DNA of 64,000 nt from positions 3,162,001 through 3,226,000 of the forward strand of contig NZ_CP031467.1 in the NCBI RefSeq assembly GCF_003368325.1, written 5' to 3'. The stretch comes from Paraburkholderia caffeinilytica. GTDB lineage: Bacteria > Pseudomonadota > Gammaproteobacteria > Burkholderiales > Burkholderiaceae. A program made the translations under genes and the position numbers. Positions 1-64,000 of this stretch are shown in pieces. Position 1 is the stretch's first letter, and every line of letters begins with the position of its first letter. Below the pieces are notes generated by a model, which did not search any database, had not been told where the DNA came from, and saw only the letters and a list, made by a program, of their open reading frames with translations.

Positions 1-3000
1 GGCTGCGACGTCTGGATCACCAATCCGGACGACCGCGAGAAGTCTTCCCGTTTGCTGCTGCTGGTCAAGAACCGGCGCGGCTATCTGAATCTGTGCGAGC
101 TGCTCAGCAAGGCGTCGCTCACTAACCAGTATCGCGGCCGTGCGGAAGTCGAAGCCGGCTGGCTCGAATCCGGTCTGGGTGAAGGCCTGCTCGCGTTGTC
201 GGGTGCGCAACAGGGCGACATTGGCCTCGCGCTTGCCGCCGGTAACGAAGAAGCGGCCAAACGCAATGCATTGCATTGGGCAAAGGTGTTTCCCGGCGGC
301 TTCTATATCGAGCTGCAACGGTGCGGTCAGCCGGGCGGCGAGCAGTACGTGCAGCAGGCGGTTGCGCTCGCGGCGTCGCTGAAATTACCGGTGGTGGCCA
401 CCCACCCCATGCAGTTCATGACGCCCGACGATTTCACCGCGCACGAGGCGCGCGTGTGTATTTCCGAAGGCGACATCCTGGCGAATCCGCGTCGCTCGAA
501 GCGCTTTACGTCCGAGCAGTATTTCCGCACCCAGGAAGAAATGGCGGGGCTGTTCGCGGACCTTCCGGCGGCGCTCGCCAACAGTGTCGAAATCGCCAAG
601 CGCTGTAATCTGACGCTCGAACTCGGCAAGCCGAAGCTGCCGCTCTTCCCGACGCCCGACGGCATGTCCCTCGACGACTACCTCGTGCAATTGTCGAAAG
701 AGGGTCTCGAAAAGCGTCTCGAACAACTGTACCCGGATGCGGCCGAGCGCGAGGCGCAGCGCGAAACGTATTACCAGCGCCTCGAATTCGAGTGCGGCAC
801 GATCATCAAGATGGGCTTTCCGGGCTACTTCCTGATCGTTGCGGACTTCATTAACTGGGCCAAGAACAATGGCGTGCCGGTCGGTCCCGGCCGGGGTTCG
901 GGTGCAGGTTCGCTGGTCGCGTATGCACTCGGCGTGACCGACCTTGATCCGCTGCGCTACAACCTGCTGTTCGAACGGTTCCTGAATCCGGAACGGGTCT
1001 CGATGCCCGACTTCGACATCGACTTCTGCCAGCACGGCCGCGACCGTGTGATTCAGTACGTGAAGGAGAAGTACGGCGCGGACGCCGTGTCGCAGATCGC
1101 CACCTTCGGCACGATGGCGGCGAAGGCCGCGGTGCGCGATATCGGCCGCGTGCTCGATCTCGGCTATATGTTCACGGACGGCATCGCCAAGCTGATTCCG
1201 TTCAAGCCGGGCAAGCACGTCACCATCGCCGACGCGATGAAGGAAGAGCCGCTGCTGCAGGAGCGCTTCGATAACGAAGACGAAGTGCATCAGATGCTCG
1301 AACTCGCGCAGCGCGTGGAAGGCCTGACGCGTAACGTCGGTATGCACGCCGGTGGCGTGCTGATCGCGCCCGGCAAGCTGACCGACTTCTGCCCGCTCTA
1401 TACGCAGGGCGACGAAAGCGGTGTGGTGAGCCAGTACGACAAGGACGACGTCGAAGCCGTCGGCCTCGTGAAGTTCGACTTTTTGGGCCTCACCACGCTG
1501 ACGATTCTCGATTGGGCCGAGCGCTACATCCGCCGTCTCGATCCGTCGAAAAAAGATTGGTCGCTCGCGCAGGTGCCGCTCGACGACGTGGCGTCGTTTT
1601 CGATCCTGAAGAAAGCGAATACGGTCGCCGTGTTCCAGCTGGAAAGCCGCGGCATGCAAGGCATGCTGAAAGACGCACAGCCTGACCGCTTCGAGGACAT
1701 CATCGCGCTGGTGGCGTTGTACCGTCCGGGCCCAATGGATCTGATCCCGAGCTTCTGTGCGCGTAAGCACGGCCGCGAAGTGGTGGAGTATCCGGATCCG
1801 CGCGTCGAACCTGTTCTGAAAGAGACCTACGGCATCATGGTCTATCAGGAGCAGGTGATGCAGATGGCGCAGATCATCGGCGGCTACTCGCTGGGCGGCG
1901 CTGACTTGCTGCGTCGTGCGATGGGTAAGAAGAAGGCCGAGGAAATGGCCGAGCACCGCGAGCTGTTTCGCCAGGGCGCCTCGAAAAATGGGCTGACCGG
2001 CGAGAAAGCCGACGAAATCTTCGATTTGATGGAGAAGTTCGCGGGCTACGGCTTCAACAAATCGCACGCGGCGGCGTACGCGCTGCTTGCGTATTACACC
2101 GCATGGCTGAAGGCGCACCATCCGGCCGAATTCATGGCGGCGAATATGTCGCTCGCCATGGACGATACGGACAAGGTCAAGATCCTGTTCGAGGATTGCC
2201 TCACGAACAAGATGGCCGTGTTGCCGCCGGACGTCAATCTGTCGGCGTACCGTTTCGAGCCGGTCGCGGAACCGGACGGCAAGCGGTCGAAAACGATCCG
2301 CTATGGTCTCGGCGCAATCAAGGGCAGCGGCCAGAACGCGATCGAGGAAATCCTGCGCGCACGCGAAGAAGGTCTGTTCATCGACATCTTCGACTTCTGC
2401 AACCGGGTCGACCGGCGGATCGTCAATCGCCGGACGGTGGAGGCCTTGATCCGCGCCGGCGCGTTCGACACGCTGCATGCGAATCGCGCGCAGTTGATCG
2501 CCTCTGTCTCGCTGGCCATGGAAGCCGCCGAGCAGGCGAGCGCCAATGCGATGCAGGCGGGCCTGTTCGACATGGGCGACGCGCCCTCCCAAGGTCACGA
2601 GCTGGTCGACGAGCCGGAATGGCCGGAAAAGAAGAAGCTGCAGGAAGAGAAGGCCGCGCTCGGTTTCTACCTGTCGGGCCATCTGTTCGATGCCTACAAG
2701 GATGAAGTGCGCCGTTTCGTGCGCCAGAAGATCGGCGAACTGAAGGAAGGGCGCGACAAGCTGGTCGCCGGTGTGATCGCGTCGCTGCGTACGCAGATGA
2801 CTCAGCGCGGCAAGATGTTGATCGCGCTGCTCGACGACGGCACCGGCCAATGCGAAGTGACCGTCTTCAACGAGACCTTCGAAGCGCACAAACAGCTTTT
2901 CAAGGAAGACGAGTTGCTGGTGGTGCAGGGCCAGGCGCGTAACGACGCATTCACCGGCGGCATCCGCTTCACGGTCGATACGGTCATGGACCTCGGCCGC

Positions 3001-3372
3001 GCGCGCTGTCGCTATGCAGAAGCCGTGAAGGTGCAGATGAACGGCAATGCGGATGCGTCGGCGTTGCGGCGCGTACTCGAGGCGCATAGCGCGGGGAAGG
3101 ACGAGCCGCAAGCTGCGCCGGCGCCGGCGGCGTCATCGCGTGGCGGCAATGGAGGCGGTGGTGGTGGCCGCAACGGCGGCGGTTATGGCGGTGGTGGCCA
3201 GCGTCAGGCCGTGCAGATTCCGAATGGCCTCGCGGTGCAGGTGGTCTATCGCAGCGAAAATGCGCAAGGCGAAATGCGTCTGGGCGACGCGTGGCGCGTG
3301 AAGCCGACTGACGAACTACTCGCGGCATTGCGCGGCGAGTTTGCCGGAAGCGCGATCGAAATCGTTTATTGA
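1..3372 (+). CDS. dnaE: DNA polymerase III alpha subunit (5' end outside window)
   Basis: Catalytic alpha subunit of the replicative DNA polymerase III. The reading frame is open from base 1, so the first part of the PHP domain is missing; about 1,123 residues are present. The palm motif PDFDIDFC is near base 1010 and the fingers motif GRGSGAGS near base 890. An OB-fold region follows near 2750–2990 (LRTQMTQRGKMLIALLDDGTG). Overall it follows the DnaE1 pattern. Between the OB fold and the last 50 residues lies a glycine-rich linker at about 3140–3200 that E. coli DnaE lacks. The frame ends with a TGA-type stop and converges on a minus-strand glycosyltransferase 70 bases downstream. Identification is firm from continuous family-wide similarity. 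Confidence 0.97.
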   Translation, partial: GCDVWITNPDDREKSSRLLLLVKNRRGYLNLCELLSKASLTNQYRGRAEVEAGWLESGLGEGLLALSGAQQGDIGLALAAGNEEAAKRNALHWAKVFPGGFYIELQRCGQPGGEQYVQQAVALAASLKLPVVATHPMQFMTPDDFTAHEARVCISEGDILANPRRSKRFTSEQYFRTQEEMAGLFADLPAALANSVEIAKRCNLTLELGKPKLPLFPTPDGMSLDDYLVQLSKEGLEKRLEQLYPDAAEREAQRETYYQRLEFECGTIIKMGFPGYFLIVADFINWAKNNGVPVGPGRGSGAGSLVAYALGVTDLDPLRYNLLFERFLNPERVSMPDFDIDFCQHGRDRVIQYVKEKYGADAVSQIATFGTMAAKAAVRDIGRVLDLGYMFTDGIAKLIPFKPGKHVTIADAMKEEPLLQERFDNEDEVHQMLELAQRVEGLTRNVGMHAGGVLIAPGKLTDFCPLYTQGDESGVVSQYDKDDVEAVGLVKFDFLGLTTLTILDWAERYIRRLDPSKKDWSLAQVPLDDVASFSILKKANTVAVFQLESRGMQGMLKDAQPDRFEDIIALVALYRPGPMDLIPSFCARKHGREVVEYPDPRVEPVLKETYGIMVYQEQVMQMAQIIGGYSLGGADLLRRAMGKKKAEEMAEHRELFRQGASKNGLTGEKADEIFDLMEKFAGYGFNKSHAAAYALLAYYTAWLKAHHPAEFMAANMSLAMDDTDKVKILFEDCLTNKMAVLPPDVNLSAYRFEPVAEPDGKRSKTIRYGLGAIKGSGQNAIEEILRAREEGLFIDIFDFCNRVDRRIVNRRTVEALIRAGAFDTLHANRAQLIASVSLAMEAAEQASANAMQAGLFDMGDAPSQGHELVDEPEWPEKKKLQEEKAALGFYLSGHLFDAYKDEVRRFVRQKIGELKEGRDKLVAGVIASLRTQMTQRGKMLIALLDDGTGQCEVTVFNETFEAHKQLFKEDELLVVQGQARNDAFTGGIRFTVDTVMDLGRARCRYAEAVKVQMNGNADASALRRVLEAHSAGKDEPQAAPAPAASSRGGNGGGGGGRNGGGYGGGGQRQAVQIPNGLAVQVVYRSENAQGEMRLGDAWRVKPTDELLAALRGEFAGSAIEIVY

Positions 3373-3380
3373 TAACCCGT

Positions 3381-3414
3381 TTGCCCACGCGGATTACATC
3401 GACCGCGCGGGCAA
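3381..3414. terminator. Inverted repeat between convergent genes, possible bidirectional terminator
   Basis: Two 12-base arms (3381–3392 and 3403–3414) pair with a single A·C mismatch around a 10-base loop. The hairpin sits in the 70-base gap between the end of dnaE and the end of the convergent glycosyltransferase gene, where a shared terminator would be expected. There is no clear T-tract on either side, so Rho-independent function is uncertain. Confidence 0.4.
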
Positions 3415-3442
3415 GGCGGATGCTATTCGCGTGGCCTTGATG

Positions 3443-4195
3443 CTACGGTTGGCTTTGCCGCGCCAGCTTCAGAAACCGGTAGTACACCGTTTCCGCGTTG
3501 AACACCGCGATCATGAAACCCGCGCGGCCGTCGAGAAATCCACGCCGCAGCACGTAGGTCCGCACGAACGCCCACGCGCCGCGCCCGAGCGCCTTGCCGA
3601 AACTGCCGCGCTTGCCCGCTGCGTGACGTTGCTGCGCGCCCGCTGTCGAATACGCGTCGAGCTTGCGCAATACGCCCTCGAAGTCTTCGTAGGAGTAGTG
3701 CATCAGCTTGCCGGTCAGGCGCTGCGACGGCACGTCGAACACCAGCCGCTCATGCACGAGGTCGTCGGAGAAACGCGCGGCGCCACGTTTGAACAGGCGC
3801 GGAATCCAGTCTGGATACCAGCCGCTGTGATGAATCCAGTGGCCGCAAAAGCTCGACAGCCGGTCCACCGCATACACGTCGGCGGTGGGCGCGGCCAGCG
3901 CCGCGCGGATGGCCGCCGCCAGTTCCGGCGAGACGATCTCGTCGGCGTCGAGCGAGAGAATCCAGCTGGTAGTGAGCGCGTCCACGGCACGGTTCTTTTG
4001 CGGGCCGAAGCCCGGCCAGCCGGTTTGCTCGATCACGCGCGCGCCGTGTGCCCGGGCGATGTCGGCGGTACCGTCGGTGCTGCCGCCGTCGATCACGACG
4101 ATCTGATCGGCGAAGGCCACGGCCCGCAGGCATTCGGCCAGTCGCGCCGCCGCGTTTTTGGTGATGATGGCGACGCCGAGGGTGGTTTCTTGCAT
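3443..4195 (-). CDS. Family 2 glycosyltransferase (WaaE-like, LPS core)
   Basis: A 250-residue GT2 enzyme that would transfer a sugar to lipopolysaccharide core or a related acceptor on the cytoplasmic face. The N-terminus carries the GT-A nucleotide-binding strand (VAIITKNAAARLAECL) and VIDGGSTDGT, followed by the metal-binding LSLDADE and the acceptor-side segment HHSGWYPDWIPRLF, all typical of the WaaE/KdtX-like group. The start is the ATG at 4195 because conserved sequence begins there; the longer open frame upstream is low-complexity and overlaps a 13-base repeat. It lies back-to-back with msbA, which flips lipid A–core, fitting an LPS role. The sugar and linkage cannot be read from sequence. 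Confidence 0.85.
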   Translation of the reverse strand: MQETTLGVAIITKNAAARLAECLRAVAFADQIVVIDGGSTDGTADIARAHGARVIEQTGWPGFGPQKNRAVDALTTSWILSLDADEIVSPELAAAIRAALAAPTADVYAVDRLSSFCGHWIHHSGWYPDWIPRLFKRGAARFSDDLVHERLVFDVPSQRLTGKLMHYSYEDFEGVLRKLDAYSTAGAQQRHAAGKRGSFGKALGRGAWAFVRTYVLRRGFLDGRAGFMIAVFNAETVYYRFLKLARQSQP

Positions 4196-4295
4196 ACCTG
4201 AGTTGCGTGGAGGGCGCGGGGTGACGGGATAGGTCGCGCAAGTATACACAGCGCGCGGTGGCCATGGCCGGACGCGCCGGACGGCCACGATCGGG

Positions 4296-4347
4296 CTGTA
4301 AATCTGGCCTGTGAATCCCGACTGTGAATCCCGACTGTGAAGCCGGC
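4296..4347. repeat. Four tandem 13-base units
   Basis: Four consecutive 13-mers: two identical (CTGTGAATCCCGA at 4309–4321 and 4322–4334) flanked by diverged copies at 4296–4308 and 4335–4347. They lie in the divergent gap between the WaaE-like gene and msbA. No protein or regulatory role is evident; slippage is a plausible origin. Confidence 0.75.
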
Positions 4348-4483
4348 CGAGTCCGGCCGAATCTGACCACTCCATCACTACGGCCGCGCAATCCGCAACC
4401 GTTTACAATGCCGTATTTAATTTCACGTGCAGCGGGCATTCCGCCCGCCGCGCGGATGCAGTCCCGCATTTCCAGAGGATTCC

Positions 4484-6277
4484 TTGAGCGCGAAGCCAAC
4501 GTTAAGCAAACCCATCGGTTCAGGTGAGGCATCGTCGCCTGCCGTCGTCTTTCGACGTTTGTGGCCGTATATCAAGCCGCTGATGTGGGTGGTGATCGGC
4601 GCGGTCGTCGCCATGGCCGTGAGCGCCGGCACCGACGCGGCAATCCCCGCATTGCTCAAACCGCTGCTGGACAAGGGTTTCGGCGCGCATGCCAGCGACA
4701 ACGCCAAGTGGTTCGTACCGGTCGCGGTGATCGGCCTCGCGCTGATTCGCGGCGTCTCGCAATACGCGTCCGGTTATCTGCTCGCCTACGTGTCGAACAA
4801 AATCCTGCTCGATCTGCGCCTGAAGATGTTCGAGCGCATGATCCACACGAGCGTGGCGTTCTTCCAGCGCGAAACCGCGAGCACGGTGATCAACGCGATC
4901 GTCTTCGAGGTGAACCAGATTCTCAACGTGTTGTTGAGCGTGATGGTCACGCTGGTGCGCGATTCGCTGACTGTCGTTTTCCTGCTCGGCTATCTGTTCT
5001 ATCTGAACTGGCGCCTGACGCTGATCGTCGCCGTGTTGCTGCCGGGGATCGGTTGGCTGGTGGGCAAGATCAACCGCCGTTTGCGGCGCCTGAACCGCGA
5101 ACATCAACTGCTGACCAACGAACTGTCGTACATCGTCGAAGAGACGGTGGGCGGCTACAAGGTCGTCAAGGTGCACAACGGCGAGCAGTACGAGACGGAC
5201 CGCTTCACGGCAATGAGCAAGCGCCTGCGCGGCTACGCCATGCGCATGACTGTCTCCGGCGGCCTCGCGCAACCGTTGACGCAGTTCCTCGCGTCGATCG
5301 CGCTTGCCGTGGTGATCACGATCGCGGTGGTGCAGTCCTCGTCGGATCAGACCACCGTCGGCGGCTTTGTGGCGTTCGTCACGTCGATGCTGCTGATCAT
5401 CTCGCCGCTGAAGCACCTGATGGACGTGAACCAGCCGCTGCAACGCGGCATGACGGCATGCGAACTGATTTTCGGCCTGATCGACGAGCCGTCCGAACCG
5501 AAGGGCGGCGGTAAGCCGCTCGATCGCGCCCGCGGCGAAGTGGAATTCCGCGACGTATCGTTCAGCTACGGCAGCAACGCCACGCATAGCCGCCACACGC
5601 TCGATCACGTGTCGTTCAAGGTGGCGCCGGGCGAAATGGTGGCGCTCGCGGGCCCGTCGGGCAGCGGCAAGACCACGCTGGTGAATTTGCTGCCGCGCTT
5701 TTTCGATCCGACCGGCGGCGAGATTCTGGTCGACGGCGTCGCGCTGCCGGAATACGGCCTGCACGCGCTGCGCAGCCAGATCGCGATGGTCAGCCAGGAC
5801 GTGGTGCTGTTCAACGACACGGTGGCCAACAACGTCGCTTATGGGCAAACCGCCGATCCGGACAAGGTCAAGGCGGCGCTGCGCGCGGCGAACCTGTGGG
5901 ACACCGTCGAGGCGATGCCCAATGGCATCGATACCCTGGTCGGCGACAACGGCATGATGCTCTCGGGCGGTCAACGCCAGCGTCTGGCGATCGCGCGTGC
6001 AATCTACAAGGACGCGCCGATCCTGATTCTCGACGAAGCCACCTCGGCGCTGGATTCCGAATCCGAACGCCACGTGCAGGCGGCGCTGGAAACCTTGATG
6101 AAGGGCCGGACGACGCTCGTGATCGCGCACCGTCTGTCGACTATCGAACGCGCCGACCGGATTCTGGTGATGGAAGCCGGGCGTATTGTCGAGCGCGGCA
6201 GCCATCGCGAGTTGCTGACGCAAGGCGGGCTGTATGCGCACCTGCATCGCATTCAGTTCCAGCAGGACGCCGCCTGA
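4484..6277 (+). CDS. msbA: Lipid A export ABC transporter MsbA
   Basis: A half-transporter of 597 residues that acts as a homodimer in the inner membrane and flips lipid A–core to the periplasmic leaflet. Six membrane segments occupy roughly residues 15–315, followed by the ATPase domain: Walker [12 protein letters not shown], the Q-loop in [11 protein letters not shown], signature [14 protein letters not shown], Walker [13 protein letters not shown] and the H-loop VIAHRLST. The TTG at 4484 is preferred because AGAGGA lies just upstream and the MsbA-like N-terminus ([16 protein letters not shown]) starts there; an in-frame ATG at 4427 would add 19 unconserved residues. A TACAAT box near 4406–4411 could be its −10 element. 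The glycosyltransferases around it support the LPS assignment. Confidence 0.95.
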
Positions 6278-6745
6278 TCAGGCCTGGTTGGTCCGGATTG
6301 GTCCTGACTGGTCCTGTGGTCCTGTGGTCCTGTGATCCTGGTCGGGCCTGACCTTCCTTGGTCGGCCGAGTCGATCTGATTCGGCTTGGCCCGGTTCGAT
6401 TCAAGCTGATTTGCCCGAATTCAGTTTGATCCAGCCTCGACTCGGATCCGTCGGACCGGCTTCGACCCAATTTTCCCGAATCCGGCCGGATCTGGCCAAT
6501 CCCCCGCACGACGACACAGCCGGCCAGGCAGCGCTCCCAAGAGACGCCTGCCGCCCGCCGCCGGCAAACACCCCCTATCTCCCGCGCGCTTCGCAGCCGC
6601 TTCCCTTACAAATACTTGTCCATCGGCCTGTTTAGTCCAGTTTTTCGGATAGTGTTGTGTTTTAGTCTCAGTTTATTGCGCTTTTTATACACTAAACGCA
6701 TGCTGCGGCCTGCGACAGAATTCCGCAGAGGAGAACCCACTAGCG
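6278..6745. other. Gene-free gap with short tandem repeats and an A+T-rich patch
   Basis: This 468-base stretch has no credible ORF. Its left part contains four 8-base units (TGGTCCTG with one variant) at 6309–6340, followed by pyrimidine/purine-biased DNA with many GGTC, TCGG and GATC-like words to about 6500. The right part (6640–6700) is strikingly A+T-rich for this genome and contains TATACA at 6686–6691. That may belong to the promoter of the glycosyltransferase starting at 6746, but no well-spaced −35 box is obvious. Confidence 0.6.
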
Positions 6746-7789
6746 ATGCATCACGACGACCCCGCCGGCAAGCCGCTCGTTTCGATTGCGCTTGCAACCT
6801 ATAACGGCCGCACCTATCTGCCCGAGCTTCTGGCTTCTCTGGAAGCGCAAAGCTGGCCGAATCTCGAGGTGGTGGTTTCCGACGACGCATCCACCGACGG
6901 CACACCGGAATTGCTGGCCGCTTATTCCGGCCGCGTATCAGTCCGCCTGGTGGGCAGCGGCGAACGAGTGGGCATCGTGCGCAATTTCGAGCGCGCGCTG
7001 ACGGGCTGTCGCGGCGAGTATGTCGCGCTGGCGGATCAGGACGACGTATGGGCACCCGAGAAGCTCACCGACCTGATGCGCGATCTGCAAGCCGTGGAAA
7101 ACGTCCGGGGCCTTGCCACGCCGGCCCTGGCGTTCTGCGACATCGAGTTGGTGGATGCGAAGCTGTGCCGTCTGTCGGCGTCCCTCTTCGACATCACGGC
7201 GAAGTCGTGCCGTGCCGAGCGTCTGCGGGATTTTCTGTTGAGCAACCATATTCCCGGCTGCGCGATGCTGGTCAACCGCGCCGCGCTCGACCGCGCGCTG
7301 CCGTTTCCTGCCGGCATCGTGATGCACGACTGGTGGCTGGCGATGGTGGTGGCGTCGTTTGGCGAGATCCGTCACGTGAGGGCGCCGCATCTGAAATACC
7401 GCCAGCACGAGAGCAACGCGGTCGGTGCGAGTGCGACCAATCTGCGGCCGGCGACCGGCGCGCGCGACGAATGCAGGTTCGAGGCGGCCGAACGGCGGGG
7501 CGCCAGCAAGCGGCGCCAGATCGACGGCATCGCGGATCAGATTCAACTGTTCGGGCGGCGTTTCGGGGCTGAGCTGCCGCGCGACGCGCGCGACGATATG
7601 AACGCGTTTTCGCGCGGCATCGAAAACTGGCGCGGCGCGCTCGAATTCGTGATGTTCAGCCACACCGGCGAGACCTTCCTGCGGGCAATGAAGATGATGC
7701 GGCGTTTGCGCAAGAGTCTGCTGAGCTTCGGCGTCGAGGCGCAGCAGCCGTTCGGCCGTCGGCTGCGCGGGCGGCGCAGCGCGTCGTAG
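6746..7789 (+). CDS. Family 2 glycosyltransferase (rhamnosyltransferase-like)
   Basis: A 347-residue GT2 protein. The N-terminal GT-A fold shows VSIALATYNGRTYLPELL, the VVSDDASTDGT sugar-nucleotide loop and the DQDDVW motif, which is characteristic of rhamnosyl- and related O-antigen/core transferases. Later come HDWW and a basic C-terminal region. GAGGAG lies about 12 bases before the ATG, a little farther than ideal. It is probably cytoplasmic or membrane-associated and acts in LPS or O-antigen assembly, as suggested by msbA upstream and the ligase-type gene downstream. Donor and acceptor are unknown. Confidence 0.85.
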   Translation: MHHDDPAGKPLVSIALATYNGRTYLPELLASLEAQSWPNLEVVVSDDASTDGTPELLAAYSGRVSVRLVGSGERVGIVRNFERALTGCRGEYVALADQDDVWAPEKLTDLMRDLQAVENVRGLATPALAFCDIELVDAKLCRLSASLFDITAKSCRAERLRDFLLSNHIPGCAMLVNRAALDRALPFPAGIVMHDWWLAMVVASFGEIRHVRAPHLKYRQHESNAVGASATNLRPATGARDECRFEAAERRGASKRRQIDGIADQIQLFGRRFGAELPRDARDDMNAFSRGIENWRGALEFVMFSHTGETFLRAMKMMRRLRKSLLSFGVEAQQPFGRRLRGRRSAS

Positions 7790-7819
7790 CGCGTCCAGGG
7801 CGGCGGACGGGCAGCCGTT

Positions 7820-8845
7820 TCAGCTGCCTTTTTTCCGCGCGATTCGCTTGAGCCAGATTCCCGGCGCGTAGATTGCCGGACACGTCGCGTACAGAAACAT
7901 GCGAATGCGCAGCCCGAGCTTTACGTTGAGACTGCGCGTAAGCAGCCCGATACGTTCCCCGAGGCCGCCGGCTTCGAACATCGCGTGAATGAATTGTTCG
8001 CGTGCGAGCTTGGGCGCCATCGCCGCACGCATGCGTTCGCCCACCCCGCCGATTTCCGCGTCACGCTGCAACTGCGCGAGTTCCGCCAGCCCATAGCGAT
8101 TGCTTTGGCGCATGCGCGCAATCAACTCATCCACCGATCCATAGCGCCGTTTGCGCGACAGTCCGCCGCGCCGGTAGCGCACCAATGGTTCGCGCAGACT
8201 TGCGGCGCCGCCTGACAGGATTGCGCGCAGCACCATGATCTGATCTTCCGCGGCGGCGCCCGGCAGCATGGGCCCGAAGCGCTCGAACAGCCGTCGCGAC
8301 CAGGTGTGCGCGGCGCCGATGAGCCAGGGACGGCCGGCGAGCCAGTCGTCGAAACTGCGATAAGTGTCGAGTTCGGTCGGCGTCATCCGTTCGTGGATGT
8401 TGCCGGCTTCGTCCATGTCTGCGAGGTCGGTGGCGATCAGGTCGGGGCGGCGATCGTGCGCGAGCCAGAAGTCGACCACCCGCTCGCAGCGGTTCGGCGC
8501 GGACATGTCGTCGCCCGCGGCAACGAACAGCAGCTCTCCCTCAGCCAGTTGCGCGATTTGCGACAGATGCGCGCTGATGCCCTGATTGACCGCATTACGG
8601 CGTGCGATCACCTTGTGCGGTCCGCGGTAGCCTGCGATCGCGGCTTCGATCGTGGCGAAGGTGGCGTCGCTGGAGGCGTCGTCCGAGATGATGATTTCGA
8701 GCGGCGCATAGGTTTGGGCCAGAGCGCTGCGCACGGCGTCGGCGATCTGCTTTTCCTGGTTGTAGGCGATCAGCAGGATCGACACCAGCGGGCGCTGGGT
8801 GTCCGACGCGGCGGAGGCAAGAATTGTCGACTGGCTATCGGTCAT
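7820..8845 (-). CDS. Family 2 glycosyltransferase
   Basis: A 341-residue GT2 enzyme on the opposite strand, ending 30 bases from the end of the preceding glycosyltransferase. The GT-A signature VSILLIAYNQEKQIADAV, ISDDASSDAT and a metal-site region FVAAGDDM are all present. The middle shows DDWLAGRPWLIGAAHTWSRR, typical of polysaccharide transferases that recognise an acceptor. No convincing ribosome-binding site precedes the ATG. The 154-base divergent gap to the next glycosyltransferase (9000) should hold promoters for both. The specific sugar is not deducible. Confidence 0.83.
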   Translation of the reverse strand: MTDSQSTILASAASDTQRPLVSILLIAYNQEKQIADAVRSALAQTYAPLEIIISDDASSDATFATIEAAIAGYRGPHKVIARRNAVNQGISAHLSQIAQLAEGELLFVAAGDDMSAPNRCERVVDFWLAHDRRPDLIATDLADMDEAGNIHERMTPTELDTYRSFDDWLAGRPWLIGAAHTWSRRLFERFGPMLPGAAAEDQIMVLRAILSGGAASLREPLVRYRRGGLSRKRRYGSVDELIARMRQSNRYGLAELAQLQRDAEIGGVGERMRAAMAPKLAREQFIHAMFEAGGLGERIGLLTRSLNVKLGLRIRMFLYATCPAIYAPGIWLKRIARKKGS

Positions 8846-8999
8846 GGAATAGGGTGGGATCCGGTTCGGCTAGATTCTAATCGGTGAGGGCAGGGCCGCG
8901 TCATGTAGCGTCACGGGGCCATCCTTTACAATTGCCGCTGTCCCGAAAACCAGGCCGCGCGGTTCTCCGCCGCGCGGGCGCTTCACAGAGAACCGATCC

Positions 9000-10079
9000 T
9001 TGTCCGACCCGACCCGGCGTCCTGTCACCGACATCGCCTTGACCGCCCAGGCGCTGAAAAACAGCGGCGGCGCCGAGCGCTACACGCGCGACGTGATTGC
9101 CGGCCTGCATCGGATGGGCCTGCGTCCGACGCTGTTCGCCCGCGAGATCGACCGCGCGCTGCCTGAAGCGGCATGGGTCGACGCCCAGCCGCTCAATGTC
9201 CGTTGGGCGCCGCGCAAGCTGCGCAACCTGGCGTTCGACTGGCGTCTCAAGCAACGGCTGAAACGGCATCGTCCTGCGTGTGTCTTCTCGATCAATCACT
9301 CCACGCACGCCGACGTCGCGTTGTGCGGCGGCACGCATCCGGGTTCGCTCGCGGCCGCCGGCCGCGCCGCGCGCCGCAGCGACGAATGGCAGATCGACAT
9401 GGAGCGGCGCGTCTATTCGCAGGCGCGTTCGATCGTCGCGCATTCGCAATTGATGAGCCGCGAGTTGCAGCGCTTTTACGGCGTGGCGGCCGACCGTATC
9501 GACGTGCTCTATCCGCCGGTCGACACGGCGCGCTTCCAGCCGTTGAACGACAGCGAACGAGCGGCGGTGCGCCGTCAGTTCGATCTTCCCGACGATCGCG
9601 TGATCTTCGTGTTTTCGTCGACCAGTCACGAACGCAAAGGCTATCCCTTGCTGGAAGCGTTTTTTGCGCAGACCACGCTGCCGGTGTGCCTGGTGGTGGC
9701 CGGCCGGCCGGTGCCGAAAACCAGCGACACGATTCGCTATGTCGGGTACTGCAAGGAAATCGAAAAGTTGTTTGCCGCTGCCGATTTCACCGTGGTGGCG
9801 TCGGCGTATGAGCCGTTCGGTCTGGTGGGGGTCGAGTCGGTGATGTGCGGCACGCCGCTTGTGATCGCCGACAACGTCGGCTCGGCGGAGACGGTCACCG
9901 GTACTGCGAAGATCGAGTTTTCGCGGCAGTCGGCAGGGAGTTTCGAGCGCGCCATTCTGAGCGCGATGGAGCGCGTGCAAGGCGGCGACGCGCGCATCGC
10001 CGAGCCGTTGCGCAGCCTGGTCTATGACCCGAGCGTCGATGCTCATGTCGCCGCGCTCTATGAGATGTTCACGCGTTGA
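9000..10079 (+). CDS. Family 4 glycosyltransferase (GT-B fold)
   Basis: A 359-residue GT-B enzyme with the WaaG/GT4 arrangement. The N-terminal half begins with TDIALTAQALKNSGGAERYT, where GGAER is the usual acceptor-side glycine loop. The C-terminal donor domain has VFSSTSHERKGYPLLEAF and the donor-binding stretch ASAYEPFGLVGVESVMCGTP, which is an EX7E-type motif. Translation most likely starts at the TTG at 9000, with AGAGAA about 8 bases upstream. A TACAAT box near 8926 may be its −10. It probably adds a core or O-unit sugar. It converges with the ligase-type gene that follows. Confidence 0.87.
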   Translation: MSDPTRRPVTDIALTAQALKNSGGAERYTRDVIAGLHRMGLRPTLFAREIDRALPEAAWVDAQPLNVRWAPRKLRNLAFDWRLKQRLKRHRPACVFSINHSTHADVALCGGTHPGSLAAAGRAARRSDEWQIDMERRVYSQARSIVAHSQLMSRELQRFYGVAADRIDVLYPPVDTARFQPLNDSERAAVRRQFDLPDDRVIFVFSSTSHERKGYPLLEAFFAQTTLPVCLVVAGRPVPKTSDTIRYVGYCKEIEKLFAAADFTVVASAYEPFGLVGVESVMCGTPLVIADNVGSAETVTGTAKIEFSRQSAGSFERAILSAMERVQGGDARIAEPLRSLVYDPSVDAHVAALYEMFTR

Positions 10080-10223
10080 ACCGGCCGCGCCGCGCAAAGT
10101 GGCTGGGGCGGCTGAAATGGGGGCATTCGCGATTGGATCGGGCCGAGGCCGGCACAACGCGGGGTTTGAGTCGGCGGAAGTGGCCCGACGCCGGCTCGAC
10201 GTCGGCCTCACGCCGCGCTCGAA

Positions 10224-11522
10224 TCAGGCCTTGACGCCGGCAGCGGTTTGGCGGGCCGAAGGCGATCCGGCCGGTTGCGCCGCGGCAAGTTCACGCTTGC
10301 GCGCATCGATCACCGCGAGAAACGTGGCGACCAGTAGCGCGAGCAGTACCGTCACCATGATCGGCACGAGGACGTCGATGGTCAGCCCGAAAATCACCGT
10401 GCTGGTGGCGACCGCCAGACCTGCATAGGACGCCGCGCGAATCGCCGGGTCGCCCGAGCGCCGGTGACGCCAGAAGTACACCGAGATGCCGTAGTAGAAC
10501 AGCAACAGGCAGATCACGCCGACCGCGCCCATCTCGGCGAGGGTCGAGAAAAAGTCGCTATGGGCGCGCTCGTTGACGATCTGGCTCTTCACTTCGCCAC
10601 GCTTGGCCAGCACACCCAGCTCGTCCACCAGACGCCCCTTGCCGACGCCGTACACCGGATGACGCGTAAAGATCAGCCGCGACGCATTCCACAACTGAAG
10701 GCGCAGGCCTACCGATGTGTAGTCTTCGCCCTGATGCATCATCGACACATCGTTCGGTACTTCGGCGAGGCGTTTCTGAACCCGCTCGGTCGACAGGAGC
10801 GCCCCCGCGCCGATCACGATCGCCAGCGTCGTTATCAGGAAACGCTTCTTGTGTGCGTACCACTGGTACTGCAAGCCGAGCAGCACGACAAACACGGGCA
10901 CGGCCAGCCAGCCGCCCCGGCTGCCCGACAGATAGGACGCGTAGCCGCCGCCCACCAGCGCCAGCAGTCGAAGCCCCAGCACACGCCAGTCGCGCGGCTT
11001 GTCCCAGCCCATGGTGAAGACCGACAGGAACCCGAGCAGCAGCGCGGTATCGCCGAACGGAATCGCATTCGTATAGGAATTATTCAGACGATTCGCATCC
11101 GTCCAGCCGCCGGCGGGTTGATCGACGAGTGCCCAGATGCCGGCCGCCAGCGCGCCGGCGGCACAACCCCAGCCGATCATGCGCAGATGCCTGGAAGGCA
11201 ATTGCCGCAGCAGAAGGAAGACTGGCAGGGCAAGCATGAAGCGCGACAATGCGTCGAACTGACGCGGCAGCCAATAACCGAGCAGCGCCTGCTGGACGGC
11301 GATTGCCACGATAAAAGCCAGCATGCCGATCGTGTACCAGCGGTAAGTGCGCAATCCGGAGAAGTATCCCGGCGTGCGCCGGTTGGCCACGGCGGCGCCG
11401 AGCGCCAACGCGAGAATGACGAAGAAGCAGTAGCCCGTGCCGCCGCGCCATACGAGATTGACCGCGGGTGCGAAAAACAGCAGGGCTGTGCTGAGCCAGA
11501 CCAGACTGGGAGCAAAAATCAT
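10224..11522 (-). CDS. O-antigen ligase/polymerase family membrane protein (WaaL- or Wzy-like)
   Basis: A 432-residue polytopic membrane protein with about ten to twelve hydrophobic segments and one large periplasmic loop. Near residue 310 the loop contains ERAHSDFFSTLAEMGAVG, matching the H-[NSQ]-x9-G-x2-G pattern of O-antigen ligases. Upstream in the protein are the conserved SGSRGGWLAVP and GVGKGRLVDELG segments. Ligases join undecaprenyl-linked O-antigen to lipid A–core in the periplasm; polymerases of the Wzy family look similar, so the exact activity is open. Proximity to msbA and several core transferases favours WaaL. The start is the first ATG of the open frame. Confidence 0.85.
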   Translation of the reverse strand: MIFAPSLVWLSTALLFFAPAVNLVWRGGTGYCFFVILALALGAAVANRRTPGYFSGLRTYRWYTIGMLAFIVAIAVQQALLGYWLPRQFDALSRFMLALPVFLLLRQLPSRHLRMIGWGCAAGALAAGIWALVDQPAGGWTDANRLNNSYTNAIPFGDTALLLGFLSVFTMGWDKPRDWRVLGLRLLALVGGGYASYLSGSRGGWLAVPVFVVLLGLQYQWYAHKKRFLITTLAIVIGAGALLSTERVQKRLAEVPNDVSMMHQGEDYTSVGLRLQLWNASRLIFTRHPVYGVGKGRLVDELGVLAKRGEVKSQIVNERAHSDFFSTLAEMGAVGVICLLLFYYGISVYFWRHRRSGDPAIRAASYAGLAVATSTVIFGLTIDVLVPIMVTVLLALLVATFLAVIDARKRELAAAQPAGSPSARQTAAGVKA

Positions 11523-12028
11523 AGGGCAACAATATGTAAGAACACTACCGTTCCGGTGGTGCAGTGGCGATGGCCGGACCCTTGGGTGCTTTTTCTAAGA
11601 CGGTAGAGCGATCGCGATTATAACCGTGGGTCTCCTTGCAAAACGCTTGCTGAAGCACTCGGTAATGTGCTTGTCGAAGCGGCGCGGCCGTCGGCGTCAC
11701 CTTGCCCCGGAGAGACTGGCGCAAAAGACAGCCGCCGTGGCCGCGGTGGCGTTTGGGCCGGGGCAACCGCCGTATTTGTCATATGAGCGGGCCGCGGCGG
11801 TACAATCCCCGGCGAAACTGACGGGCGATGCTGTTTGGGCCACCCGCGCGGCGCCGGGTTCCCACGGTGCCCGCAGACACACACGTCGCCGGCGATTCTC
11901 CGGCGCCGCTACCGGAGGATGTCGCCGGGACGGCAGCCATTTACATTGCATTGCACTGCACCACGCCGGATTGCCAATGCGGGATTGAACCGCGTTCGCG
12001 CCGGCGGCAAGCTCAACGGACCGAATCG
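11523..12028. other. Divergent intergenic region between the ligase gene and a glycosyltransferase
   Basis: A 506-base gap between divergently transcribed genes. The short open frames here show no protein-like character. TTGTCA at 11776–11781 and TACAAT at 11801–11806 resemble sigma-70 boxes for the rightward gene, but their 19-base spacing is longer than ideal, and they would give a leader of about 220 bases. No hairpin, repeat or known RNA motif stands out. Confidence 0.45.
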
Positions 12029-12874
12029 ATGTTCTCTATCATCATCCCGACCTGGAACAATCTGCCTTACCTGCGGCTCGTGATCGAGAGCCTGCGGCGT
12101 CATTCCACGCATACGCATCAGATCATCGTGCACGTGAACGACGGCTCGGACGGCACTTTGGCCTGGGTGCGCGACGAGGGTATCGAACACACCGCGTCGC
12201 CCGGCAACATCGGCATCTGTCACGCCGTCAATATCGCGGCGGCGCGCGCCACGCAGGACTACATCGTCTACATGAACGACGACATGTACTGCTGTCCCGG
12301 CTGGGACGACGCGCTCGTCAAGCGCCTCGCGCAGATGCCGGCCGACAACCTGTTCATGCTGTCCGGCACCATGATCGAACCGGTCGACTCCGGCAATCCG
12401 TGCGTCGTCGTGCAGAATTTCGGCCGCGACGTGGAGAGTTTCCGCGCCGGCGAACTGGTGGCCGCCACACCGCAACTCGTGCGCGCCGACTGGCGTGGCG
12501 CCACCTGGCCGCCGACGCTCGTGCATCGCGACTGGTGGTTCAAGGTCGGCGGCTATAGCAGCGAATTGAGCCCCGGCATGAGCAGCGACAACGACTTCTC
12601 GATGAAGCTGTGGGACGCCGGTTGCCGGGTGTTTCTCGGCGTTGGCGACAGCCTGGTCTATCACTTCCAGCAAAAGAGCACCGGCAAGGTCGTCAAGAAC
12701 GATGGGCGCCGCCAGTTCCTCAACAAGTGGGGCATGACGCAAGCCACCTTCGATCGTTATTTCTTGCGACGCGGCACCGCGGTGGAAGGCGCTCAGGCAG
12801 TCGGCGAACCCGAGCGGACCGGCCGTCTGCGGCGTGCGTTGCTCAAGTCGCGCATCAAGCGCGCGTTTAGCTGA
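12029..12874 (+). CDS. Family 2 glycosyltransferase
   Basis: A 281-residue GT2 enzyme. The start is the ATG at 12029 because the GT-A fold (MFSIIIPTWNNLPYLRLVI) begins exactly there; an open frame extends 67 codons upstream but is not protein-like. Further motifs are VHVNDGSDGTLAWV, the metal-binding MNDDMYCCPGWD and a late HRDWWFKVGGYS acceptor segment. This variant resembles polysaccharide transferases that act on large acceptors and often sit beside LPS clusters. The ribosome-binding site is weak. It is the last member of the envelope-polysaccharide block. Confidence 0.83.
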   Translation: MFSIIIPTWNNLPYLRLVIESLRRHSTHTHQIIVHVNDGSDGTLAWVRDEGIEHTASPGNIGICHAVNIAAARATQDYIVYMNDDMYCCPGWDDALVKRLAQMPADNLFMLSGTMIEPVDSGNPCVVVQNFGRDVESFRAGELVAATPQLVRADWRGATWPPTLVHRDWWFKVGGYSSELSPGMSSDNDFSMKLWDAGCRVFLGVGDSLVYHFQQKSTGKVVKNDGRRQFLNKWGMTQATFDRYFLRRGTAVEGAQAVGEPERTGRLRRALLKSRIKRAFS

Positions 12875-12980
12875 AACAGGTGCGCGTATTTGTGCGCGCA
12901 TCCGCATGGTCCTTTGCAGCATGTGGCGGCGGACATCCGGCGGCGTTGTGCGTGCCGAGGCGCGTACGGAAGCGTGTGCC

Positions 12981-13301
12981 TTATACGCCGCCCGTCACCA
13001 GCGGCAGCACCGTCAAATCCGGGTGCGTGCCGTCGACAATGCTGCGCCCCACGTGCACCCCTTCATAGAGCGCTTCCTCCACGCTGGCGAAGCTCTCCTC
13101 GCCGTCCGCATGGAACGGCACCGAATGTCCGGGGATGGCCGGATCGGCGCCCGGATGGCACACGTAACCCACATACGTGCAACGATTATCAGGCACGGCC
13201 GACGGCTTCGTTTCGTCGCGCGGGTTTTTCGGGAAGGGTGCGACGTGAATTTCGAAACCCTCGTATTCCACCATCTGCCAAGGTGCGGTTTCATCGGCCA
13301 T
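12981..13301 (-). CDS. Conserved hypothetical protein, 106 residues
   Basis: A small soluble acidic protein. GGAGG sits six bases before the ATG at 13301, which makes translation likely. The central region contains two cysteines (NRCTYVGYVCHPGAD) and a C-terminal half of the pattern FASVEEALYEGVHVGRSIVDG, reminiscent of small fold-and-bind domains. There are no membrane segments and no signal peptide. It lies between the last glycosyltransferase and rdgC, on the opposite strand to both. I do not recognise a function. Confidence 0.7.
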   Translation of the reverse strand: MADETAPWQMVEYEGFEIHVAPFPKNPRDETKPSAVPDNRCTYVGYVCHPGADPAIPGHSVPFHADGEESFASVEEALYEGVHVGRSIVDGTHPDLTVLPLVTGGV

Positions 13302-13456
13302 GGCCGCCTCCGTCTTTGTCGCGTCTATCAGAAAGTCTAGGTGATTTGAACGTAAAGCGCGCCCTGAGACTGATGCGGCAAACCACGATGCTTCGACCGT
13401 GCGCTCTTCGCGGTGTCATATAGAATGACGCGCTTTGCCCGTACAAGACCCCGCCC

Positions 13457-14380
13457 ATGTGGTTCAAAAACCTTCAGTTGCACCGTCTTCCCGCTCCGTG
13501 GTCCGTCACCCCTGAACAAATGGAGAAATGGCTCGCGCCGCACGCGTTCGCGCCCGGCAACAGCGTCGAGATGCAAAGCCACGGCTGGGCGTCGCCGCGC
13601 GACAACGACTCGCTGGTGTATTCGCTCAACGGCCAGATGCTGCTGGTGTTTCGTGCCGAAAAGAAACTGCTGCCGGCTTCGGTCGTCACGCAAGTGACCA
13701 AGGCGCGTGCGCTCGAACTCGAAGAGCAGCAGGGCTTCAAACCCGGCCGCAAGCAGATGCGCGAACTCAAGGAGCAGGTGACCGATGAACTGCTGCCGCG
13801 CGCCTTCAGCATCCGCCGCGATACGCGCGTGTGGATCGATACCCGCAACGGTTGGCTCGTGATCGATGCGAGCTCGCAAGCGGTCGCCGACGAAGTGCGC
13901 GGCCTGCTGGTGAAGTCGATCGATCAACTGCCGCTCGGCACGGTGCGCGTCACGCAGTCGCCGGTTGCGGCGATGACCGGGTGGCTGCTTTCCGGCGAAG
14001 GTCCCGCGGGTTTCACGCTCGACCAGGACACCGAGTTGCGCTCGCCGGCGGAAGGCAACGCAACGGTGCGCTACGTCGGACATACTTTGGATGCCGAAGA
14101 TATGCGCCGCCATATCGAAGCCGGCAAGCAATGCATGCGGCTCGCGATGACATGGGACGATCGCGTGTCGTTCGTGTTGACGCCTTCGCTCACGATCAAG
14201 CGGATCGCACCGCTCGACGTGCTCAAGGAAGCGAGCGACCCCACCGCGCAGAACGACGACGAGCGCTTCGATTCCGATGTTACGCTGATGACCGCCGAAC
14301 TCGATCGCATGCTGTGCGATCTGCTCGACGCGCTGGGCGGCGAGCAGGGCGTGGACATGCCGCAAGCCGCGGCGGCGTGA
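13457..14380 (+). CDS. rdgC: Recombination-associated protein RdgC
   Basis: RdgC is a ring-forming, non-sequence-specific DNA-binding protein that modulates RecA and replication-associated recombination. This copy is 307 residues, the normal length, and begins with the characteristic [11 protein letters not shown]. The family signatures [31 protein letters not shown] and [15 protein letters not shown] are all present. It is a stand-alone plus-strand gene; its stop marks the left edge of the variable segment that extends to about 19.2 kb. A TATAGA-like box near 13421 may be its −10 element. Confidence 0.95.
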
Positions 14381-14486
14381 GTGACAGTCATCTGAGCTGC
14401 GCTTGTCCGTGGTCGTGCGGTGCCCCGGCGCGATGCATTCGTGCGACGGCGCCGCGTGGCAGCGTCGTCAAGCGCGAACCACCGCT

Positions 14487-14852
14487 ACGCGTCCGGACAC
14501 CACCTACAACCTGAAGTACCGCAATTGCTCGAGCAGCGTATCGCGCGCACTGGAAGCGGCGATCGAAGGCGCATCGGCGCGCGTATGGGGCGGCCTTGGC
14601 GGCGGGCGGCCGTTTCTGCGGGGGATGACGGCGCCGGAGTTGTGGGTGGCCGCGCAACTGCGCGAACGCGCCGCGACGATGGCGTGGACCCCGGGCCTCA
14701 CGCTCGACTATGCTCGCGCGCTCAGTATGCTCGCCGACCCGCGTCCGTCGGGCTGGGTGAAGATGGCGCGCCTCGCCGTGCGCCGCATGGTGCGCTCGCG
14801 GCAGCAATGGCGTGAGGAAGAGCGCAGTGCGCCGGCCACGATTGAACCACGA
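14487..14852 (+). pseudogene. Remnant: C-terminal fragment of an unidentified protein
   Basis: About 120 codons in one frame look like the end of a real protein, with DTTYNLKYRNCSSSVSRAL (a Cys-containing motif like those of papain/NlpC-type folds), then a segment around APELWVAAQLRERAATMAWT and a basic end near RRMVRSRQQWREEE. No plausible start or N-terminal domain precedes it, because the rdgC stop is only about 100 bases upstream. The open frame continues past 14852 but loses protein-like character. I read this as a 5'-truncated gene left when the accessory segment arrived or rearranged. The parent could be an HdeD/DUF4105-type envelope protein, but that is a guess. Confidence 0.4.
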
Positions 14853-15454
14853 CTTAGCCACAGCCATCGCGCGACATGGCCAGGCACCGCGCATGCCCAA
14901 GTTCGACGTAGCGGTGAAAACAGCAGGCGTATCAAGAGCTTGCCGATTTTGCCGGGCAGTTATGCACAGCCTTCTGAACAAAAACTGGGGATAACTTTGT
15001 GGCCGCTGTCCGGGCGGTTTGCCTGTGAGGTTTAGCCCGTTCTTCAAGAGTCCGGTTTTTAATCGCATTGTGTGCTGTTGTTAGCGCCCGTAGCGCTTTC
15101 TGGCGCTATCTATCACGCTTTCGTGGTCACGTGCTACGCCCCCGTTTTTTCCCTTCCGGCTGCCACAGGTTCGAGTGTCAGCCGCTGATCTCTTTCGCGT
15201 ACGAATATCCCTCCTCTCTTGTTCCGATTGTTGTCACTTCGACGCGGTGGTGACTGACGGGCTACTGCGTGTTTCCCCGCGGATTGCGTAGGCGCCGTGA
15301 GCGCGACGTTTGTACTGGCACAGCGGAAATGTAGTTTTAGGAATTGTCGGATAGCGGGGATGGAATGCTCCTTATAGGGTGCTTGGGTCTCAAACAAGTA
15401 AAACAAATAAGGATGACTATAAAAAACAGAAGGTCTACAGAGAGTCCTGCAGGC
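14853..15454. other. Gene-free region upstream of the RHS gene
   Basis: About 600 bases with no credible gene, more A+T-rich than its surroundings. TTATGCACA at 14960–14968 and the complement of TTATCCCCA at 14986–14994 each differ by one base from the DnaA-box consensus, but there is no origin context. The stretch before the RHS gene presumably contains its promoter; no strong −35/−10 pair is visible. Confidence 0.4.
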
Positions 15455-17779
15455 ATGATGGCCCGCCTGCTGACCGCATTCATGCTGCTCGTGGTCGCGT
15501 TTGGCGCCAACGCGGACGATTGCTTCACGCTTTACTCAAAGTCCGGTGCAACGCCGGGTTCAAAGACCTGCAAGATTGACGTGACTAGCAATACCCCAGG
15601 CGGGATGGGCAACTACGCCTGTATCAATGACCTCGCTCTAATCGAGCAGTGGTGCAACGCAACCGACAATCCGTCCGATGACTCCTGCCCGGTGGCAGAC
15701 CCGGTGTTTCCAGCAAACGGCAACGTGACGATTTCCGAAGCTGACTTTGCCAGCGGTGATACGTCTCCCCTTGTCTTTCATCGAACATATCTTTCGAAGC
15801 CCTACGACAAGACGCAGACTGCGATGGGCGGCTACTGGGTCAACAACTGGCAGCGAAGACTTGATCTGTCGGCGGTTAATGCGAGCACGCCGAAAATCGT
15901 CGCTTATCGGGGTAACGGGCAGCCTCTGACATTCAAGTGGATTAGCGGAGCGTGGGCCGTGCCGGGAACCGCGGGTCTCTCCCTAACGAAAGCCGGCGAC
16001 GGGTACTTATACCTCAAGGACGAACTGCTCGGTACGACCGAAGCCTATGCGGAGATCAGCGGCAAGTTCTATTCCGAAACAACCCGCACGGGTGTGATCC
16101 GCAAGGTTTTCTATGACGGCAGGCAGCGGCTGTCGGCGATCGCCTGGTGGCCGGCCGATAACGTAATACCGGCAACAGCGACATCAATCAGGCTGGAATA
16201 CGACAGTAGCGACCGCGTCATTACCTTGGTCGATCCTTTGGGAATGCCCACCGACTATGCCTACGACGGGAAAGGCAATCTTGCATCGGTAACCAGACCC
16301 TATGGCTACGTTCGTCAGTATCTCTACGAGGACGCCCGTTTTCCAAACGCATTGACAGGCGTAAAGGACGAATCCGGATCGCGGGTTGCGACGTGGACCT
16401 ACGATTCCAGCGGACGTGCAATCTCGGTCACGCATCCCGACACGACACGGAATGTGTCGCTCAGCTACGGTTCCGGTACGACGACGCTCAGCGACCTATC
16501 TGGCACCAGCACATACTCCTTTGATGCCGGAGTCACCTTGCGTCCTCGAACAATTACTACGCCAGCGGGCGCGGTATCGAGGACGTGGGATTCGGCAGGG
16601 AATCTGAAGCAGAGGCAGACGCCAGATGGAGGTGTCCAGTACATCTGGGACAGCGCCAACCGGCCAACGAAAGCAATTGCAACCGTTACCGGAAATAAGA
16701 CCGTAACGACGATTGAGTACGCCGATGCCAGTTCATTGCGTCCGCATCTCGTTGCGACGCCGGGCAAGATCCGTGCGTTCGTCTACGACGCGCAGGGCAA
16801 CGCCACTGGCTACGCGGAGGTGCAAACGACTGACCTGACAGGCGAACAGGGGATGCAGGCGGTCGGGGCGGGCAGCAAGACGACGGTCGGCGCAAGTTAC
16901 GACGGAGCGGGCCGTCTCCTGTCAGCCACGGTCATCGAGGACGGGCAGAAGCTTGAGGACTGGACCTATACGTACGACGCAAAGGGCAACATCGCCACGA
17001 CGAAGGATGCTGTATCGGGGTGGGCGATGCGAACGCTTGAGCGTAACGCCGCGAACCGGGCGACACAGATAGCCGGTAATAGCGGGCAGGCAAGCATCAC
17101 TTACTATGGTAGTCGCGTTACGTCGTTTCAGTATAACGAACCGGCAAGTTCGGTTAATGGCGGACTCGCCCGTGTACTGGCAGTCGACTATCAATACGCT
17201 GCGAATGGCTCGGTGTCGTCACATTCGGCGAAGGTCTCGACTAACGGCGCGTGGTGGCAACCGATCAGCGACGCTGAGCTAGGCGTGTGGCTGACCAATT
17301 GGGAGTTGGGCAACGACCCGGTTGCGCCGCCGCCTATGCTCACGGGAATCAAGGGAGATGCCGGGGCCTTCGTTCCGGAAATGTGCGTTGAATGCTACAT
17401 GGCGTGGAAAGCGAAGTTCACAGGGAAGCTTTTCGATAGTGAATTGAGCGATACATTGCCGACTTGGGGTGAGACAACCGAGCTAATGCTGAGCGATCAG
17501 TCGCAGGTTCCTTATCCTACTCTTGTGCCAGACCTGACTGGCTCCGCGAAGAGGTCAATGCTTTACGGCGCGCTCTTCGGAGCCGCGAGCGGTGACGGGG
17601 GTATGGTTAAATGTGGGAGCCGCGGTGATATAGAGTGGCGTGAGGGGGAATGTCATGCGAAGTATGAATCAGATATGCGTTTGTGCGCTTCGATCGCCTA
17701 CCCGATGGGCGGCAAGCGTGGCGTCGCGCTATGCAAACAGCAGGCATTCCTAGACTATCAAGAGTGCAGAGGGTATTGA
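15455..17779 (+). CDS. Secreted RHS/YD-repeat protein, short form, possible toxin
   Basis: A 774-residue protein beginning with a Sec-type signal peptide (MMARLLTAFMLLVVAFGANA, cut before DD). A DUF6531-like entry region follows (ISEADFASGDTSPLVFHRTY), then YD repeats such as YDSSDRV, YDGKGNLASV, YDSSGRAISV, YDAQGNATG and YDAKGNIATT to about residue 550. The remaining C-terminus does not resemble the repeats and ends in a cysteine-rich block (CHAKYESDMRLCASIAYP, then CKQQAFLDYQEC). Full RHS toxins are usually around 1,400 residues with a DPxGL core-end motif; that motif is absent here. The start at 15455 has CAGAGAG 10 bases upstream; ATGs at 15413 and 15344 are alternatives. Its stop overlaps the next small ORF. 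Confidence 0.8.
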   Translation: MMARLLTAFMLLVVAFGANADDCFTLYSKSGATPGSKTCKIDVTSNTPGGMGNYACINDLALIEQWCNATDNPSDDSCPVADPVFPANGNVTISEADFASGDTSPLVFHRTYLSKPYDKTQTAMGGYWVNNWQRRLDLSAVNASTPKIVAYRGNGQPLTFKWISGAWAVPGTAGLSLTKAGDGYLYLKDELLGTTEAYAEISGKFYSETTRTGVIRKVFYDGRQRLSAIAWWPADNVIPATATSIRLEYDSSDRVITLVDPLGMPTDYAYDGKGNLASVTRPYGYVRQYLYEDARFPNALTGVKDESGSRVATWTYDSSGRAISVTHPDTTRNVSLSYGSGTTTLSDLSGTSTYSFDAGVTLRPRTITTPAGAVSRTWDSAGNLKQRQTPDGGVQYIWDSANRPTKAIATVTGNKTVTTIEYADASSLRPHLVATPGKIRAFVYDAQGNATGYAEVQTTDLTGEQGMQAVGAGSKTTVGASYDGAGRLLSATVIEDGQKLEDWTYTYDAKGNIATTKDAVSGWAMRTLERNAANRATQIAGNSGQASITYYGSRVTSFQYNEPASSVNGGLARVLAVDYQYAANGSVSSHSAKVSTNGAWWQPISDAELGVWLTNWELGNDPVAPPPMLTGIKGDAGAFVPEMCVECYMAWKAKFTGKLFDSELSDTLPTWGETTELMLSDQSQVPYPTLVPDLTGSAKRSMLYGALFGAASGDGGMVKCGSRGDIEWREGECHAKYESDMRLCASIAYPMGGKRGVALCKQQAFLDYQECRGY

Positions 17780-18039
17780 TGGCTATTGATCCACCCCGTT
17801 CCGTAGTTCTGAACTACGACCAAGACAGTCAGCGATTGAATGTGCAGTTAGTTGAACCTGCCAAGCTGGCCCCGCTTCTGGCTGGAAAATTCACAGTGCC
17901 AATCCTGCTAGACGAATTCGATTTCAGGCTTGACGACGAGTTCGCGCGTCGGCTTGGAGTCGCAATGCTCAATGCGATCGCCTTGGGTCAGCCTGAAATC
18001 AGGCAATATATGACTGTCACGCAGCAACCAATCGACTAG
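17779..18039 (+). CDS. Small ORF coupled to the RHS gene, candidate immunity protein
   Basis: An 86-residue acidic, cytosolic-looking protein with no signal peptide or membrane segment. Its ATG shares one base with the RHS stop codon (TGATG), so translation is probably coupled and the two products are needed together. It contains hydrophobic β-like stretches (RSVVLNYDQDSQRLNVQL) and a central PILLDEFDFRLDDEFARRLG. Polymorphic RHS toxins are normally followed directly by a small immunity gene, and position, size and acidity fit. I do not recognise the sequence family, so the immunity role is inferred from context only. Confidence 0.65.
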   Translation: MAIDPPRSVVLNYDQDSQRLNVQLVEPAKLAPLLAGKFTVPILLDEFDFRLDDEFARRLGVAMLNAIALGQPEIRQYMTVTQQPID

Positions 18040-18069
18040 TCGCCAGAAAAGTAATTGATCGGATGTTGT

Positions 18070-18102
18070 GCGCCATGACCGACCGATGTTTGGTCATGGC
18101 GC
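18070..18102. repeat. Perfect 11-base inverted repeat between convergent genes
   Basis: GCGCCATGACC at 18070–18080 and its exact complement at 18092–18102 flank an 11-base loop. The hairpin lies between the convergent small ORF and the glycosyltransferase-like gene. There is no T-tract, so a terminator is possible but not clear; a protein-binding or mobile-element footprint is an alternative. Confidence 0.55.
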
Positions 18103-18173
18103 CAAGGCGAAGCGGACGGCCGCGCCGCGCAAGCTGCCACACATGATTTTGTGTGCACACGACTGCCATCACA

Positions 18174-18893
18174 TCACCGGCCGGATGCTCCTCCCATCGC
18201 CTTAAATTGCGCGTAACTAACCATCTGAAAATGCTCACGGCCTGGCAGTTTTGCAATGATCTTTGAGTCGTCGGGCGGAATCTCTCCGAACATCTCGTAG
18301 TGAAATGCGAGCGTGCTCACGTAGTTGACGGTTGGCGCGGTGGAATGGAAATGAAGGTAACCACCGGTTTGCACGGCGTTCCAGAATACCCTGTCGCCGC
18401 TGATACTTTCGCGCGGGTCCTTGAATAGCCACGCCGCGCATGCGGGAAAGGCGGAGCGCGTAAGGAAATAACAGTTGGTGTCGTTGAAATCGAGGCCGTT
18501 GGATTCCTTGCAGATGCCAAGCATACGGCCGTCGGTGGTGAAAATATTCCGAGCTGCCGTGACTACCTGCGCACCCGTTTCCTCGACGATCATGCGCATC
18601 GTTTCGACATGGTTTGGCTCATACCAGTTGTCGGCGTCGAGAAAACAGATCGCATCAAATCCATTCGCGGCCGCGCAGGCGGCACCTACACCGCGAGGGG
18701 TATCCCCGTAGTCGGCGTGATTGGGAATCTTGATGTGCACGACACCTGGCCAGCTATCAACGTCGGAGTCAGGGAATCCATCGGCGACCATAAAGTGGGT
18801 CACGCTAGCTGCTTGCGCAAGGGTGCTTTCATGACATTTTCGTAGGACGTGACGCGGCTCTTTATAGTAGGCGCTAATGACGGCGACTCGCAT
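18174..18893 (-). CDS. Glycosyltransferase-like protein (GT-A fold)
   Basis: A 239-residue protein. It opens with MRVAVISAYYKEPRHVL, followed by FMVADGFPDSDVDSW and, after the conserved GVGAACAAANGFDAICFLDADNW, a classic GT-A metal-binding DxD (LDADNW). A basic middle region and FHYEMFGEIPPDDSK near the end complete it. AAGAG lies about 6 bases before the ATG at 18893. It is shorter than the LPS-cluster transferases and sits inside the accessory segment next to the RHS pair rather than in the main polysaccharide block. Its substrate is unknown. Confidence 0.75.
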   Translation of the reverse strand: MRVAVISAYYKEPRHVLRKCHESTLAQAASVTHFMVADGFPDSDVDSWPGVVHIKIPNHADYGDTPRGVGAACAAANGFDAICFLDADNWYEPNHVETMRMIVEETGAQVVTAARNIFTTDGRMLGICKESNGLDFNDTNCYFLTRSAFPACAAWLFKDPRESISGDRVFWNAVQTGGYLHFHSTAPTVNYVSTLAFHYEMFGEIPPDDSKIIAKLPGREHFQMVSYAQFKAMGGASGR

Positions 18894-19019
18894 GGAGGCT
18901 CTTCGTGAGATCGATGGAGCGGGGGATTGTAGCTATTGGCAACGCATCTCAGGCTATCTCGATTACATGCCGTCCGTGACGCCACCGTGCATCCAGCGGT
19001 GCTGCCGTCAAATGAGTGA

Positions 19020-19214
19020 TTTCAACCAATATGGCGGGTGTATGCTCAAAGCGAAATCTTGTCGACGACAGCACCCCGCCACGCCGAATTCTGGCCGTGG
19101 CTCTTTCGGGATCAAACCGTGCCTGGCGCTCAGCGCCTACTACGGCAGCAGTTTTACTTGCGTGAACGTGATGCTCAGGACGAGTCCGGTTTCATCCATC
19201 GGCCTGTCAGATGA
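19020..19214 (+). pseudogene. Remnant: C-terminal fragment of a gene upstream of the transglutaminase fragment
   Basis: This frame is open without any start codon. Its last 45 residues look like a real protein end: EFWPWLFRDQTVPGAQRLLR, then QQFYLRERDAQDESGFIHRP. Its stop overlaps the ATG of the next ORF by 4 bases (ATGA at 19211–19214), the usual arrangement of co-transcribed genes. The simplest reading is that an ancestral operon gene lost its 5' part when the segment to the left was acquired. I cannot name the parent family. Confidence 0.4.
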
Positions 19215-19537
19215 CCGAGCCACAGCGTTTCACAGTGCGTCACGTCAGCGTCTATCGTTACTCGGAACCCGTGCGGTTCGGCGAACACCGGATGATGTTC
19301 CGCCCGCGCGCCAGCCACGACTTGCGCCTCGTCACGAGCCGGTTGGTGATTACGCCGACGCCGTCGCGGCTGCACTGGCTGCACGACGTGTTCGACAATT
19401 CCGTGGCGGTCGCGAGTTTCGTGGGCAAGGCGAGCGAATTGCGCTTCGACAGCGAAGCGACGCTCGAACACTTCGAGACGCCGCTGCCCGACTATGTGTT
19501 CGAGCCATACGCTGCGAGCGTGACCGAAGGTAAGTGA
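19211..19537 (+). pseudogene. Truncated transglutaminase-like gene (N-terminal domain only)
   Basis: The 108 codons match the bacterial transglutaminase N-terminal β-domain: FTVRHVSVYRYSEPVRFGEH, then PTPSRLHWLHDVFDNSVAV and a last DYVFEPYAAS. In intact members this leads into the catalytic domain; here a stop comes directly after VTEGK. Its ATG overlaps the stop of the upstream remnant. A complete transglutaminase-like gene of a different subfamily begins 114 bases further on. Most likely a decayed gene, though expression of a free N-terminal domain cannot be excluded. Confidence 0.6.
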
Positions 19538-19651
19538 GAGGCGGGCCGGATGAATCGGCTTGTACAAATCGAACGTGTTTGCCGGGAGCGTCAACTCAGG
19601 TTGCTCCCCGTGCGCGTCAACTGAACGTTTCAACTGAAAGAGGGCGTCGCG

Positions 19652-20455
19652 ATGAAATTGCGCGTTGGCTACGAGCTGGTCTATGAGTGCGTGCAACCGA
19701 CGCCGATGATGCTGATGTTGAACACGCACTATTCGCACGCGAAGGACGTGCTGAGTCCGGATTTGCTGGCGGTCAATCCGCCGGTGCCGATCAGCCAGTA
19801 TCGCGACGGATTCGGCAATCTGTGCAGCCGGATCGTGGCGCCGCAGGGACTGATTGCGTTGTCGACGAGTGCCGTGCTCGAAGTGTCGTCCGAGCCTGAG
19901 AGTCGGCCGCCGCTGACCGAGCAGCATCCGGTGGAAGCATTGCCCGACGATACGCTGGTGTTTCTGCTGGGCAGCCGATATTGCGAAACCGATCTGCTGT
20001 CCGAATTTGCGTGGCAGACGTTCGGCAAGATGCCGCTCGGGCGCGTGCGCGTGGATGCGATTTGCAATTACGTGCACGAGCACATTGTGTTTGGCTACGA
20101 TTTCGCGCGGCCGACCAAGACAGCGTGGCAGGCGTGGCAGGAGAGGAAGGGCGTGTGCCGGGATTTCGCGCATCTGGCCGTGACGCTGTGCCGGGCGATG
20201 AATATCCCCGCGCGATATTGCACGGGATATATCAGCGATGTCGGCACGCCGCCGCCGTACGCGGCGATGGATTTCGCCGCGTGGTTCGAAGCCTATGTGG
20301 GAGGCTGCTGGCAGACCTTCGATCCGCGGAACAATGTGCCGCGTACGGGGCGAGTCTTGATGGCTCGCGGAAGAGATGCAGCCGACGTCGCGATCAGCAA
20401 TGCGTTTGGGGTGACACAGTTAATGAAGTTCGATGTGGTGTGCGAGGCGATATAG
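19652..20455 (+). CDS. Transglutaminase-like domain protein
   Basis: A 267-residue protein with an N-terminal β-domain (about 1–120) and a transglutaminase core. The nucleophile region is GVCRDFAHLA with Cys169, preceded by the helix SDVGTPPPYAAMDFAAWFEAY only in part, since that motif follows in sequence: the usual HAW histidine position reads AAW. The following WQTFDPRN provides the aspartate. AAAGAGGG lies 8 bases before the ATG. Such proteins are annotated as cysteine proteases or transglutaminases, often in operons with α-E and ATP-grasp partners; none are adjacent here. Activity is uncertain because one triad residue seems to be replaced. Confidence 0.8.
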   Translation: MKLRVGYELVYECVQPTPMMLMLNTHYSHAKDVLSPDLLAVNPPVPISQYRDGFGNLCSRIVAPQGLIALSTSAVLEVSSEPESRPPLTEQHPVEALPDDTLVFLLGSRYCETDLLSEFAWQTFGKMPLGRVRVDAICNYVHEHIVFGYDFARPTKTAWQAWQERKGVCRDFAHLAVTLCRAMNIPARYCTGYISDVGTPPPYAAMDFAAWFEAYVGGCWQTFDPRNNVPRTGRVLMARGRDAADVAISNAFGVTQLMKFDVVCEAI

Positions 20456-20538
20456 CATCCATTCGCCTTCGGCGGCGGCTTTGTGGCGCCGGCGGCGCAA
20501 AGCCCAGGCATTTTCGGCCGTCGAGGCGTTTGTAGGCG

Positions 20539-21747
20539 TCATTCTCCGAGCACGAGCGCGCGCTTGCGCCGCAACAGCGCCGAGCCGATCGACACCGCCA
20601 CGCCGACGCAACCCATCGCCGCCGAGAGAACCACGATCAGCAAGCCGGTTTGCGCCCGGGCCGAAAACACGCCGACCAGCAAACCGGCGAGCGGTTGCGT
20701 CATGTTGTTCAACAGGATCACCACGCCGGTTGTCTTGCCGTAGTCCTCGGGCGGGATGATTTTCTGCCGTGCGCTGCGGATATAGACATTGAACATCTTG
20801 TCGAAGCCGACAATCAGCAGGAAGCCGAATGCATAGCCCCAGGGCGCCGCACTCGCGCCGGCGATCACGCCGCCGGCACAGATTGAAATGAACGCGGCCC
20901 GGCCGAGCGTCGGTGCAGGCCAGGCGTTACGTGCGATCGTCAAAAGAATCAGTACCGTGGCCACGGCGCCGGCGGTTTGCAGGCCGGCATAGTAGCGGTT
21001 CGATTGCGCGTGAAAACCGGTCACCATCGCAGCGGATGTCGCGAGCGTCACACCGATCACCAGATTTTCGGCGGCGGCGAGCAGGACGATTTTCTTCAGA
21101 CCGGGTAGCACCAGCACATGGCGCAGCGCGATGCGCAGGGGCATCGTCCAGTGACTCGAGGCAGCGGGCGGTGGATCGCCGGCGCGGAAACCGCTGGTGC
21201 GTTGCCACAGCAGCAGCGCCGCATCGGCAAGCAGAAACAGCATGCCGGTTGCGCCGACCACCCACTCCCAACGCCACACGCCGAGCAGTAGTGCGGCCAG
21301 CATCGGGCCGAGTACGAAACCCAGCTGGTCGGCCAACTGCGAGTAGGCGAGCACACGCTGGAACTGCTGCGTGCTGAAGATCTGCGGCAGCATGACTTCG
21401 CGTGCGACCAGCCCCTGGCTCGTGAGCACGCCGCACAATGCCGACAGTGCAATCAGCCAGCCGATGCCGCCAACCAGCGCATACGCCAGCACGCCGCCAA
21501 AACACACCAGCGCCCGCACGGTCTGGCTCACCCGCATCAGCTTGAGCGGCGAGATGCGGTCGCACAAGGCGCCGAAGAAGGGGAATACCAGGTAACGCGG
21601 CAGGGTTTCGACAAAGAACGCAAGACCTGACCACGAGACCTGGCGCGTCGTCTGAAACACGACGAGCGGAACGAGGAACAGCAGGACCTGGTCGGCGAGA
21701 CGCGCGACAAACAGCGAGCAGAAGAAAGCCTGATGGTTGACGCGCAC
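20539..21747 (-). CDS. Major facilitator superfamily transporter
   Basis: A 402-residue inner-membrane protein with about 12 predicted hydrophobic helices in two six-helix halves. Between helices 2 and 3 the loop GALCDRISPLKLMRVSQTVR matches the MFS motif-A region (GxxxDRxxxxR). The second half contains a cytosolic loop before GFDKMFNVYIRSARQKIIPP, seen in multidrug- and siderophore-type exporters. Translation starts at GTG (21747). It stands alone, with the hairpin at 21831–21860 separating it from the gene upstream on the same strand. The substrate cannot be read from sequence; efflux is the most common role for this subgroup. Confidence 0.85.
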   Translation of the reverse strand: MRVNHQAFFCSLFVARLADQVLLFLVPLVVFQTTRQVSWSGLAFFVETLPRYLVFPFFGALCDRISPLKLMRVSQTVRALVCFGGVLAYALVGGIGWLIALSALCGVLTSQGLVAREVMLPQIFSTQQFQRVLAYSQLADQLGFVLGPMLAALLLGVWRWEWVVGATGMLFLLADAALLLWQRTSGFRAGDPPPAASSHWTMPLRIALRHVLVLPGLKKIVLLAAAENLVIGVTLATSAAMVTGFHAQSNRYYAGLQTAGAVATVLILLTIARNAWPAPTLGRAAFISICAGGVIAGASAAPWGYAFGFLLIVGFDKMFNVYIRSARQKIIPPEDYGKTTGVVILLNNMTQPLAGLLVGVFSARAQTGLLIVVLSAAMGCVGVAVSIGSALLRRKRALVLGE

Positions 21748-21830
21748 CGTTCATGTCCCGCCGTTTATGGGTCGAGACCGATCCTATCAAAGATCGACGG
21801 GCCGCGGTCCCGTAGTCTGATGGTTCCATG

Positions 21831-21860
21831 GAAGCCGCCCGTATGAAAACGGGCGGCTTC
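21831..21860 (-). terminator. Hairpin downstream of the VOC gene
   Basis: A perfect 12-base stem (21831–21842 with 21849–21860) and 6-base loop lie 77 bases beyond the stop of the VOC protein gene on the minus strand. The stem is strong but the T-tract is weak. It is the best candidate for ending VOC transcription before the MFS gene. Confidence 0.65.
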
Positions 21861-21937
21861 TTCCGGGTGACGCTCGAACCACAGGCATGGCGCGATTTCC
21901 GGCGTACGACCTCCTCGTCATGGCTGGCGTCTGCGGC

Positions 21938-22414
21938 TTATTGCGCGCCGCATCCCGCGCCCTGCATGCCTTCCTGAATCTGTTCCGGGGTCAGGTCGCG
22001 CTTGTGCGTGGCGAGCGACCAGCTGTGGCCGAACGGGTCCTTCACCTGGCCGTAGCGGTCGCCCCAGAACATGTCGGCAAGCGGCATGACGACGGTTGCG
22101 CCAGCCTCGACGGCCTGCTTGAAACTGGCGTCGACGTCTTCCACGTAGTAGTGAATCGTGACCGGCGTGCCTTTCAGCGCGTTCGGGCCCAGCGCGTTGT
22201 GATCGGGCCATTCGTCGGTCAGCATCAGCACGGAGTCGCCGATCTTCAGGGAGGCGTGCATCACTTTGCCGCCCGGCCCGGGCAGACGGTATTGCTCGAC
22301 GGCGTTGAAAGCCTTGGTGTAGAAGGCGATGGCGTCCGCGGCGTTGGCGCAAATCAGATACGGGGTGAGCGAGTGCATCCCGTCCGGGATCGGTTTGACA
22401 GCGGTGCTGGACAT
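21938..22414 (-). CDS. VOC/glyoxalase-fold protein (PhnB-like)
   Basis: A 158-residue protein of the vicinal-oxygen-chelate superfamily with the PhnB-like pattern: SLTPYLICANAADAIAFYTK, LPGPGGKVMHASLKIGDSVL and WGDRYGQVKDPFGHSWSLAT. AAGGAG sits 8 bases before the ATG at 22414, so the longer open frame upstream is not used. Members include dimeric isomerases and resistance proteins, and many are uncharacterised. The histidine of the usual VOC metal set is visible in MHASL and the glutamate region is partly conserved. No partner gene lies beside it. Confidence 0.82.
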   Translation of the reverse strand: MSSTAVKPIPDGMHSLTPYLICANAADAIAFYTKAFNAVEQYRLPGPGGKVMHASLKIGDSVLMLTDEWPDHNALGPNALKGTPVTIHYYVEDVDASFKQAVEAGATVVMPLADMFWGDRYGQVKDPFGHSWSLATHKRDLTPEQIQEGMQGAGCGAQ

Positions 22415-22550
22415 GACGGCGTCTCCTTGAAGTAACAGGTTCGTGAGTTGAAAGACCGGCTGCGTGAGCCAGGCCTTCAACGTTACGACGAGTGCATCAC
22501 GGTCGAATCGACACTCCGGAAAAAATATTTTTCAAGCGCGCCCGTGCGGC

Positions 22551-22665
22551 GTGGATGCGGGCGTGGGAATGGACAGGGAGGGGGACGTCGGCGTGGGCAT
22601 GGACGCAGACGTCTGCGTGGACATGGGCATAAACGTGGGCATGGGCGTGGGACTGCGGCGCGGGG
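22551..22665. repeat. Degenerate G-rich repeat tract
   Basis: A tract of about 115 bases built from variants of GTGGGC and ATGGAC hexamers, strongly G-biased on the plus strand. One minus-strand frame reads it as alternating His-Ala/His-Val, an artefact of the repeat. It lies between the VOC and NlpC/P60 genes and probably arose by slippage. No structural RNA is apparent. Confidence 0.6.
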
Positions 22666-22713
22666 GTGGCGCCGCGCAGGCTCAACCGGCCGGGATCGGC
22701 ATCCGTTGTTGCT

Positions 22714-24366
22714 TCAACCGGCCGGATTGTCGTCGTCCGTTGGCGCGGCGGGTGTGGAAGGTGCTGACGGCGTCGCCGCGCCACCGCCCGGCGCGCCGAG
22801 GATGCTGATCTGGAACGTCGGGGTCGCCGCGAGCGATTGCAGCGTCGCGTCTTCCGGAATGTGTTCGAACAGCGGCAGGATCACCGAGCCGCCGATCACC
22901 GCGCGCCGGCTGTTGTCGCCCGGACGCAGGCCCCACACGTCCTGGTAGACCACCGGCACCGCGACGCCGTTGCGGGTCGTGTTGCCGATGTACAGCATCA
23001 CATGCCCGCCGATGTAGATCAGCGTGCGCAACGGTTCGCCATGCTGGGCCAGGTAATCGAGCCGTTGCGCGGGTGTCGACGCGGACAGATCGATCATGCG
23101 TCCCGCGCTCATCTGCGTCGACGAATGGCGCGGCAGCCACACGCCGAACGTCGCGAAGATGCTTTGCAGTTCCGACGAACAGTCGTTGTACAGGCCACTA
23201 TTGCCCCAGCCGTACGGCCGCCCGATCAGCGTCTTCATCAGCATCGCGAGATGCCGCGGGGTGGCGGCGAGCGGCATCGGAGCGATCTGCGCATCGCTCA
23301 GCCGGGCGGTGCGGATGATCGCCTGGCCGTCCACATCTCGGGCCGGGACCAGGAGTTTGCGGGAGGCGGGGGCGTCGGCGGCGTCGCTCGCGGGTTGATT
23401 TGCCGGTGGTGCGGGCCGTGTGGCGTTGTCCGGCGCGAGCGGCAGCAACGTGCCGGCCGGCGCGTCGAAGCGGAACACGCCGCGGCTGTCGCGCACCGGC
23501 GCCGAGGCGACTGTCACGGCGCCCAACGACTTCGCGGTGGCGGCGCGCCACGTGTCGACGAAGCTGTCGCCGGTCAGGCCGACACCGTCGCTGCGCACCC
23601 AGCCTTGCACGTCGGGTGTCTGCACGTAGCGCCACGCGCCGTCGACACTGCTGCCCAGCACATACAGCGGCGTGCCGGGACGCACGGCTGAAATCTGCAG
23701 GTTGTCGAACGGATAGCCTTCGCCGGCGAGGTGACGATCGTAGAACGACGGGTCCGTGGTGGGCAGTTCGCGCACCATCAGGTTGCTGGTGGCGATCGCG
23801 CGGCGTTCGGGCTTGTAGACGGCCTCCTGCGTGAACTGGGCGACCTCCATGTTTTGCGCGATGGCGTCGATCCACGCCTTGTCGTGCGGCCGGAAATTCT
23901 CGCCGTAGCCGATTGCCGCGCCGCTCTTGCCGGTGTTGTCGAACTTGTCGATGCGGCGTTGCTGCAGCGCGACGATGTCCGCGCCGTGCTGGCGATAGAC
24001 GCGCATCGCCACGTAAGCGGCGTTCCACGGCGACTGCGCGGTCGTGCCGGTGCCGAAATAGCGCGCGTAGAGGGCGCTGAAGTGCGCCTGCTGATCCGCG
24101 GGACGCAGGAACGGCTGGTCGTAGGCGGGGCTGTCCGGTTCGAGCCAGTGGTCGACGTTCTGGTCGTAATTGGCGATTGGGAACAGCGCGACCGTATCGA
24201 CGCTCGCGCGGGCATCGCGGGTCGGCGGCGGATTGCTGCAGGCGGCGAAGGTAGCGGCAGCCGCGAGGGCGGCGCATAGCGTGGCGGCACGGCGGGCGTG
24301 CGGCAGTCGGGCGGCCAGGCGTGTGACAAAGCGTGCTGCAAAGCGGGGCATGACGGCGACAGGCAT
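22714..24366 (-). CDS. NlpC/P60 peptidoglycan peptidase with SH3 domain, probable lipoprotein
   Basis: About 550 residues from the ATG at 24366. After a basic N-terminus and hydrophobic run comes FAAC, a plausible lipobox, so the protein is probably anchored to a membrane facing the periplasm. A family-specific N-terminal domain (about residues 40–200) and an SH3-like region around GTPLYVLGSSVDGAWRYVQT follow. The C-terminal NlpC/P60 domain has the catalytic Cys in NDCSSELQ and His in GGHVMLYIG. This is the YkfC-like arrangement of enzymes that cleave γ-D-Glu–diamino acid bonds in cell-wall peptides. The C-terminal 25 residues are Pro/Ala-rich. A start at 24351 is also possible. Confidence 0.85.
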   Translation of the reverse strand: MPVAVMPRFAARFVTRLAARLPHARRAATLCAALAAAATFAACSNPPPTRDARASVDTVALFPIANYDQNVDHWLEPDSPAYDQPFLRPADQQAHFSALYARYFGTGTTAQSPWNAAYVAMRVYRQHGADIVALQQRRIDKFDNTGKSGAAIGYGENFRPHDKAWIDAIAQNMEVAQFTQEAVYKPERRAIATSNLMVRELPTTDPSFYDRHLAGEGYPFDNLQISAVRPGTPLYVLGSSVDGAWRYVQTPDVQGWVRSDGVGLTGDSFVDTWRAATAKSLGAVTVASAPVRDSRGVFRFDAPAGTLLPLAPDNATRPAPPANQPASDAADAPASRKLLVPARDVDGQAIIRTARLSDAQIAPMPLAATPRHLAMLMKTLIGRPYGWGNSGLYNDCSSELQSIFATFGVWLPRHSSTQMSAGRMIDLSASTPAQRLDYLAQHGEPLRTLIYIGGHVMLYIGNTTRNGVAVPVVYQDVWGLRPGDNSRRAVIGGSVILPLFEHIPEDATLQSLAATPTFQISILGAPGGGAATPSAPSTPAAPTDDDNPAG

Positions 24367-24735
24367 GGAGTTCGACGGTGATGGTCCAAGGGCACGATGA
24401 TACGGTGTCGCGCAACGCCCCGGGCAGCGGATGCGTAGTGCACTGACGTGGAACGAGCGAGTGGGCTTTCTGGCGCTTACACGCACCTAGCCGGCGCTAG
24501 CGCCACGTCTCACGACATGAGGGCGACACGAAGGCGATCACCGGCGCTGGGCCCTCACGGCGTTATGAGTGTATTTACACAACGCTTATGTGTTTTCATT
24601 GAGTTTCGAATCGTCAATAGCGGCAGTGCCATACCGCACTTCACACGCAAGCGGCCGCACGGGCCGGGCGTTTCCTTACACTCGACACATCGCCTCGAAG
24701 CGTTTTTCACGAGGCGCCACAACCAGGAGAACATC
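24367..24735. other. Divergent intergenic region with a short palindrome
   Basis: About 370 bases between the divergent NlpC/P60 and Mop genes. GTGTA-TT-TACAC at 24569–24580 is a perfect palindrome with a two-base centre, inside a locally A+T-rich stretch (24561–24620) that is a plausible promoter/operator region for the molybdate-binding gene. It does not match the E. coli ModE site. No gene is apparent. Confidence 0.45.
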
Positions 24736-25158
24736 ATGCAAACCAGCGCACGCAATCAATTCGCCGGCGAAGTCGCCGAAGTCAAACATGGCGCCGTGAA
24801 CGACGAAGTCACGTTGCGCACCCAGGACGGGCTCGAGATCGTCGCGATCATCACGCACGGCAGCGCGACGTCGCTCGGCCTCGCTGCCGGCAAGAAGGCT
24901 TTCGCGCTGGTCAAGGCGTCGTCGGTGATCGTGATGGTCGACGTGGCGGAGAACCAGGTGTCGGCACGCAATTGCATCGCCGGTACGGTCTCGGCGGTCA
25001 CCCGGGGCGCGGTGAATTCGGAAGTGACCATCAGCGCGGGCGGCGCGCGGATCGCCGCGATCATCACCAACGATAGCGTCGACCGCCTCGCCCTCGCGAG
25101 CGGTAAGGCTGCGACGGCGATCTTCAAGGCATCGAGCGTGATCATCGGCGTCGAATGA
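24736..25158 (+). CDS. Molybdate-binding protein with two Mop/TOBE domains
   Basis: A 140-residue cytosolic protein made of two consecutive Mop domains of about 65 residues, starting SARNQFAGEVAEVKHGAVND and SARNCIAGTVSAVTRGAVNS and each ending in KASSVI. Such di-Mop proteins (ModG/molbindin type) bind molybdate or tungstate and serve as storage or buffer. GGAGA lies 7 bases before the ATG. It is monocistronic here, with no mod transport genes in the window. The palindromic site upstream might link it to metal-dependent control, but that is speculative. Confidence 0.9.
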   Translation: MQTSARNQFAGEVAEVKHGAVNDEVTLRTQDGLEIVAIITHGSATSLGLAAGKKAFALVKASSVIVMVDVAENQVSARNCIAGTVSAVTRGAVNSEVTISAGGARIAAIITNDSVDRLALASGKAATAIFKASSVIIGVE

Positions 25159-25335
25159 CGATCGACGCATGGCGTTGGCCACAGGCTTGGAGTCTGGACA
25201 ACGCCATCCGGCCGCGCGTGGATCGGGCGGAAAGAGGGCGGCATGCGCGGCGCGGCGCGGCGTGAAGGAAATGGCGGCTTGATTTACACTGCACGCCTCG
25301 CGGTTCCTCTTTCCGCTTTCATTACGGACGCTGTC

Positions 25336-25836
25336 ATGTTCGAAGTCTCCTCCGCCTCGCATCTCCCCAAAGCCGCGCACTACGAAGAACTGGTCGCCCA
25401 GGCGCGCGCGCTGCTCGCCGACGAAACCGACTGGGTCGCCAACGCCGCGAATTTCTCGGCGTTCGTATTTCATTCGCTGAGCGATCTGAATTGGGCCGGT
25501 TTCTACTTCCACGACGGCCGCGAACTGGTGGTTGGGCCCTTTCAGGGCAAGCCTGCCTGCGTCCGCATCGCGCTCGGCAAGGGTGTGTGCGGCACGGCTG
25601 CGCAAACCCGTCAGACGCAAGTGGTGCGTGACGTGCATGAATTTCCCGGCCATATCGCCTGCGATTCGGCATCGCAATCGGAAATCGTCGTGCCGCTCGT
25701 CGCGCCGGACGGCACGCTGATCGGCGTGTGGGATGTCGACAGCCCGGTCGTCGCACGTTTCGACGCGGAAGACGCGAAGGGGATGGAAGCGCTGTGCGCG
25801 GTGTTTATCGAAGCCGCGCTGCCGCGCGTATCGTAG
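25336..25836 (+). CDS. msrC: Free methionine-(R)-sulfoxide reductase (GAF domain)
   Basis: A single-GAF-domain enzyme of 166 residues that reduces free L-methionine-(R)-sulfoxide with thioredoxin. The three conserved cysteines are visible in KPACVRI, GKGVCGTA and HIACDSASQSEIV; the last is the catalytic one. WAGFYFHDG and GVWDVDSP complete the ligand pocket. The start at 25336 is where conserved sequence begins; a longer frame reaches back to 25243 but is unconserved. The gene appears to be transcribed alone, as part of oxidative-damage repair in the cytoplasm. Confidence 0.92.
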   Translation: MFEVSSASHLPKAAHYEELVAQARALLADETDWVANAANFSAFVFHSLSDLNWAGFYFHDGRELVVGPFQGKPACVRIALGKGVCGTAAQTRQTQVVRDVHEFPGHIACDSASQSEIVVPLVAPDGTLIGVWDVDSPVVARFDAEDAKGMEALCAVFIEAALPRVS

Positions 25837-26000
25837 GCGTTCCGGAACGAAACGATCCCGCTGTGCGGCGCGACCCTATGCTTTTTCGTACATAGACTAG
25901 ATGCACTTCAGGGGATGGGTCGGCGGACCTCATCCCGCTATCGTTCTCTCCACGCGCTCAAGACAGCGCGACGAACCCCCACCAGGTTTTGGAGACATGC

Positions 26001-27080
26001 ATGAGTTCCGCCACTGCTACTGCCGCCGTTACTGCCACCGCTGCGCCGCTGACATTCCAACGTTCCCCCGCTTTACCCCGCAATTGCACCTTCGATAGCC
26101 ACGACTGGGAGATTCTCAGCCGCTACTGGCATCCGGTGGCGTTCGCCGCCGACGTGACCGACAAACCCATCAGCGTGACGCTGCTCGACGAGCCTTTGGT
26201 CGTGTTCCGCTCGAATGGTCAACTGGTGAGCGCGCGCGACATCTGTCCGCATCGCGGCGCGCCGCTCAGCCAGGGATGGGTCGATAACGGCGGCATCGTG
26301 TGCCCGTATCACGGCCTCGCGTACGGCAGCGACGGCAAGTGCAAGCACATTCCGTCGCAAACTGACGGTCCGATTCCCGAGCGCCTGCATCTCGTCACGT
26401 ATGCGACGCAGGAAGCTTACGGCCTCGTGTGGGTGTCGCTAGGTGGCGGCACTGAAGCGTTGCCCGCGTTTCCCAACTGGGACGATCCGGACTTCCAGCA
26501 GATCCTGCCGCCCTCGATCGACATCAACGCTTCGGCGGGACGTCAGACTGAAGGCTTCATCGACGTCGCGCATTTTGCGTGGATTCACCACGACAGCTTC
26601 GCCGACCGGCACAACCCGGTGGTGCCGCAGTATTCGGTGGAACGGCGCGAACGCGGCATGCATGCGGAGTACGTGAGCACGGTCAGCAACTTCCCGAAGT
26701 CGATGCAGCATCGCGCGCCTGAGGGTTATCTCTGGCATCGCTTCTTCGACGTGGATGTGCCGTTCTTTGCGCGCCTGACCGTCCACTTTCCCGATAACGG
26801 CCGCCTGTCGATTCTGAATGCCGCGAGCCCGGTGTCCGCGCGCAAGACTCGCCTGTTCGTGCCGATCGTGCGCAACTTCGATAAGGATTTGCCGCTCGAG
26901 GATGTCTACGCGTTCAATCGTCAGGTGTTCGAAGAAGATCGCGCGATCGTCGAACAGCAACGCCCGGAAGATTTGCCGATCGACCGCGCGGCGGAAGCGC
27001 CGATTCTTGCCGACCGTTCGTCGGGTGCCTACCGTCGGGCGTTGGCCGAGATCGGCCTGGGCCAGGCGTATGTGCGCTAG
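26001..27080 (+). CDS. Rieske non-heme iron oxygenase, alpha-type subunit
   Basis: A 359-residue oxygenase. The Rieske [2Fe-2S] centre is formed by CPHRG and CPYHG. The mononuclear iron site shows the DxxHxxxxH pattern in FIDVAHFAWIHHDSF. Size and the lack of a beta-subunit gene suggest the single-component-oxygenase group that includes VanA-type O-demethylases and phenylpropionate-dioxygenase-like proteins. GGAGA lies 5 bases before the ATG. The next two genes encode a rubredoxin and its reductase, which would supply electrons in place of the more usual ferredoxin or fused reductase. The substrate is unknown; an aromatic or quaternary-amine compound is a reasonable class guess. Confidence 0.88.
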   Translation: MSSATATAAVTATAAPLTFQRSPALPRNCTFDSHDWEILSRYWHPVAFAADVTDKPISVTLLDEPLVVFRSNGQLVSARDICPHRGAPLSQGWVDNGGIVCPYHGLAYGSDGKCKHIPSQTDGPIPERLHLVTYATQEAYGLVWVSLGGGTEALPAFPNWDDPDFQQILPPSIDINASAGRQTEGFIDVAHFAWIHHDSFADRHNPVVPQYSVERRERGMHAEYVSTVSNFPKSMQHRAPEGYLWHRFFDVDVPFFARLTVHFPDNGRLSILNAASPVSARKTRLFVPIVRNFDKDLPLEDVYAFNRQVFEEDRAIVEQQRPEDLPIDRAAEAPILADRSSGAYRRALAEIGLGQAYVR

Positions 27081-27122
27081 TTCGTACTGCGGGTTCGTGA
27101 TGGGTGATTTGGGAGAGAAGCC

Positions 27123-27290
27123 ATGAAAGTATGGGAATGCGTGATCTGCGGCTTTCGCTATGACGAAGCACTGGGTCTGCCGGAAGCGGGCATCGCGCCG
27201 GGCACGCGCTGGGAAGACGTGCCGGACGACTGGTTGTGCCCGGACTGCGCGACCGGCAAACACGACTTTGAAATGCAGGTGGTCGCATGA
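27123..27290 (+). CDS. Rubredoxin
   Basis: A 55-residue one-iron electron-transfer protein. Both CxxC pairs that bind iron are present: [12 protein letters not shown] and [25 protein letters not shown] is the usual rubredoxin hallmark. It starts 42 bases after the Rieske stop and overlaps the reductase gene by 4 bases (ATGA), so all three are one transcript. It most likely shuttles electrons from the downstream flavoprotein to the oxygenase. Confidence 0.93.
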
Positions 27291-28471
27291 CGGACGCTCA
27301 GCATCAGGACAACGGGCAGCCGGTCGTGATCGTCGGCACCGGCATGGCGGGCTACACGGTCGCGCGCGAATTGCGCAAGCTCGACAGCACGGTGCCGATC
27401 GTGTTGATCAGCCGCGACGACGGCAGCTTCTATTCGAAGCCGATGTTGTCGAATGCGCTGGCGATGAAGAAAGAGCCGCAGACGTTGGCGAGTTTCGACG
27501 CCATGGCGATGGCCGCGCAGCTGGGCGCATGGATTCGTGTCAATCAGCGAGTGGAGCGCATTGTGCCGGCCGAGCGCACGCTGCTTGTCGACAATGCGTT
27601 GCTCGGCTACGGCAAGCTGGTGCTGGCCACGGGCGCGGACCCGCGACGCCTGAAGGTGGCGGGCGATGGCGCGGCCGACGTGATGTCGATCAACGACCTC
27701 GGCGATTACGCGCGTTTCAGGTTGGCGCTCACGCGCTGCCGCTCGGTGGCGATTCTGGGCGCGGGTCTGATCGGCTGCGAGTTCGCCAACGATCTGGCGG
27801 CCGCCGGTTATACGGTCAGTCTGATCGATCCTGCTTCGACGCCGCTGGCGCGCTTGCTCCCGCAAGACGTGGGCGAGATTTTCGCCCGCGCGTTGGATGA
27901 GGGCGGCATCCGTTTTCATCCTGGCCGCAGTGTGGATCGTATCGATCGTTTATCGGACGGTTATCGGCTGACGTTCGCCGAAGGCGAGCCGATCGTCGCG
28001 GATCTGGTCGTGTCGGCGGTTGGTCTCGTGCCGCGCACGGCGCTTGCGGCCGCCGCGGGTCTTGAGATCGATCAGGGCATCCGCACCGATGCATGGTGCC
28101 GCACCAGTGCGCCGGATATCTATGCACTCGGCGATTGCGCCGCGATCGACGGCAAAGTGCAGCCGTACGTCCTGCCGATCATGCACGCCGCGCGGGCGCT
28201 CGCGCGCACCCTCGCCGGGCAGCCGACGCGCGTCGCCTTTCCGGTGATGCCGATTACCGTGAAGACGCCTGCGAGTCCCGCCGTCGTCGTGACGCCCGAA
28301 GGCGAAGGCGCATGGTCGATCGAAACCGCCGGCGACGCGGCGAAACACGCGGCGCGCGCCGTGTGCCGGCATGCCGGCAGCGAGCGTCCGTTGGGCTTCG
28401 CCTTGCTCGGTGCGGCGATCGATGGCAAGGCCGCGCTGCTCAAGGCCATGGCAGAAGGGGCCGCCAGCTAA
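27287..28471 (+). CDS. FAD-dependent rubredoxin/ferredoxin reductase
   Basis: A 394-residue flavoprotein of the pyridine-nucleotide-disulfide class II type. The N-terminal FAD site is [20 protein letters not shown], the NAD(P)H site [20 protein letters not shown], and the second FAD contact IYALGDCA. It matches rubredoxin:NAD reductases (AlkT/RubB type). The ATGA overlap with rubredoxin shows translational coupling. NADH electrons would pass FAD → rubredoxin → Rieske oxygenase. A strong terminator follows 94 bases after the stop, which closes the operon. Confidence 0.9.
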
Positions 28472-28564
28472 CCCATAACAATCTTCCGTCTGACCGACCT
28501 CACTTTGTGATCGCACGGTGTTTTAAGGGCCTGTCACCTGCAACGCATCCGATGATCGCATTCG

Positions 28565-28594
28565 CGCCGCAAGCTTTGCTTGCGGCGTTTTTTT
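28565..28594 (+). terminator. Rho-independent terminator of the Rieske operon
   Basis: A perfect 9-base G+C-rich stem (28565–28573 with 28579–28587), loop CTTTG and seven T residues. It is the clearest intrinsic terminator in the window and lies just after the rubredoxin reductase gene; the convergent LysR gene ends 37 bases further. Confidence 0.9.
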
Positions 28595-28630
28595 ATCCGC
28601 CTGAAGGAGGTGCGTGGTGCTGGAGAATGC

Positions 28631-29551
28631 TTAGGAAGCCAGATCTTTGGCGACGTTGGCGATCAGCCTGCGCAGCCAGATCGCGGCAACACTGCGATGC
28701 GTGCGGTCGTGCCAGAGTTGATAGTAGGTGAGGGCCTGCGGCTCGCCGGGAATCGGCTCGATACGTAGCGGCAGCAGTTTGGTGTAGTGCGTCGCGAGCG
28801 CGCGGGTGGTGGTGAACAGCAGATTGGAGCGCGCCAGCACGTAGGGCGCCATGCCGAAATACGGCAGCGTCGTGGTGACGGTGCGCGACAGGCCGTTGCG
28901 GGCGAGTTCGATATCGACCGTGCCCCACGACGTCGTGTTGTAGGTCATCACCGCCAGGTGTTCCGCTTCTTCGTAGACGGGCTTGCTAAGCCGCCCCGGC
29001 TTGATGGGATGGCCGTTGCGCATCAGGCACACCAGTTCGTCCTTGCACAGCGGCTGCAGATGCAGATGCTCCGGTGGCGTGCGCCAGTTGCCGATCACCA
29101 GATCGAGAAAGCCGCCTTCCAGGCCGTGTTCGTAGCCGCCGTCCACCATCATCAGATGCCTGAACTCGAGCTTCGCACCGGGTGCTTCGCGATGAAACGC
29201 GTCGACCACGGCCGGGACGAAGAACGCATCGAGATAATCCGGCGAGCCGATCCGGAAGGTCTGGTTCGTGGTGGCCGGATCGAACGACGTGGTGGGATGC
29301 AGAATGGCCGCGATATTGTTCAGCGCCTGCGCCGTGGGTTCGATCAGCGTGAGTGCGTGCGCGGTGAGGACCATCCGGCTGCCGCTGCGTACCAGCAGCG
29401 GATCGCCGGTCATGTCGCGCAGTTTGCGCAGCGCCACGCTGACGGTCGGCTGCGATTGTCCGAGCAACGTTGCCGTGCGCGACACGCTCGATTCGGTGAG
29501 CAGCGTGTGCAGCACCTTGAGAAGGTGCGAATCGATGATTTCCTTGGACAT
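28631..29551 (-). CDS. LysR-type transcriptional regulator
   Basis: A 306-residue LysR-family protein. The N-terminal winged helix–turn–helix (HLLKVLHTLLTESSVSRTAT, then LGQSQPTVSVALRKLRDMTG) is followed by a periplasmic-binding-protein-like effector domain from about residue 90 (NQTFRIGSPDYLDAFFVPAV). Position, convergent with the Rieske–rubredoxin operon, suggests it may control that operon in trans, but LysR genes usually sit divergently from their target, so the link is uncertain. The 430-base region upstream is divergent to the PAS–GGDEF–EAL gene and may contain its operator. The effector is unknown. Confidence 0.9.
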   Translation of the reverse strand: MSKEIIDSHLLKVLHTLLTESSVSRTATLLGQSQPTVSVALRKLRDMTGDPLLVRSGSRMVLTAHALTLIEPTAQALNNIAAILHPTTSFDPATTNQTFRIGSPDYLDAFFVPAVVDAFHREAPGAKLEFRHLMMVDGGYEHGLEGGFLDLVIGNWRTPPEHLHLQPLCKDELVCLMRNGHPIKPGRLSKPVYEEAEHLAVMTYNTTSWGTVDIELARNGLSRTVTTTLPYFGMAPYVLARSNLLFTTTRALATHYTKLLPLRIEPIPGEPQALTYYQLWHDRTHRSVAAIWLRRLIANVAKDLAS

Positions 29552-29983
29552 GAACGACGGGACCCTGTTTCGTGCGGATCCATGCAGTGGGGCGGCGGAT
29601 TTTTATCGAAGGATCGCGAGCAAAATATATCGGCGGATATAACGGTCGTCAATCCGTCGGAGCCCTGTGCCAAGGCGTCGAAGGCCGGTGCGCATTGAGT
29701 CATGAGGCGCGGCGTATCCCGGCAATAGCGTGCGCTTTATGGTGTGCGCGATGACGGGTGTATCGCTGCCGGAATCGGGGAATACACCGGGGGAAACGAT
29801 TGTCGCGAGAGGTGTGCGGCCGGTGCGGTGGACCCGGCCAGGAAAGCCGCTATCATACGCACGTTACCCGGCGGATCGGACCGAAACCGCCGGGTTTGCC
29901 GGTTGCGCGGTGCGCGTCAGGAAACAAGCTCACCCGCTTTCCTCATTCGTTTTTAATACCCAGGAAACTCAAAGGCCGGCGCG
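29552..29983. other. Divergent intergenic region (LysR gene / PAS–GGDEF–EAL gene)
   Basis: A 432-base gap. ATATC-GGCG-GATAT at 29627–29640 is a perfect short palindrome in an A+T-rich patch about 75–90 bases upstream of the LysR start, a plausible operator. An acceptable stem pairs 29867–29874 with 29887–29894 in the leader of the PAS gene. No gene is seen. Confidence 0.45.
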
Positions 29984-31702
29984 ATGCAAGCTCACCCCTA
30001 CGCCGAAGCGCGCACACGCGACGCCGTGCTTGCGGCGGCGCCCTACGGCATGTTCATCTGCACCGCCGACGGCACGTTCGACTCGGTCAACGCGGCTTTC
30101 GAAAAGCTGACCGGCTTTGCCGCCGAAGAATTGATCGGCCGGCGCAGCTTTGAGTGCTTGCACGACCCGGCCGAACTCGCGAAGCGGCGCGCCGAATTGT
30201 GGCCGCTGCCGCCGCTGTCGGCGCCAGGCTCGCGCTATGAAGGCGAATGGACCTATGTGCGGCGCAACGGCACCCCGATTCGCGTGGTGTTCGCGCTGGC
30301 ACCGCTCGCCGCCGAGCCGGCGCATTCCGGCGGTGCAGCCACGGGATCCGCCCGCTATGTCGGCATCGCCATCGACATGACGCGCTACGCGCAGTCCGAG
30401 GCGCGCTTGTGGTACGTCTCGCATCACGACGGCGTGACCCGGCTGCCGAATCAGACGCTTTTCACCGAACGCCTCGAGCTGACCATCGCGCGCTGCCAGC
30501 GCAGCGGCCATGGCTTTACCGTGCTGATCGCCGAACTCGACCATTTGCGCAAACTGCGCGATGCGCTCGGTTTGCATGCGGCCGAACTGGTGTTGCAGAT
30601 CGTCGGCGAACGGCTGCGCGGCCTGTTCCCGAACGACGGTACGATCGCCTCGATCGGTGGCACGCAATTCGCGTTGCTGATCAACGAAACCGGCGCGGCG
30701 GCCGATACTTTCGCGGCCGAGGCACTGGGCCGCATCGCTGAATCGATCGACTACGCGGGCACCGCGCTGAACATCACCGCGAGTATCGGCGTCGTCGCAT
30801 ATCCCGCCGACGGCGCCGATGCGCCGACGCTGATGCGCCGCGCGGGCGTGGCGCTGTCGGCCGCGTCGGCGGTGAACGGCAATGCGGTGCGGCGCTTCTC
30901 CACGGCGCTCGAAGGCCAGGCGGCGCGCCGTTTCGAATTGCAGACGATGCTGCGCGAAGCGCTCGAGCGTCAGCAATTGCATCTCGTCTATCAGCCGCAG
31001 GTGACGCTTTCCGATGGCCGCATCGCGCAAGTGGAAACGCTGCTGCGCTGGAATCATCCGCAGCGTGGGTTGATCAGCCCGGTCGAGTTCGTGCCGGTCG
31101 CCGAAGAGTCGGGCCTGATCGAGCAGATCGGCGAGTGGGTGATTCGTACCGCGTGCCGCGACGCCGGCAAACTGCTGCGGCTCACCGGTACCTTGCCGCG
31201 AGTCGCGGTGAACGTATCGCCGCAACAGTTCCAACGGCACAATCTGTTCGAGACGATCCGCGAAGCACTCGAAGATGCCTCGCTCGACCCTTCGTATCTC
31301 GAGGTGGAAATCACCGAGGGCGTGCTGCTGGGCGACACCGAGCAGGCATTGCAGACGCTCCATGCATTGCGCGAATTGGGCGTTGAAGTCGCCGTGGATG
31401 ATTTCGGCACCGGCTATTCGAGTCTCGCCTATCTCACGCGCTTTCCACTCAATCGCATCAAGATCGATCGCTCTTTTGTGATGCGCATGAGTACCGATCC
31501 GCAGTGCGAGGCGCTCGTCGGCGCGATTATCGCCATGGCCCATGCGTTGAAGCTGCGGGTGACCGCTGAAGGTGTGGAGACGGCCGAACAGGCCGCGCAA
31601 CTGGAAGCGCTCGGCTGCGACGAAGCGCAAGGATTCTGGTTCTCGCGACCCATCACCATCGCGGCGCTGCGCAATTTGCTGAAGCCTTTGGGCACCGGTT
31701 GA
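29984..31702 (+). CDS. PAS–GGDEF–EAL protein with degenerate GGDEF, probable c-di-GMP phosphodiesterase
   Basis: A 572-residue soluble signalling protein. A PAS domain occupies about residues 10–135 (FDSVNAAFEKLTGFAAEELI). The GGDEF-like domain follows (about 145–300), but the active-site motif is GGTQF at residues 225–229, so it should not make c-di-GMP; it may bind GTP or serve structurally. The EAL domain (about 320–570) keeps the metal and catalytic residues: ETLLRW (E351), NVSPQQF, EITEGVLL, DDFGTGYSSLAYL, KIDRSFV and ETAEQ. It therefore probably degrades c-di-GMP under PAS control. The gene ends with a hairpin terminator and is monocistronic. The signal is unknown. Confidence 0.9.
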   Translation: MQAHPYAEARTRDAVLAAAPYGMFICTADGTFDSVNAAFEKLTGFAAEELIGRRSFECLHDPAELAKRRAELWPLPPLSAPGSRYEGEWTYVRRNGTPIRVVFALAPLAAEPAHSGGAATGSARYVGIAIDMTRYAQSEARLWYVSHHDGVTRLPNQTLFTERLELTIARCQRSGHGFTVLIAELDHLRKLRDALGLHAAELVLQIVGERLRGLFPNDGTIASIGGTQFALLINETGAAADTFAAEALGRIAESIDYAGTALNITASIGVVAYPADGADAPTLMRRAGVALSAASAVNGNAVRRFSTALEGQAARRFELQTMLREALERQQLHLVYQPQVTLSDGRIAQVETLLRWNHPQRGLISPVEFVPVAEESGLIEQIGEWVIRTACRDAGKLLRLTGTLPRVAVNVSPQQFQRHNLFETIREALEDASLDPSYLEVEITEGVLLGDTEQALQTLHALRELGVEVAVDDFGTGYSSLAYLTRFPLNRIKIDRSFVMRMSTDPQCEALVGAIIAMAHALKLRVTAEGVETAEQAAQLEALGCDEAQGFWFSRPITIAALRNLLKPLGTG

Positions 31703-31821
31703 CGATCTGGTCGAATGGCGGCTGTCACGCTGTCAACTTGAAGTCGCCGTCTTTCGGTTGTCGTAGCGCGTCGCACCTCCTGCACGACGCGTGTCTTCCT
31801 TCCAGCAATGTGGAAAAGAGC

Positions 31822-31843
31822 AAGGCGCCGATTGGCGCCTTTT
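31822..31843. terminator. Hairpin between convergent PAS–GGDEF–EAL and esterase genes
   Basis: An 8-base stem AAGGCGCC/GGCGCCTT with loop GATT, followed on the plus strand by more T residues. On the minus strand the tail is also T-rich (GCTCTTTT). It lies between the two convergent stops and may serve both. Confidence 0.75.
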
Positions 31844-31869
31844 CGTCTGTTCGCGTGACGACGCGAAAC

Positions 31870-33024
31870 TCATTGTGCAGCTTCGTTAGCGTGCGGGATC
31901 GCCGTGCCGCCCATACCGGATACGCGCGGATGGGCGAGGAAGAAGCGCAGCATTTCGACCGTTGCATCGGGGCCGGCTGGGTCCGCGTACGTGCCGCGCT
32001 GACTACCGCCTGCCCATGCGTGGCCCGCGCCATGAATCGACCAGACCTCCGCTTCGATGCCGTTCGCCGCGACGAGTCGTTGCACCGTGCAACCGCGCTT
32101 GCCGCTCGCTGGGCCTGCTGCGTGCGAGGACGTGCTGGGTGTCGCGACTGTTGTAACGCCTGAGTCGAAGCCTGCTACGAGCGCTGTGGCGTTCGAGGGA
32201 TGCACCGTCGTGTCCGCATCGCCATGAAACACGATGAGCGGGCGCTGCGGTTCGACGCGCGGGTGGCTGCGATGCGCTTTGCCGCCCTTCATCGCGGCGA
32301 GCGCCGAAGGCAGATCCTTCGCACTTCCGTAGGCGAGGCCGGAATGCACGCAGGCCGCCGCGTACAGATCGGGCGACGTCTTCAGCATGATGTCCGCCAT
32401 GGCGCCGCCTGCCGACAGACCCGCCACGTACACCCTTGCCGGATCGACGCGATAGCGCGCCATCACCTCGCGTGTGATGCCCGCGATCAACGACGGTTCA
32501 CCCTGATCGCGCTGCTGGTCGGCAGGCTTGAACCAGTTCCAGCAGGTCGAATGATTGGCTGCTTGCGACTGATTCGGATACACGACGATGAAGCCACGAC
32601 GCTCGGCCATTTCGTTCATGCGCGTGCCGGCCGCGAAGTCGTCGGCATTTTGCGTGCAGCCGTGCAGCATCACGATTAGCGGCAACGGGTCGCTCTGGTA
32701 GACGGCGGGTATGTAGAGCTTGTATTGGCGTTGGCCGGCGCTGTTGCTGAAGGTGTGGGTGCTGAAGGTGCCGGGTGTGTCGGCGTCGAAAGTGTGCTCT
32801 GACGGGGCGCTGGATGTGGCGTTGGCATGTGATTGGGCCTGCGTCCAGGCTTGTGCCCATTCGTTGACGCTCTGTGGCATGGGCGGAGTGTGCGCCTTGC
32901 CTGCGTTGTCCTTGCCGCCCGCGAGCGCGCGCTGGACCGCGGCGGTCGCTTCCTTCGGCCCCTTCGTGCGCAGCAGCTCGAAGGCTTCTTTCATCGACTT
33001 CAGGAAATCTTCATTTATTTTCAT
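31870..33024 (-). CDS. PHB-depolymerase-family esterase
   Basis: A 384-residue α/β-hydrolase of the PHB depolymerase family. The catalytic serine is in GLSAGGAM, the oxyanion segment HGCTQNADDFAAG precedes it and the histidine is in GAGHAWAGG. The N-terminal 80 residues are charged and Ser/Thr-rich and contain no signal peptide, so it is likely intracellular, unlike secreted depolymerases. The substrate may be PHB oligomers, acetylated polysaccharide or feruloyl esters; the family is broad. A regulator gene with ribbon–helix–helix features follows 129 bases upstream on the same strand and may control it. Confidence 0.85.
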   Translation of the reverse strand: MKINEDFLKSMKEAFELLRTKGPKEATAAVQRALAGGKDNAGKAHTPPMPQSVNEWAQAWTQAQSHANATSSAPSEHTFDADTPGTFSTHTFSNSAGQRQYKLYIPAVYQSDPLPLIVMLHGCTQNADDFAAGTRMNEMAERRGFIVVYPNQSQAANHSTCWNWFKPADQQRDQGEPSLIAGITREVMARYRVDPARVYVAGLSAGGAMADIMLKTSPDLYAAACVHSGLAYGSAKDLPSALAAMKGGKAHRSHPRVEPQRPLIVFHGDADTTVHPSNATALVAGFDSGVTTVATPSTSSHAAGPASGKRGCTVQRLVAANGIEAEVWSIHGAGHAWAGGSQRGTYADPAGPDATVEMLRFFLAHPRVSGMGGTAIPHANEAAQ

Positions 33025-33153
33025 GATCGAGGGCTACAAGGTTGACTTGCATTGAGCGTGGCGGGGTCAGGCGATGAGCTTTGCGCATCTGACCGTGTTC
33101 GACCACGGGTTCAACCGCGTGCTCGACCATGGGATCAGCCACGCCAGGCGCGG

Positions 33154-33579
33154 TTACCTGATGCGTCCGGCGAGCGCCGCCTTGACTGCGGGCGACGCGT
33201 GAAACGCGCCGAGCACCGTCACCGATGCGATCGTGGCCGCCGCAAGTTCCGGCGGCACATCGCCTGCGATGCTGGCGAGGCCGAGCACGTGAATGTCCAG
33301 TCGCTCGTTCGCGGCTTGAGCGGTTTCGAGGTCTCGCCGGGAGAAGTGCTGCAGGCCGAGCACCATCGCGCGCCGGGTCACCGTTTCCGTGACGACCTGC
33401 GCGTGGTTGGCGAGCTGGTTGCGAATCGCCGTACGGATCAGGTCGGTGCGGTTCGAGTAAAAACCCTCTTCGACGAGCAAGTCGATCTGGCCCAGGTCGA
33501 CCGGGCCGAGGTTGATGGTGATCTTTTCGGTCTCGCCGCCTTTGGGGCGGGAGGTGTCGACGAGCTTGAGGTTGGCCAT
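33154..33579 (-). CDS. CopG/ribbon–helix–helix DNA-binding protein
   Basis: A 141-residue protein. The N-terminal part KITINLGPVDLGQIDLLVEE, then GFYSNRTDLIRTAIRNQLAN, fits a β-strand followed by two helices as in RHH regulators. The C-terminal half (FSRRDLETAQAANERLDIHV) is a separate acidic/leucine-rich domain. The start is the ATG at 33579 where the conserved MANLKLVD begins. It is encoded upstream of the esterase on the same strand, so it may regulate it or polymer metabolism. The binding site and ligand are unknown. Confidence 0.75.
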   Translation of the reverse strand: MANLKLVDTSRPKGGETEKITINLGPVDLGQIDLLVEEGFYSNRTDLIRTAIRNQLANHAQVVTETVTRRAMVLGLQHFSRRDLETAQAANERLDIHVLGLASIAGDVPPELAAATIASVTVLGAFHASPAVKAALAGRIR

Positions 33580-34071
33580 TTCTATCCCGATTGGTGGTCG
33601 CCTAGCATCCCAGTGCCATCCAGATAACATCCAATGGGATGGTTATACGCGCATGGTTCGAACGGCGTCAACGAGGAAATTGAGGGCCGGGAGAGATTTG
33701 GGAGCGGAAATCCGGGGTTGTTCGAGCGGCAGGCGCTTTTAGCAGAAAGGCGTGAGTAACGACGTCAACACCTGACGATCAGCGGCCACTACTGCCGGCT
33801 TCGAAGTGGCGTGCGGACTGCTTCACTGACTCAAGCAAGGTCGACGAGCGGCTGCTTTTGTGGATCAGGTGGACCTTTGAACGGCAGATATCGGGGGAGC
33901 GGCTTTGCCGGCGGCTCCAGCGGCGGCTCGGGCGGTGTGCTCAATACCCGGAAGCTGGATGAGCGTCGCGAGACTCCTTCAAGAAGTCTCGCGAGTGGAA
34001 GGCGGTCAAATCATTGAGCTGAGAGGCTTCGATCAGGTGAGCTACGAGGCGCCACGGAGCGTATCGCCGCG
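33580..34071. other. Intergenic region after rng, with a proline-rich mini-ORF and a hairpin
   Basis: About 490 bases between rng and the RHH gene. On the minus strand a 37-codon frame from TTG at 33944 to 33831 reads LSTPPEPPLEPPAKPLPRYL and ends KGPPDPQKQPLVDLA, which looks non-random. It lacks a good ribosome-binding site and could be a small gene or a fragment. A 10-base perfect stem (33966–33975 with 33985–33994) lies nearer rng and may be its terminator, though without a T-tract. Confidence 0.35.
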
Positions 34072-35541
34072 CTACATCAGCACGATATCGTACTGCTCCT
34101 GGCTCAAATTCGACTCCACCTGCAGCGACACCGGCTTGCCGATGAAATCGATCAGCATCGCCAGATGCTGCGATTCTTCCTCCAGGAAAAGATCGATCAC
34201 CTGCTGCGACGCCACCACGCGAAACTCGCGCGGATTGAACTGCCGCGACTCGCGCAGAATCTCGCGCAGCACGTCGTAGCACACCGTGCGCGGCGTCTTC
34301 ACCTGGCCCTTGCCCTGACAAACCGGGCAGGGTTCGCACAGCACATGCGCCAACGATTCACGCGTGCGCTTGCGTGTCATCTCCACGAGCCCAAGCTGCG
34401 AGAAGCCATTCACGGTCACGCGCGTGCGATCGCGCGACAACGCCTTCTTCAATTCGCCGAGCACCTGATCGCGATGCTCGACGTTCTCCATATCGATGAA
34501 GTCGATGATGATCACGCCCCCCAGATTGCGCAGCCGCAATTGCCGCGCGATGGTGTGCGCGGCTTCGAGGTTGGTCTTGAAGATCGTATCGTCGAAGTTG
34601 CGTGCGCCGACGTAGCCGCCGGTGTTCACGTCGATGGTGGTCATCGCTTCGGTCTGGTCGATCACCAGATAGCCGCCCGACTTCAGATCGACGCGGCGTG
34701 ACAATGCGCGCTGGATTTCCGCCTCGATGTTGTACAGATCGAAGAGCGGCCGCTCGCCGGTGTAGTGATGCAGCTTCGACGACACCGCCGGCGTGAACTC
34801 CGCCGCGAAGTCGGCGAGCATCTGATAGGTCTCGCGCGAGTCGACCTGGATGCGCGAGGTCTCGTCATTCACGAAATCGCGCAGCACGCGTTGTGCGAGA
34901 TTCAGGTCCTGATACAGCAGGCTGGTCGGCGGCATGCGCTGACCTTGCGAGATGATCGTCGCCCACGTCTTGCGCAGATACGCGACGTCTCCGGCCAACT
35001 CTTCGCTCGTCGCATCTTCGGCGATGGTGCGGACGATGTAGCCGCCTTTTTCGTCCGCGGGCAGCACGGCGGTCAACCGCGCACGCACGGCCTCGCGTTC
35101 GGCTTCGCTCTCGATCTTCTGCGAGATGCCGATGTGCGGCTCCTGCGGCAGATACACAAGCGTGCGCCCGGCGATGCTCACCTGCGTGGATAGCCTTGCG
35201 CCCTTGGTGCCGATCGGATCCTTCACGACCTGCACCATCAGCGTCTGACCTTCGAAGACGATTTTTTCAATCGGCTGATGCGGCGTTTGATGTTGCGGCT
35301 CGCCGGCAATGCGCGGATGCCAGATATCCGCTACGTGCAGGAACGCCGCGCGCTCCAGGCCGATGTCGATAAAGGCGGATTGCATGCCCGGCAACACGCG
35401 GACGACTTTGCCGAGATAGACATTGCCGACGCGTCCTCGCGACAGCGTTCGTTCGACGTGAAGTTCCTGGACGGCGCCTTGCTGGACGAGCGCGACGCGC
35501 GTTTCCTGCGGCGTGACATTGATCAGGATTTCTTCATTCAT
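34072..35541 (-). CDS. rng: Ribonuclease G
   Basis: A 489-residue endoribonuclease of the RNase E/G family that processes 16S rRNA 5' ends and decays some mRNAs. The N-terminal S1 domain is at about 35–120 (GRVGNVYLGKVVRVLPGMQS). The catalytic aspartates lie in TTIDVNTGGYVG and GGVIIIDFIDM, and the Zn-link cysteines in CEPCPVCQG. It lacks the long C-terminal scaffold of RNase E, so it is RNase G. Nine bases separate it from maf upstream, so it is the last gene of the housekeeping run. Confidence 0.97.
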   Translation of the reverse strand: MNEEILINVTPQETRVALVQQGAVQELHVERTLSRGRVGNVYLGKVVRVLPGMQSAFIDIGLERAAFLHVADIWHPRIAGEPQHQTPHQPIEKIVFEGQTLMVQVVKDPIGTKGARLSTQVSIAGRTLVYLPQEPHIGISQKIESEAEREAVRARLTAVLPADEKGGYIVRTIAEDATSEELAGDVAYLRKTWATIISQGQRMPPTSLLYQDLNLAQRVLRDFVNDETSRIQVDSRETYQMLADFAAEFTPAVSSKLHHYTGERPLFDLYNIEAEIQRALSRRVDLKSGGYLVIDQTEAMTTIDVNTGGYVGARNFDDTIFKTNLEAAHTIARQLRLRNLGGVIIIDFIDMENVEHRDQVLGELKKALSRDRTRVTVNGFSQLGLVEMTRKRTRESLAHVLCEPCPVCQGKGQVKTPRTVCYDVLREILRESRQFNPREFRVVASQQVIDLFLEEESQHLAMLIDFIGKPVSLQVESNLSQEQYDIVLM

Positions 35542-35550
35542 GGTGTTATT

Positions 35551-36180
35551 TTAGAAGTCGATGCGCGCTGCGCGCAGGAGGGCAGCGGTTTCAAAAAGCG
35601 GCAAACCCATGATACCTGAATAGGACCCGTCGATATGCTCGATAAACTCGGCGGCGCGTCCCTGCACGCCATACGCGCCCGCCTTGCCGAGCGGCTCGCC
35701 GCTCGCGGCATAGCGGCGTACGGCGTCCGCTTGCAGTGCAGCAAAACGCACCTTCGATACCGACAGCGCGGCCGGCAGCACCGTGCCTTCCGCGTCGACC
35801 ACCGCGACCGCCGTCAACACTTCGTGATCGCGGCCCGCGAGGCGCGTGAGCATCGCGACGGCATCGTCGGTGTCGACGGGCTTGCCGAGGATCGCGTCGT
35901 CGATCGTGACGGTTGTGTCGGCCACCAGGATCGGCCGTGCGGCATGCCCACCTGCCACGAGACGCACGCGCGCAGCGTGCGCCTTGGCGATGCACACGCG
36001 CTGCACATAATCGCGCGCGCGCTCACCGGGTAGCTCGGCTTCGAGCGCTTCGGCATCTTCATCGGGACGCGGCAGCAGCAATTCGAAGCGCACGCCGAGC
36101 TGTTGCAACAGCTCCTGACGGCGTGGACTCTGGGACGCAAGGTACACGAATGGATGCAGCGAAGCAGCTGGCGTTGGCAT
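35551..36180 (-). CDS. maf: Maf-family nucleoside triphosphate pyrophosphatase
   Basis: A 209-residue Maf protein that hydrolyses non-canonical or excess pyrimidine triphosphates (dTTP/UTP class) to monophosphates. Key motifs are [12 protein letters not shown], the metal-binding ADTTV, GKPVD and [12 protein letters not shown]. The [10 protein letters not shown] signature places it in the YhdE group rather than the YceF group. It follows rlmH with a 254-base gap and is almost joined to rng, so maf and rng probably share a transcript. Confidence 0.95.
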
Positions 36181-36434
36181 GAACAGGTCTCGATGAGGCG
36201 GGTTGCGTCACTGCGCGAGGAGCGCGCGATGCGCTTGTTGCGCTTGTCAGTCAAGCGTCGATCGGCGTGCGAAAGGGTGCAACAAAAAGTGCAACATAAG
36301 GCGCAACAAAAAACGCGTCGATGAGCATGCCGATATATACGTCAATAAGCGCGTCTGCGAACACGTCTACAAACGCATCAATCGGCGCAGACAACGAGAC
36401 CCAAAACGGGCGGTCGGTCAGCGGCCTCGTTCGC

Positions 36435-36905
36435 TCACACGCGGTGATAGGGGTGATTTTGCGTGATGGTCCACGCGCGGTAAAGCTGCTCGGCGAGCAG
36501 CACGCGGACCATGGCGTGCGGCAGCGTCAGGCTGGAGACACGCAGCAGCATATCGGCGCGCGCTTTCAGATCGGGATCGAGCCCGTCGGCGCCGCCGATC
36601 AGAAACGCCACGTCGCGGCCGTCCTGCTGCCAGCCGGGCAGCGCGCCGGCGAGCTGCATGGTGGTCCAATCCTTGCCGCGTTCATCGAGCGCCACGATGC
36701 GCGCATTCTTCGGCAACGCGGCTTCGATTTTCTGCCGCTCGGCCGCCATCACGCTTTCGGCCGGCCGTCCCGATGAACGCTGCTCGGGCTTGATTTCACG
36801 CAGCTCGATGCGCAGTTCGGGCGGCATGCGCTTCGCGTATTCGTCGAAGCCGGTGGCGATCCAGTCAGGCATCTTGTGGCCGACGGCGAGGATGTGCAGT
36901 TTCAT
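36435..36905 (-). CDS. rlmH: 23S rRNA pseudouridine(1915) N3-methyltransferase RlmH
   Basis: A 156-residue SPOUT-class dimeric methyltransferase that makes m3Ψ at position 1915 of 23S rRNA in the 70S ribosome. The N-terminus [16 protein letters not shown] and the glycine-rich SAM knot with [11 protein letters not shown] and the C-terminal [20 protein letters not shown] are all canonical, and length is normal. It is the fifth gene of the nadD–rsfS–rlmH–maf–rng order conserved in Burkholderiales. Confidence 0.97.
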
Positions 36906-36983
36906 GACGGATGTAGTCGGGGGCGCAAGCGCTGCAATCGCTGACCCTGCGTCGCAGGCTCGAGCGGTTTGCCGGCCACGTGC

Positions 36984-37439
36984 TTACTTGCGGCGCACCG
37001 GCGTTTTGCGTGCGGGCTTCTTGGCAGCCGGCGCGTCGTCCTCTTCGTCCTCGTCGTCGGGTTCGCTCGCGCGCGCGCCGCCGAACGGATCCGGCGTCGC
37101 CAGCTTCAGGCGCACCGGCTTGTCACCCCAGATTTCTTCGAGGTTGTAGTACTGGCGCAGTGCCGGTTGCAGGATGTGCACGATCGCGTCGCCGCAATCG
37201 ACCAGCACCCATTCGCCGATGTCCTCGCCCTCGGTGCTGACGATGTCGCCGCCGTTTTCCTTGACGCTCTCGCGCACGCTCGAAGCGAGTGCCTTGGTCT
37301 GGCGGTTCGAGGTGCCGGAGGCGACGATCACGCGATCGAACAGCGCGGTCAGGTGGCTGGTGTTGAACACCTTGATGTCTTGCGCTTTGACGTCTTCGAG
37401 AGCGTCGACGATCACGCGTTGCAGTTTGCGAATATCCAT
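36984..37439 (-). CDS. rsfS: Ribosomal silencing factor RsfS
   Basis: A 151-residue protein that binds ribosomal protein L14 and blocks 50S–30S joining during starvation. The conserved core is VIVASGTSNRQTKALASSV and GDAIVHILQPALRQYYNLEE. The C-terminus is extended by an acidic then basic tail (DDEDEEDDAPAAKKPARKTP) that is longer than in E. coli. The start is the ATG at 37439, four bases from the nadD stop; the 38 codons of open frame above it belong to nadD-overlapping sequence. It is co-transcribed with nadD. Confidence 0.95.
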   Translation of the reverse strand: MDIRKLQRVIVDALEDVKAQDIKVFNTSHLTALFDRVIVASGTSNRQTKALASSVRESVKENGGDIVSTEGEDIGEWVLVDCGDAIVHILQPALRQYYNLEEIWGDKPVRLKLATPDPFGGARASEPDDEDEEDDAPAAKKPARKTPVRRK

Positions 37440-37443
37440 GGGG

Positions 37444-38226
37444 TTACCGGTGGTACAGATGATGTTGAAGAATATAGTCCCACACCGCAGTGGGGACATG
37501 GCTTGCGGCCTGGGTCTGGCTCTTGTCTTGCGGTTCGCTGCCCGCGAGGGCAAGCCGCTGGTTCACCTGTTCGCGCAGATGCGCGCGAATGTCGGTGGCC
37601 GAGACGTTGAACGCAAGCGTCGTATCGATCAGCAAGTGGCCGCAGGGCGTGGCTTGCAGAACGTCGGCACGGGCACGGCGCGCGGCGATTTCCTTCGCGA
37701 CCACGGGTGGAATCGATGCGAGATCGAAACCGGGGCGCGTGGCCGCGCAGATGTGCGCGAACTCGAACAGGCGCCGCCAGTCGCGCCATGTGTCGAGATG
37801 CACCAGTTGATCCGCGCCGATCAGAAGCGCAATCGACGCATCCGGACCTTCGCGTTCACGCCATAACTGCAGCGTGTTGATCGTGTAGGTCGGACCGTCG
37901 TGTTCGATCTCGTCGGTCGCCACCCGCACGTTCACGCCCGGCAGCACCAACGCAGTGGCGGCGGCGCGGGTCATGGCCAGCCTGTGAACAGCCGCCGACA
38001 CGTCCGTTTTCTGCCACGGCTGGCCGGCCGGCAGCAGCACCAGCTCGGTCAGGTTCAGCACCTCGGCGAAACGCCGCGCGAGCGCGAGGTGGCCGTCGTG
38101 GATCGGATCGAAAGTGCCGCCGAGCAGTCCGATCCGGCGAGGCAGGGCGACAGGATGAGCGTTCGGCTTCAGGTGAAGATCCTTTGTCGTGGTCACGGGG
38201 CGTGCGGTGCGGGCTTCAAGCCTCAC
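37444..38226 (-). CDS. nadD: Nicotinate-nucleotide adenylyltransferase
   Basis: NadD joins ATP and nicotinate mononucleotide to form deamido-NAD in NAD biosynthesis. The dinucleotide-binding motif [12 protein letters not shown] and the C-terminal FNVSATDIR (ISSTxIR-like) are present. I place the start at GTG 38226, which overlaps the hemF stop by 4 bases (GTGA); GTG at 38196 would give 250 residues and lies closer to the conserved core, so it is a fair alternative. It is four bases from rsfS and clearly part of the same transcript. Confidence 0.93.
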
Positions 38227-39146
38227 ACCCACTCGCGTGGCACGAGAAAATCGCTGTAGAGGCGCGCTTCCGGCGTGCCCGGTTCGGGCTGCCAGTTGTA
38301 GCGCCAGTTCACCACAGGCGGCATCGACATCAGAATCGATTCGGTGCGTCCGCCGCTCTGCAGCCCAAACAGTGTGCCACGGTCGAAGACCAGATTGAAC
38401 TCGACGTAGCGGCCGCGCCGGTATGCCTGGAAGTCCCGCTCGGCTTCGCCGTACGGAATGTTGCGGCGCTTTTCGATGATCGGCAGATACGCTTTGAGGA
38501 ATCCTTCGCCGACGCTTTTCAGCATCGCGAACGATTGATCGAAGCCCGGCGCCGAGAAATCGTCGAAGAAAATCCCGCCGATGCCACGCGGTTCGTTGCG
38601 GTGCTTGAGGAAGAAGTACTCGTCGCACCAGCGCTTGAAACTCGGGTAAAGGTCGGCGCCATAAGGCTGCAGCGCGTCGCGGCACACACGATGAAAATGC
38701 TGGGCGTCTTCCTCGTAGCCGTAGTACGGCGTCAGATCCATGCCGCCGCCGAACCAGAACACCGGCTCCTCGCCGGCCTTGGTCGCGATCAGCAGACGCA
38801 CGTTCATATGCACGGTCGGGCAGTGCGGATTGTGCGGGTGCAGCACGAGCGAGACACCCATGGCTTCGAAACCACGGCCGGCCAGTTGCGGGCGCGCGGC
38901 GCTCGCCGAACCCGGCAACGTGTCGCCTGCCACGTCCGAAAAGCCGATGCCGGCCCGCTCGAAGAAGTTGCCGCCTTCCAGAATCCGCGTGCAGCCGCCA
39001 CCGCGCAGCTTTTCGCCGGGGGCGCGCTGCCATGTGTCGGTCGCGAACGGCTTACCGTCGAACGCGCCGAGCGTGTCCGCGATATGCGTTTGCAGGCCTT
39101 GCAGCCAGCTGCGCACGGCCTGTGCGTCATAGCTCGAATCGGTCAT
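38223..39146 (-). CDS. hemF: Oxygen-dependent coproporphyrinogen III oxidase
   Basis: A 307-residue cytosolic enzyme that oxidatively decarboxylates coproporphyrinogen III to protoporphyrinogen IX in haem synthesis. Conserved stretches include [43 protein letters not shown] and [14 protein letters not shown] sequence (here [14 protein letters not shown]), plus [16 protein letters not shown]. It overlaps nadD by 4 bases, and a 230-base gap separates it from purD upstream, where an 8-base perfect stem (39288–39311) occurs. The aerobic form fits an aerobic lifestyle. Confidence 0.97.
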
Positions 39147-39376
39147 GAGTGCAGATGCTGAGGGCGGCGCGCTCGTCGTGCCGCGGGTTCTTCGTGAAAG
39201 GCAGCCACCGGGACTTCGTCGGGATAGTCCCGCGAAGGCGTGACGCTACGGTTGTTGGCGCCGGGTGGAAGGCCGATCGACCGCGGTGCGCCCACATGGA
39301 GCGGTGGGCGCCGCGACGGCCGCGAAAACCCGCAGTGTAGCGCCGTTGGCGCCGCACGCGGGCGAGTGGGGCGGGC

Positions 39377-40675
39377 TTAGTGCTTGCCTTCGGTCTTGGC
39401 GTCGTGCTTGCGGTTCAATGCGCGGTAGCCGATGTCGCGGCGATATTGCATGCCGTCGAACGAGATCTGGTTGATCGTTTCATACGCGACCGATTGCGCG
39501 CTGCGTACCGAATCCGCCAGGCCGACCACGCACAGCACGCGGCCGCCCGAGGTGGTCAGCTTGCCGTCCGTCAGCGTGGTGCCGGCGTGGAACGTGACCG
39601 AATCGCCGTTTTCGGCCGGGATATCGCTGATCCGGTCACCCTTGCGCGGCGTGTCCGGATAGTTGTGCGCGGCGAGCACCACGCCAAGCGCCGTGCGGCG
39701 GTCCCATTCGAGTTCGATCGTATCGAGCGTGCCGGCGATGGCCTGTTCGACCACCTTCGAAAAGTCGCCCTTCAGGCGCGCCATGATCGGCTGCGTCTCC
39801 GGGTCGCCCATGCGGCAGTTGAATTCGAGCGTCTTCGGATTGCCTTGCGCGTCGATCATCAGGCCGGCGTACAGAAAGCCGGTGAAGCGGATGCCTTCTT
39901 TCTCCATGCCGCGCACGGTCGGCTGGATGATTTCGCGCATCACGCGCGCATGCAGTTGCGGCGTGACGATCGGCGCGGGCGAATAGGCGCCCATGCCGCC
40001 GGTGTTTGGCCCCTGGTCCGCGTCGAGCAGGCGCTTGTGATCCTGGCTCGAAGCGAGCGCCAGCACGTGCTTGCCGTCCACCATGACGATGAAGCTGGCT
40101 TCTTCGCCGGCGAGGAATTCCTCGATCACGACCCGCGCGCCGGCATCGCCCAGCTTGTTGTCCGACAGCATCATGTCGACCGCGGCGTGCGCTTCTTCCA
40201 GCGTTTGCGCGACCACGACGCCCTTGCCGGCGGCGAGGCCGTCGGCCTTGATCACGATCGGCGCGCCCTTGGCGTCCAGATACGCGTGCGCGGCGGCGAC
40301 GTCGGCGAAGGTTTCGTATTCGGCGGTCGGGATGGCGTGGCGCTTCATGAACGCCTTGGCGAAATCTTTCGAGCTCTCGAGCTGCGCGGCTTCCTTGCTC
40401 GGCCCGAAAATCTTCAGACCGCGTGAGCGGAACAGATTGACGATGCCCGCGGCCAGTGGGCCTTCCGGTCCGACCAGCGTGAAAGCGATCTGCTCTTTCT
40501 CGACGAAATCGGCGAGCTCGGCCGGATCGGTGATGTCGATGTTGCGCAGACGCTCGTCCTGGGCGGTGCCGCCATTGCCGGGCGCAACGTAGACAAGCTG
40601 GACCCGCGGCGATTGCGCGAGCTTCCATGCGAGCGCATGTTCGCGACCGCCGGAACCGACGACGAGTAACTTCAT
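39377..40675 (-). CDS. purD: Phosphoribosylamine–glycine ligase
   Basis: GARS, the second step of de novo purine synthesis, joins glycine to phosphoribosylamine using ATP. The 432-residue protein has the N-terminal KLLVVGSGGREHALAWKLAQ, the ATP-grasp IVIKADGLAAGKGVVVA and RMGDPETQPIMARL with the metal-binding residues, and the B-loop VVIEEFLAGEEASFIVMVDG. Length is normal. It lies between yebC and hemF, a conserved order in Burkholderiales, on the same strand with moderate gaps. Confidence 0.97.
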   Translation of the reverse strand: MKLLVVGSGGREHALAWKLAQSPRVQLVYVAPGNGGTAQDERLRNIDITDPAELADFVEKEQIAFTLVGPEGPLAAGIVNLFRSRGLKIFGPSKEAAQLESSKDFAKAFMKRHAIPTAEYETFADVAAAHAYLDAKGAPIVIKADGLAAGKGVVVAQTLEEAHAAVDMMLSDNKLGDAGARVVIEEFLAGEEASFIVMVDGKHVLALASSQDHKRLLDADQGPNTGGMGAYSPAPIVTPQLHARVMREIIQPTVRGMEKEGIRFTGFLYAGLMIDAQGNPKTLEFNCRMGDPETQPIMARLKGDFSKVVEQAIAGTLDTIELEWDRRTALGVVLAAHNYPDTPRKGDRISDIPAENGDSVTFHAGTTLTDGKLTTSGGRVLCVVGLADSVRSAQSVAYETINQISFDGMQYRRDIGYRALNRKHDAKTEGKH

Positions 40676-40938
40676 GTGAATCCCCGAGACTTAAAAACCA
40701 TAAACGGCCGAAGCATCACGCTCAGCCGTGGAATAACAGCGAGGTTTGCAATGGACCCGCAGCCAGGTAGCGGCGCAGGGCACATGGCGAACCCGGTGGC
40801 AGCGGTGCGGACGGGCACAAACCAACGCCCGGCCAACGCCCGTTCAACAGCAACGCAATGTTCAGACGCGAGCGCCAACCGGCGGCGCGGGCGCGTGGTT
40901 CGATGCCGATCCACGCGCGAGGCACCGCCGAGGCATGC

Positions 40939-41667
40939 TCACTCGTCGGCGATCGCGGCGTTTGTATAGACTTCCTGCACGTCGTCCAGATTTTCCAGCG
41001 CGTCGAGCAGCTTCTGCATTTTCACCGCGTCGTCGCCCGTGAATTCGACTTCCGTCTGAGGTTTCATCGTCACCTCGGCCACTTCGGCCTTGAAGCCCGC
41101 GGCTTCCAGCGCGGCCTTCACCTTCGGGAAATCGTTCGGCGGGCACAGCACCTCGATACTGCCGTCTTCATTCGTGAGGACGTCGTCGGCGCCGGCTTCG
41201 AGTGCGGCTTCCATCAGCTTGTCTTCCGGCGTGCCGGGCGCGAACAGGAACTGGCCGACGTGATCGAACATGAACGACACCGAGCCGTCCGTGCCCATGT
41301 TGCCGCCGTTCTTCGAGAACGCGTGACGCACGTCCGCCACCGTGCGGGTGCGGTTGTCGGTCATGGTATCCACGATCACCGCTGCGCCGCCGATGCCGTA
41401 GCCTTCGTAGCGGATTTCTTCGTAGTTTGCACCGTCCACACCGCCCACGCCGCGCTGGATCGCACGGTTGACGTTATCTTTCGGCATGTTGGCGTCGTAC
41501 GCCTTTTCGACGGCCAGCCGCAGACGCGGGTTCGAGTCGATGTCGCCGCCGCCCATGCGCGCGGCCACCTGAATTTCCTTGATGAGCCGCGTCCAGACCT
41601 TGCCGCGCTTGGCGTCGGCCGCTGCTTTCTTATGCTTGATGTTGGCCCATTTCGAATGACCCGCCAT
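40939..41667 (-). CDS. yebC: YebC/TACO1-family regulator
   Basis: A 242-residue protein of the YebC/PmpR family. Members have been reported as transcription factors and, more recently, as ribosome-associated proteins that help translation of polyproline or difficult stretches. [20 protein letters not shown] at the N-terminus is the family hallmark, with [20 protein letters not shown] later. GGAGA precedes the ATG at 41667. The longer frame that starts at 41772 adds an unconserved stretch. Confidence 0.96.
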
Positions 41668-42124
41668 ACTTTTCTCCGTCGCGCGCGCCAGTGGGGCGCA
41701 CGCATTGTGCAATTGTCGTTGCGATGTCGGGCGCGCGGCGCTGCTGATTGCGACCTTGCGCCTCGATGTCAAACCGCTCGCGCCGGACCGCCCGGTGTTG
41801 GACCGCCCGGTGTCGGACCTGCCTCAGCCTGATCGCGCCCGGCCAGACCCGGCTAGCGGGACCGAAGGTCGGCAGCGCGGTTGGGTGCGGGGCGGTGTGG
41901 TCAGCGGGCGGCACAGTGGCGCCCCAACTGCGCCGGTCCCGGCAGGCTCCGCGCAAAGGCGCGATGTGCCGGGTGGCAGTGCAAGTTGAGTCGCTCGTTG
42001 AGCGGATTCGAATTTTATCACGCCGCGAGGGTGCGGCAGAGGGTGCGTAGCCGGAAACTGCACGGAAATTGGGCAGCGGCGGTGTCTTGCGCGCGCCGCC
42101 CCCGTTGCTTTCTTCGGCCCGCTG
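41668..42124. other. Gap between upp and yebC without a gene
   Basis: About 457 bases with no protein-like frame. A 15-base direct repeat (GGACCGCCCGGTGT plus one base) occurs at 41785–41799 and 41800–41813. Another feature is the A+T-rich AATTTTATCACG near 42011. Promoter elements for yebC should lie at the left end but none is convincing. Confidence 0.4.
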
Positions 42125-42775
42125 TCAGTTTTTCGTGCCGAACAGGCGGTCGCCGGCGTCGCCGAGACCCGGCACGATGTACGCGTGCTCGTTCAGGTGC
42201 GAATCGAGCGACGCCACGTACAGCTTGACGTCCGGATGCGCGTCCTGGAACACCTGCACGCCTTCCGGCGCGGCCACCAGCGCGAGGAACAGGATGTTCT
42301 CGCCGCTCACGTTGCGGCGCTTGAGGACGTCCACCGCGTGGACGGCGGAGTAACCGGTCGCGACCATCGGATCGCACAGAATGAACACGCGGTCTTCCAG
42401 GTCCGGCAGGCGCACCAGATACTCGACCGGGCGATGGTCCTCGGCGCGATACACGCCGATGTGGCCCACACGCGCGGACGGCACCAGCTCCAGCAGGCCG
42501 TCCGACATGCCGATGCCGGCCCGCAGCACCGGCACGATCGCCAGTTTCTTGCCGGCGATCACCGGCGCGTCGATCTCGACCAGCGGCGTGGTGAGGCGGC
42601 GCGTGGTCATCGGCAGGTTGCGGGTGATTTCGTAGCCCATCAGCAGCGTGATCTCGCGCAGCAGTTCGCGGAACGTGCGGGTCGAGGTGTCCCGGTCGCG
42701 CATATGCGACAGCTTGTGCTGGATCAGCGGGTGATCGAGGATGAAAAGATTGGGAAAACGGCTGTCCTGGGTCAT
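42125..42775 (-). CDS. upp: Uracil phosphoribosyltransferase
   Basis: The salvage enzyme that makes UMP from uracil and PRPP, 216 residues. The signature [20 protein letters not shown] contains the PRPP-binding loop, and [20 protein letters not shown] and [13 protein letters not shown] are conserved. The ATG at 42775 is preferred over the one at 42823 because the family N-terminus [17 protein letters not shown] starts there. It diverges from the SDR gene at 43011. Confidence 0.96.
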
Positions 42776-43010
42776 GGCGGGGGCGCAAGCGGCGGCTAGA
42801 GGGATCGGTTCGGCGCTCCGCACGGCCGAAACCGGCTGGCGGACGCGCCACGGCGCAAGTTTACCGAAAGAGTGGCGCCGGAAGATACCGGAGATTGCAG
42901 CAGCCCGGCGCAGTCCGGCACCGATTCTTCTAGAATCGGGGAAACTTTGCCACGATCGGCAACCGCGGGGCTCATCCCCCGCGCCACGACTACGTCACGA
43001 GGATACGCAC

Positions 43011-43793
43011 ATGGACATGGGAATCGCAGGGCGCACCGCGCTGGTTTGCGCGGCCAGCAAGGGTCTGGGGCGCGGCTGCGCGGAAGCGCTGGCAGCCGAA
43101 GGCGTCAACCTGACCATCGTCGCGCGCACGGCCGAGACGCTGGAGGCGACCGCCGCCGAGATTCGCAAGCAGAGCGGCGTCGAAGTGAAAACGGTGGCGT
43201 GCGACATCACCACGCCCGAAGGGCGCGCCGCGGCGCTCGCCGCCTGTCCGCAGCCGGACATTCTGGTCAACAACGCGGGCGGCCCGCCGCCGGGCGACTT
43301 CCGTAACTTCACGCACGAAGACTGGATTCGCGCGCTGGAGAGCAACATGCTCACGCCGATCGAGCTGATCCGCGCGACCATCGACGGGATGAGCGAGCGC
43401 GGCTTTGGGCGCATCGTCAACATCACGAGCTCGGCGGTCAAGGCGCCGATCGACGTGCTCGGCCTGTCCAACGGCGCGCGCTCGGGGCTGACCGGTTTCA
43501 TTGCGGGACTGGCGCGCAGCAAGGTGGCCTCCGCGGGCGTGACGATCAACAGCCTGCTGCCGGGCCTGTTCGACACCGACCGCATCGCCACCACCTTCGC
43601 GGCGCAAGCCAACGCACAACACATTTCCGTCGACGACGCGCGCAAGCAGCGCATGAAGACGATTCCCGCCGGCCGGTTCGGCACGCGCGAAGAGTTTGGC
43701 CGCGCCTGTGCGTTTCTGTGCAGCGTGCATGCCGGCTATATCACCGGCCAGAACTGGCTGATCGACGGCGGCGCTTACCCCGGTACGTTCTGA
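43011..43793 (+). CDS. Atypical short-chain dehydrogenase/reductase family protein
   Basis: A 260-residue Rossmann protein. The cofactor motif is [10 protein letters not shown] (residues 13–22) in place of the usual TGxxxGIG, NNAG is at 87–90 and SS at 140–141. At the position where YxxxK would normally stand, the sequence reads LSNGA (residues 152–156), so the catalytic tyrosine and lysine are not seen. An uncharacterised FabG-like SDR subgroup lacks the perfect motifs in this way, and this protein fits it. GAGG lies about 8 bases before the ATG. Its reaction is therefore uncertain. The next gene, mgsA, starts 77 bases downstream. Confidence 0.85.
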
Positions 43794-43869
43794 GCGGGCA
43801 CGTTCCGACGCACCAGCATCCTCTTCACTACAACAACGACAATCACAACGGTTTCAGGAGTCTTACGTC

Positions 43870-44259
43870 ATGACCACCCGTATTGCGCTGATCGCGCACG
43901 ATCACAAGAAAGACGACATCGTCAAACTGGCCGGCGAATACGTCGATACGCTCCGGCGCTGCGACATCATCGCGACCGGCACGACCGGCACGCGTATCGG
44001 TGACGCGCACGGCCTCACGGTCGAGCGCATGTTGTCCGGTCCGCATGGCGGCGACCTGCAGATCGGCGCGCAGCTCGCGGAAGGGCGGGTGGACATGGTG
44101 ATCTTCCTGCGCGACCCGATGACGCCGCAGCCGCACGAACCGGATATCAACGCGCTGGTGCGTGCTTGCGACGTCCACAACATTCCGTGCGCCACCAATA
44201 TTTCGACCGCGCGAATGATTCTCGACGTGCTGACCTTGCGCCTCACGCAACAGGTCTAG
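43870..44259 (+). CDS. mgsA: Methylglyoxal synthase
   Basis: Converts dihydroxyacetone phosphate to methylglyoxal and phosphate, a bypass that releases phosphate when sugar phosphates accumulate. The 129-residue protein has [10 protein letters not shown] (phosphate loop), [10 protein letters not shown] with the catalytic aspartate, and [20 protein letters not shown] lies 8 bases before the ATG. It is followed by the quinone oxidoreductase gene after 53 bases, and the pair may be co-transcribed. Confidence 0.96.
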
Positions 44260-44312
44260 ATCGACTTAGCGGTGTTGCAGGATCGAACGAAATCACAAAC
44301 AAAGGAGGCGTG

Positions 44313-45287
44313 ATGGTCAAAGCAATCCGATTCGAAAAAACCGGCGGCCCGGAGGTCATGAAATGGGTGGACGTCGAAGTGGGCGAGCCGGGTGCGGGCG
44401 AGATCCGCATCAGGCAGACTGCGGTTGGCCTGAACTATATCGACGTGTATTTCCGCACGGGCTTGTATCCGCTGCCGTTGCCCGGTGGCCTCGGCATGGA
44501 AGCGGCCGGTGAGGTGACGGCGGTCGGCACGGGCGTGACCGGTCTCAAAGCGGGCGATCGCGTGGCGTACGTGGCGCGTCCGCCGGGCGCGTACACGCAG
44601 GAGCGTGTGCTGCCGGCGGCGCAAGTCGTCAAGGTGCCGGACGCGTTGAGCGACGAGCAGGCGGCCTCCGTCATGCTGCAAGGGCTGACTGCGCAATATC
44701 TGCTGCGCCGCACGTATCCGGTGAAAGCCGGCGACACGATCCTGATTCAGGCCGCGGCCGGCGGTGTCGGCTTGCTGGTTTGCCAGTGGGCGAAGGCGCT
44801 CGGCGCAACGGTGATCGGCACGGTTAGCTCCGATGAAAAAGCCGAAATCGCCAAAGCTCACGGCTGCGATCACGCGGTTGTCTATACGCGAGAAAACTTC
44901 ACCAAGCGCGTGCGCGAGATCACCAACGGTGCCGGTGTGCCGGTGGTGTACGACTCGATCGGTAAGGACACGTTTACAGGCTCGCTCGACTGCCTCGCGC
45001 CGCTCGGCTTGTTCGTGAGCTTCGGCAATGCCTCGGGGCCGTTGCCGCCGATCGACTCGTCGGAATTCGCCGGACGCGGCTCGTTGTTCTTTACGCGCCC
45101 GACGCTCTTCACCTATATCGCCAAACGCAGCGACTACGAGGCGATGTCCACGGAGCTCTTCGACGTGCTGGTGTCGGGCAAGGTGAAGGCGAGCATCAAT
45201 CAGCGCTACGCGCTGGCCGATGTCGGGAAGGCGCACGCGGATCTTGAAGGGCGCCGCACCACGGGCTCGACGATTTTGCTACCGTAA
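44313..45287 (+). CDS. NADPH:quinone oxidoreductase, zeta-crystallin type
   Basis: A 324-residue zinc-independent medium-chain dehydrogenase/reductase. The substrate half contains GLNYIDVYFRTGLYPLPLPG, and the NADPH-binding site is ILIQAAAGGVGLLVCQWAKA. The Zn-ligand cysteine loop of alcohol dehydrogenases is absent, as expected. AAAGGAGG, an almost perfect ribosome-binding site, precedes the ATG at 44313. It resembles Qor, which reduces quinones by one electron and helps against reactive carbonyls; with mgsA beside it, detoxification is plausible. A strong terminator follows. Confidence 0.92.
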   Translation: MVKAIRFEKTGGPEVMKWVDVEVGEPGAGEIRIRQTAVGLNYIDVYFRTGLYPLPLPGGLGMEAAGEVTAVGTGVTGLKAGDRVAYVARPPGAYTQERVLPAAQVVKVPDALSDEQAASVMLQGLTAQYLLRRTYPVKAGDTILIQAAAGGVGLLVCQWAKALGATVIGTVSSDEKAEIAKAHGCDHAVVYTRENFTKRVREITNGAGVPVVYDSIGKDTFTGSLDCLAPLGLFVSFGNASGPLPPIDSSEFAGRGSLFFTRPTLFTYIAKRSDYEAMSTELFDVLVSGKVKASINQRYALADVGKAHADLEGRRTTGSTILLP

Positions 45288-45320
45288 ACGCGCATTACCG
45301 CAAACCTATACCCCATTGGC

Positions 45321-45355
45321 AAAAGGCCGCTCCATTCGTGATGGAGCGGCCTTTT
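45321..45355 (+). terminator. Rho-independent terminator after the quinone oxidoreductase gene
   Basis: A perfect 15-base stem (45321–45335 with 45341–45355), pentaloop TCGTG, with four A residues on the left arm and four T residues ending the right. It separates the mgsA–quinone oxidoreductase transcript from kdp. Confidence 0.92.
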
Positions 45356-45358
45356 CCG

Positions 45359-45379
45359 TTTACGCGTTTTTTACACCCC
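45359..45379 (+). promoter_or_regulatory. Probable KdpE-binding site
   Basis: The core TTTTTTACACCCC (45367–45379) with a preceding TTTACGCG closely resembles the T-rich/ACACCCC sequence that KdpE protects upstream of E. coli kdpFABC. It lies about 11 bases upstream of a TTGACC −35 candidate, as an activator site would. KdpD/KdpE are encoded by the same operon. Confidence 0.6.
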
Positions 45380-45390
45380 ATCTCAAATCT

Positions 45391-45421
45391 TTGACCAGCC
45401 CTTTACGCGCTTCGGCATAAC
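45391..45421 (+). promoter_or_regulatory. Candidate kdp promoter
   Basis: TTGACC at 45391–45396 is a good −35. A −10 could be GGCATA at 45414–45419 (17-base spacing) or CATAAC at 45416–45421 (19-base). A weak −10 is typical for an activator-dependent promoter such as kdp. Confidence 0.5.
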
Positions 45422-45458
45422 GTTGCACCTATCCAAAGTCCGTGAATGGGGAATAAAA

Positions 45459-45572
45459 ATGGATGTGCTGTATGTCGGGGGGCTGGTGCTGTTTTTCGCG
45501 CTGACCTTTGCATTGATTGCCGGCTGCGAGAAGCTGATGCAGTTCCGCCGTGGCCAGGGAGCGCGCTCATGA
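45459..45572 (+). CDS. Short membrane ORF upstream of kdpF, 37 residues
   Basis: The ORF encodes one hydrophobic segment (VLYVGGLVLFFALTFALIAG) followed by CEKLMQFRRGQ, so it is probably a single-pass inner-membrane peptide with the basic end in the cytoplasm. Its stop overlaps the kdpF ATG by 4 bases, which ties it to the operon. I recognise no named family; analogous short ORFs are seen before kdpF in related genomes as far as I know, and may stabilise or modulate KdpFABC. GGGGAAT lies 6–12 bases before the ATG. Confidence 0.6.
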   Translation: MDVLYVGGLVLFFALTFALIAGCEKLMQFRRGQGARS

Positions 45573-45661
45573 GCTGGATTCTCTGGTTGTCCGGTGCGGC
45601 GACCGCGCTGCTGTTTGTGTACCTGGTCTATGCGCTGTTGCGCGCGGAGGACATTGAATGA
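45569..45661 (+). CDS. kdpF: Potassium-transporting ATPase subunit KdpF
   Basis: A 30-residue single-pass membrane subunit that stabilises KdpFABC. The sequence MSWILWLSGAATALLFVYLV, then YALLRAEDIE, matches the usual KdpF of about 29 residues. It overlaps the upstream ORF by 4 bases and kdpA by 4 bases (ATGA at 45658–45661). Confidence 0.92.
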   Translation: MSWILWLSGAATALLFVYLVYALLRAEDIE

Positions 45662-47463
45662 ACTCGAACAATGTCCTGCAAGCGGGCCTCTTCATCGTCG
45701 TGCTGCTGGCTGCCGCGGTGCCGATGTCCCGCTATCTGAGCAATGTGATGGACGGCAGCTCGCGCGTGGTCCGTTTCGGCGGACCTGTCGAACGTTTGCT
45801 GTATCGCATCGCAGGCGTCGATCCGTCGGCGGAAATGGGCTGGAAGCACTACGCGATCGCCACGATCGCGTTCAACGCGCTCGGCACGCTTTTCCTTTAC
45901 GTGTTGCTGCGCGTGCAAGGCTGGTTGCCGGGCAACCCGCAGCAATTCGGCCCGATGACGGTTGACGGCGCGTTCAATACGGCGGTCAGCTTCGTGACCA
46001 ACACGAACTGGCAGGATTACACGCCTGAGCAGACCGTTGGCTATCTGGCGCAGATGCTCGGCTTTACCGTCCAGAACTTCTTTTCGGCTGCCACCGGCAT
46101 CGTAGTGGTGATTGCGCTGATTCGCGGCTTCGCGCGTCACACCGCGCAAACCATCGGCAACTTCTGGGTCGACCTCACGCGAGTGACGCTTTACGTGTTG
46201 CTGCCGATGTCGGCGATCATTGCTGCGATCCTGATGAGCCAGGGCGTAATCCAGAACTTCAAGTCGTATCAGGACGTGCCCACGCTGCAAACCACGACGT
46301 ACGCCGCACCGAAGCTCGATGCGCAAGGCAATCCGGTGAAGGACGCGAAGGGCAACCCGGTCACGGTCGATACGCCGGTGAAGACGCAAACCATCGCGAT
46401 GGGTCCGGTTGCTTCGCAGGAAGCGATCAAGATGCTCGGCACCAACGGTGGCGGCTTCTTTAACGGCAACTCGGCGCATCCGTATGAAAACCCGACGCCG
46501 TTCTCGAATTTCCTGCAGATCTTCGCGATCCTGATCATTCCTGCGGCCCTGGCACTCGTATTCGGCCGGATGATCATGGACCGCAAGCAGGGCGTGGCCG
46601 TGCTCGCGGCAATGACGATCGCTTTCGGCGTATGCGTGTTCGGCGAAATCGGCGCCGAGCAATCGGGCAATCCGGCGTTCGCCGCGTTGCACGTCGATCA
46701 ATCGGCGAATGCGATGCAGTCGGGCGGTAATGCGGAAGGCAAGGAAACGCGCTTCGGCATCGCGCAGTCGGGCATCTTCACGGTGGCGACCACGGCGGCT
46801 TCATGCGGCGCGGTAGCGAATACGCACGACTCGCTGACGCCGATCGGCGGCCTCTATCCGATGCTGCTGATGCAACTCGGCGAGGTGATCTTCGGCGGCG
46901 TGGGTTCCGGTATGTACGGCATGCTCGTGTTCGCCCTGCTGGCCGTGTTCGTGGCCGGCCTGATGATCGGCCGCACGCCTGAATACGTCGGCAAGAAGAT
47001 CGAAGCGTACGAGATGAAGATGGTGTCGATCGTGGTGCTGCTGACGCCGCTGCTGGTGCTGGTGGGCACGTCGATCGCGGTGCTGACCGATGCGGGCAAG
47101 GCGGGTATCGCCAACCCCGGCGCGCACGGCTTCTCCGAAATCCTCTACGCGTTCAGCTCGGCCGCGAATAACAACGGCAGTGCGTTTGCCGGCCTGACGG
47201 TGAGCACGCCGTTCTACAACTGGCTCACGGCCATCGCGATGTGGTTCGGCCGCTTCGGCACGATCATCCCGGTGCTGGCGATCGCGGGCTCGCTCGCCGC
47301 CAAGAAGCGCATCGGCGTGACCGGCGGCACGCTGCCGACCCATGGCCCGCTGTTCGTCGTGCTGCTGCTCGGCACGGTGCTGCTGGTCGGCGCGCTGACC
47401 TATGTGCCTGCGCTTGCGCTCGGCCCCGGTGTCGAACATCTGATGATGATGGGCGCCCATTGA
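45658..47463 (+). CDS. kdpA: Potassium-transporting ATPase subunit KdpA
   Basis: The potassium-selective channel-like subunit, 601 residues, with about ten membrane segments arranged as four MPM-like repeats. The selectivity-filter repeats show as TNTNWQ, TNGGGFFNGNSAHP, TTAASCGAVAN and ANNNGSAFAG. An insertion between TM segments at residues ~200–240 (QGNPVKDAKGNPVTVDT) is slightly longer than in E. coli. It is translationally coupled to kdpF. Confidence 0.96.
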   Translation: MNSNNVLQAGLFIVVLLAAAVPMSRYLSNVMDGSSRVVRFGGPVERLLYRIAGVDPSAEMGWKHYAIATIAFNALGTLFLYVLLRVQGWLPGNPQQFGPMTVDGAFNTAVSFVTNTNWQDYTPEQTVGYLAQMLGFTVQNFFSAATGIVVVIALIRGFARHTAQTIGNFWVDLTRVTLYVLLPMSAIIAAILMSQGVIQNFKSYQDVPTLQTTTYAAPKLDAQGNPVKDAKGNPVTVDTPVKTQTIAMGPVASQEAIKMLGTNGGGFFNGNSAHPYENPTPFSNFLQIFAILIIPAALALVFGRMIMDRKQGVAVLAAMTIAFGVCVFGEIGAEQSGNPAFAALHVDQSANAMQSGGNAEGKETRFGIAQSGIFTVATTAASCGAVANTHDSLTPIGGLYPMLLMQLGEVIFGGVGSGMYGMLVFALLAVFVAGLMIGRTPEYVGKKIEAYEMKMVSIVVLLTPLLVLVGTSIAVLTDAGKAGIANPGAHGFSEILYAFSSAANNNGSAFAGLTVSTPFYNWLTAIAMWFGRFGTIIPVLAIAGSLAAKKRIGVTGGTLPTHGPLFVVLLLGTVLLVGALTYVPALALGPGVEHLMMMGAH

Positions 47464-47531
47464 GGCGACTCATCGGGATGACACAGGCGACCAGCGAGTG
47501 AACACGCGCAAACGGGAAATTCGAGGATTCA

Positions 47532-49616
47532 ATGACTGAACATAATGCAACCAGGTCCATGTTCGACCCGGCGCTGCTGCGCCCGGCGATCGTGGACTCC
47601 TTCAAAAAGCTCACGCCGCGCACGCAGTTCCGTAACCCGGTGATGTTCTGCGTGTATGTCGGAAGCATTCTGACGACTATTTTGTGGATCGCCGCGCTAG
47701 GCGGTCAGGCCGAGGCGCCCGCGGGCTTCATTCTCGCGGTCACCTTGTGGCTGTGGTTCACGGTGCTGTTCGCCAACTTCGCTGAAGCGCTCGCCGAAGG
47801 CCGTTCCAAGGCCCAGGCCGCGTCGCTGCGCAGCGCGAAGAAAGACGTGATGGCCAAGAAGCTCAACGAGCCGCATCCGAAGTCGCCGATCCGCATCACG
47901 ACGGCCACCGATCTGCGCAAAGGCGACGTTGTGCTGGTCGAAACGGGCGACGTGATTCCGGCTGACGGCGAAGTGATCGACGGTGTCGCGTCGGTCGACG
48001 AATCGGCGATCACGGGCGAATCCGCACCGGTGATCCGCGAGTCGGGCGGCGACTTTTCGTCGGTGACGGGCGGCACGCGCGTGCTGTCGGACTGGATCGT
48101 CGTGCGGGTCACGGCCAATCCGGGCGAGGCCTTCCTCGACCGCATGATCGCGATGGTCGAAGGCGCGAAGCGTCAGAAAACGCCAAACGAAATCGCCCTG
48201 ACGATCCTGCTGGTCGCGTTGACGATCGTGATGTTGCTGGCTACCGCCACGCTGCTGCCGTTCTCGATGTTCTCCGTCGAAGCTGCAAAAGCGGGTCACG
48301 TGGTCACGATTACGGCGCTGGTCGCGTTGCTGGTGTGCCTGATTCCGACCACCATCGGCGGGTTGTTGTCGGCCATCGGTGTGGCCGGCATGAGCCGCAT
48401 GATGCAGGCGAACGTGATCGCCACCTCGGGCCGCGCTGTTGAAGCCGCAGGCGACGTCGACGTGTTGCTGCTCGACAAGACCGGCACGATCACGCTCGGC
48501 AACCGCCAGGCTTCGCAGTTCGTGCCGGCGCCGGGCTTGACCGAAGAAGCGCTGGCGGATGCCGCCCAGCTTTCGTCGCTCGCCGACGAAACGCCGGAAG
48601 GCCGCAGCATCGTCGTGCTGGCCAAGCAGCGCTTCAATATCCGTCAACGCGACATGGCCTCGCTGCATGCGGTGTTCCTCGCGTTCACGGCGCAAACGCG
48701 CATGAGCGGCGTTGACCTGCCGGGCCGTGAAATTCGCAAGGGCGCAGCCGACGCGGTGAAGAACTACGTCGAAGCGAATGGCGGCCGTTTCCCGAACGAA
48801 GTCAGCACGGCCGTGGCCGAAGTCGCTCGCCGCGGCAGCACGCCGCTGGTGGTCGCCGAGAAAGGCGAGCAGGGCGCACGCGTGCTCGGCGTGATCGAGT
48901 TGAAAGACGTGGTGAAGGGCGGCATCAAGGAGCGCTTCGCCGAGCTGCGCAAGATGGGCATCAAGACCATCATGGTGACCGGCGACAACCGGTTGACGGC
49001 AGCGGCGATTGCAGCAGAAGCGGGCGTCGATGATTTCCTCGCCGAAGCCACGCCGGAAGCGAAGCTCGCGACGATCCGTTCGCACCAGGCCGAAGGCCGC
49101 CTCGTGGCGATGACCGGCGACGGCACCAACGACGCCCCGGCGCTCGCACAAGCCGATGTGGCAGTGGCGATGAACACCGGCACGCAGGCCGCGAAAGAGG
49201 CCGGCAACATGGTCGACCTCGATTCGAATCCGACCAAGCTGATCGAGATCGTCGAGATCGGCAAGCAGATGCTGATGACGCGCGGCTCGCTCACCACGTT
49301 CTCGATTGCGAACGACGTGGCCAAGTACTTCGCGATCATCCCGGCGGCGTTCGCAACGACCTATCCCGCGCTGAATGCGCTGAACGTGATGCATCTGGCC
49401 ACACCGGCCTCGGCGATCATGTCGGCGGTGATTTTCAACGCGCTGATCATCGTGCTGCTGATTCCGCTGGCGCTCAAAGGCGTGCGTTATCGCGCGCTCG
49501 GCGCGGCGATCCTGCTGCGCCGCAATCTGCTGATCTATGGCTTGGGCGGGATCATCGTGCCGTTCATCGGCATCAAGCTGATCGATATGGTGCTGGCCGC
49601 CTTCGGCTGGGTTTGA
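47532..49616 (+). CDS. kdpB: Potassium-transporting P-type ATPase subunit KdpB
   Basis: The energising subunit, 694 residues, that hydrolyses ATP for K+ uptake. P-type signatures are present: TGES in [10 protein letters not shown] near residue 160, the phosphorylation site DKTGT near 315, and GDGTND near 527. The usual KdpB length is about 680. GAGGA precedes the ATG. The large antisense open frame in this region is a shadow. Confidence 0.97.
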
Positions 49617-49646
49617 GCCGCGGCTGTTCAAGAGGAATGACTCATC

Positions 49647-50225
49647 ATGAAAAATCTGTTCCGTCCGTTGATCGTGATCTTCGCGGTGCTGACCGCCGTC
49701 ACCGGTCTCGCTTATCCCGCCGTGATGACCGTGGTCGGTCAGGCGGCCTTCAACAACCAGGCTAACGGCAGCATGCTCGAGCAGGACGGCAAGGTGGTCG
49801 GCTCGAAGCTGATCGGCCAGCAGTTCGATGCGCCGCAGTACTTCTGGGGCCGTCTGTCGGCCACCAGTCCGATGCCGTACAACCCGCAGGCTTCGGGCGG
49901 TTCGAACCTCGGTCCGACCAACCCGGCGTTGCTCGATGAAGTCAAAGGCCGCATCGACGCGTTGAAGGCGGCCGGCACGGATATGTCGAAGCCGGTGCCG
50001 GTCGATCTGGTGACGTCCTCGGGCAGCGGTCTCGATCCTGAGATCAGCCAGGCGGCGGCCGCCTATCAGATCGAACGCGTCGCCAAGGCGCGTAAGCTCG
50101 CTACCAACGATGTGCAGGCGCTGGTCGATCGTTATACGAGCGGCCGTCAGTTCGGTATTTTCGGTGAGCCGCGTGTGAATGTGCTGCAACTGAATCTGGC
50201 GCTCGATGAGATGAAACACGGTTGA
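49647..50225 (+). CDS. kdpC: Potassium-transporting ATPase subunit KdpC
   Basis: A 192-residue single-pass subunit that couples KdpA and KdpB. An N-terminal membrane anchor ([20 protein letters not shown]) precedes a periplasmic domain with [21 protein letters not shown] lies 10 bases before the ATG. The gene ends 233 bases before kdpD; a hairpin lies in the gap. Confidence 0.96.
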
Positions 50226-50270
50226 GCGTGGCTGACATCGATAAGTGTGGTTGATGGCTGTGGTTCGAGG

Positions 50271-50295
50271 AGGCGGCGACCATGTGGTGCCGCCT
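50271..50295 (+). terminator. Hairpin in the kdpC–kdpD gap
   Basis: AGGCGGC-G-ACCA pairs with TGGT-GCCGCCT (one bulged G), loop TG, followed by only three T residues. It could attenuate transcription between structural and regulatory kdp genes. Confidence 0.4.
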
Positions 50296-50458
50296 TTGCC
50301 ATTTGTTCGCGACTCCGCTTTTGCAGCGGGCCGCCTGGGCGCCGCATGTATCGTCGGCAAATGGCAGCCGGCGTGGCTGCTTGTGCCATTTGCGGCGCGG
50401 CCGCTGCCGTGCCACCATGCATGCACTATCGCTCGCCTTACTATGAAAACCATTGAGC

Positions 50459-53293
50459 ATGAACCGCCCCGATCCTGACGAACTGCTCGACAAGCTGCAA
50501 CGCGACGAAGAAAAGCGTCAGCGGGGCAGGCTGAAGATTTTCTTCGGCGCGTCGGCGGGCGTCGGCAAGACCTATGCGATGTTGCAGGCCGCGCGGCGCC
50601 GTGCCGATGAAGGTGCGGACGTGGTGGTCGGCATCGCCGAAACGCATGGCCGCAGCGAAACCGCTGCGCTGCTCGAAGGCCTCGACGTGCTGCCGCTCCA
50701 GCATATCGAGTATCGCGGCCGCAAGCTCGCCGAGTTCGATCTCGACGCCGCGCTCGCCCGCAAGCCGCAACTGATTCTCGTCGACGAGCTCGCGCACTCG
50801 AACGTGCAGGGCGCACGGCACCTGAAGCGCTGGCAGGACGTCTACGAACTGCTCGACGCGGGCATCGACGTCTACACCACGGTCAACGTCCAGCACCTCG
50901 AAAGCCTGAACGACGTGGTCGGCCAGATCACCGGCATCCGTGTCTGGGAGACGGTGCCCGACCGCGTGTTCGATCGCGCCGACGAAGTCACGCTGGTCGA
51001 CCTGCCCGCCGAGGAACTGCTCGACCGGATGCGCGACGGCAAGGTGTATTTGCCGCAGCAGGCCGAGCGCGCGGTGCGCAATTTCTTTCGCAAGGGCAAC
51101 CTGATCGCGCTGCGCGAGCTGGCATTGCGCCGGACCGCCGACCGTGTCGATGCGCAGATGCGGGAATATCGCGCCGACCGTTCGATCCAGCGGATCTGGC
51201 AGGCGCGCGAGCGCTTGCTGGTGTGCGTCGGCCCCGGCCCGGAAGCGCCGATGCTGGTGCGCGCCGCGGCGCGCCTTGCCGCCAGCCTGAAAGCCGACTG
51301 GATCGCCGTCTATGTGGAAACGCCCGCGCTGCAGCGCTTGCCCGATGCGCGCCGCGAACGCACGCTGAATGCGTTGAAGCTTGCCGCCGAACTTGGCGCC
51401 GAAACCGCGACGCTCGCCGGTATCGATGCCGTCGCCGCGCTGATCGGTTACGCGCAGGCGCGCAACGTCTCGAAGCTGGTGGCCGGCGCCTCGGCGCGCA
51501 CCGGTCTCAAGCGCTGGCTGCGGCGGCCGCTCGGCGAGCGCATCGCCGAGCGCGCGGGCGATCTCGATCTCACGTTGATTCGCGCGTCGTCGGAACGTGA
51601 CGGCGCTGAGCATCGCCGCTTGCTGAACACGACCGCCAACGCGTGGCGCGAGGCGCTGAGCACAGCGCGCGAACGTCGGTCGCCGCCGCGCGCCTACGGC
51701 ATCGCGCTGGCGATTTGCGCCGCCATCACGCTGTTGTCGAGCCAGCTGATCGACCATATCGATCTGACCAACCTCGTCATGCTGTACCTGCTCGGCGTGA
51801 TCTTCACGGCAGTGAAGCTGGGGCGCGGGCCGGGCGTCGTGCTGTCGTTCATGAGCGTGGCAGCTTTCGATTTCTTCTTCGTGCCGCCGCGCATGTCGTT
51901 GTCGGTGTCCGATACGCAGTACCTGCTGACCTTCTTCGGCATGCTGCTGACGTCGCTCGTCATCAGCCATCTCACGTCGAGCTTGCGCCGCGAGGCGAGT
52001 GTCGCGCGGCGCCGGGAGCAACGCACCGGCGCGATGTACGCGATGGCGCGTGAGCTGGCGGCGGCGCTCACCATGGAGCAGATCGTCGGCATCGGCAGCC
52101 GGCATGTGAGCGAAGTGTTCGGCGCGCGCGTCGCGATTCTGTTGCCGGACAGTGCCGATCAGGTGAAGCAGAAGATTGAGGATCCCGACGCGACGATCAC
52201 GCTCGAAGGCGAGATGCTCGATATCGACGTCGGGCAATGGGTCTACGACCAGCAGAAACCCGCCGGACAAGGCACCGATACGCTGCCGGCCGCCGCCGCG
52301 CTCTATCTGCCGCTGAAAGCGCCGATGCGCACACGCGGCGTGCTCGCCGTCGTGATGCGTGACGAGCGCGAACTGGATGTACCGGAGCAGCAACGCATGC
52401 TCGACGCGTTCGCCGCGCAGATCGCGCTGGCTCTCGAACGGGTGCATTACGTCGACATTGCGCGCGATGCGCTCGTCAACATGGAATCCGAGCGCTTGCG
52501 CAATTCACTCCTCTCGGCGATTTCGCACGACCTGCGCACGCCGTTGACGACCATCGTCGGCTTCTCGTCGATGCTGGCGCAATCGCGCGAAGCGCATTCC
52601 AGTGCGCAGCCTGGCGACGATCTCGTCGACGCGATTCACGAAGAAGCGCTGCGCATGACCGGCATCGTCACCAATCTGCTCGACATGGCGCGCCTGCAGG
52701 CGGGCAGCCTGCAACTGAACCGGCAGTGGACGCTCCTCGAGGAAACGGTGGGCGCGGCGCTGCGGGCGTGCAAACGCGTGCTGGCGAATCATCCGGTGCA
52801 GGTGAAGCTGCCGGCGGATTTGCCGCTGCTGCACCTCGACGCCGTGCTGATGGAGCGGCTCTTCTCGAATCTGTTCGAGAACGCGGCCAAATACACGCCG
52901 CCGGACACGCCGCTGACGATCGGCGCGCAACGTCTCGACGCGGACGGCAAGTCGTACGTGCGCGTCGCGGTCGACGACAACGGACCGGGTCTGCCGGCCG
53001 GCATGGAAGCGCGTGTGTTCGAGAAATTCACGCGTGGCGAGAAGGAATCGGCCAAGCCGGGCATCGGTCTCGGTCTCGCAATCTGTCGCGCAATCGTGGA
53101 GGCGCACGGCGGTACAATCGGCGCGCTCAACCGGATGTCCGCGGATGGCCGTGTCGAAGGCGCGCGCTTCTGGTTCACGCTGCCGGTGGAAACGCCGCCC
53201 GAAGCACCGGATGCGCTGGAAGACGAAGGCGCCGACGCCTTGCCCGATCTCGACTCAACTTCTAACCCGCTTTCCAAGCCTAACCATGAGTGA
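50459..53293 (+). CDS. kdpD: Sensor histidine kinase KdpD
   Basis: A 944-residue membrane sensor that responds to low external K+ or turgor and phosphorylates KdpE. The N-terminal KdpD domain carries the Walker-like GASAGVGKT (about residue 29), a Usp-like region follows (about 250–370), then four membrane segments near 405–500 and a GAF region. The kinase core has SHDLRTPLTTIVG with the phospho-accepting His, ENAAKYTPP and GIGLGLAIC. A TTG two codons upstream (50453) is an alternative start. It overlaps kdpE by 8 bases. Confidence 0.97.
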   Translation: MNRPDPDELLDKLQRDEEKRQRGRLKIFFGASAGVGKTYAMLQAARRRADEGADVVVGIAETHGRSETAALLEGLDVLPLQHIEYRGRKLAEFDLDAALARKPQLILVDELAHSNVQGARHLKRWQDVYELLDAGIDVYTTVNVQHLESLNDVVGQITGIRVWETVPDRVFDRADEVTLVDLPAEELLDRMRDGKVYLPQQAERAVRNFFRKGNLIALRELALRRTADRVDAQMREYRADRSIQRIWQARERLLVCVGPGPEAPMLVRAAARLAASLKADWIAVYVETPALQRLPDARRERTLNALKLAAELGAETATLAGIDAVAALIGYAQARNVSKLVAGASARTGLKRWLRRPLGERIAERAGDLDLTLIRASSERDGAEHRRLLNTTANAWREALSTARERRSPPRAYGIALAICAAITLLSSQLIDHIDLTNLVMLYLLGVIFTAVKLGRGPGVVLSFMSVAAFDFFFVPPRMSLSVSDTQYLLTFFGMLLTSLVISHLTSSLRREASVARRREQRTGAMYAMARELAAALTMEQIVGIGSRHVSEVFGARVAILLPDSADQVKQKIEDPDATITLEGEMLDIDVGQWVYDQQKPAGQGTDTLPAAAALYLPLKAPMRTRGVLAVVMRDERELDVPEQQRMLDAFAAQIALALERVHYVDIARDALVNMESERLRNSLLSAISHDLRTPLTTIVGFSSMLAQSREAHSSAQPGDDLVDAIHEEALRMTGIVTNLLDMARLQAGSLQLNRQWTLLEETVGAALRACKRVLANHPVQVKLPADLPLLHLDAVLMERLFSNLFENAAKYTPPDTPLTIGAQRLDADGKSYVRVAVDDNGPGLPAGMEARVFEKFTRGEKESAKPGIGLGLAICRAIVEAHGGTIGALNRMSADGRVEGARFWFTLPVETPPEAPDALEDEGADALPDLDSTSNPLSKPNHE

Positions 53294-53984
53294 CCCGAGC
53301 ATCACCGTCGTCCTGATTGAAGACGAAAAGCAGATTCGCCGCTTCGTGCGAACCGCGCTGGAAGGCGAGGGCATCGTCGTGCACGACGCCGAGACCGGTA
53401 AGCAAGGTCTCGTCGAAGCCGCGACGCGCAAGCCCGATCTCGTCATCGTCGATCTCGGCCTGCCCGATACCGACGGTCTCGACGTGATTCGCGAGCTGCG
53501 TGGCTGGAGCGAGTTGCCGGTCATCGTGTTGTCGGCGCGCACCCAGGAAACCGAGAAAGTTGCAGCGCTCGATGCCGGTGCGGACGATTACCTCACCAAG
53601 CCCTTCGGCGTCTCCGAACTGCTGGCGCGGATTCGTGCGCATATGCGGCGGCGTAACCAGGGCGGCGCGAATGAATCGCCGCTGGTGCGCTTCGGCGAGG
53701 TGACGGTCGACCTGGCCTTGCGGCAGGTGAGCCGCGACGGCGCCGCCGTCCATCTCACGCCGATCGAATACCGTCTGCTGGCGACGCTGGTTCGCCATGC
53801 CGGCCGCGTGCTGACGCACCGCCAGTTGCTGCGCGACGTGTGGGGGCCTTCGCATGTCGAGAGCCATCACTATCTGCGTATTTATATGGCGCATCTGCGT
53901 GGGAAACTGGAGCGCGACCCGGCGCAGCCGGAGCATATCGTCACGGAAACGGGCGTGGGATACCGGTTGGTCGGGGCGGTTTGA
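53286..53984 (+). CDS. kdpE: Response regulator KdpE
   Basis: A 232-residue OmpR/PhoB-type regulator. The receiver has D56 in VIVDLGLPDTDG and the conserved K in DDYLTKPFG. The C-terminal winged helix shows LTPIEYRLLATLVRHAGRVL and YLRIYMAHLRGKLERD. It activates kdp through the site proposed at 45359–45379. The 8-base overlap with kdpD ensures matched synthesis. Confidence 0.97.
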   Translation: MSDPSITVVLIEDEKQIRRFVRTALEGEGIVVHDAETGKQGLVEAATRKPDLVIVDLGLPDTDGLDVIRELRGWSELPVIVLSARTQETEKVAALDAGADDYLTKPFGVSELLARIRAHMRRRNQGGANESPLVRFGEVTVDLALRQVSRDGAAVHLTPIEYRLLATLVRHAGRVLTHRQLLRDVWGPSHVESHHYLRIYMAHLRGKLERDPAQPEHIVTETGVGYRLVGAV

Positions 53985-54050
53985 GCCTGACCAGGGCGTC
54001 CGCTACGCCCTTGCGGCTGCTCGCCGCAGCAAGGCGGTGGGCCATTTTTC

Positions 54051-54056
54051 TATAAT
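54051..54056 (+). promoter_or_regulatory. −10 element of the guanidine riboswitch transcript
   Basis: A perfect TATAAT hexamer 11 bases upstream of the first riboswitch hairpin. The −35 region is poor (near 54028). A start about 7 bases downstream would place the riboswitch at the very 5' end of the mRNA. Confidence 0.55.
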
Positions 54057-54066
54057 TACAGTTCGT

Positions 54067-54107
54067 AAGGACGGCCTTGCGCATCCGCTACACACGGGGA
54101 CGGCCCC
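54067..54107 (+). ncRNA. Guanidine-II (mini-ykkC) riboswitch
   Basis: Two short hairpins with identical ACGG tetraloops: AAGG-ACGG-CCTT at 54067–54078 and GGGG-ACGG-CCCC at 54096–54107, separated by 17 bases. This is exactly the guanidine-II architecture (ACGR loops, G+C stems). It ends about 10 bases before the GGAG of the sugE-type gene, so guanidine binding would free the ribosome-binding site and switch on export. Confidence 0.9.
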
Positions 54108-54128
54108 ATCTGATCATGGAGCTGTCTC

Positions 54129-54449
54129 ATGTCCTGGATTCTTCTGCTGATTGCCGGTTTGCTCGAAGTCGCATGGGCGGCCGGTCTCAAAACCTCCGAC
54201 GGTTTCACCCGGCTCTGGCCGTCCGTGTTCACGATCGTGACCGCGCTCGGCAGCTTCGTTCTGCTTGCCATGGCGATGCGCCAGTTGCCGCTCGGCACGG
54301 CCTACGCCGTGTGGACGGGAATTGGCGCGGTCGGCGCGTTCATCTTTGGCATCGTCATGATGGGCGAGGCCCTGACGGTCGCGCGGGTGGCAAGCGCGGC
54401 GCTGATCGTGATCGGATTGATCGGCTTGAAGCTGTCGTCGGGGCATTGA
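54129..54449 (+). CDS. gdx: Guanidinium exporter of the SMR family (Gdx/SugE)
   Basis: A 106-residue small multidrug resistance protein with four membrane helices. The sequence starts [20 protein letters not shown], with the essential Glu in helix 1, and contains [19 protein letters not shown]. Gdx proteins export guanidinium by proton antiport, and the riboswitch directly upstream supports that role over general drug efflux. GGAG lies 7 bases before the ATG. Confidence 0.95.
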
Positions 54450-54708
54450 GCCCGGCTGGCGCTCCCGATTACCGTGTTCGCATGGGTTCGAACCGCGCGC
54501 CAATCTCCTGCCGTTAGAGTCCGCCATTTGTTAGCCGCTCTGCGTTCTGCGAATTAACGTGGCTATAATGAGATCGAATCCAACCTGAATTTGCCCGCGG
54601 CCTAGTCGGCGCGGCCGGCTTGGCGCGGGTCTGACGACTTCGGTGCGGCGGCTCCCTTTCCATTGCCCGTCGAAGCGCCCGGCACGCACAGCGCGCCTGG
54701 AGGCGGCC

Positions 54709-55320
54709 ATGCTTGAATCACTTTCGCTCGCTGCGGGCCTCTCATGGGGCAGCGGTCTGCGCCTCTATCTGACAGTCCTGCTGGCCGGCGTGTTCGCACG
54801 TCTCGGCTTCATCCATCTCCCGGATACGTTGTCCGCCCTGTCTTCGCCGTGGGTAATCGGTGTGGCCGGCGTGCTGACAGTCACCGAATTTCTCGCCGAC
54901 AAGATCCCCGCGTTCGATTCGCTGTGGGACGCGGTCCATACCTTTATCCGCATTCCCGCCGGCGCCGTGCTGGCAGCCGGCGCGCTCGGCCATGCCGATC
55001 CTGCGCTGCTGACGGTCGCCGCGCTCGCGGGCGGCACGCTGGCGGGCACCGCGCATCTGGCGAAAGCGGGCACGCGCGCGCTGATCAATCTGTCGCCGGA
55101 ACCGGTGTCGAATGTCGTGACCTCGACCGCTGAAGACGGTCTCGTGTTCGGCGGCATGCTGCTCGCGCTGTTCGTGCCGCTTCTGTTCCTGGTGTTGATG
55201 GTGGGCTTCCTGATACTGGCCGGCTGGGCGTTGCCGAGGCTGTGGCGCGGGGTGCAGGGCGGTTTTCGCGGGATGGCGACGCACATGGTGTCGCGGTTTG
55301 CCAGGAGCAGGCACGATTGA
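54709..55320 (+). CDS. DUF4126 family membrane protein
   Basis: A 203-residue protein with about four to five membrane helices. Conserved blocks include LAAGLSWGSGLRLYLTVLLA and AGTAHLAKAGTRALINLSPE; the DUF4126 group is widespread and uncharacterised. GGAGG lies about 6 bases before the ATG. Its stop overlaps the following permease start (TTGA), so the two are likely coupled. A TATAAT at 54564–54569 may be the −10 box, with a weak −35. Confidence 0.85.
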   Translation: MLESLSLAAGLSWGSGLRLYLTVLLAGVFARLGFIHLPDTLSALSSPWVIGVAGVLTVTEFLADKIPAFDSLWDAVHTFIRIPAGAVLAAGALGHADPALLTVAALAGGTLAGTAHLAKAGTRALINLSPEPVSNVVTSTAEDGLVFGGMLLALFVPLLFLVLMVGFLILAGWALPRLWRGVQGGFRGMATHMVSRFARSRHD

Positions 55321-57899
55321 GCGATACGGTAAGGGTTGCGACGGCGCGGGCGGGCTCGCGGCCAAGGCGCCGGCTGGGCGGCGCGGATGTGCTGCGCCAG
55401 GCTATCCGCATGACGGCGCGCGACTGGCGCGCCGGCGAACTGACGATGCTGCTGCTGGCGCTGGTGCTGGCCGTCGCGGCATTGTCGAGTGTCGGCTTTC
55501 TGGCTGACCGTTTGCATCAGGGGCTCGAGCGCGACGCGCGGCGCATGATCGCCGCTGACTTCATCGTTCGCGCCGATCATCCGGTCGACCCGCAGTTCGC
55601 GCGGCAAGCCAGCGCGCTCGGTCTGACTACCGCCAGCACGGCGATCTTCCCCAGCATGATCAACTCGACCGGCGCGCAGCCGGTCTCGCGGCTGGCCGCG
55701 ATCAAGGCGGTGTCGCCAGGCTATCCGTTGCGCGGCGCGTTGCGGATTGCTCCGGCGCCGGGCGCGGCGGACCATCCCACTCAATCGATTCCGGCGCCGG
55801 GCACGGTATGGGTCGATCAGGCACTGCTCGACGCATTGAAGCTGCATGTCGGCGACGCCGTAAAAGTTGGAGCCCGCAGCTTCACGATCGGCGCGCTGAT
55901 TACGCGCGAGCTCGACCGGGGCTTCTCGTTCGTCAACTTTTCGCCGCGTTTGATGCTGCGTGCCGACGAGATCCAATCGACCGGCCTCATCACCTTCGGC
56001 AGCCGCGTGACTTACCGGTTGCTGGTGGCGGGTTCGGACGCATCGGTGGCGCGCTTCGCGCAATTCGCGCATGACAGGGTGGACGGCGGCAAGATGCGCG
56101 GCGTCGCGCTCGAGTCGTTGCAGGACGGCCAGCCGCAGGTGCGTCAGACGCTCGACCGCGCGAGCCACTTCCTCACGCTGGTCTCGCTGCTCACCGCGTT
56201 GCTCGCGGCGGTGGCGATCGCCATGGCCGCGCACCGGTATATGCGCCGGCATCTGGACAGTTGCGCGGCGATGCGCTGTCTTGGTGTGAGTCAGGCCACG
56301 CTGCGCGTGCTATTCACGCTTGAATTCGTGGGGCTGGGTGTGATCGGCGGCGCGCTCGGTGTGGCGCTCGGTTACCTGGGGCACATGGCGTTGCTGACGT
56401 GGCTCGGCAGTCTGATCGACGTCGTGTTGCCGTTTCCAACCGTATGGCCCGCGCTCGAAGGTATCGCGGCCGGTCTCGTGTTGTTGCTCGGATTTGCATT
56501 GCCGCCGCTGTTGCCGCTGACGCGCGTGCCGCCGGTGCGCGTGCTGCGCCGCGAATGGGGCGAAGCGGGGCGCACCGCCTGGGCCGCTTACGCGCTCGGC
56601 ATCGTACTGTTCGCCGCCCTCCTGATCGCAGCCGCGGGCGAGTTGAAGCTCGGTGGCATCGTCGCGGGCGGCTTTGCCGGCGGATTGCTGGTGTTCGCGT
56701 GCATCGCGCGGCTGGCGTTGTGGGGCGCTTCGCGTGTCGTGCGCAGCGAGCGCGTGAATGCGGGCATCGGCTGGCGCTACGCGTTGGCGTCGCTGGAGCG
56801 GCGCAGCGGCGCGAGCGCATTGCAGATCACCGCGCTCGGCATCGGCCTGATGTGCCTGTTGCTGATCGCGATGACGCACAACGATCTCGTGGCCGGCTGG
56901 CGCAAATCGACGCCGCCCGATGCGCCGAACGAATTCGTCATCGATATTCAGCCCGACCAGCGCGACGCGGTCACGCAGTATCTGAGCGCGCACGGCGTGC
57001 CCGGCACGGTCCTCTCGCCGATGGTGCGCGGCCGGCTGATCGCCATCAACGGCAAGCCGGTCAATCCGGATTCGTTCAAGGGCGACGATGCCAGGCGTCT
57101 CGTCGACCGCGAGTTCAATCTGTCGTACACGACCGAGCTGCCCGACGACAACCGCCTCTCCGCCGGTACGTGGTATGGCGACACGAAGACGCCGCAGATT
57201 TCGATCGAGCAGGGGCTCGCGCAGCTGATCAACGTGAAGCCCGGCGATACGCTGCGTTTCGATGTGACGGGGCTGCAGATCGATGCGCCGGTGACAAGCG
57301 TGCGCAAGCTCGACTGGGGTTCGTTCAAGGTCAACTTTTTCGTGCTGATGCCGCCGGCCGCCTTGCAGGAGTTCCCGGCGACGTTCATCACGAGCTTCCA
57401 TTTGCCGCCGGAAAAGCAATCGACCATCGACGGCCTGATGGCCGCTTATCCGAACCTCACGGCAATCGACACCGGTCCGATCCTCGCGCAGGTGCAGCGC
57501 GTGTTGCAGCAGGTGATCGGCGCGGTGCAGTTCCTGTTTGCGTTCACGCTTGCGGCCGGCGTGCTGGTGCTTTACGCGGCACTCGCCGGCACCCGCGATG
57601 AGCGTATGCGAGAATCCGCGCTGCTGCGCGCGCTGGGGGCCTCGCATCGCCAGGTGCGCGCGGTCCAGATTGCCGAGTTCGTGGCGGTTGGCGCGCTGGC
57701 GGGGTTGATGGCGGCGCTCGGTGCGCAGGTGATCGGCTGGCAGCTGGCGACGCGTGTGTTCGAGTTTTATCTGGCGTTCGATCCGTGGTTGTTGCCGGCG
57801 GGTATCGCGGCCGGGGTTGCCTGCGCGGGCGTGGGCGGCTGGCTCAGCTTGCGGCAGGTGCTGGCGCGGCCCGCGCTGCAATCGCTGCGGGACGCGTGA
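55317..57899 (+). CDS. FtsX-like ABC transporter permease (YbbP type)
   Basis: An 860-residue permease with two FtsX domains and about ten membrane segments. The N-terminus starts after a basic stretch (LRQAIRMTARDWRAGELTML), and the segments LSYTTELPDDNRLSAGTWYG and GTRDERMRESALLRALGASH are typical of YbbP. YbbP partners with the ATPase YbbA; no ATPase gene is adjacent, so the ATPase must be encoded elsewhere. The TTG start at 55317 overlaps the previous stop; an ATG at 55410 is an alternative. Function is probably envelope-lipid or lipoprotein-related. Confidence 0.88.
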   Translation: MSDTVRVATARAGSRPRRRLGGADVLRQAIRMTARDWRAGELTMLLLALVLAVAALSSVGFLADRLHQGLERDARRMIAADFIVRADHPVDPQFARQASALGLTTASTAIFPSMINSTGAQPVSRLAAIKAVSPGYPLRGALRIAPAPGAADHPTQSIPAPGTVWVDQALLDALKLHVGDAVKVGARSFTIGALITRELDRGFSFVNFSPRLMLRADEIQSTGLITFGSRVTYRLLVAGSDASVARFAQFAHDRVDGGKMRGVALESLQDGQPQVRQTLDRASHFLTLVSLLTALLAAVAIAMAAHRYMRRHLDSCAAMRCLGVSQATLRVLFTLEFVGLGVIGGALGVALGYLGHMALLTWLGSLIDVVLPFPTVWPALEGIAAGLVLLLGFALPPLLPLTRVPPVRVLRREWGEAGRTAWAAYALGIVLFAALLIAAAGELKLGGIVAGGFAGGLLVFACIARLALWGASRVVRSERVNAGIGWRYALASLERRSGASALQITALGIGLMCLLLIAMTHNDLVAGWRKSTPPDAPNEFVIDIQPDQRDAVTQYLSAHGVPGTVLSPMVRGRLIAINGKPVNPDSFKGDDARRLVDREFNLSYTTELPDDNRLSAGTWYGDTKTPQISIEQGLAQLINVKPGDTLRFDVTGLQIDAPVTSVRKLDWGSFKVNFFVLMPPAALQEFPATFITSFHLPPEKQSTIDGLMAAYPNLTAIDTGPILAQVQRVLQQVIGAVQFLFAFTLAAGVLVLYAALAGTRDERMRESALLRALGASHRQVRAVQIAEFVAVGALAGLMAALGAQVIGWQLATRVFEFYLAFDPWLLPAGIAAGVACAGVGGWLSLRQVLARPALQSLRDA

Positions 57900-57927
57900 T
57901 TTTTCTTTCCTGTTTTTGTGATTGAGT

Positions 57928-58341
57928 ATGAGCGATCTTAACGACGAAGTGTCCGCGGCGCAGCCGACGGCCTTCGAACTGGTGGGCGGTGAAGCGCGCG
58001 TGCGCGGGCTGGTCGACCGTTTTTATGACCTGATGGATCTCGAAGCTGAATTCGCCGGGATTCGCGCGTTGCATCCGGCGTCGCTCGATGGCTCGCGCGA
58101 CAAGTTCTTCTGGTTCCTGTGCGGATGGATGGGCGGCCCCGATCATTACATCAGCCGCTTCGGCCATCCCCGGCTGCGAGCCCGGCATATGCCGTTTCCG
58201 ATCGCGTCCAGCGAGCGGGATCAGTGGCTTCGCTGCATGGCGTGGGCGATGGAAGACGTTGGGCTTGCCGAGCCATTGCGGGAGCGATTGTTGGCGTCGT
58301 TCTTCGAAACGGCGGACTGGATGCGCAATCGCAATGGTTGA
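57928..58341 (+). CDS. Group II truncated haemoglobin
   Basis: A 137-residue globin of the 2-on-2 fold. The key elements are FELVGGEARVRGLVDRFYDL with the distal Tyr, FWFLCGWMGGPDHYISRFGH with the conserved Trp region, and the proximal His in RLRARHMPF. Such haemoglobins bind O2 or NO and may take part in NO or peroxide detoxification. The ATG at 57928 is preferred to the TTG at 57922. It overlaps the next gene by 8 bases. Confidence 0.93.
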   Translation: MSDLNDEVSAAQPTAFELVGGEARVRGLVDRFYDLMDLEAEFAGIRALHPASLDGSRDKFFWFLCGWMGGPDHYISRFGHPRLRARHMPFPIASSERDQWLRCMAWAMEDVGLAEPLRERLLASFFETADWMRNRNG

Positions 58342-58957
58342 GCGGGAGGAGGCGGCGGAAACCGTGGAACCGGTGGAACCGGCGGAGGCGCGTGCGGTCC
58401 TGGACTGCTGGTTCGGCGCTTCGGATGCGCCTACCTTCGGCGAGGCGCGCAAGCGCTGGTTCTCGCGCGACGATGCCTTCGATGCGACGCTGCTGGAACG
58501 CTTCGGAACACTCATCGAAGCGGCGCGCGCGGGATCCCTCGACAGCTGGACGGCAACACCGCTCGGCGCGTTGGCGCTTGTTATCGTGCTGGATCAGTTT
58601 TCCCGTAATTGCCACCGCAATACACCGCGTGCTTTCGCTGGCGATCAACACGCGTTGCGCATCGCGCATCAGATGATCGCCGGCGGCGCCGATCTCCTGT
58701 TGCCGACCGTGCATCACCGTGCGTTCGCATACCTGCCGTTCGAACACGACGAAACGCTTGCCAGCCAGCACGAATCGTTGCGCCTGTTCAAACAGCTGAA
58801 GGCGGAGCCGGGCGGTGCGTCCTACTACTCCTCGGCGGTCAGTCACGCCAGAATCATCGAGCGTTTCGGACGCTTTCCGCATCGCAATGCGCAACTCGGG
58901 CGCCAGTCGACCGATGAGGAAAAGGCTTTCCTCAAGGAACCCGGTTCGTCGTTCTAG
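58334..58957 (+). CDS. DUF924 family protein
   Basis: A 207-residue TPR-like helical protein. The family core is VLDCWFGASDAPTFGEARKR, ALALVIVLDQFSRNCHRNTP and FAYLPFEHDETLASQ. DUF924 members have no known activity and adopt a fold like tetratricopeptide proteins. It overlaps the truncated haemoglobin by 8 bases, so the two are co-translated and may act together. The stop is 80 bases from the convergent ArnT-like gene. Confidence 0.88.
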   Translation: MVEREEAAETVEPVEPAEARAVLDCWFGASDAPTFGEARKRWFSRDDAFDATLLERFGTLIEAARAGSLDSWTATPLGALALVIVLDQFSRNCHRNTPRAFAGDQHALRIAHQMIAGGADLLLPTVHHRAFAYLPFEHDETLASQHESLRLFKQLKAEPGGASYYSSAVSHARIIERFGRFPHRNAQLGRQSTDEEKAFLKEPGSSF

Positions 58958-59038
58958 GCGTTAGGGAAACGCGTTGGCACAAGTCTGGTCCGGCACGGTC
59001 TGCGCGTGCAGTGCAGTGCCGTCTTGCGCCGCCGTTTG

Positions 59039-61024
59039 CTATTCGCCGTGCGTGGGCGCCGTCGGCGTCCGAACGAACACCCGCAGCAGCTCGTCGGTGT
59101 CGCCTGGGCGCGCACCTGACCAGAACAGCCGCCAATCGCCCGCCGGCGCGCGCGCATTGTCGGTGCGGCTCTGCGCGATCAGCCACGTGCACTCGGTTGT
59201 CGCCGGATTCGCGGTCGGTTGATGCTCGATGCCGGTGTAGTAGTACAGCATCGGTGCTTCTGATTCGCCGAGGTCCGTGCTGGCCATGCAATCGCCGTCG
59301 TTCCACTCGATATTCAGCCTGGCGCCGAGGTTTTCGAACACGGAGCGGTAGCTCTTCGCATAGTCGAGCCACGGCAGCAGCAGCGTACTCACCAGTCCCC
59401 ACGCGAGAATCGCGCCCACGCACCAGCTCAGCGCGCCGCGCCATTTGCCGGTGTATTTGAAGACCGGCAGCAGCCACAGCCAGCCGAGCGTCATCAGCAG
59501 TGCGGCCGCGATCAGTCCGGGTTTGACCGGCAGCACCCAGTCGAGCGGCAGCCAGCGGCCGAGCCGGTGCAGCGACGCATGCGTGTTGGCCGGACCGCTC
59601 ATGATCGACCAGATGATCCACGCGAGCGCGGCCGCGCTGCCGAACAGCACGCGGCTCGCCATGTCCCAGCTCGCGTGCAGACGCCGCGGCAGCTTGTCGA
59701 TGCCCTGCATCGCCACCAGGGCAAGCGGGGCGATGAACGGCAGGATGTACAGCTCGCGCACCGTCGCCGAACTTTGCAGAACGGCGAAACCGGTGCCCGC
59801 GAAAATCACCGGCAGCGCGATACCCGGATCGCGCCAGCGGCGCCATCCGCCGCCGGCGAGTGCGGCCAATGCAAGCGGTACGACTGGAAAGCCGACGCTC
59901 AAGACGGTGCGCAGCACGAACAGGCGGCTTTCGTTTTCAGAGCCGAGTTCCGCCACCGAAAAGCCGAAGAAGCGGCCAATGTTGTTGTCCCACAGCCAGA
60001 CCTTGAAGAGTGCTTCGGAGCGGAGATAGAAAAAGGTCGGCCAGATCAGCGCGAAGGGCGCGCAGACCAGCGCTGCGACGCCGAGTGCCCCTGCAAAGCT
60101 GCGGGTGCGGCAGGCGGGATACAGCACCAGCACCGCGACGGTGGTGGCGCCGAACACGAGCGGCACGAACAGGCCCTTGGCCAGCAACGACACGCCCACG
60201 CCGGCGCCGAACATCGCCGCGCCGCTCAGAATCGCGCGGCGCCGGCGGCGCGCGTCGACCGGTAGCAGGCGCGCTTCGTCGCGCAGATGCACGAGGACGA
60301 GTTCGAACAGTCCGCAAAAGCCGATGGCGGCGCCGGCCATCAGCGCGACGTCGGTCATCATGTCGTGCACGTGCTTGATGACGACGAGCGTGCTCGCGAA
60401 CAAGGCCAGCGTGCCGATCACCCGGACGTCGAACCAGCTCGACGCGGCCACCGCGCGGCGGGCGGCGCGTGCCGTGTAGTAGACGGTCAGCCCGGCGAAG
60501 AGCGCGCTCGCGAGGCGTGCGGCGTCGTGCAACGGCAGGTAGCGGCCGAACATCCACGCGAGGCCGGCGGCGACCCAGTCGTAGATCGGCGGTTTTTCGA
60601 CGAAGGGCTGGCCGGCGTTGGTCGGCACGACCAGATCGCCGGTGTCGAGCATGTGCTGGATGATCCCGAACGTGTAGGTCTCGTCCTGTTTCCACGGCTC
60701 GTGGCCCAGGGTGCCAGGCAAAAGCCACGCGCACAGGATCGCCAGCGCGGCCAGCCACATCAACGGACGGGCAGCCGTGAGCGCGCGCAAGCGGCGGGCG
60801 CCGCGCGAAGCGGGCGCCGGAGCGCCGGGTTCCATGGGACCGGCGGGGGCGTCGGGCCTTACGGGCGCCGCGGCAAGGTGGCCGGCTGGCAGGGCGGCGC
60901 CGGATTCGGCGGCGTGTGCCGAGCCGGGGGGCGTGTCCGGTGCGGCATCGGCGGGGCAGGCCGGTGCTGGCGTCGCAGCCGCGACGTTCCCCGCGCGCCA
61001 GGGCGCGGATGGGTTTTCGTGCAT
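59039..61024 (-). CDS. ArnT/PMT-type glycosyltransferase (GT83/GT39 fold)
   Basis: A 661-residue inner-membrane glycosyltransferase with about 12 membrane segments. The first luminal loop contains EPWKQDETYTFG with the catalytic DE pair seen in ArnT and protein mannosyltransferases, followed by PFVEKPPIYDWVAAGL. The C-terminal soluble domain (DCMASTDLGESEAPMLYYYT) is periplasmic. The first ~85 residues are Ala/Pro-rich. It probably transfers a lipid-linked sugar such as L-Ara4N to lipid A or a protein. The substrate is not proven here since no arn genes are adjacent. Confidence 0.85.
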   Translation of the reverse strand: MHENPSAPWRAGNVAAATPAPACPADAAPDTPPGSAHAAESGAALPAGHLAAAPVRPDAPAGPMEPGAPAPASRGARRLRALTAARPLMWLAALAILCAWLLPGTLGHEPWKQDETYTFGIIQHMLDTGDLVVPTNAGQPFVEKPPIYDWVAAGLAWMFGRYLPLHDAARLASALFAGLTVYYTARAARRAVAASSWFDVRVIGTLALFASTLVVIKHVHDMMTDVALMAGAAIGFCGLFELVLVHLRDEARLLPVDARRRRRAILSGAAMFGAGVGVSLLAKGLFVPLVFGATTVAVLVLYPACRTRSFAGALGVAALVCAPFALIWPTFFYLRSEALFKVWLWDNNIGRFFGFSVAELGSENESRLFVLRTVLSVGFPVVPLALAALAGGGWRRWRDPGIALPVIFAGTGFAVLQSSATVRELYILPFIAPLALVAMQGIDKLPRRLHASWDMASRVLFGSAAALAWIIWSIMSGPANTHASLHRLGRWLPLDWVLPVKPGLIAAALLMTLGWLWLLPVFKYTGKWRGALSWCVGAILAWGLVSTLLLPWLDYAKSYRSVFENLGARLNIEWNDGDCMASTDLGESEAPMLYYYTGIEHQPTANPATTECTWLIAQSRTDNARAPAGDWRLFWSGARPGDTDELLRVFVRTPTAPTHGE

Positions 61025-61233
61025 GAGAATCTCTGGTCGCCGTACGCGGCGGCGTGGGCCGCGGACTTAGGCTCTGACTATGCGTCGCATGCGGTTGCAT
61101 GCGAACGCTGCGATTGTAGTCCGAGTTGATTACGGTCGATTACGGAAAAGGCGTCGAATATTGCGGTTAGCCGAACGGATTGCACCGATTCCTCACCAAA
61201 TTGACGGGAATGGGGAGTCAGGAAAGGAGAAGG

Positions 61234-61260
61234 CGGCCGCCAGAAATCACTGGCGCGGCC
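61234..61260 (-). terminator. Hairpin downstream of the SDR gene
   Basis: On the minus strand GGCCGCGCCAG pairs with CTGGC-GGCC (one bulge), loop TGATTT, followed by a pyrimidine-rich tail (TTCTCCTTTCC). It lies 16 bases after the SDR stop. Confidence 0.5.
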
Positions 61261-61275
61261 ACGGAAAAGAGGGAT

Positions 61276-62022
61276 TCAGCGTCCGCCGGCGACGTCGAGC
61301 AGCGCGCCCGTCACGTACGAAGCGGCGTCGCTCAGCAACCAGACGATCGACTCGGCCACTTCGTCGGCGCTACCGGGGCGGCCGAGCGGCGTGGTCGCGC
61401 CGAGCTGGGCGGCGCGCTCGGGCTTGCCGCCGCTGGCGTGGATGTCGGTATCGATCAGGCCGGGGCGCACCGCGTTCACGCGCACGCCTTGCGGGCCGAG
61501 TTCCTTGGCGAGGCCGATCGTCATGGTGTCGACCGCGCCTTTCGAACCGGCGTAGTCGACGTATTCGTTCGGCGACCCCAAACGCGAGGCCGCCGACGAG
61601 ATGTTCACGATCACGCCGCCCGCGCCGCCACGGCTTGTCGACATCCGGCGCGCGGCTTCGCGTGCGCACAGATACGCGCCGAGCACGTTGACGTCGAACA
61701 TGCGCTTCAGGCGCGCGAGGTCCATGTCCGCGAGCTGGCTCGAGGGCGCGACGATTCCGGCATTGTTGACGAGCGCATCGAGCCGGCCGAAGTTTTGCCG
61801 GAGTGCGTCGAACATCGCGATCACATCGGCTTCGCTGGCGACGTCGCCGGCAATCGGCAACGCCTGGCCGCCGGCGAGTTCCACTTCGGCCACGGTGTCT
61901 TGCGCGGCCGCGAGGTTGCTCACGTAATTCACGCCGACCGACCAGCCGCGCGCGCCCAGCAAACGCGCGGTTGCGCGGCCAATGCCGCGGCTGCCACCGG
62001 TGATCAGAACGGTTTTCGTCAT
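61276..62022 (-). CDS. Short-chain dehydrogenase/reductase (glucose/3-oxoacyl reductase type)
   Basis: A 248-residue classical SDR with cofactor motif TGGSRGIGRATAR, NNAG, catalytic Ser in ISSAAS and the YAGSK motif. It resembles FabG-like or sugar reductases that use NADP(H). GAGG lies 6 bases before the ATG at 62022. Substrate unknown. It is separated from the LOG gene by 83 bases and may be co-transcribed with it. Confidence 0.88.
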   Translation of the reverse strand: MTKTVLITGGSRGIGRATARLLGARGWSVGVNYVSNLAAAQDTVAEVELAGGQALPIAGDVASEADVIAMFDALRQNFGRLDALVNNAGIVAPSSQLADMDLARLKRMFDVNVLGAYLCAREAARRMSTSRGGAGGVIVNISSAASRLGSPNEYVDYAGSKGAVDTMTIGLAKELGPQGVRVNAVRPGLIDTDIHASGGKPERAAQLGATTPLGRPGSADEVAESIVWLLSDAASYVTGALLDVAGGR

Positions 62023-62105
62023 TGCAACCTCATCGTTCGGGTGGGACCGCAAGGGCGTGCGGCCGGTGTTCGTTCAGCGGGTCGAAGAAACGCGGCAGGC
62101 GGCGA

Positions 62106-62690
62106 TCAAACGGCGTCGCGCTTGATGGCCCATTTGTCGCTGGCAGGCGGCCTGTAGCGTTGCAGCTTGTCGATCAGCGCGACCGGATCGGCATCCCGTT
62201 GCAGGATGTCGAAATAGGTCTGCCTCATGAAACCTTCGTCGACTGTGTGTTTGAGGAGCGCGATCAGCGGATCGTAGAAGCCGTCGATATTCAGCAGTGC
62301 CACCGGCTTCTGGTGATAGCCGAGCTGCGCCCACGTATAGACCTCGAACAGTTCTTCGAGCGTGCCCGCGCCGCCCGGCATCGCGACGAACGCGTCGGAC
62401 AGGTCGGCCATCATCTTCTTGCGATGATGCATGTCGGGCACCACATGCAGTTCGGTCAGGCCGTTATGGCCGACTTCCTTGTTGACCAGCAACTCCGGAA
62501 TCACGCCGATTGCGCGGCCGCCTTCGGCCATCACCGTATCGGCGATCACGCCCATCAGGCCGACCTTGCCGCCGCCATAGACCAGCGCGAGATCGGCCTG
62601 CACCAGCGCGCGGCCGAAAGCGCGCGCGGCGTCGGCGTACAACGGTCTGACTCCGTCGGAGGAGCCGCAATACACACACACCGACTTCAT
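62106..62690 (-). CDS. LOG family protein (TIGR00730)
   Basis: A 194-residue Rossmann-like protein of the lysine-decarboxylase-like/LOG family. The motifs PGGAGTLEELFE (PGGxGTxxE) and YGGGKVGLMG are clear. LOG proteins act as cytokinin riboside 5'-monophosphate phosphoribohydrolases or as nucleotide hydrolases. It starts 2 bases after the TetR gene stop, so the two are coupled. Confidence 0.92.
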   Translation of the reverse strand: MKSVCVYCGSSDGVRPLYADAARAFGRALVQADLALVYGGGKVGLMGVIADTVMAEGGRAIGVIPELLVNKEVGHNGLTELHVVPDMHHRKKMMADLSDAFVAMPGGAGTLEELFEVYTWAQLGYHQKPVALLNIDGFYDPLIALLKHTVDEGFMRQTYFDILQRDADPVALIDKLQRYRPPASDKWAIKRDAV

Positions 62691-62692
62691 GC

Positions 62693-63418
62693 TCAAACGT
62701 CCTTCGGTTCGTTGCGAGGCGCGGCGCCTTCCTTCGGCGGCAGGTAGTCGTAGAACTCGCGCTTGGGCAGCTTGCCGGAGACGAGGTCGTCGAAAATCTG
62801 CCGCGAGCGGCCGCGCAGATAAGGCGCCATCAGCGAGACGATCTGCACGCTCACCTGATGCAGCTCCGCGCGAATCGTTTCCTGTTCGTTGTACTTGCGC
62901 GGGTTCATCACGAACTGATACGACAGCCAGTACGTGCCGATCACGCCGACATTGGTGGCGATCACATGCAACTCCTCGGGCGTGGCGACCATTTCGCCGT
63001 CGGCCACGAGCTGTTCGCAGAACTGGCTGGCAAAGCGCACCTTGTGGCTGATGATCTGCTTGAAGTGCGTCTCCAGCGTGCGGTTGCGCGCCAGCAGATC
63101 GTTCAGGTCGCGATACAGGAAACGATAGCGCCAGGTGAAATCGACCATGTACTGCAGGTACGACCACATCTCGTCGATGGTGGCGCGGTGGTCGTCGGGA
63201 AAGCGCAGACGCTTTTCGATCTCCTGCTCGAACTGGCTGAAGATGCTGTTGATGATGTCGTCTTTGTTGCGGAAGTGGTAGTACAGGTTGCCTGGACTGA
63301 TTTCCATTTCCTCGGCGATCGTCGTCGTGGTGACGTTCGGTTCGCCGATTTCGTTGAACAGTTTCAACGATAGTTCGAGTATCCGTTCGCGGGTGCGGCG
63401 GGGAGGTTTGGCTTCCAT
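62693..63418 (-). CDS. TetR-family transcriptional regulator
   Basis: A 241-residue regulator. The helix–turn–helix is RILELSLKLFNEIGEPNVTT, followed by TTIAEEMEISPGNLYYHFRN, the standard TetR arrangement. The ligand domain has SQFEQEIEKRLRFPDDHRAT and two further helical stretches. The ATG at 63418 is chosen as the start of conserved sequence; 63481 is an alternative. It is transcribed with the LOG gene. The inverted repeat upstream may be its operator. Confidence 0.9.
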   Translation of the reverse strand: MEAKPPRRTRERILELSLKLFNEIGEPNVTTTTIAEEMEISPGNLYYHFRNKDDIINSIFSQFEQEIEKRLRFPDDHRATIDEMWSYLQYMVDFTWRYRFLYRDLNDLLARNRTLETHFKQIISHKVRFASQFCEQLVADGEMVATPEELHVIATNVGVIGTYWLSYQFVMNPRKYNEQETIRAELHQVSVQIVSLMAPYLRGRSRQIFDDLVSGKLPKREFYDYLPPKEGAAPRNEPKDV

Positions 63419-63491
63419 GTCGTCCGGCCCTGGTTTCGCCGGGCTGGGCGCGTGGCGGCTTGCCGCTCTAGCGTGATCCATCCGGACGCGG

Positions 63492-63564
63492 TTGGTATAG
63501 TGAGCGCCCCAGCGGTTTCCCGTGGGGCTATCGGACGATTATAAACCGACCGTTCTTATACCAA
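63492..63564. promoter_or_regulatory. Inverted repeat upstream of the TetR gene, possible operator/promoter region
   Basis: TTGGTATA (63492–63499) and its exact complement TATACCAA (63557–63564) lie 57 bases apart, with the A+T-rich ATTATAAACCGACCGTTC in between. This is where a TetR autoregulatory operator and the promoter would be expected. The wide spacing makes a single-dimer operator doubtful. Confidence 0.35.
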
Positions 63565-63645
63565 GAGGATACTCAGGGTTTTCATCCTTTGGGACGCCGG
63601 ACACGCTGCGCCTGGCGCCGCCGCAGGGCGGGTTCGCGGTCAGGC

Positions 63646-64000
63646 TCATAGCCACGCCTTGACCCAGCGCACGACGAGCGGCCCGACAATCAGCACCCAC
63701 GTCATCACGCACATGCCGAGTGCGACCATCACCGCCGCACTGCCCAGATCCTTGGCCCGGCGCGACAATTCGTGGCGTTCGAGCGAAATCCGGTCGATGG
63801 CCGCCTCGACGCTCGAATTCAGCAATTCGACGATCAGCACCAGCATGACCGAGCCGAGCAGCAACACGCGCGACACGGGATCGACCGGCACCAGCACGCC
63901 GCACGGAATCAGGATCGCGGCGAGTGTGAGTTCCTGGCGGAACGCGCTTTCCTCGCGGATCGCCACGCGAAACCCGGCAAGCGAATTTTTCATCGCGTGC
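63646..64000 (-). CDS. dgkA: Diacylglycerol kinase (5' end outside window)
   Basis: DgkA recycles diacylglycerol to phosphatidate in the inner membrane using ATP. At least 115 residues are present, with three membrane helices and the active-site core EESAFRQE and VELLNSSVEAAIDRISLERH, then SRRAKDLGSAAVMVAL. An ATG lies at 63993, but alignment of the N-terminal amphipathic helix with E. coli DgkA suggests the true start is upstream, outside the window. Confidence 0.93.
   Translation of the reverse strand, partial: HAMKNSLAGFRVAIREESAFRQELTLAAILIPCGVLVPVDPVSRVLLLGSVMLVLIVELLNSSVEAAIDRISLERHELSRRAKDLGSAAVMVALGMCVMTWVLIVGPLVVRWVKAWL

Follow-up and report, generated by a model that had tools for sequence, protein, structure and literature searches.

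The window analysed here, 64,000 nucleotides from the 8.32 Mb, three-contig genome of Paraburkholderia caffeinilytica, contains a short RHS gene and a small open reading frame (ORF) that overlaps its end. The RHS gene, its parts and the small ORF all lie on the forward strand. Delimited by its ORF and by matches across the genus, the RHS gene occupies 15455..17779 (stop codon included) and encodes a protein of 774 aa. Its start codon is uncertain: an in-frame ATG at 15413 or TTG at 15344, both upstream, is also possible. The N-terminus, MMARLLTAFMLLVVAFGANA, shows a hydrophobic segment and an ANA site by eye. Residues 1–20 (15455..15514) thus resemble a signal peptide with putative cleavage after ANA, in agreement with the first-pass annotation of the window. 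That annotation had also described a DUF6531-like segment and YD repeats, and both are borne out by profile matches. Pfam DUF6531 (PF20148, E=2.7e-10) covers residues 82–160 (15698..15934), and a YD/RHS repeat region with approximate limits, the 3' one inferred, lies at 16199..17314. The repeats are marked in NCBIfam by YD_repeat_2x (TIGR01643) and in Pfam by RHS_repeat (PF05593, E=1.5e-22), which matches in six stretches, the best at residues 249–284. An RHS-core model is absent from the NCBIfam matches and a PAAR domain from the Pfam matches, in each case up to E=1. The DPxGL motif of the core end is missing, as first reported; its nearest counterpart, DPLGM at residue 260, falls inside the repeats.

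Downstream of the repeats, the sequence and its trunk relatives identify a CxxC boundary motif, CVEC, at residues 644–647 (17384..17395). This is followed by a conserved pre-tip segment (residues 648–718, 17396..17608) and by a variable tip of 56 residues (719–774, 17609..17776), the proposed toxin domain. The pre-tip segment is defined by alignment A3 and by nucleotide distances, which average 0.26 here and 0.41 in the tip. The initial description of a tip placed directly after the repeats was wrong, since CVEC and a conserved stretch some 70 residues long intervene and the tip starts at about residue 719. To call the protein about half the usual length was fair: the sole canonical DPLGL-type RHS protein found with the same tip is a frame of 1767 aa.

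The second ORF (17779..18039) encodes 86 aa and is the proposed immunity gene. It overlaps the RHS stop by one shared base in TGATG (17777..17781) and its product is acidic (computed pI 4.6), both as originally noted; the overlap suggests translational coupling. No signal peptide is seen by eye in the 86-aa protein. GC content falls from 0.584 in the trunk through 0.542 in the tip to 0.517 in the partner, against 0.638 for the window, as if a cassette of tip and partner had been acquired. The five neighbouring genes scanned encode two glycosyltransferases, RdgC, a transglutaminase-like protein and an MFS transporter, and no T6SS gene is among them.

The variable tip and the 86-aa partner

The tip is the divergent, cysteine-rich C-terminus recognized at the outset. 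It has cysteines at residues 720, 733, 744, 760 and 771, the last four of which form a twin CX10C. The spacing CX10C–loop–CX10C, with CRG following, is invariant in a 33-row tip alignment. The twin motif is kept in 88 of 90 distinct full-length copies, L204 and L205 each lacking one cysteine. Pfam scans of 33 members gave no alignment to RHS repeats, as the first-pass annotation had expected, and no other significant match; a reading of the tip as ordinary RHS repeats is rejected on this basis. Pfam reportedly includes the toxin and Imm families named in Zhang et al. 2012. NCBIfam and PADLOC return no match for the tip, a search of PDB sequences gives 0 matches up to E=10, and no catalytic signature is recognized. 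Colicin E5 was rejected as the identity of the window's tip, because that domain sits on other relatives. No family in Pfam, NCBIfam or PADLOC matches the 86-aa protein, and its PDB sequence matches, all to CFA/I fimbrial subunit B entries (best E=0.008, about 30 positions), are taken as chance.

In the AlphaFold2 model of the tail (mean pLDDT 50.7), blocks within the tip reach 70–84 and the rest is unusable. The tip is predicted to be helical and is drawn not as a hairpin but as one continuous helix (residues 98–143 of the modelled piece). Contrary to the single-helix model, we infer a stapled hairpin, because of the glycine-bearing loop and the cysteine spacing. CHCH (twin CX9C) proteins also carry paired cysteines in helices. 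This likeness is a structural analogy only: the spacing in the tip is CX10C, and the Pfam CHCH matches in two of the 33 tips are not significant (best E=0.14). The partner is modelled at low confidence (pLDDT 65.0) as a beta hairpin with two helices, and a Foldseek search with this model yields nothing at E<=0.001, the best listed match having E=1.2. The predicted structures of tip and partner are too weak to name a fold.

The short RHS trunk in Paraburkholderia

The 774-aa protein is matched at E<=0.001 in 107 of 144 genomes of the genus, in some only via the repeats of long RHS proteins. Among the matches listed, 27 besides the window's own span the tip at 62–85% identity, and three of the 27 have an in-frame stop; many of the others listed end near residue 650. 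Seventeen named relatives share at least 60% identity, 15 of them from Paraburkholderia and the others from Burkholderia sp. OK233 and a Rudaea MAG. A named record annotates the pair of one relative as 'DUF6531 domain-containing protein' and 'hypothetical protein'. With the whole protein as query, tblastn against plasmids finds 864 records, one of which (P. aromaticivorans) covers at least 80% of the query.

A trunk set was assembled from 90 loci, including that of the window. Seven with frames below 680 aa were dropped, leaving 83 proteins, that of the window among them, with open frames of 724–894 aa; some rows are near-copies, and in L026, L030, L035, L111 and L116 the tail is cut or shifted. 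The excluded loci and damaged tails could be taken to mean that the RHS gene is decaying, its short length and missing DPxGL being marks of truncation and the small ORF a chance frame. This is scarcely credible, because the 83 trunk proteins have the short architecture and the CxxC boundary in common and the protein encoded by the small ORF is conserved across 39 aligned rows, at a fixed position. Pseudogene and chance-ORF readings were rejected on these grounds. CxxC (CVEC, CIEC, CPEC, CGGC etc.) lies in the last 30% of 83/83 trunk proteins, a recurrent RHS tip boundary other than DPxGL, and DPxG[LW] is found in 0/83. In residues 1–70 of the open frame, 79 of the 83 have a hydrophobic 12-mer and four fall below the threshold; this count is a rough signal-peptide test, with the frame counted from the preceding stop.

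Behind the CxxC motif, trunk relatives bear several unrelated tips, most of them with a different small downstream ORF. Six alternative tips were scanned against Pfam: that of L071 is a Colicin_E5 RNase domain (E=9e-31), and the other five have no match at 0.01. One of four downstream proteins scanned for such tips matches DUF6984. Judged from sequence, the trunk serves as a polymorphic scaffold within Paraburkholderia.

Two further groups of loci were observed. L071, L076 and L078 have the same trunk, a CIEC boundary, a colicin E5-type tip (assigned by Pfam scan in L071 and by eye in the other two) and a downstream ORF of 120–130 aa. The host genome itself contains a second short RHS protein (L005:5371-7797; G000:C1:2021451-2023739), 42% identical, with a CVDC boundary and a different cysteine tip, a twin CX3C (CREKC...CVNDC); a small ORF of its own follows this gene. 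The twin CX3C class comprises 15 loci by eye.

Linkage, carriers and spread of tip and partner

The small ORF had been expected to be conserved beside RHS tips, and this is what is found. Adjacency was defined, in the fetched loci, as a partner profile match lying between −90 and +150 bases from the tip stop. Of the 90 distinct full-length tips, 89 adjoin a partner at E<=1, 87 at 0.01 and 79 at 1e-4; the count is circular for the 38 neighbours that are rows of the partner profile itself and not for the other 52. In 51 of the 90 the match starts, as in the window, with the final base of the stop. Same-trunk loci without the tip give 0/57 at the same thresholds (E<=1, 0.01 and 1e-4); 58 such loci had been picked for other tips, and one was dropped that also has a tip-profile match. 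The tip without a partner is that of L222. An earlier, looser pattern count placed the partner beside 43 of 44. At L130:1331-1759 a tip-like ORF precedes another tip/partner pair by about 1.4 kb. The loose pattern gives it no partner, although L222 is the one miss in the profile search; any partner of this ORF would be weak or partial.

Tip and partner also vary together. For protein distances at 23 full-length loci, the tip–partner correlation is r=0.67 (0 of 5000 permutations as high) and the tip–trunk correlation r=0.02 (permutation fraction 0.37). The partial tip–partner correlation given the trunk is likewise 0.67, and r=0.63 for all 43 pairs. L017 and L029 have trunks that are 61% identical, with tips at 88% and partners at 92%; L017 and L059 have trunks at 97%, tips at 44% and partners at 36%. 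At the nucleotide level (24 loci, the same 23 plus L054), the correlation is 0.81 for tip and partner, 0.39 for tip and adjacent upstream segment, and 0.155 for partner and the next 300 bases. The tip tracks the partner much more closely than the upstream segment and does not track the trunk, nor does the partner track the bases that follow; therefore the exchanged unit is tip plus partner. Read from these distances, the co-variation shows joint transfer of the two. Joint transfer alone can make neighbours co-vary without a functional pair, and such a pair would be its simplest, though not its only, cause.

The 90 distinct tips are distributed over several kinds of carrier. RHS frames of at least 700 aa bear 19 of them, one frame being long and 18 short, and open frames of 200–456 aa without a BLAST match to the trunk bear 48. 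Another 10 are on pieces of RHS genes, either broken or truncated at the end of the locus, and the last 13 lie on frames shorter than 200 aa. The 1767-aa RHS frame (L214) has Kelch, Ig-like and DUF6531 domains and bears the tip after DPLGL, with the partner downstream. PAAR domains are found on two carriers, L169 (E=2e-12) and L218 (E=5.2e-9), again with the partner downstream. Eight carriers of 200–456 aa were scanned against Pfam, where only L169 gave a significant match; three further ones gave none. One cassette thus crosses Sec-like, long-RHS and PAAR carriers. At L163–L182 and L126–L128, several unrelated and unannotated N-terminal regions bear the tip, many with a common linker like 'STPLGDAQPFEY...AARGVSE'; these regions may be undescribed effector carriers.

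The range of carriers bears on a different role for the tip, as an adhesin, a receptor-binding piece or a structural end-piece under phage or host selection, with the partner as regulator or hitchhiker. A small, cysteine-rich tip of diverse sequence (the mean nucleotide distance of 0.41 given above), in which no catalytic motif is recognized, would suit such a role. PAAR proteins, however, are a kind that carries toxic effectors, and the tip module is found on them. A colicin E5 RNase domain occupies the same position on the trunk of a relative, and no partner match was found in the 57 same-trunk loci that lack the tip. An adhesin or end-piece is accordingly most improbable.

Toxin tips and their antidotes have been found mainly by resemblance to known families. 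The present pair matches no family in Pfam, NCBIfam or PADLOC and is nevertheless common in the genus: of 144 genomes, 69 have a tip match and 77 a partner match. Within the family, the tip is matched at E<=0.001 in 62 of 359 genomes and in seven of 25 genera. Among 398 genomes of the phylum, strong matches to tip and partner occur only in the window's own genome and in G392, of the same family; these scans also gave weak matches at E of about 2e-4 to 0.009. In the genome of the window itself, tip and partner occur once each.

Orphan tip/immunity cassettes are present in the relatives L219, L220 and L221, where 5, 6 and 4 extra partner genes lie behind the three full-length relatives. All 15 have profile matches below 1e-41. 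Eleven tip pieces adjoin the array partners and only three keep all four cysteines, the other eight having lost cysteines or being cut short. Immunity genes would be expected to behave in this way, the antidotes being retained as the toxins decay. RHS and CDI loci have been described with orphan modules and with immunity genes in strings (PMC3150448; PMC3482391). At L219:3824-4885, the place that corresponds to L041:7781-8803, the orphan cassettes look mosaic by eye, one half of the tip resembling one subtype and the other half or the partner another, which suggests recombination inside the module.

The arrays also weigh on the proposal that the small ORF encodes not an immunity protein but a chaperone, or an adaptor for export, dedicated to the tip. 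A chaperone, too, might be acidic, coupled to its gene, free of a signal peptide and matched to the tip subtype. Orphan partners count against it, because a chaperone without a client would be expected to go and an immunity gene to stay. The excess of partner over tip matches in the genus points the same way, weakly, as the partner profile is longer, and on PAAR and long RHS carriers, too, the tip comes with the partner. A chaperone role is thus unlikely.

Proposed mechanism and relation to known systems

What the locus carries is very probably a short RHS protein that bears a polymorphic toxin/immunity cassette. The compact toxin–immunity pair with an unrecognized tip, put forward in the first-pass annotation, finds support in the linkage of tip and partner, in their co-variation and in the other carriers. 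The YD repeats of RHS proteins in general form a shell or stalk. A working scheme would comprise the following steps. (i) The RHS protein would be exported across the inner membrane by Sec. (ii) The YD repeats of the 774-aa protein would provide the shell or stalk. (iii) The last 56 residues would be a toxic tip, passed to neighbouring, mostly related, bacteria. (iv) This tip may, tentatively, be small and helical, with two CX10C pairs as staples, more probably binding a target than acting as a known enzyme. (v) The 86-aa product, because it has no visible signal peptide, would most likely act in the cytoplasm and neutralize the tip there, in producer cells and their kin.

A partner that lacks a signal peptide indicates action in the cytoplasm, and the conserved cysteine pairs indicate a tip that folds outside the cytoplasm. 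If the tip acts in the cytoplasm, this sits badly with a toxin held by disulfides, because these would be reduced there. The tension between the two is the most interesting mechanistic question here. A more speculative and rather doubtful extension is a new superfamily of non-enzymatic toxins of about 56 aa, built on a twin CX10C helical module, carried in Burkholderiaceae by short Sec-exported CxxC RHS proteins, by DPxGL RHS proteins and by PAAR/T6SS-type proteins, and with an activity that depends on redox conditions (envelope versus cytoplasm). The tip would then be oxidized and stable in transit and would be opened, or would bind metal, in the cytoplasm, where the cognate immunity protein would be waiting.

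Within Pfam, NCBIfam, PADLOC, PDB sequences, the genome scans and the open-access literature, the tip and its candidate immunity family are best filed as new, on an unusual short RHS carrier. The string "CX10C" was not found among the listed open-access literature matches. No mention of the tip, the partner or the CxxC boundary was found in the available portions of PMC3482391 and PMC3150448. Being defined and compact, the pair offers a way to an antibacterial mode of action that is possibly new.

Three known groups invite comparison. T6SS PAAR effectors are alike in that the same tip and partner occur on L169 and L218. The window protein differs in having no PAAR match and a start like that of a Sec substrate, and its filing as a T6SS Rhs effector was rejected for these reasons. 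Zhang et al. (2012; PMC3482391) list a signal peptide with RHS repeats among Sec/T2SS export types, and the toxins so exported resemble the window protein in joining a signal-peptide or signal-peptide-like start to RHS repeats; they differ in that the tip and partner of the window have no Pfam family. The closest parallel is Rhs-CT/RhsI (Poole et al. 2011; PMC3150448). It shares YD repeats, a variable C-terminal tip, a small downstream gene, orphan tip/immunity cassettes and the exchange of the tip together with the downstream gene. Rhs-CT tips are delimited there by PxxxxDPxGL, whereas the boundary here is CxxC and the protein is about half as long. From its sequence features, the system at this locus appears to work like Rhs-CT/RhsI, the features open to testing being present apart from the DPxGL boundary.
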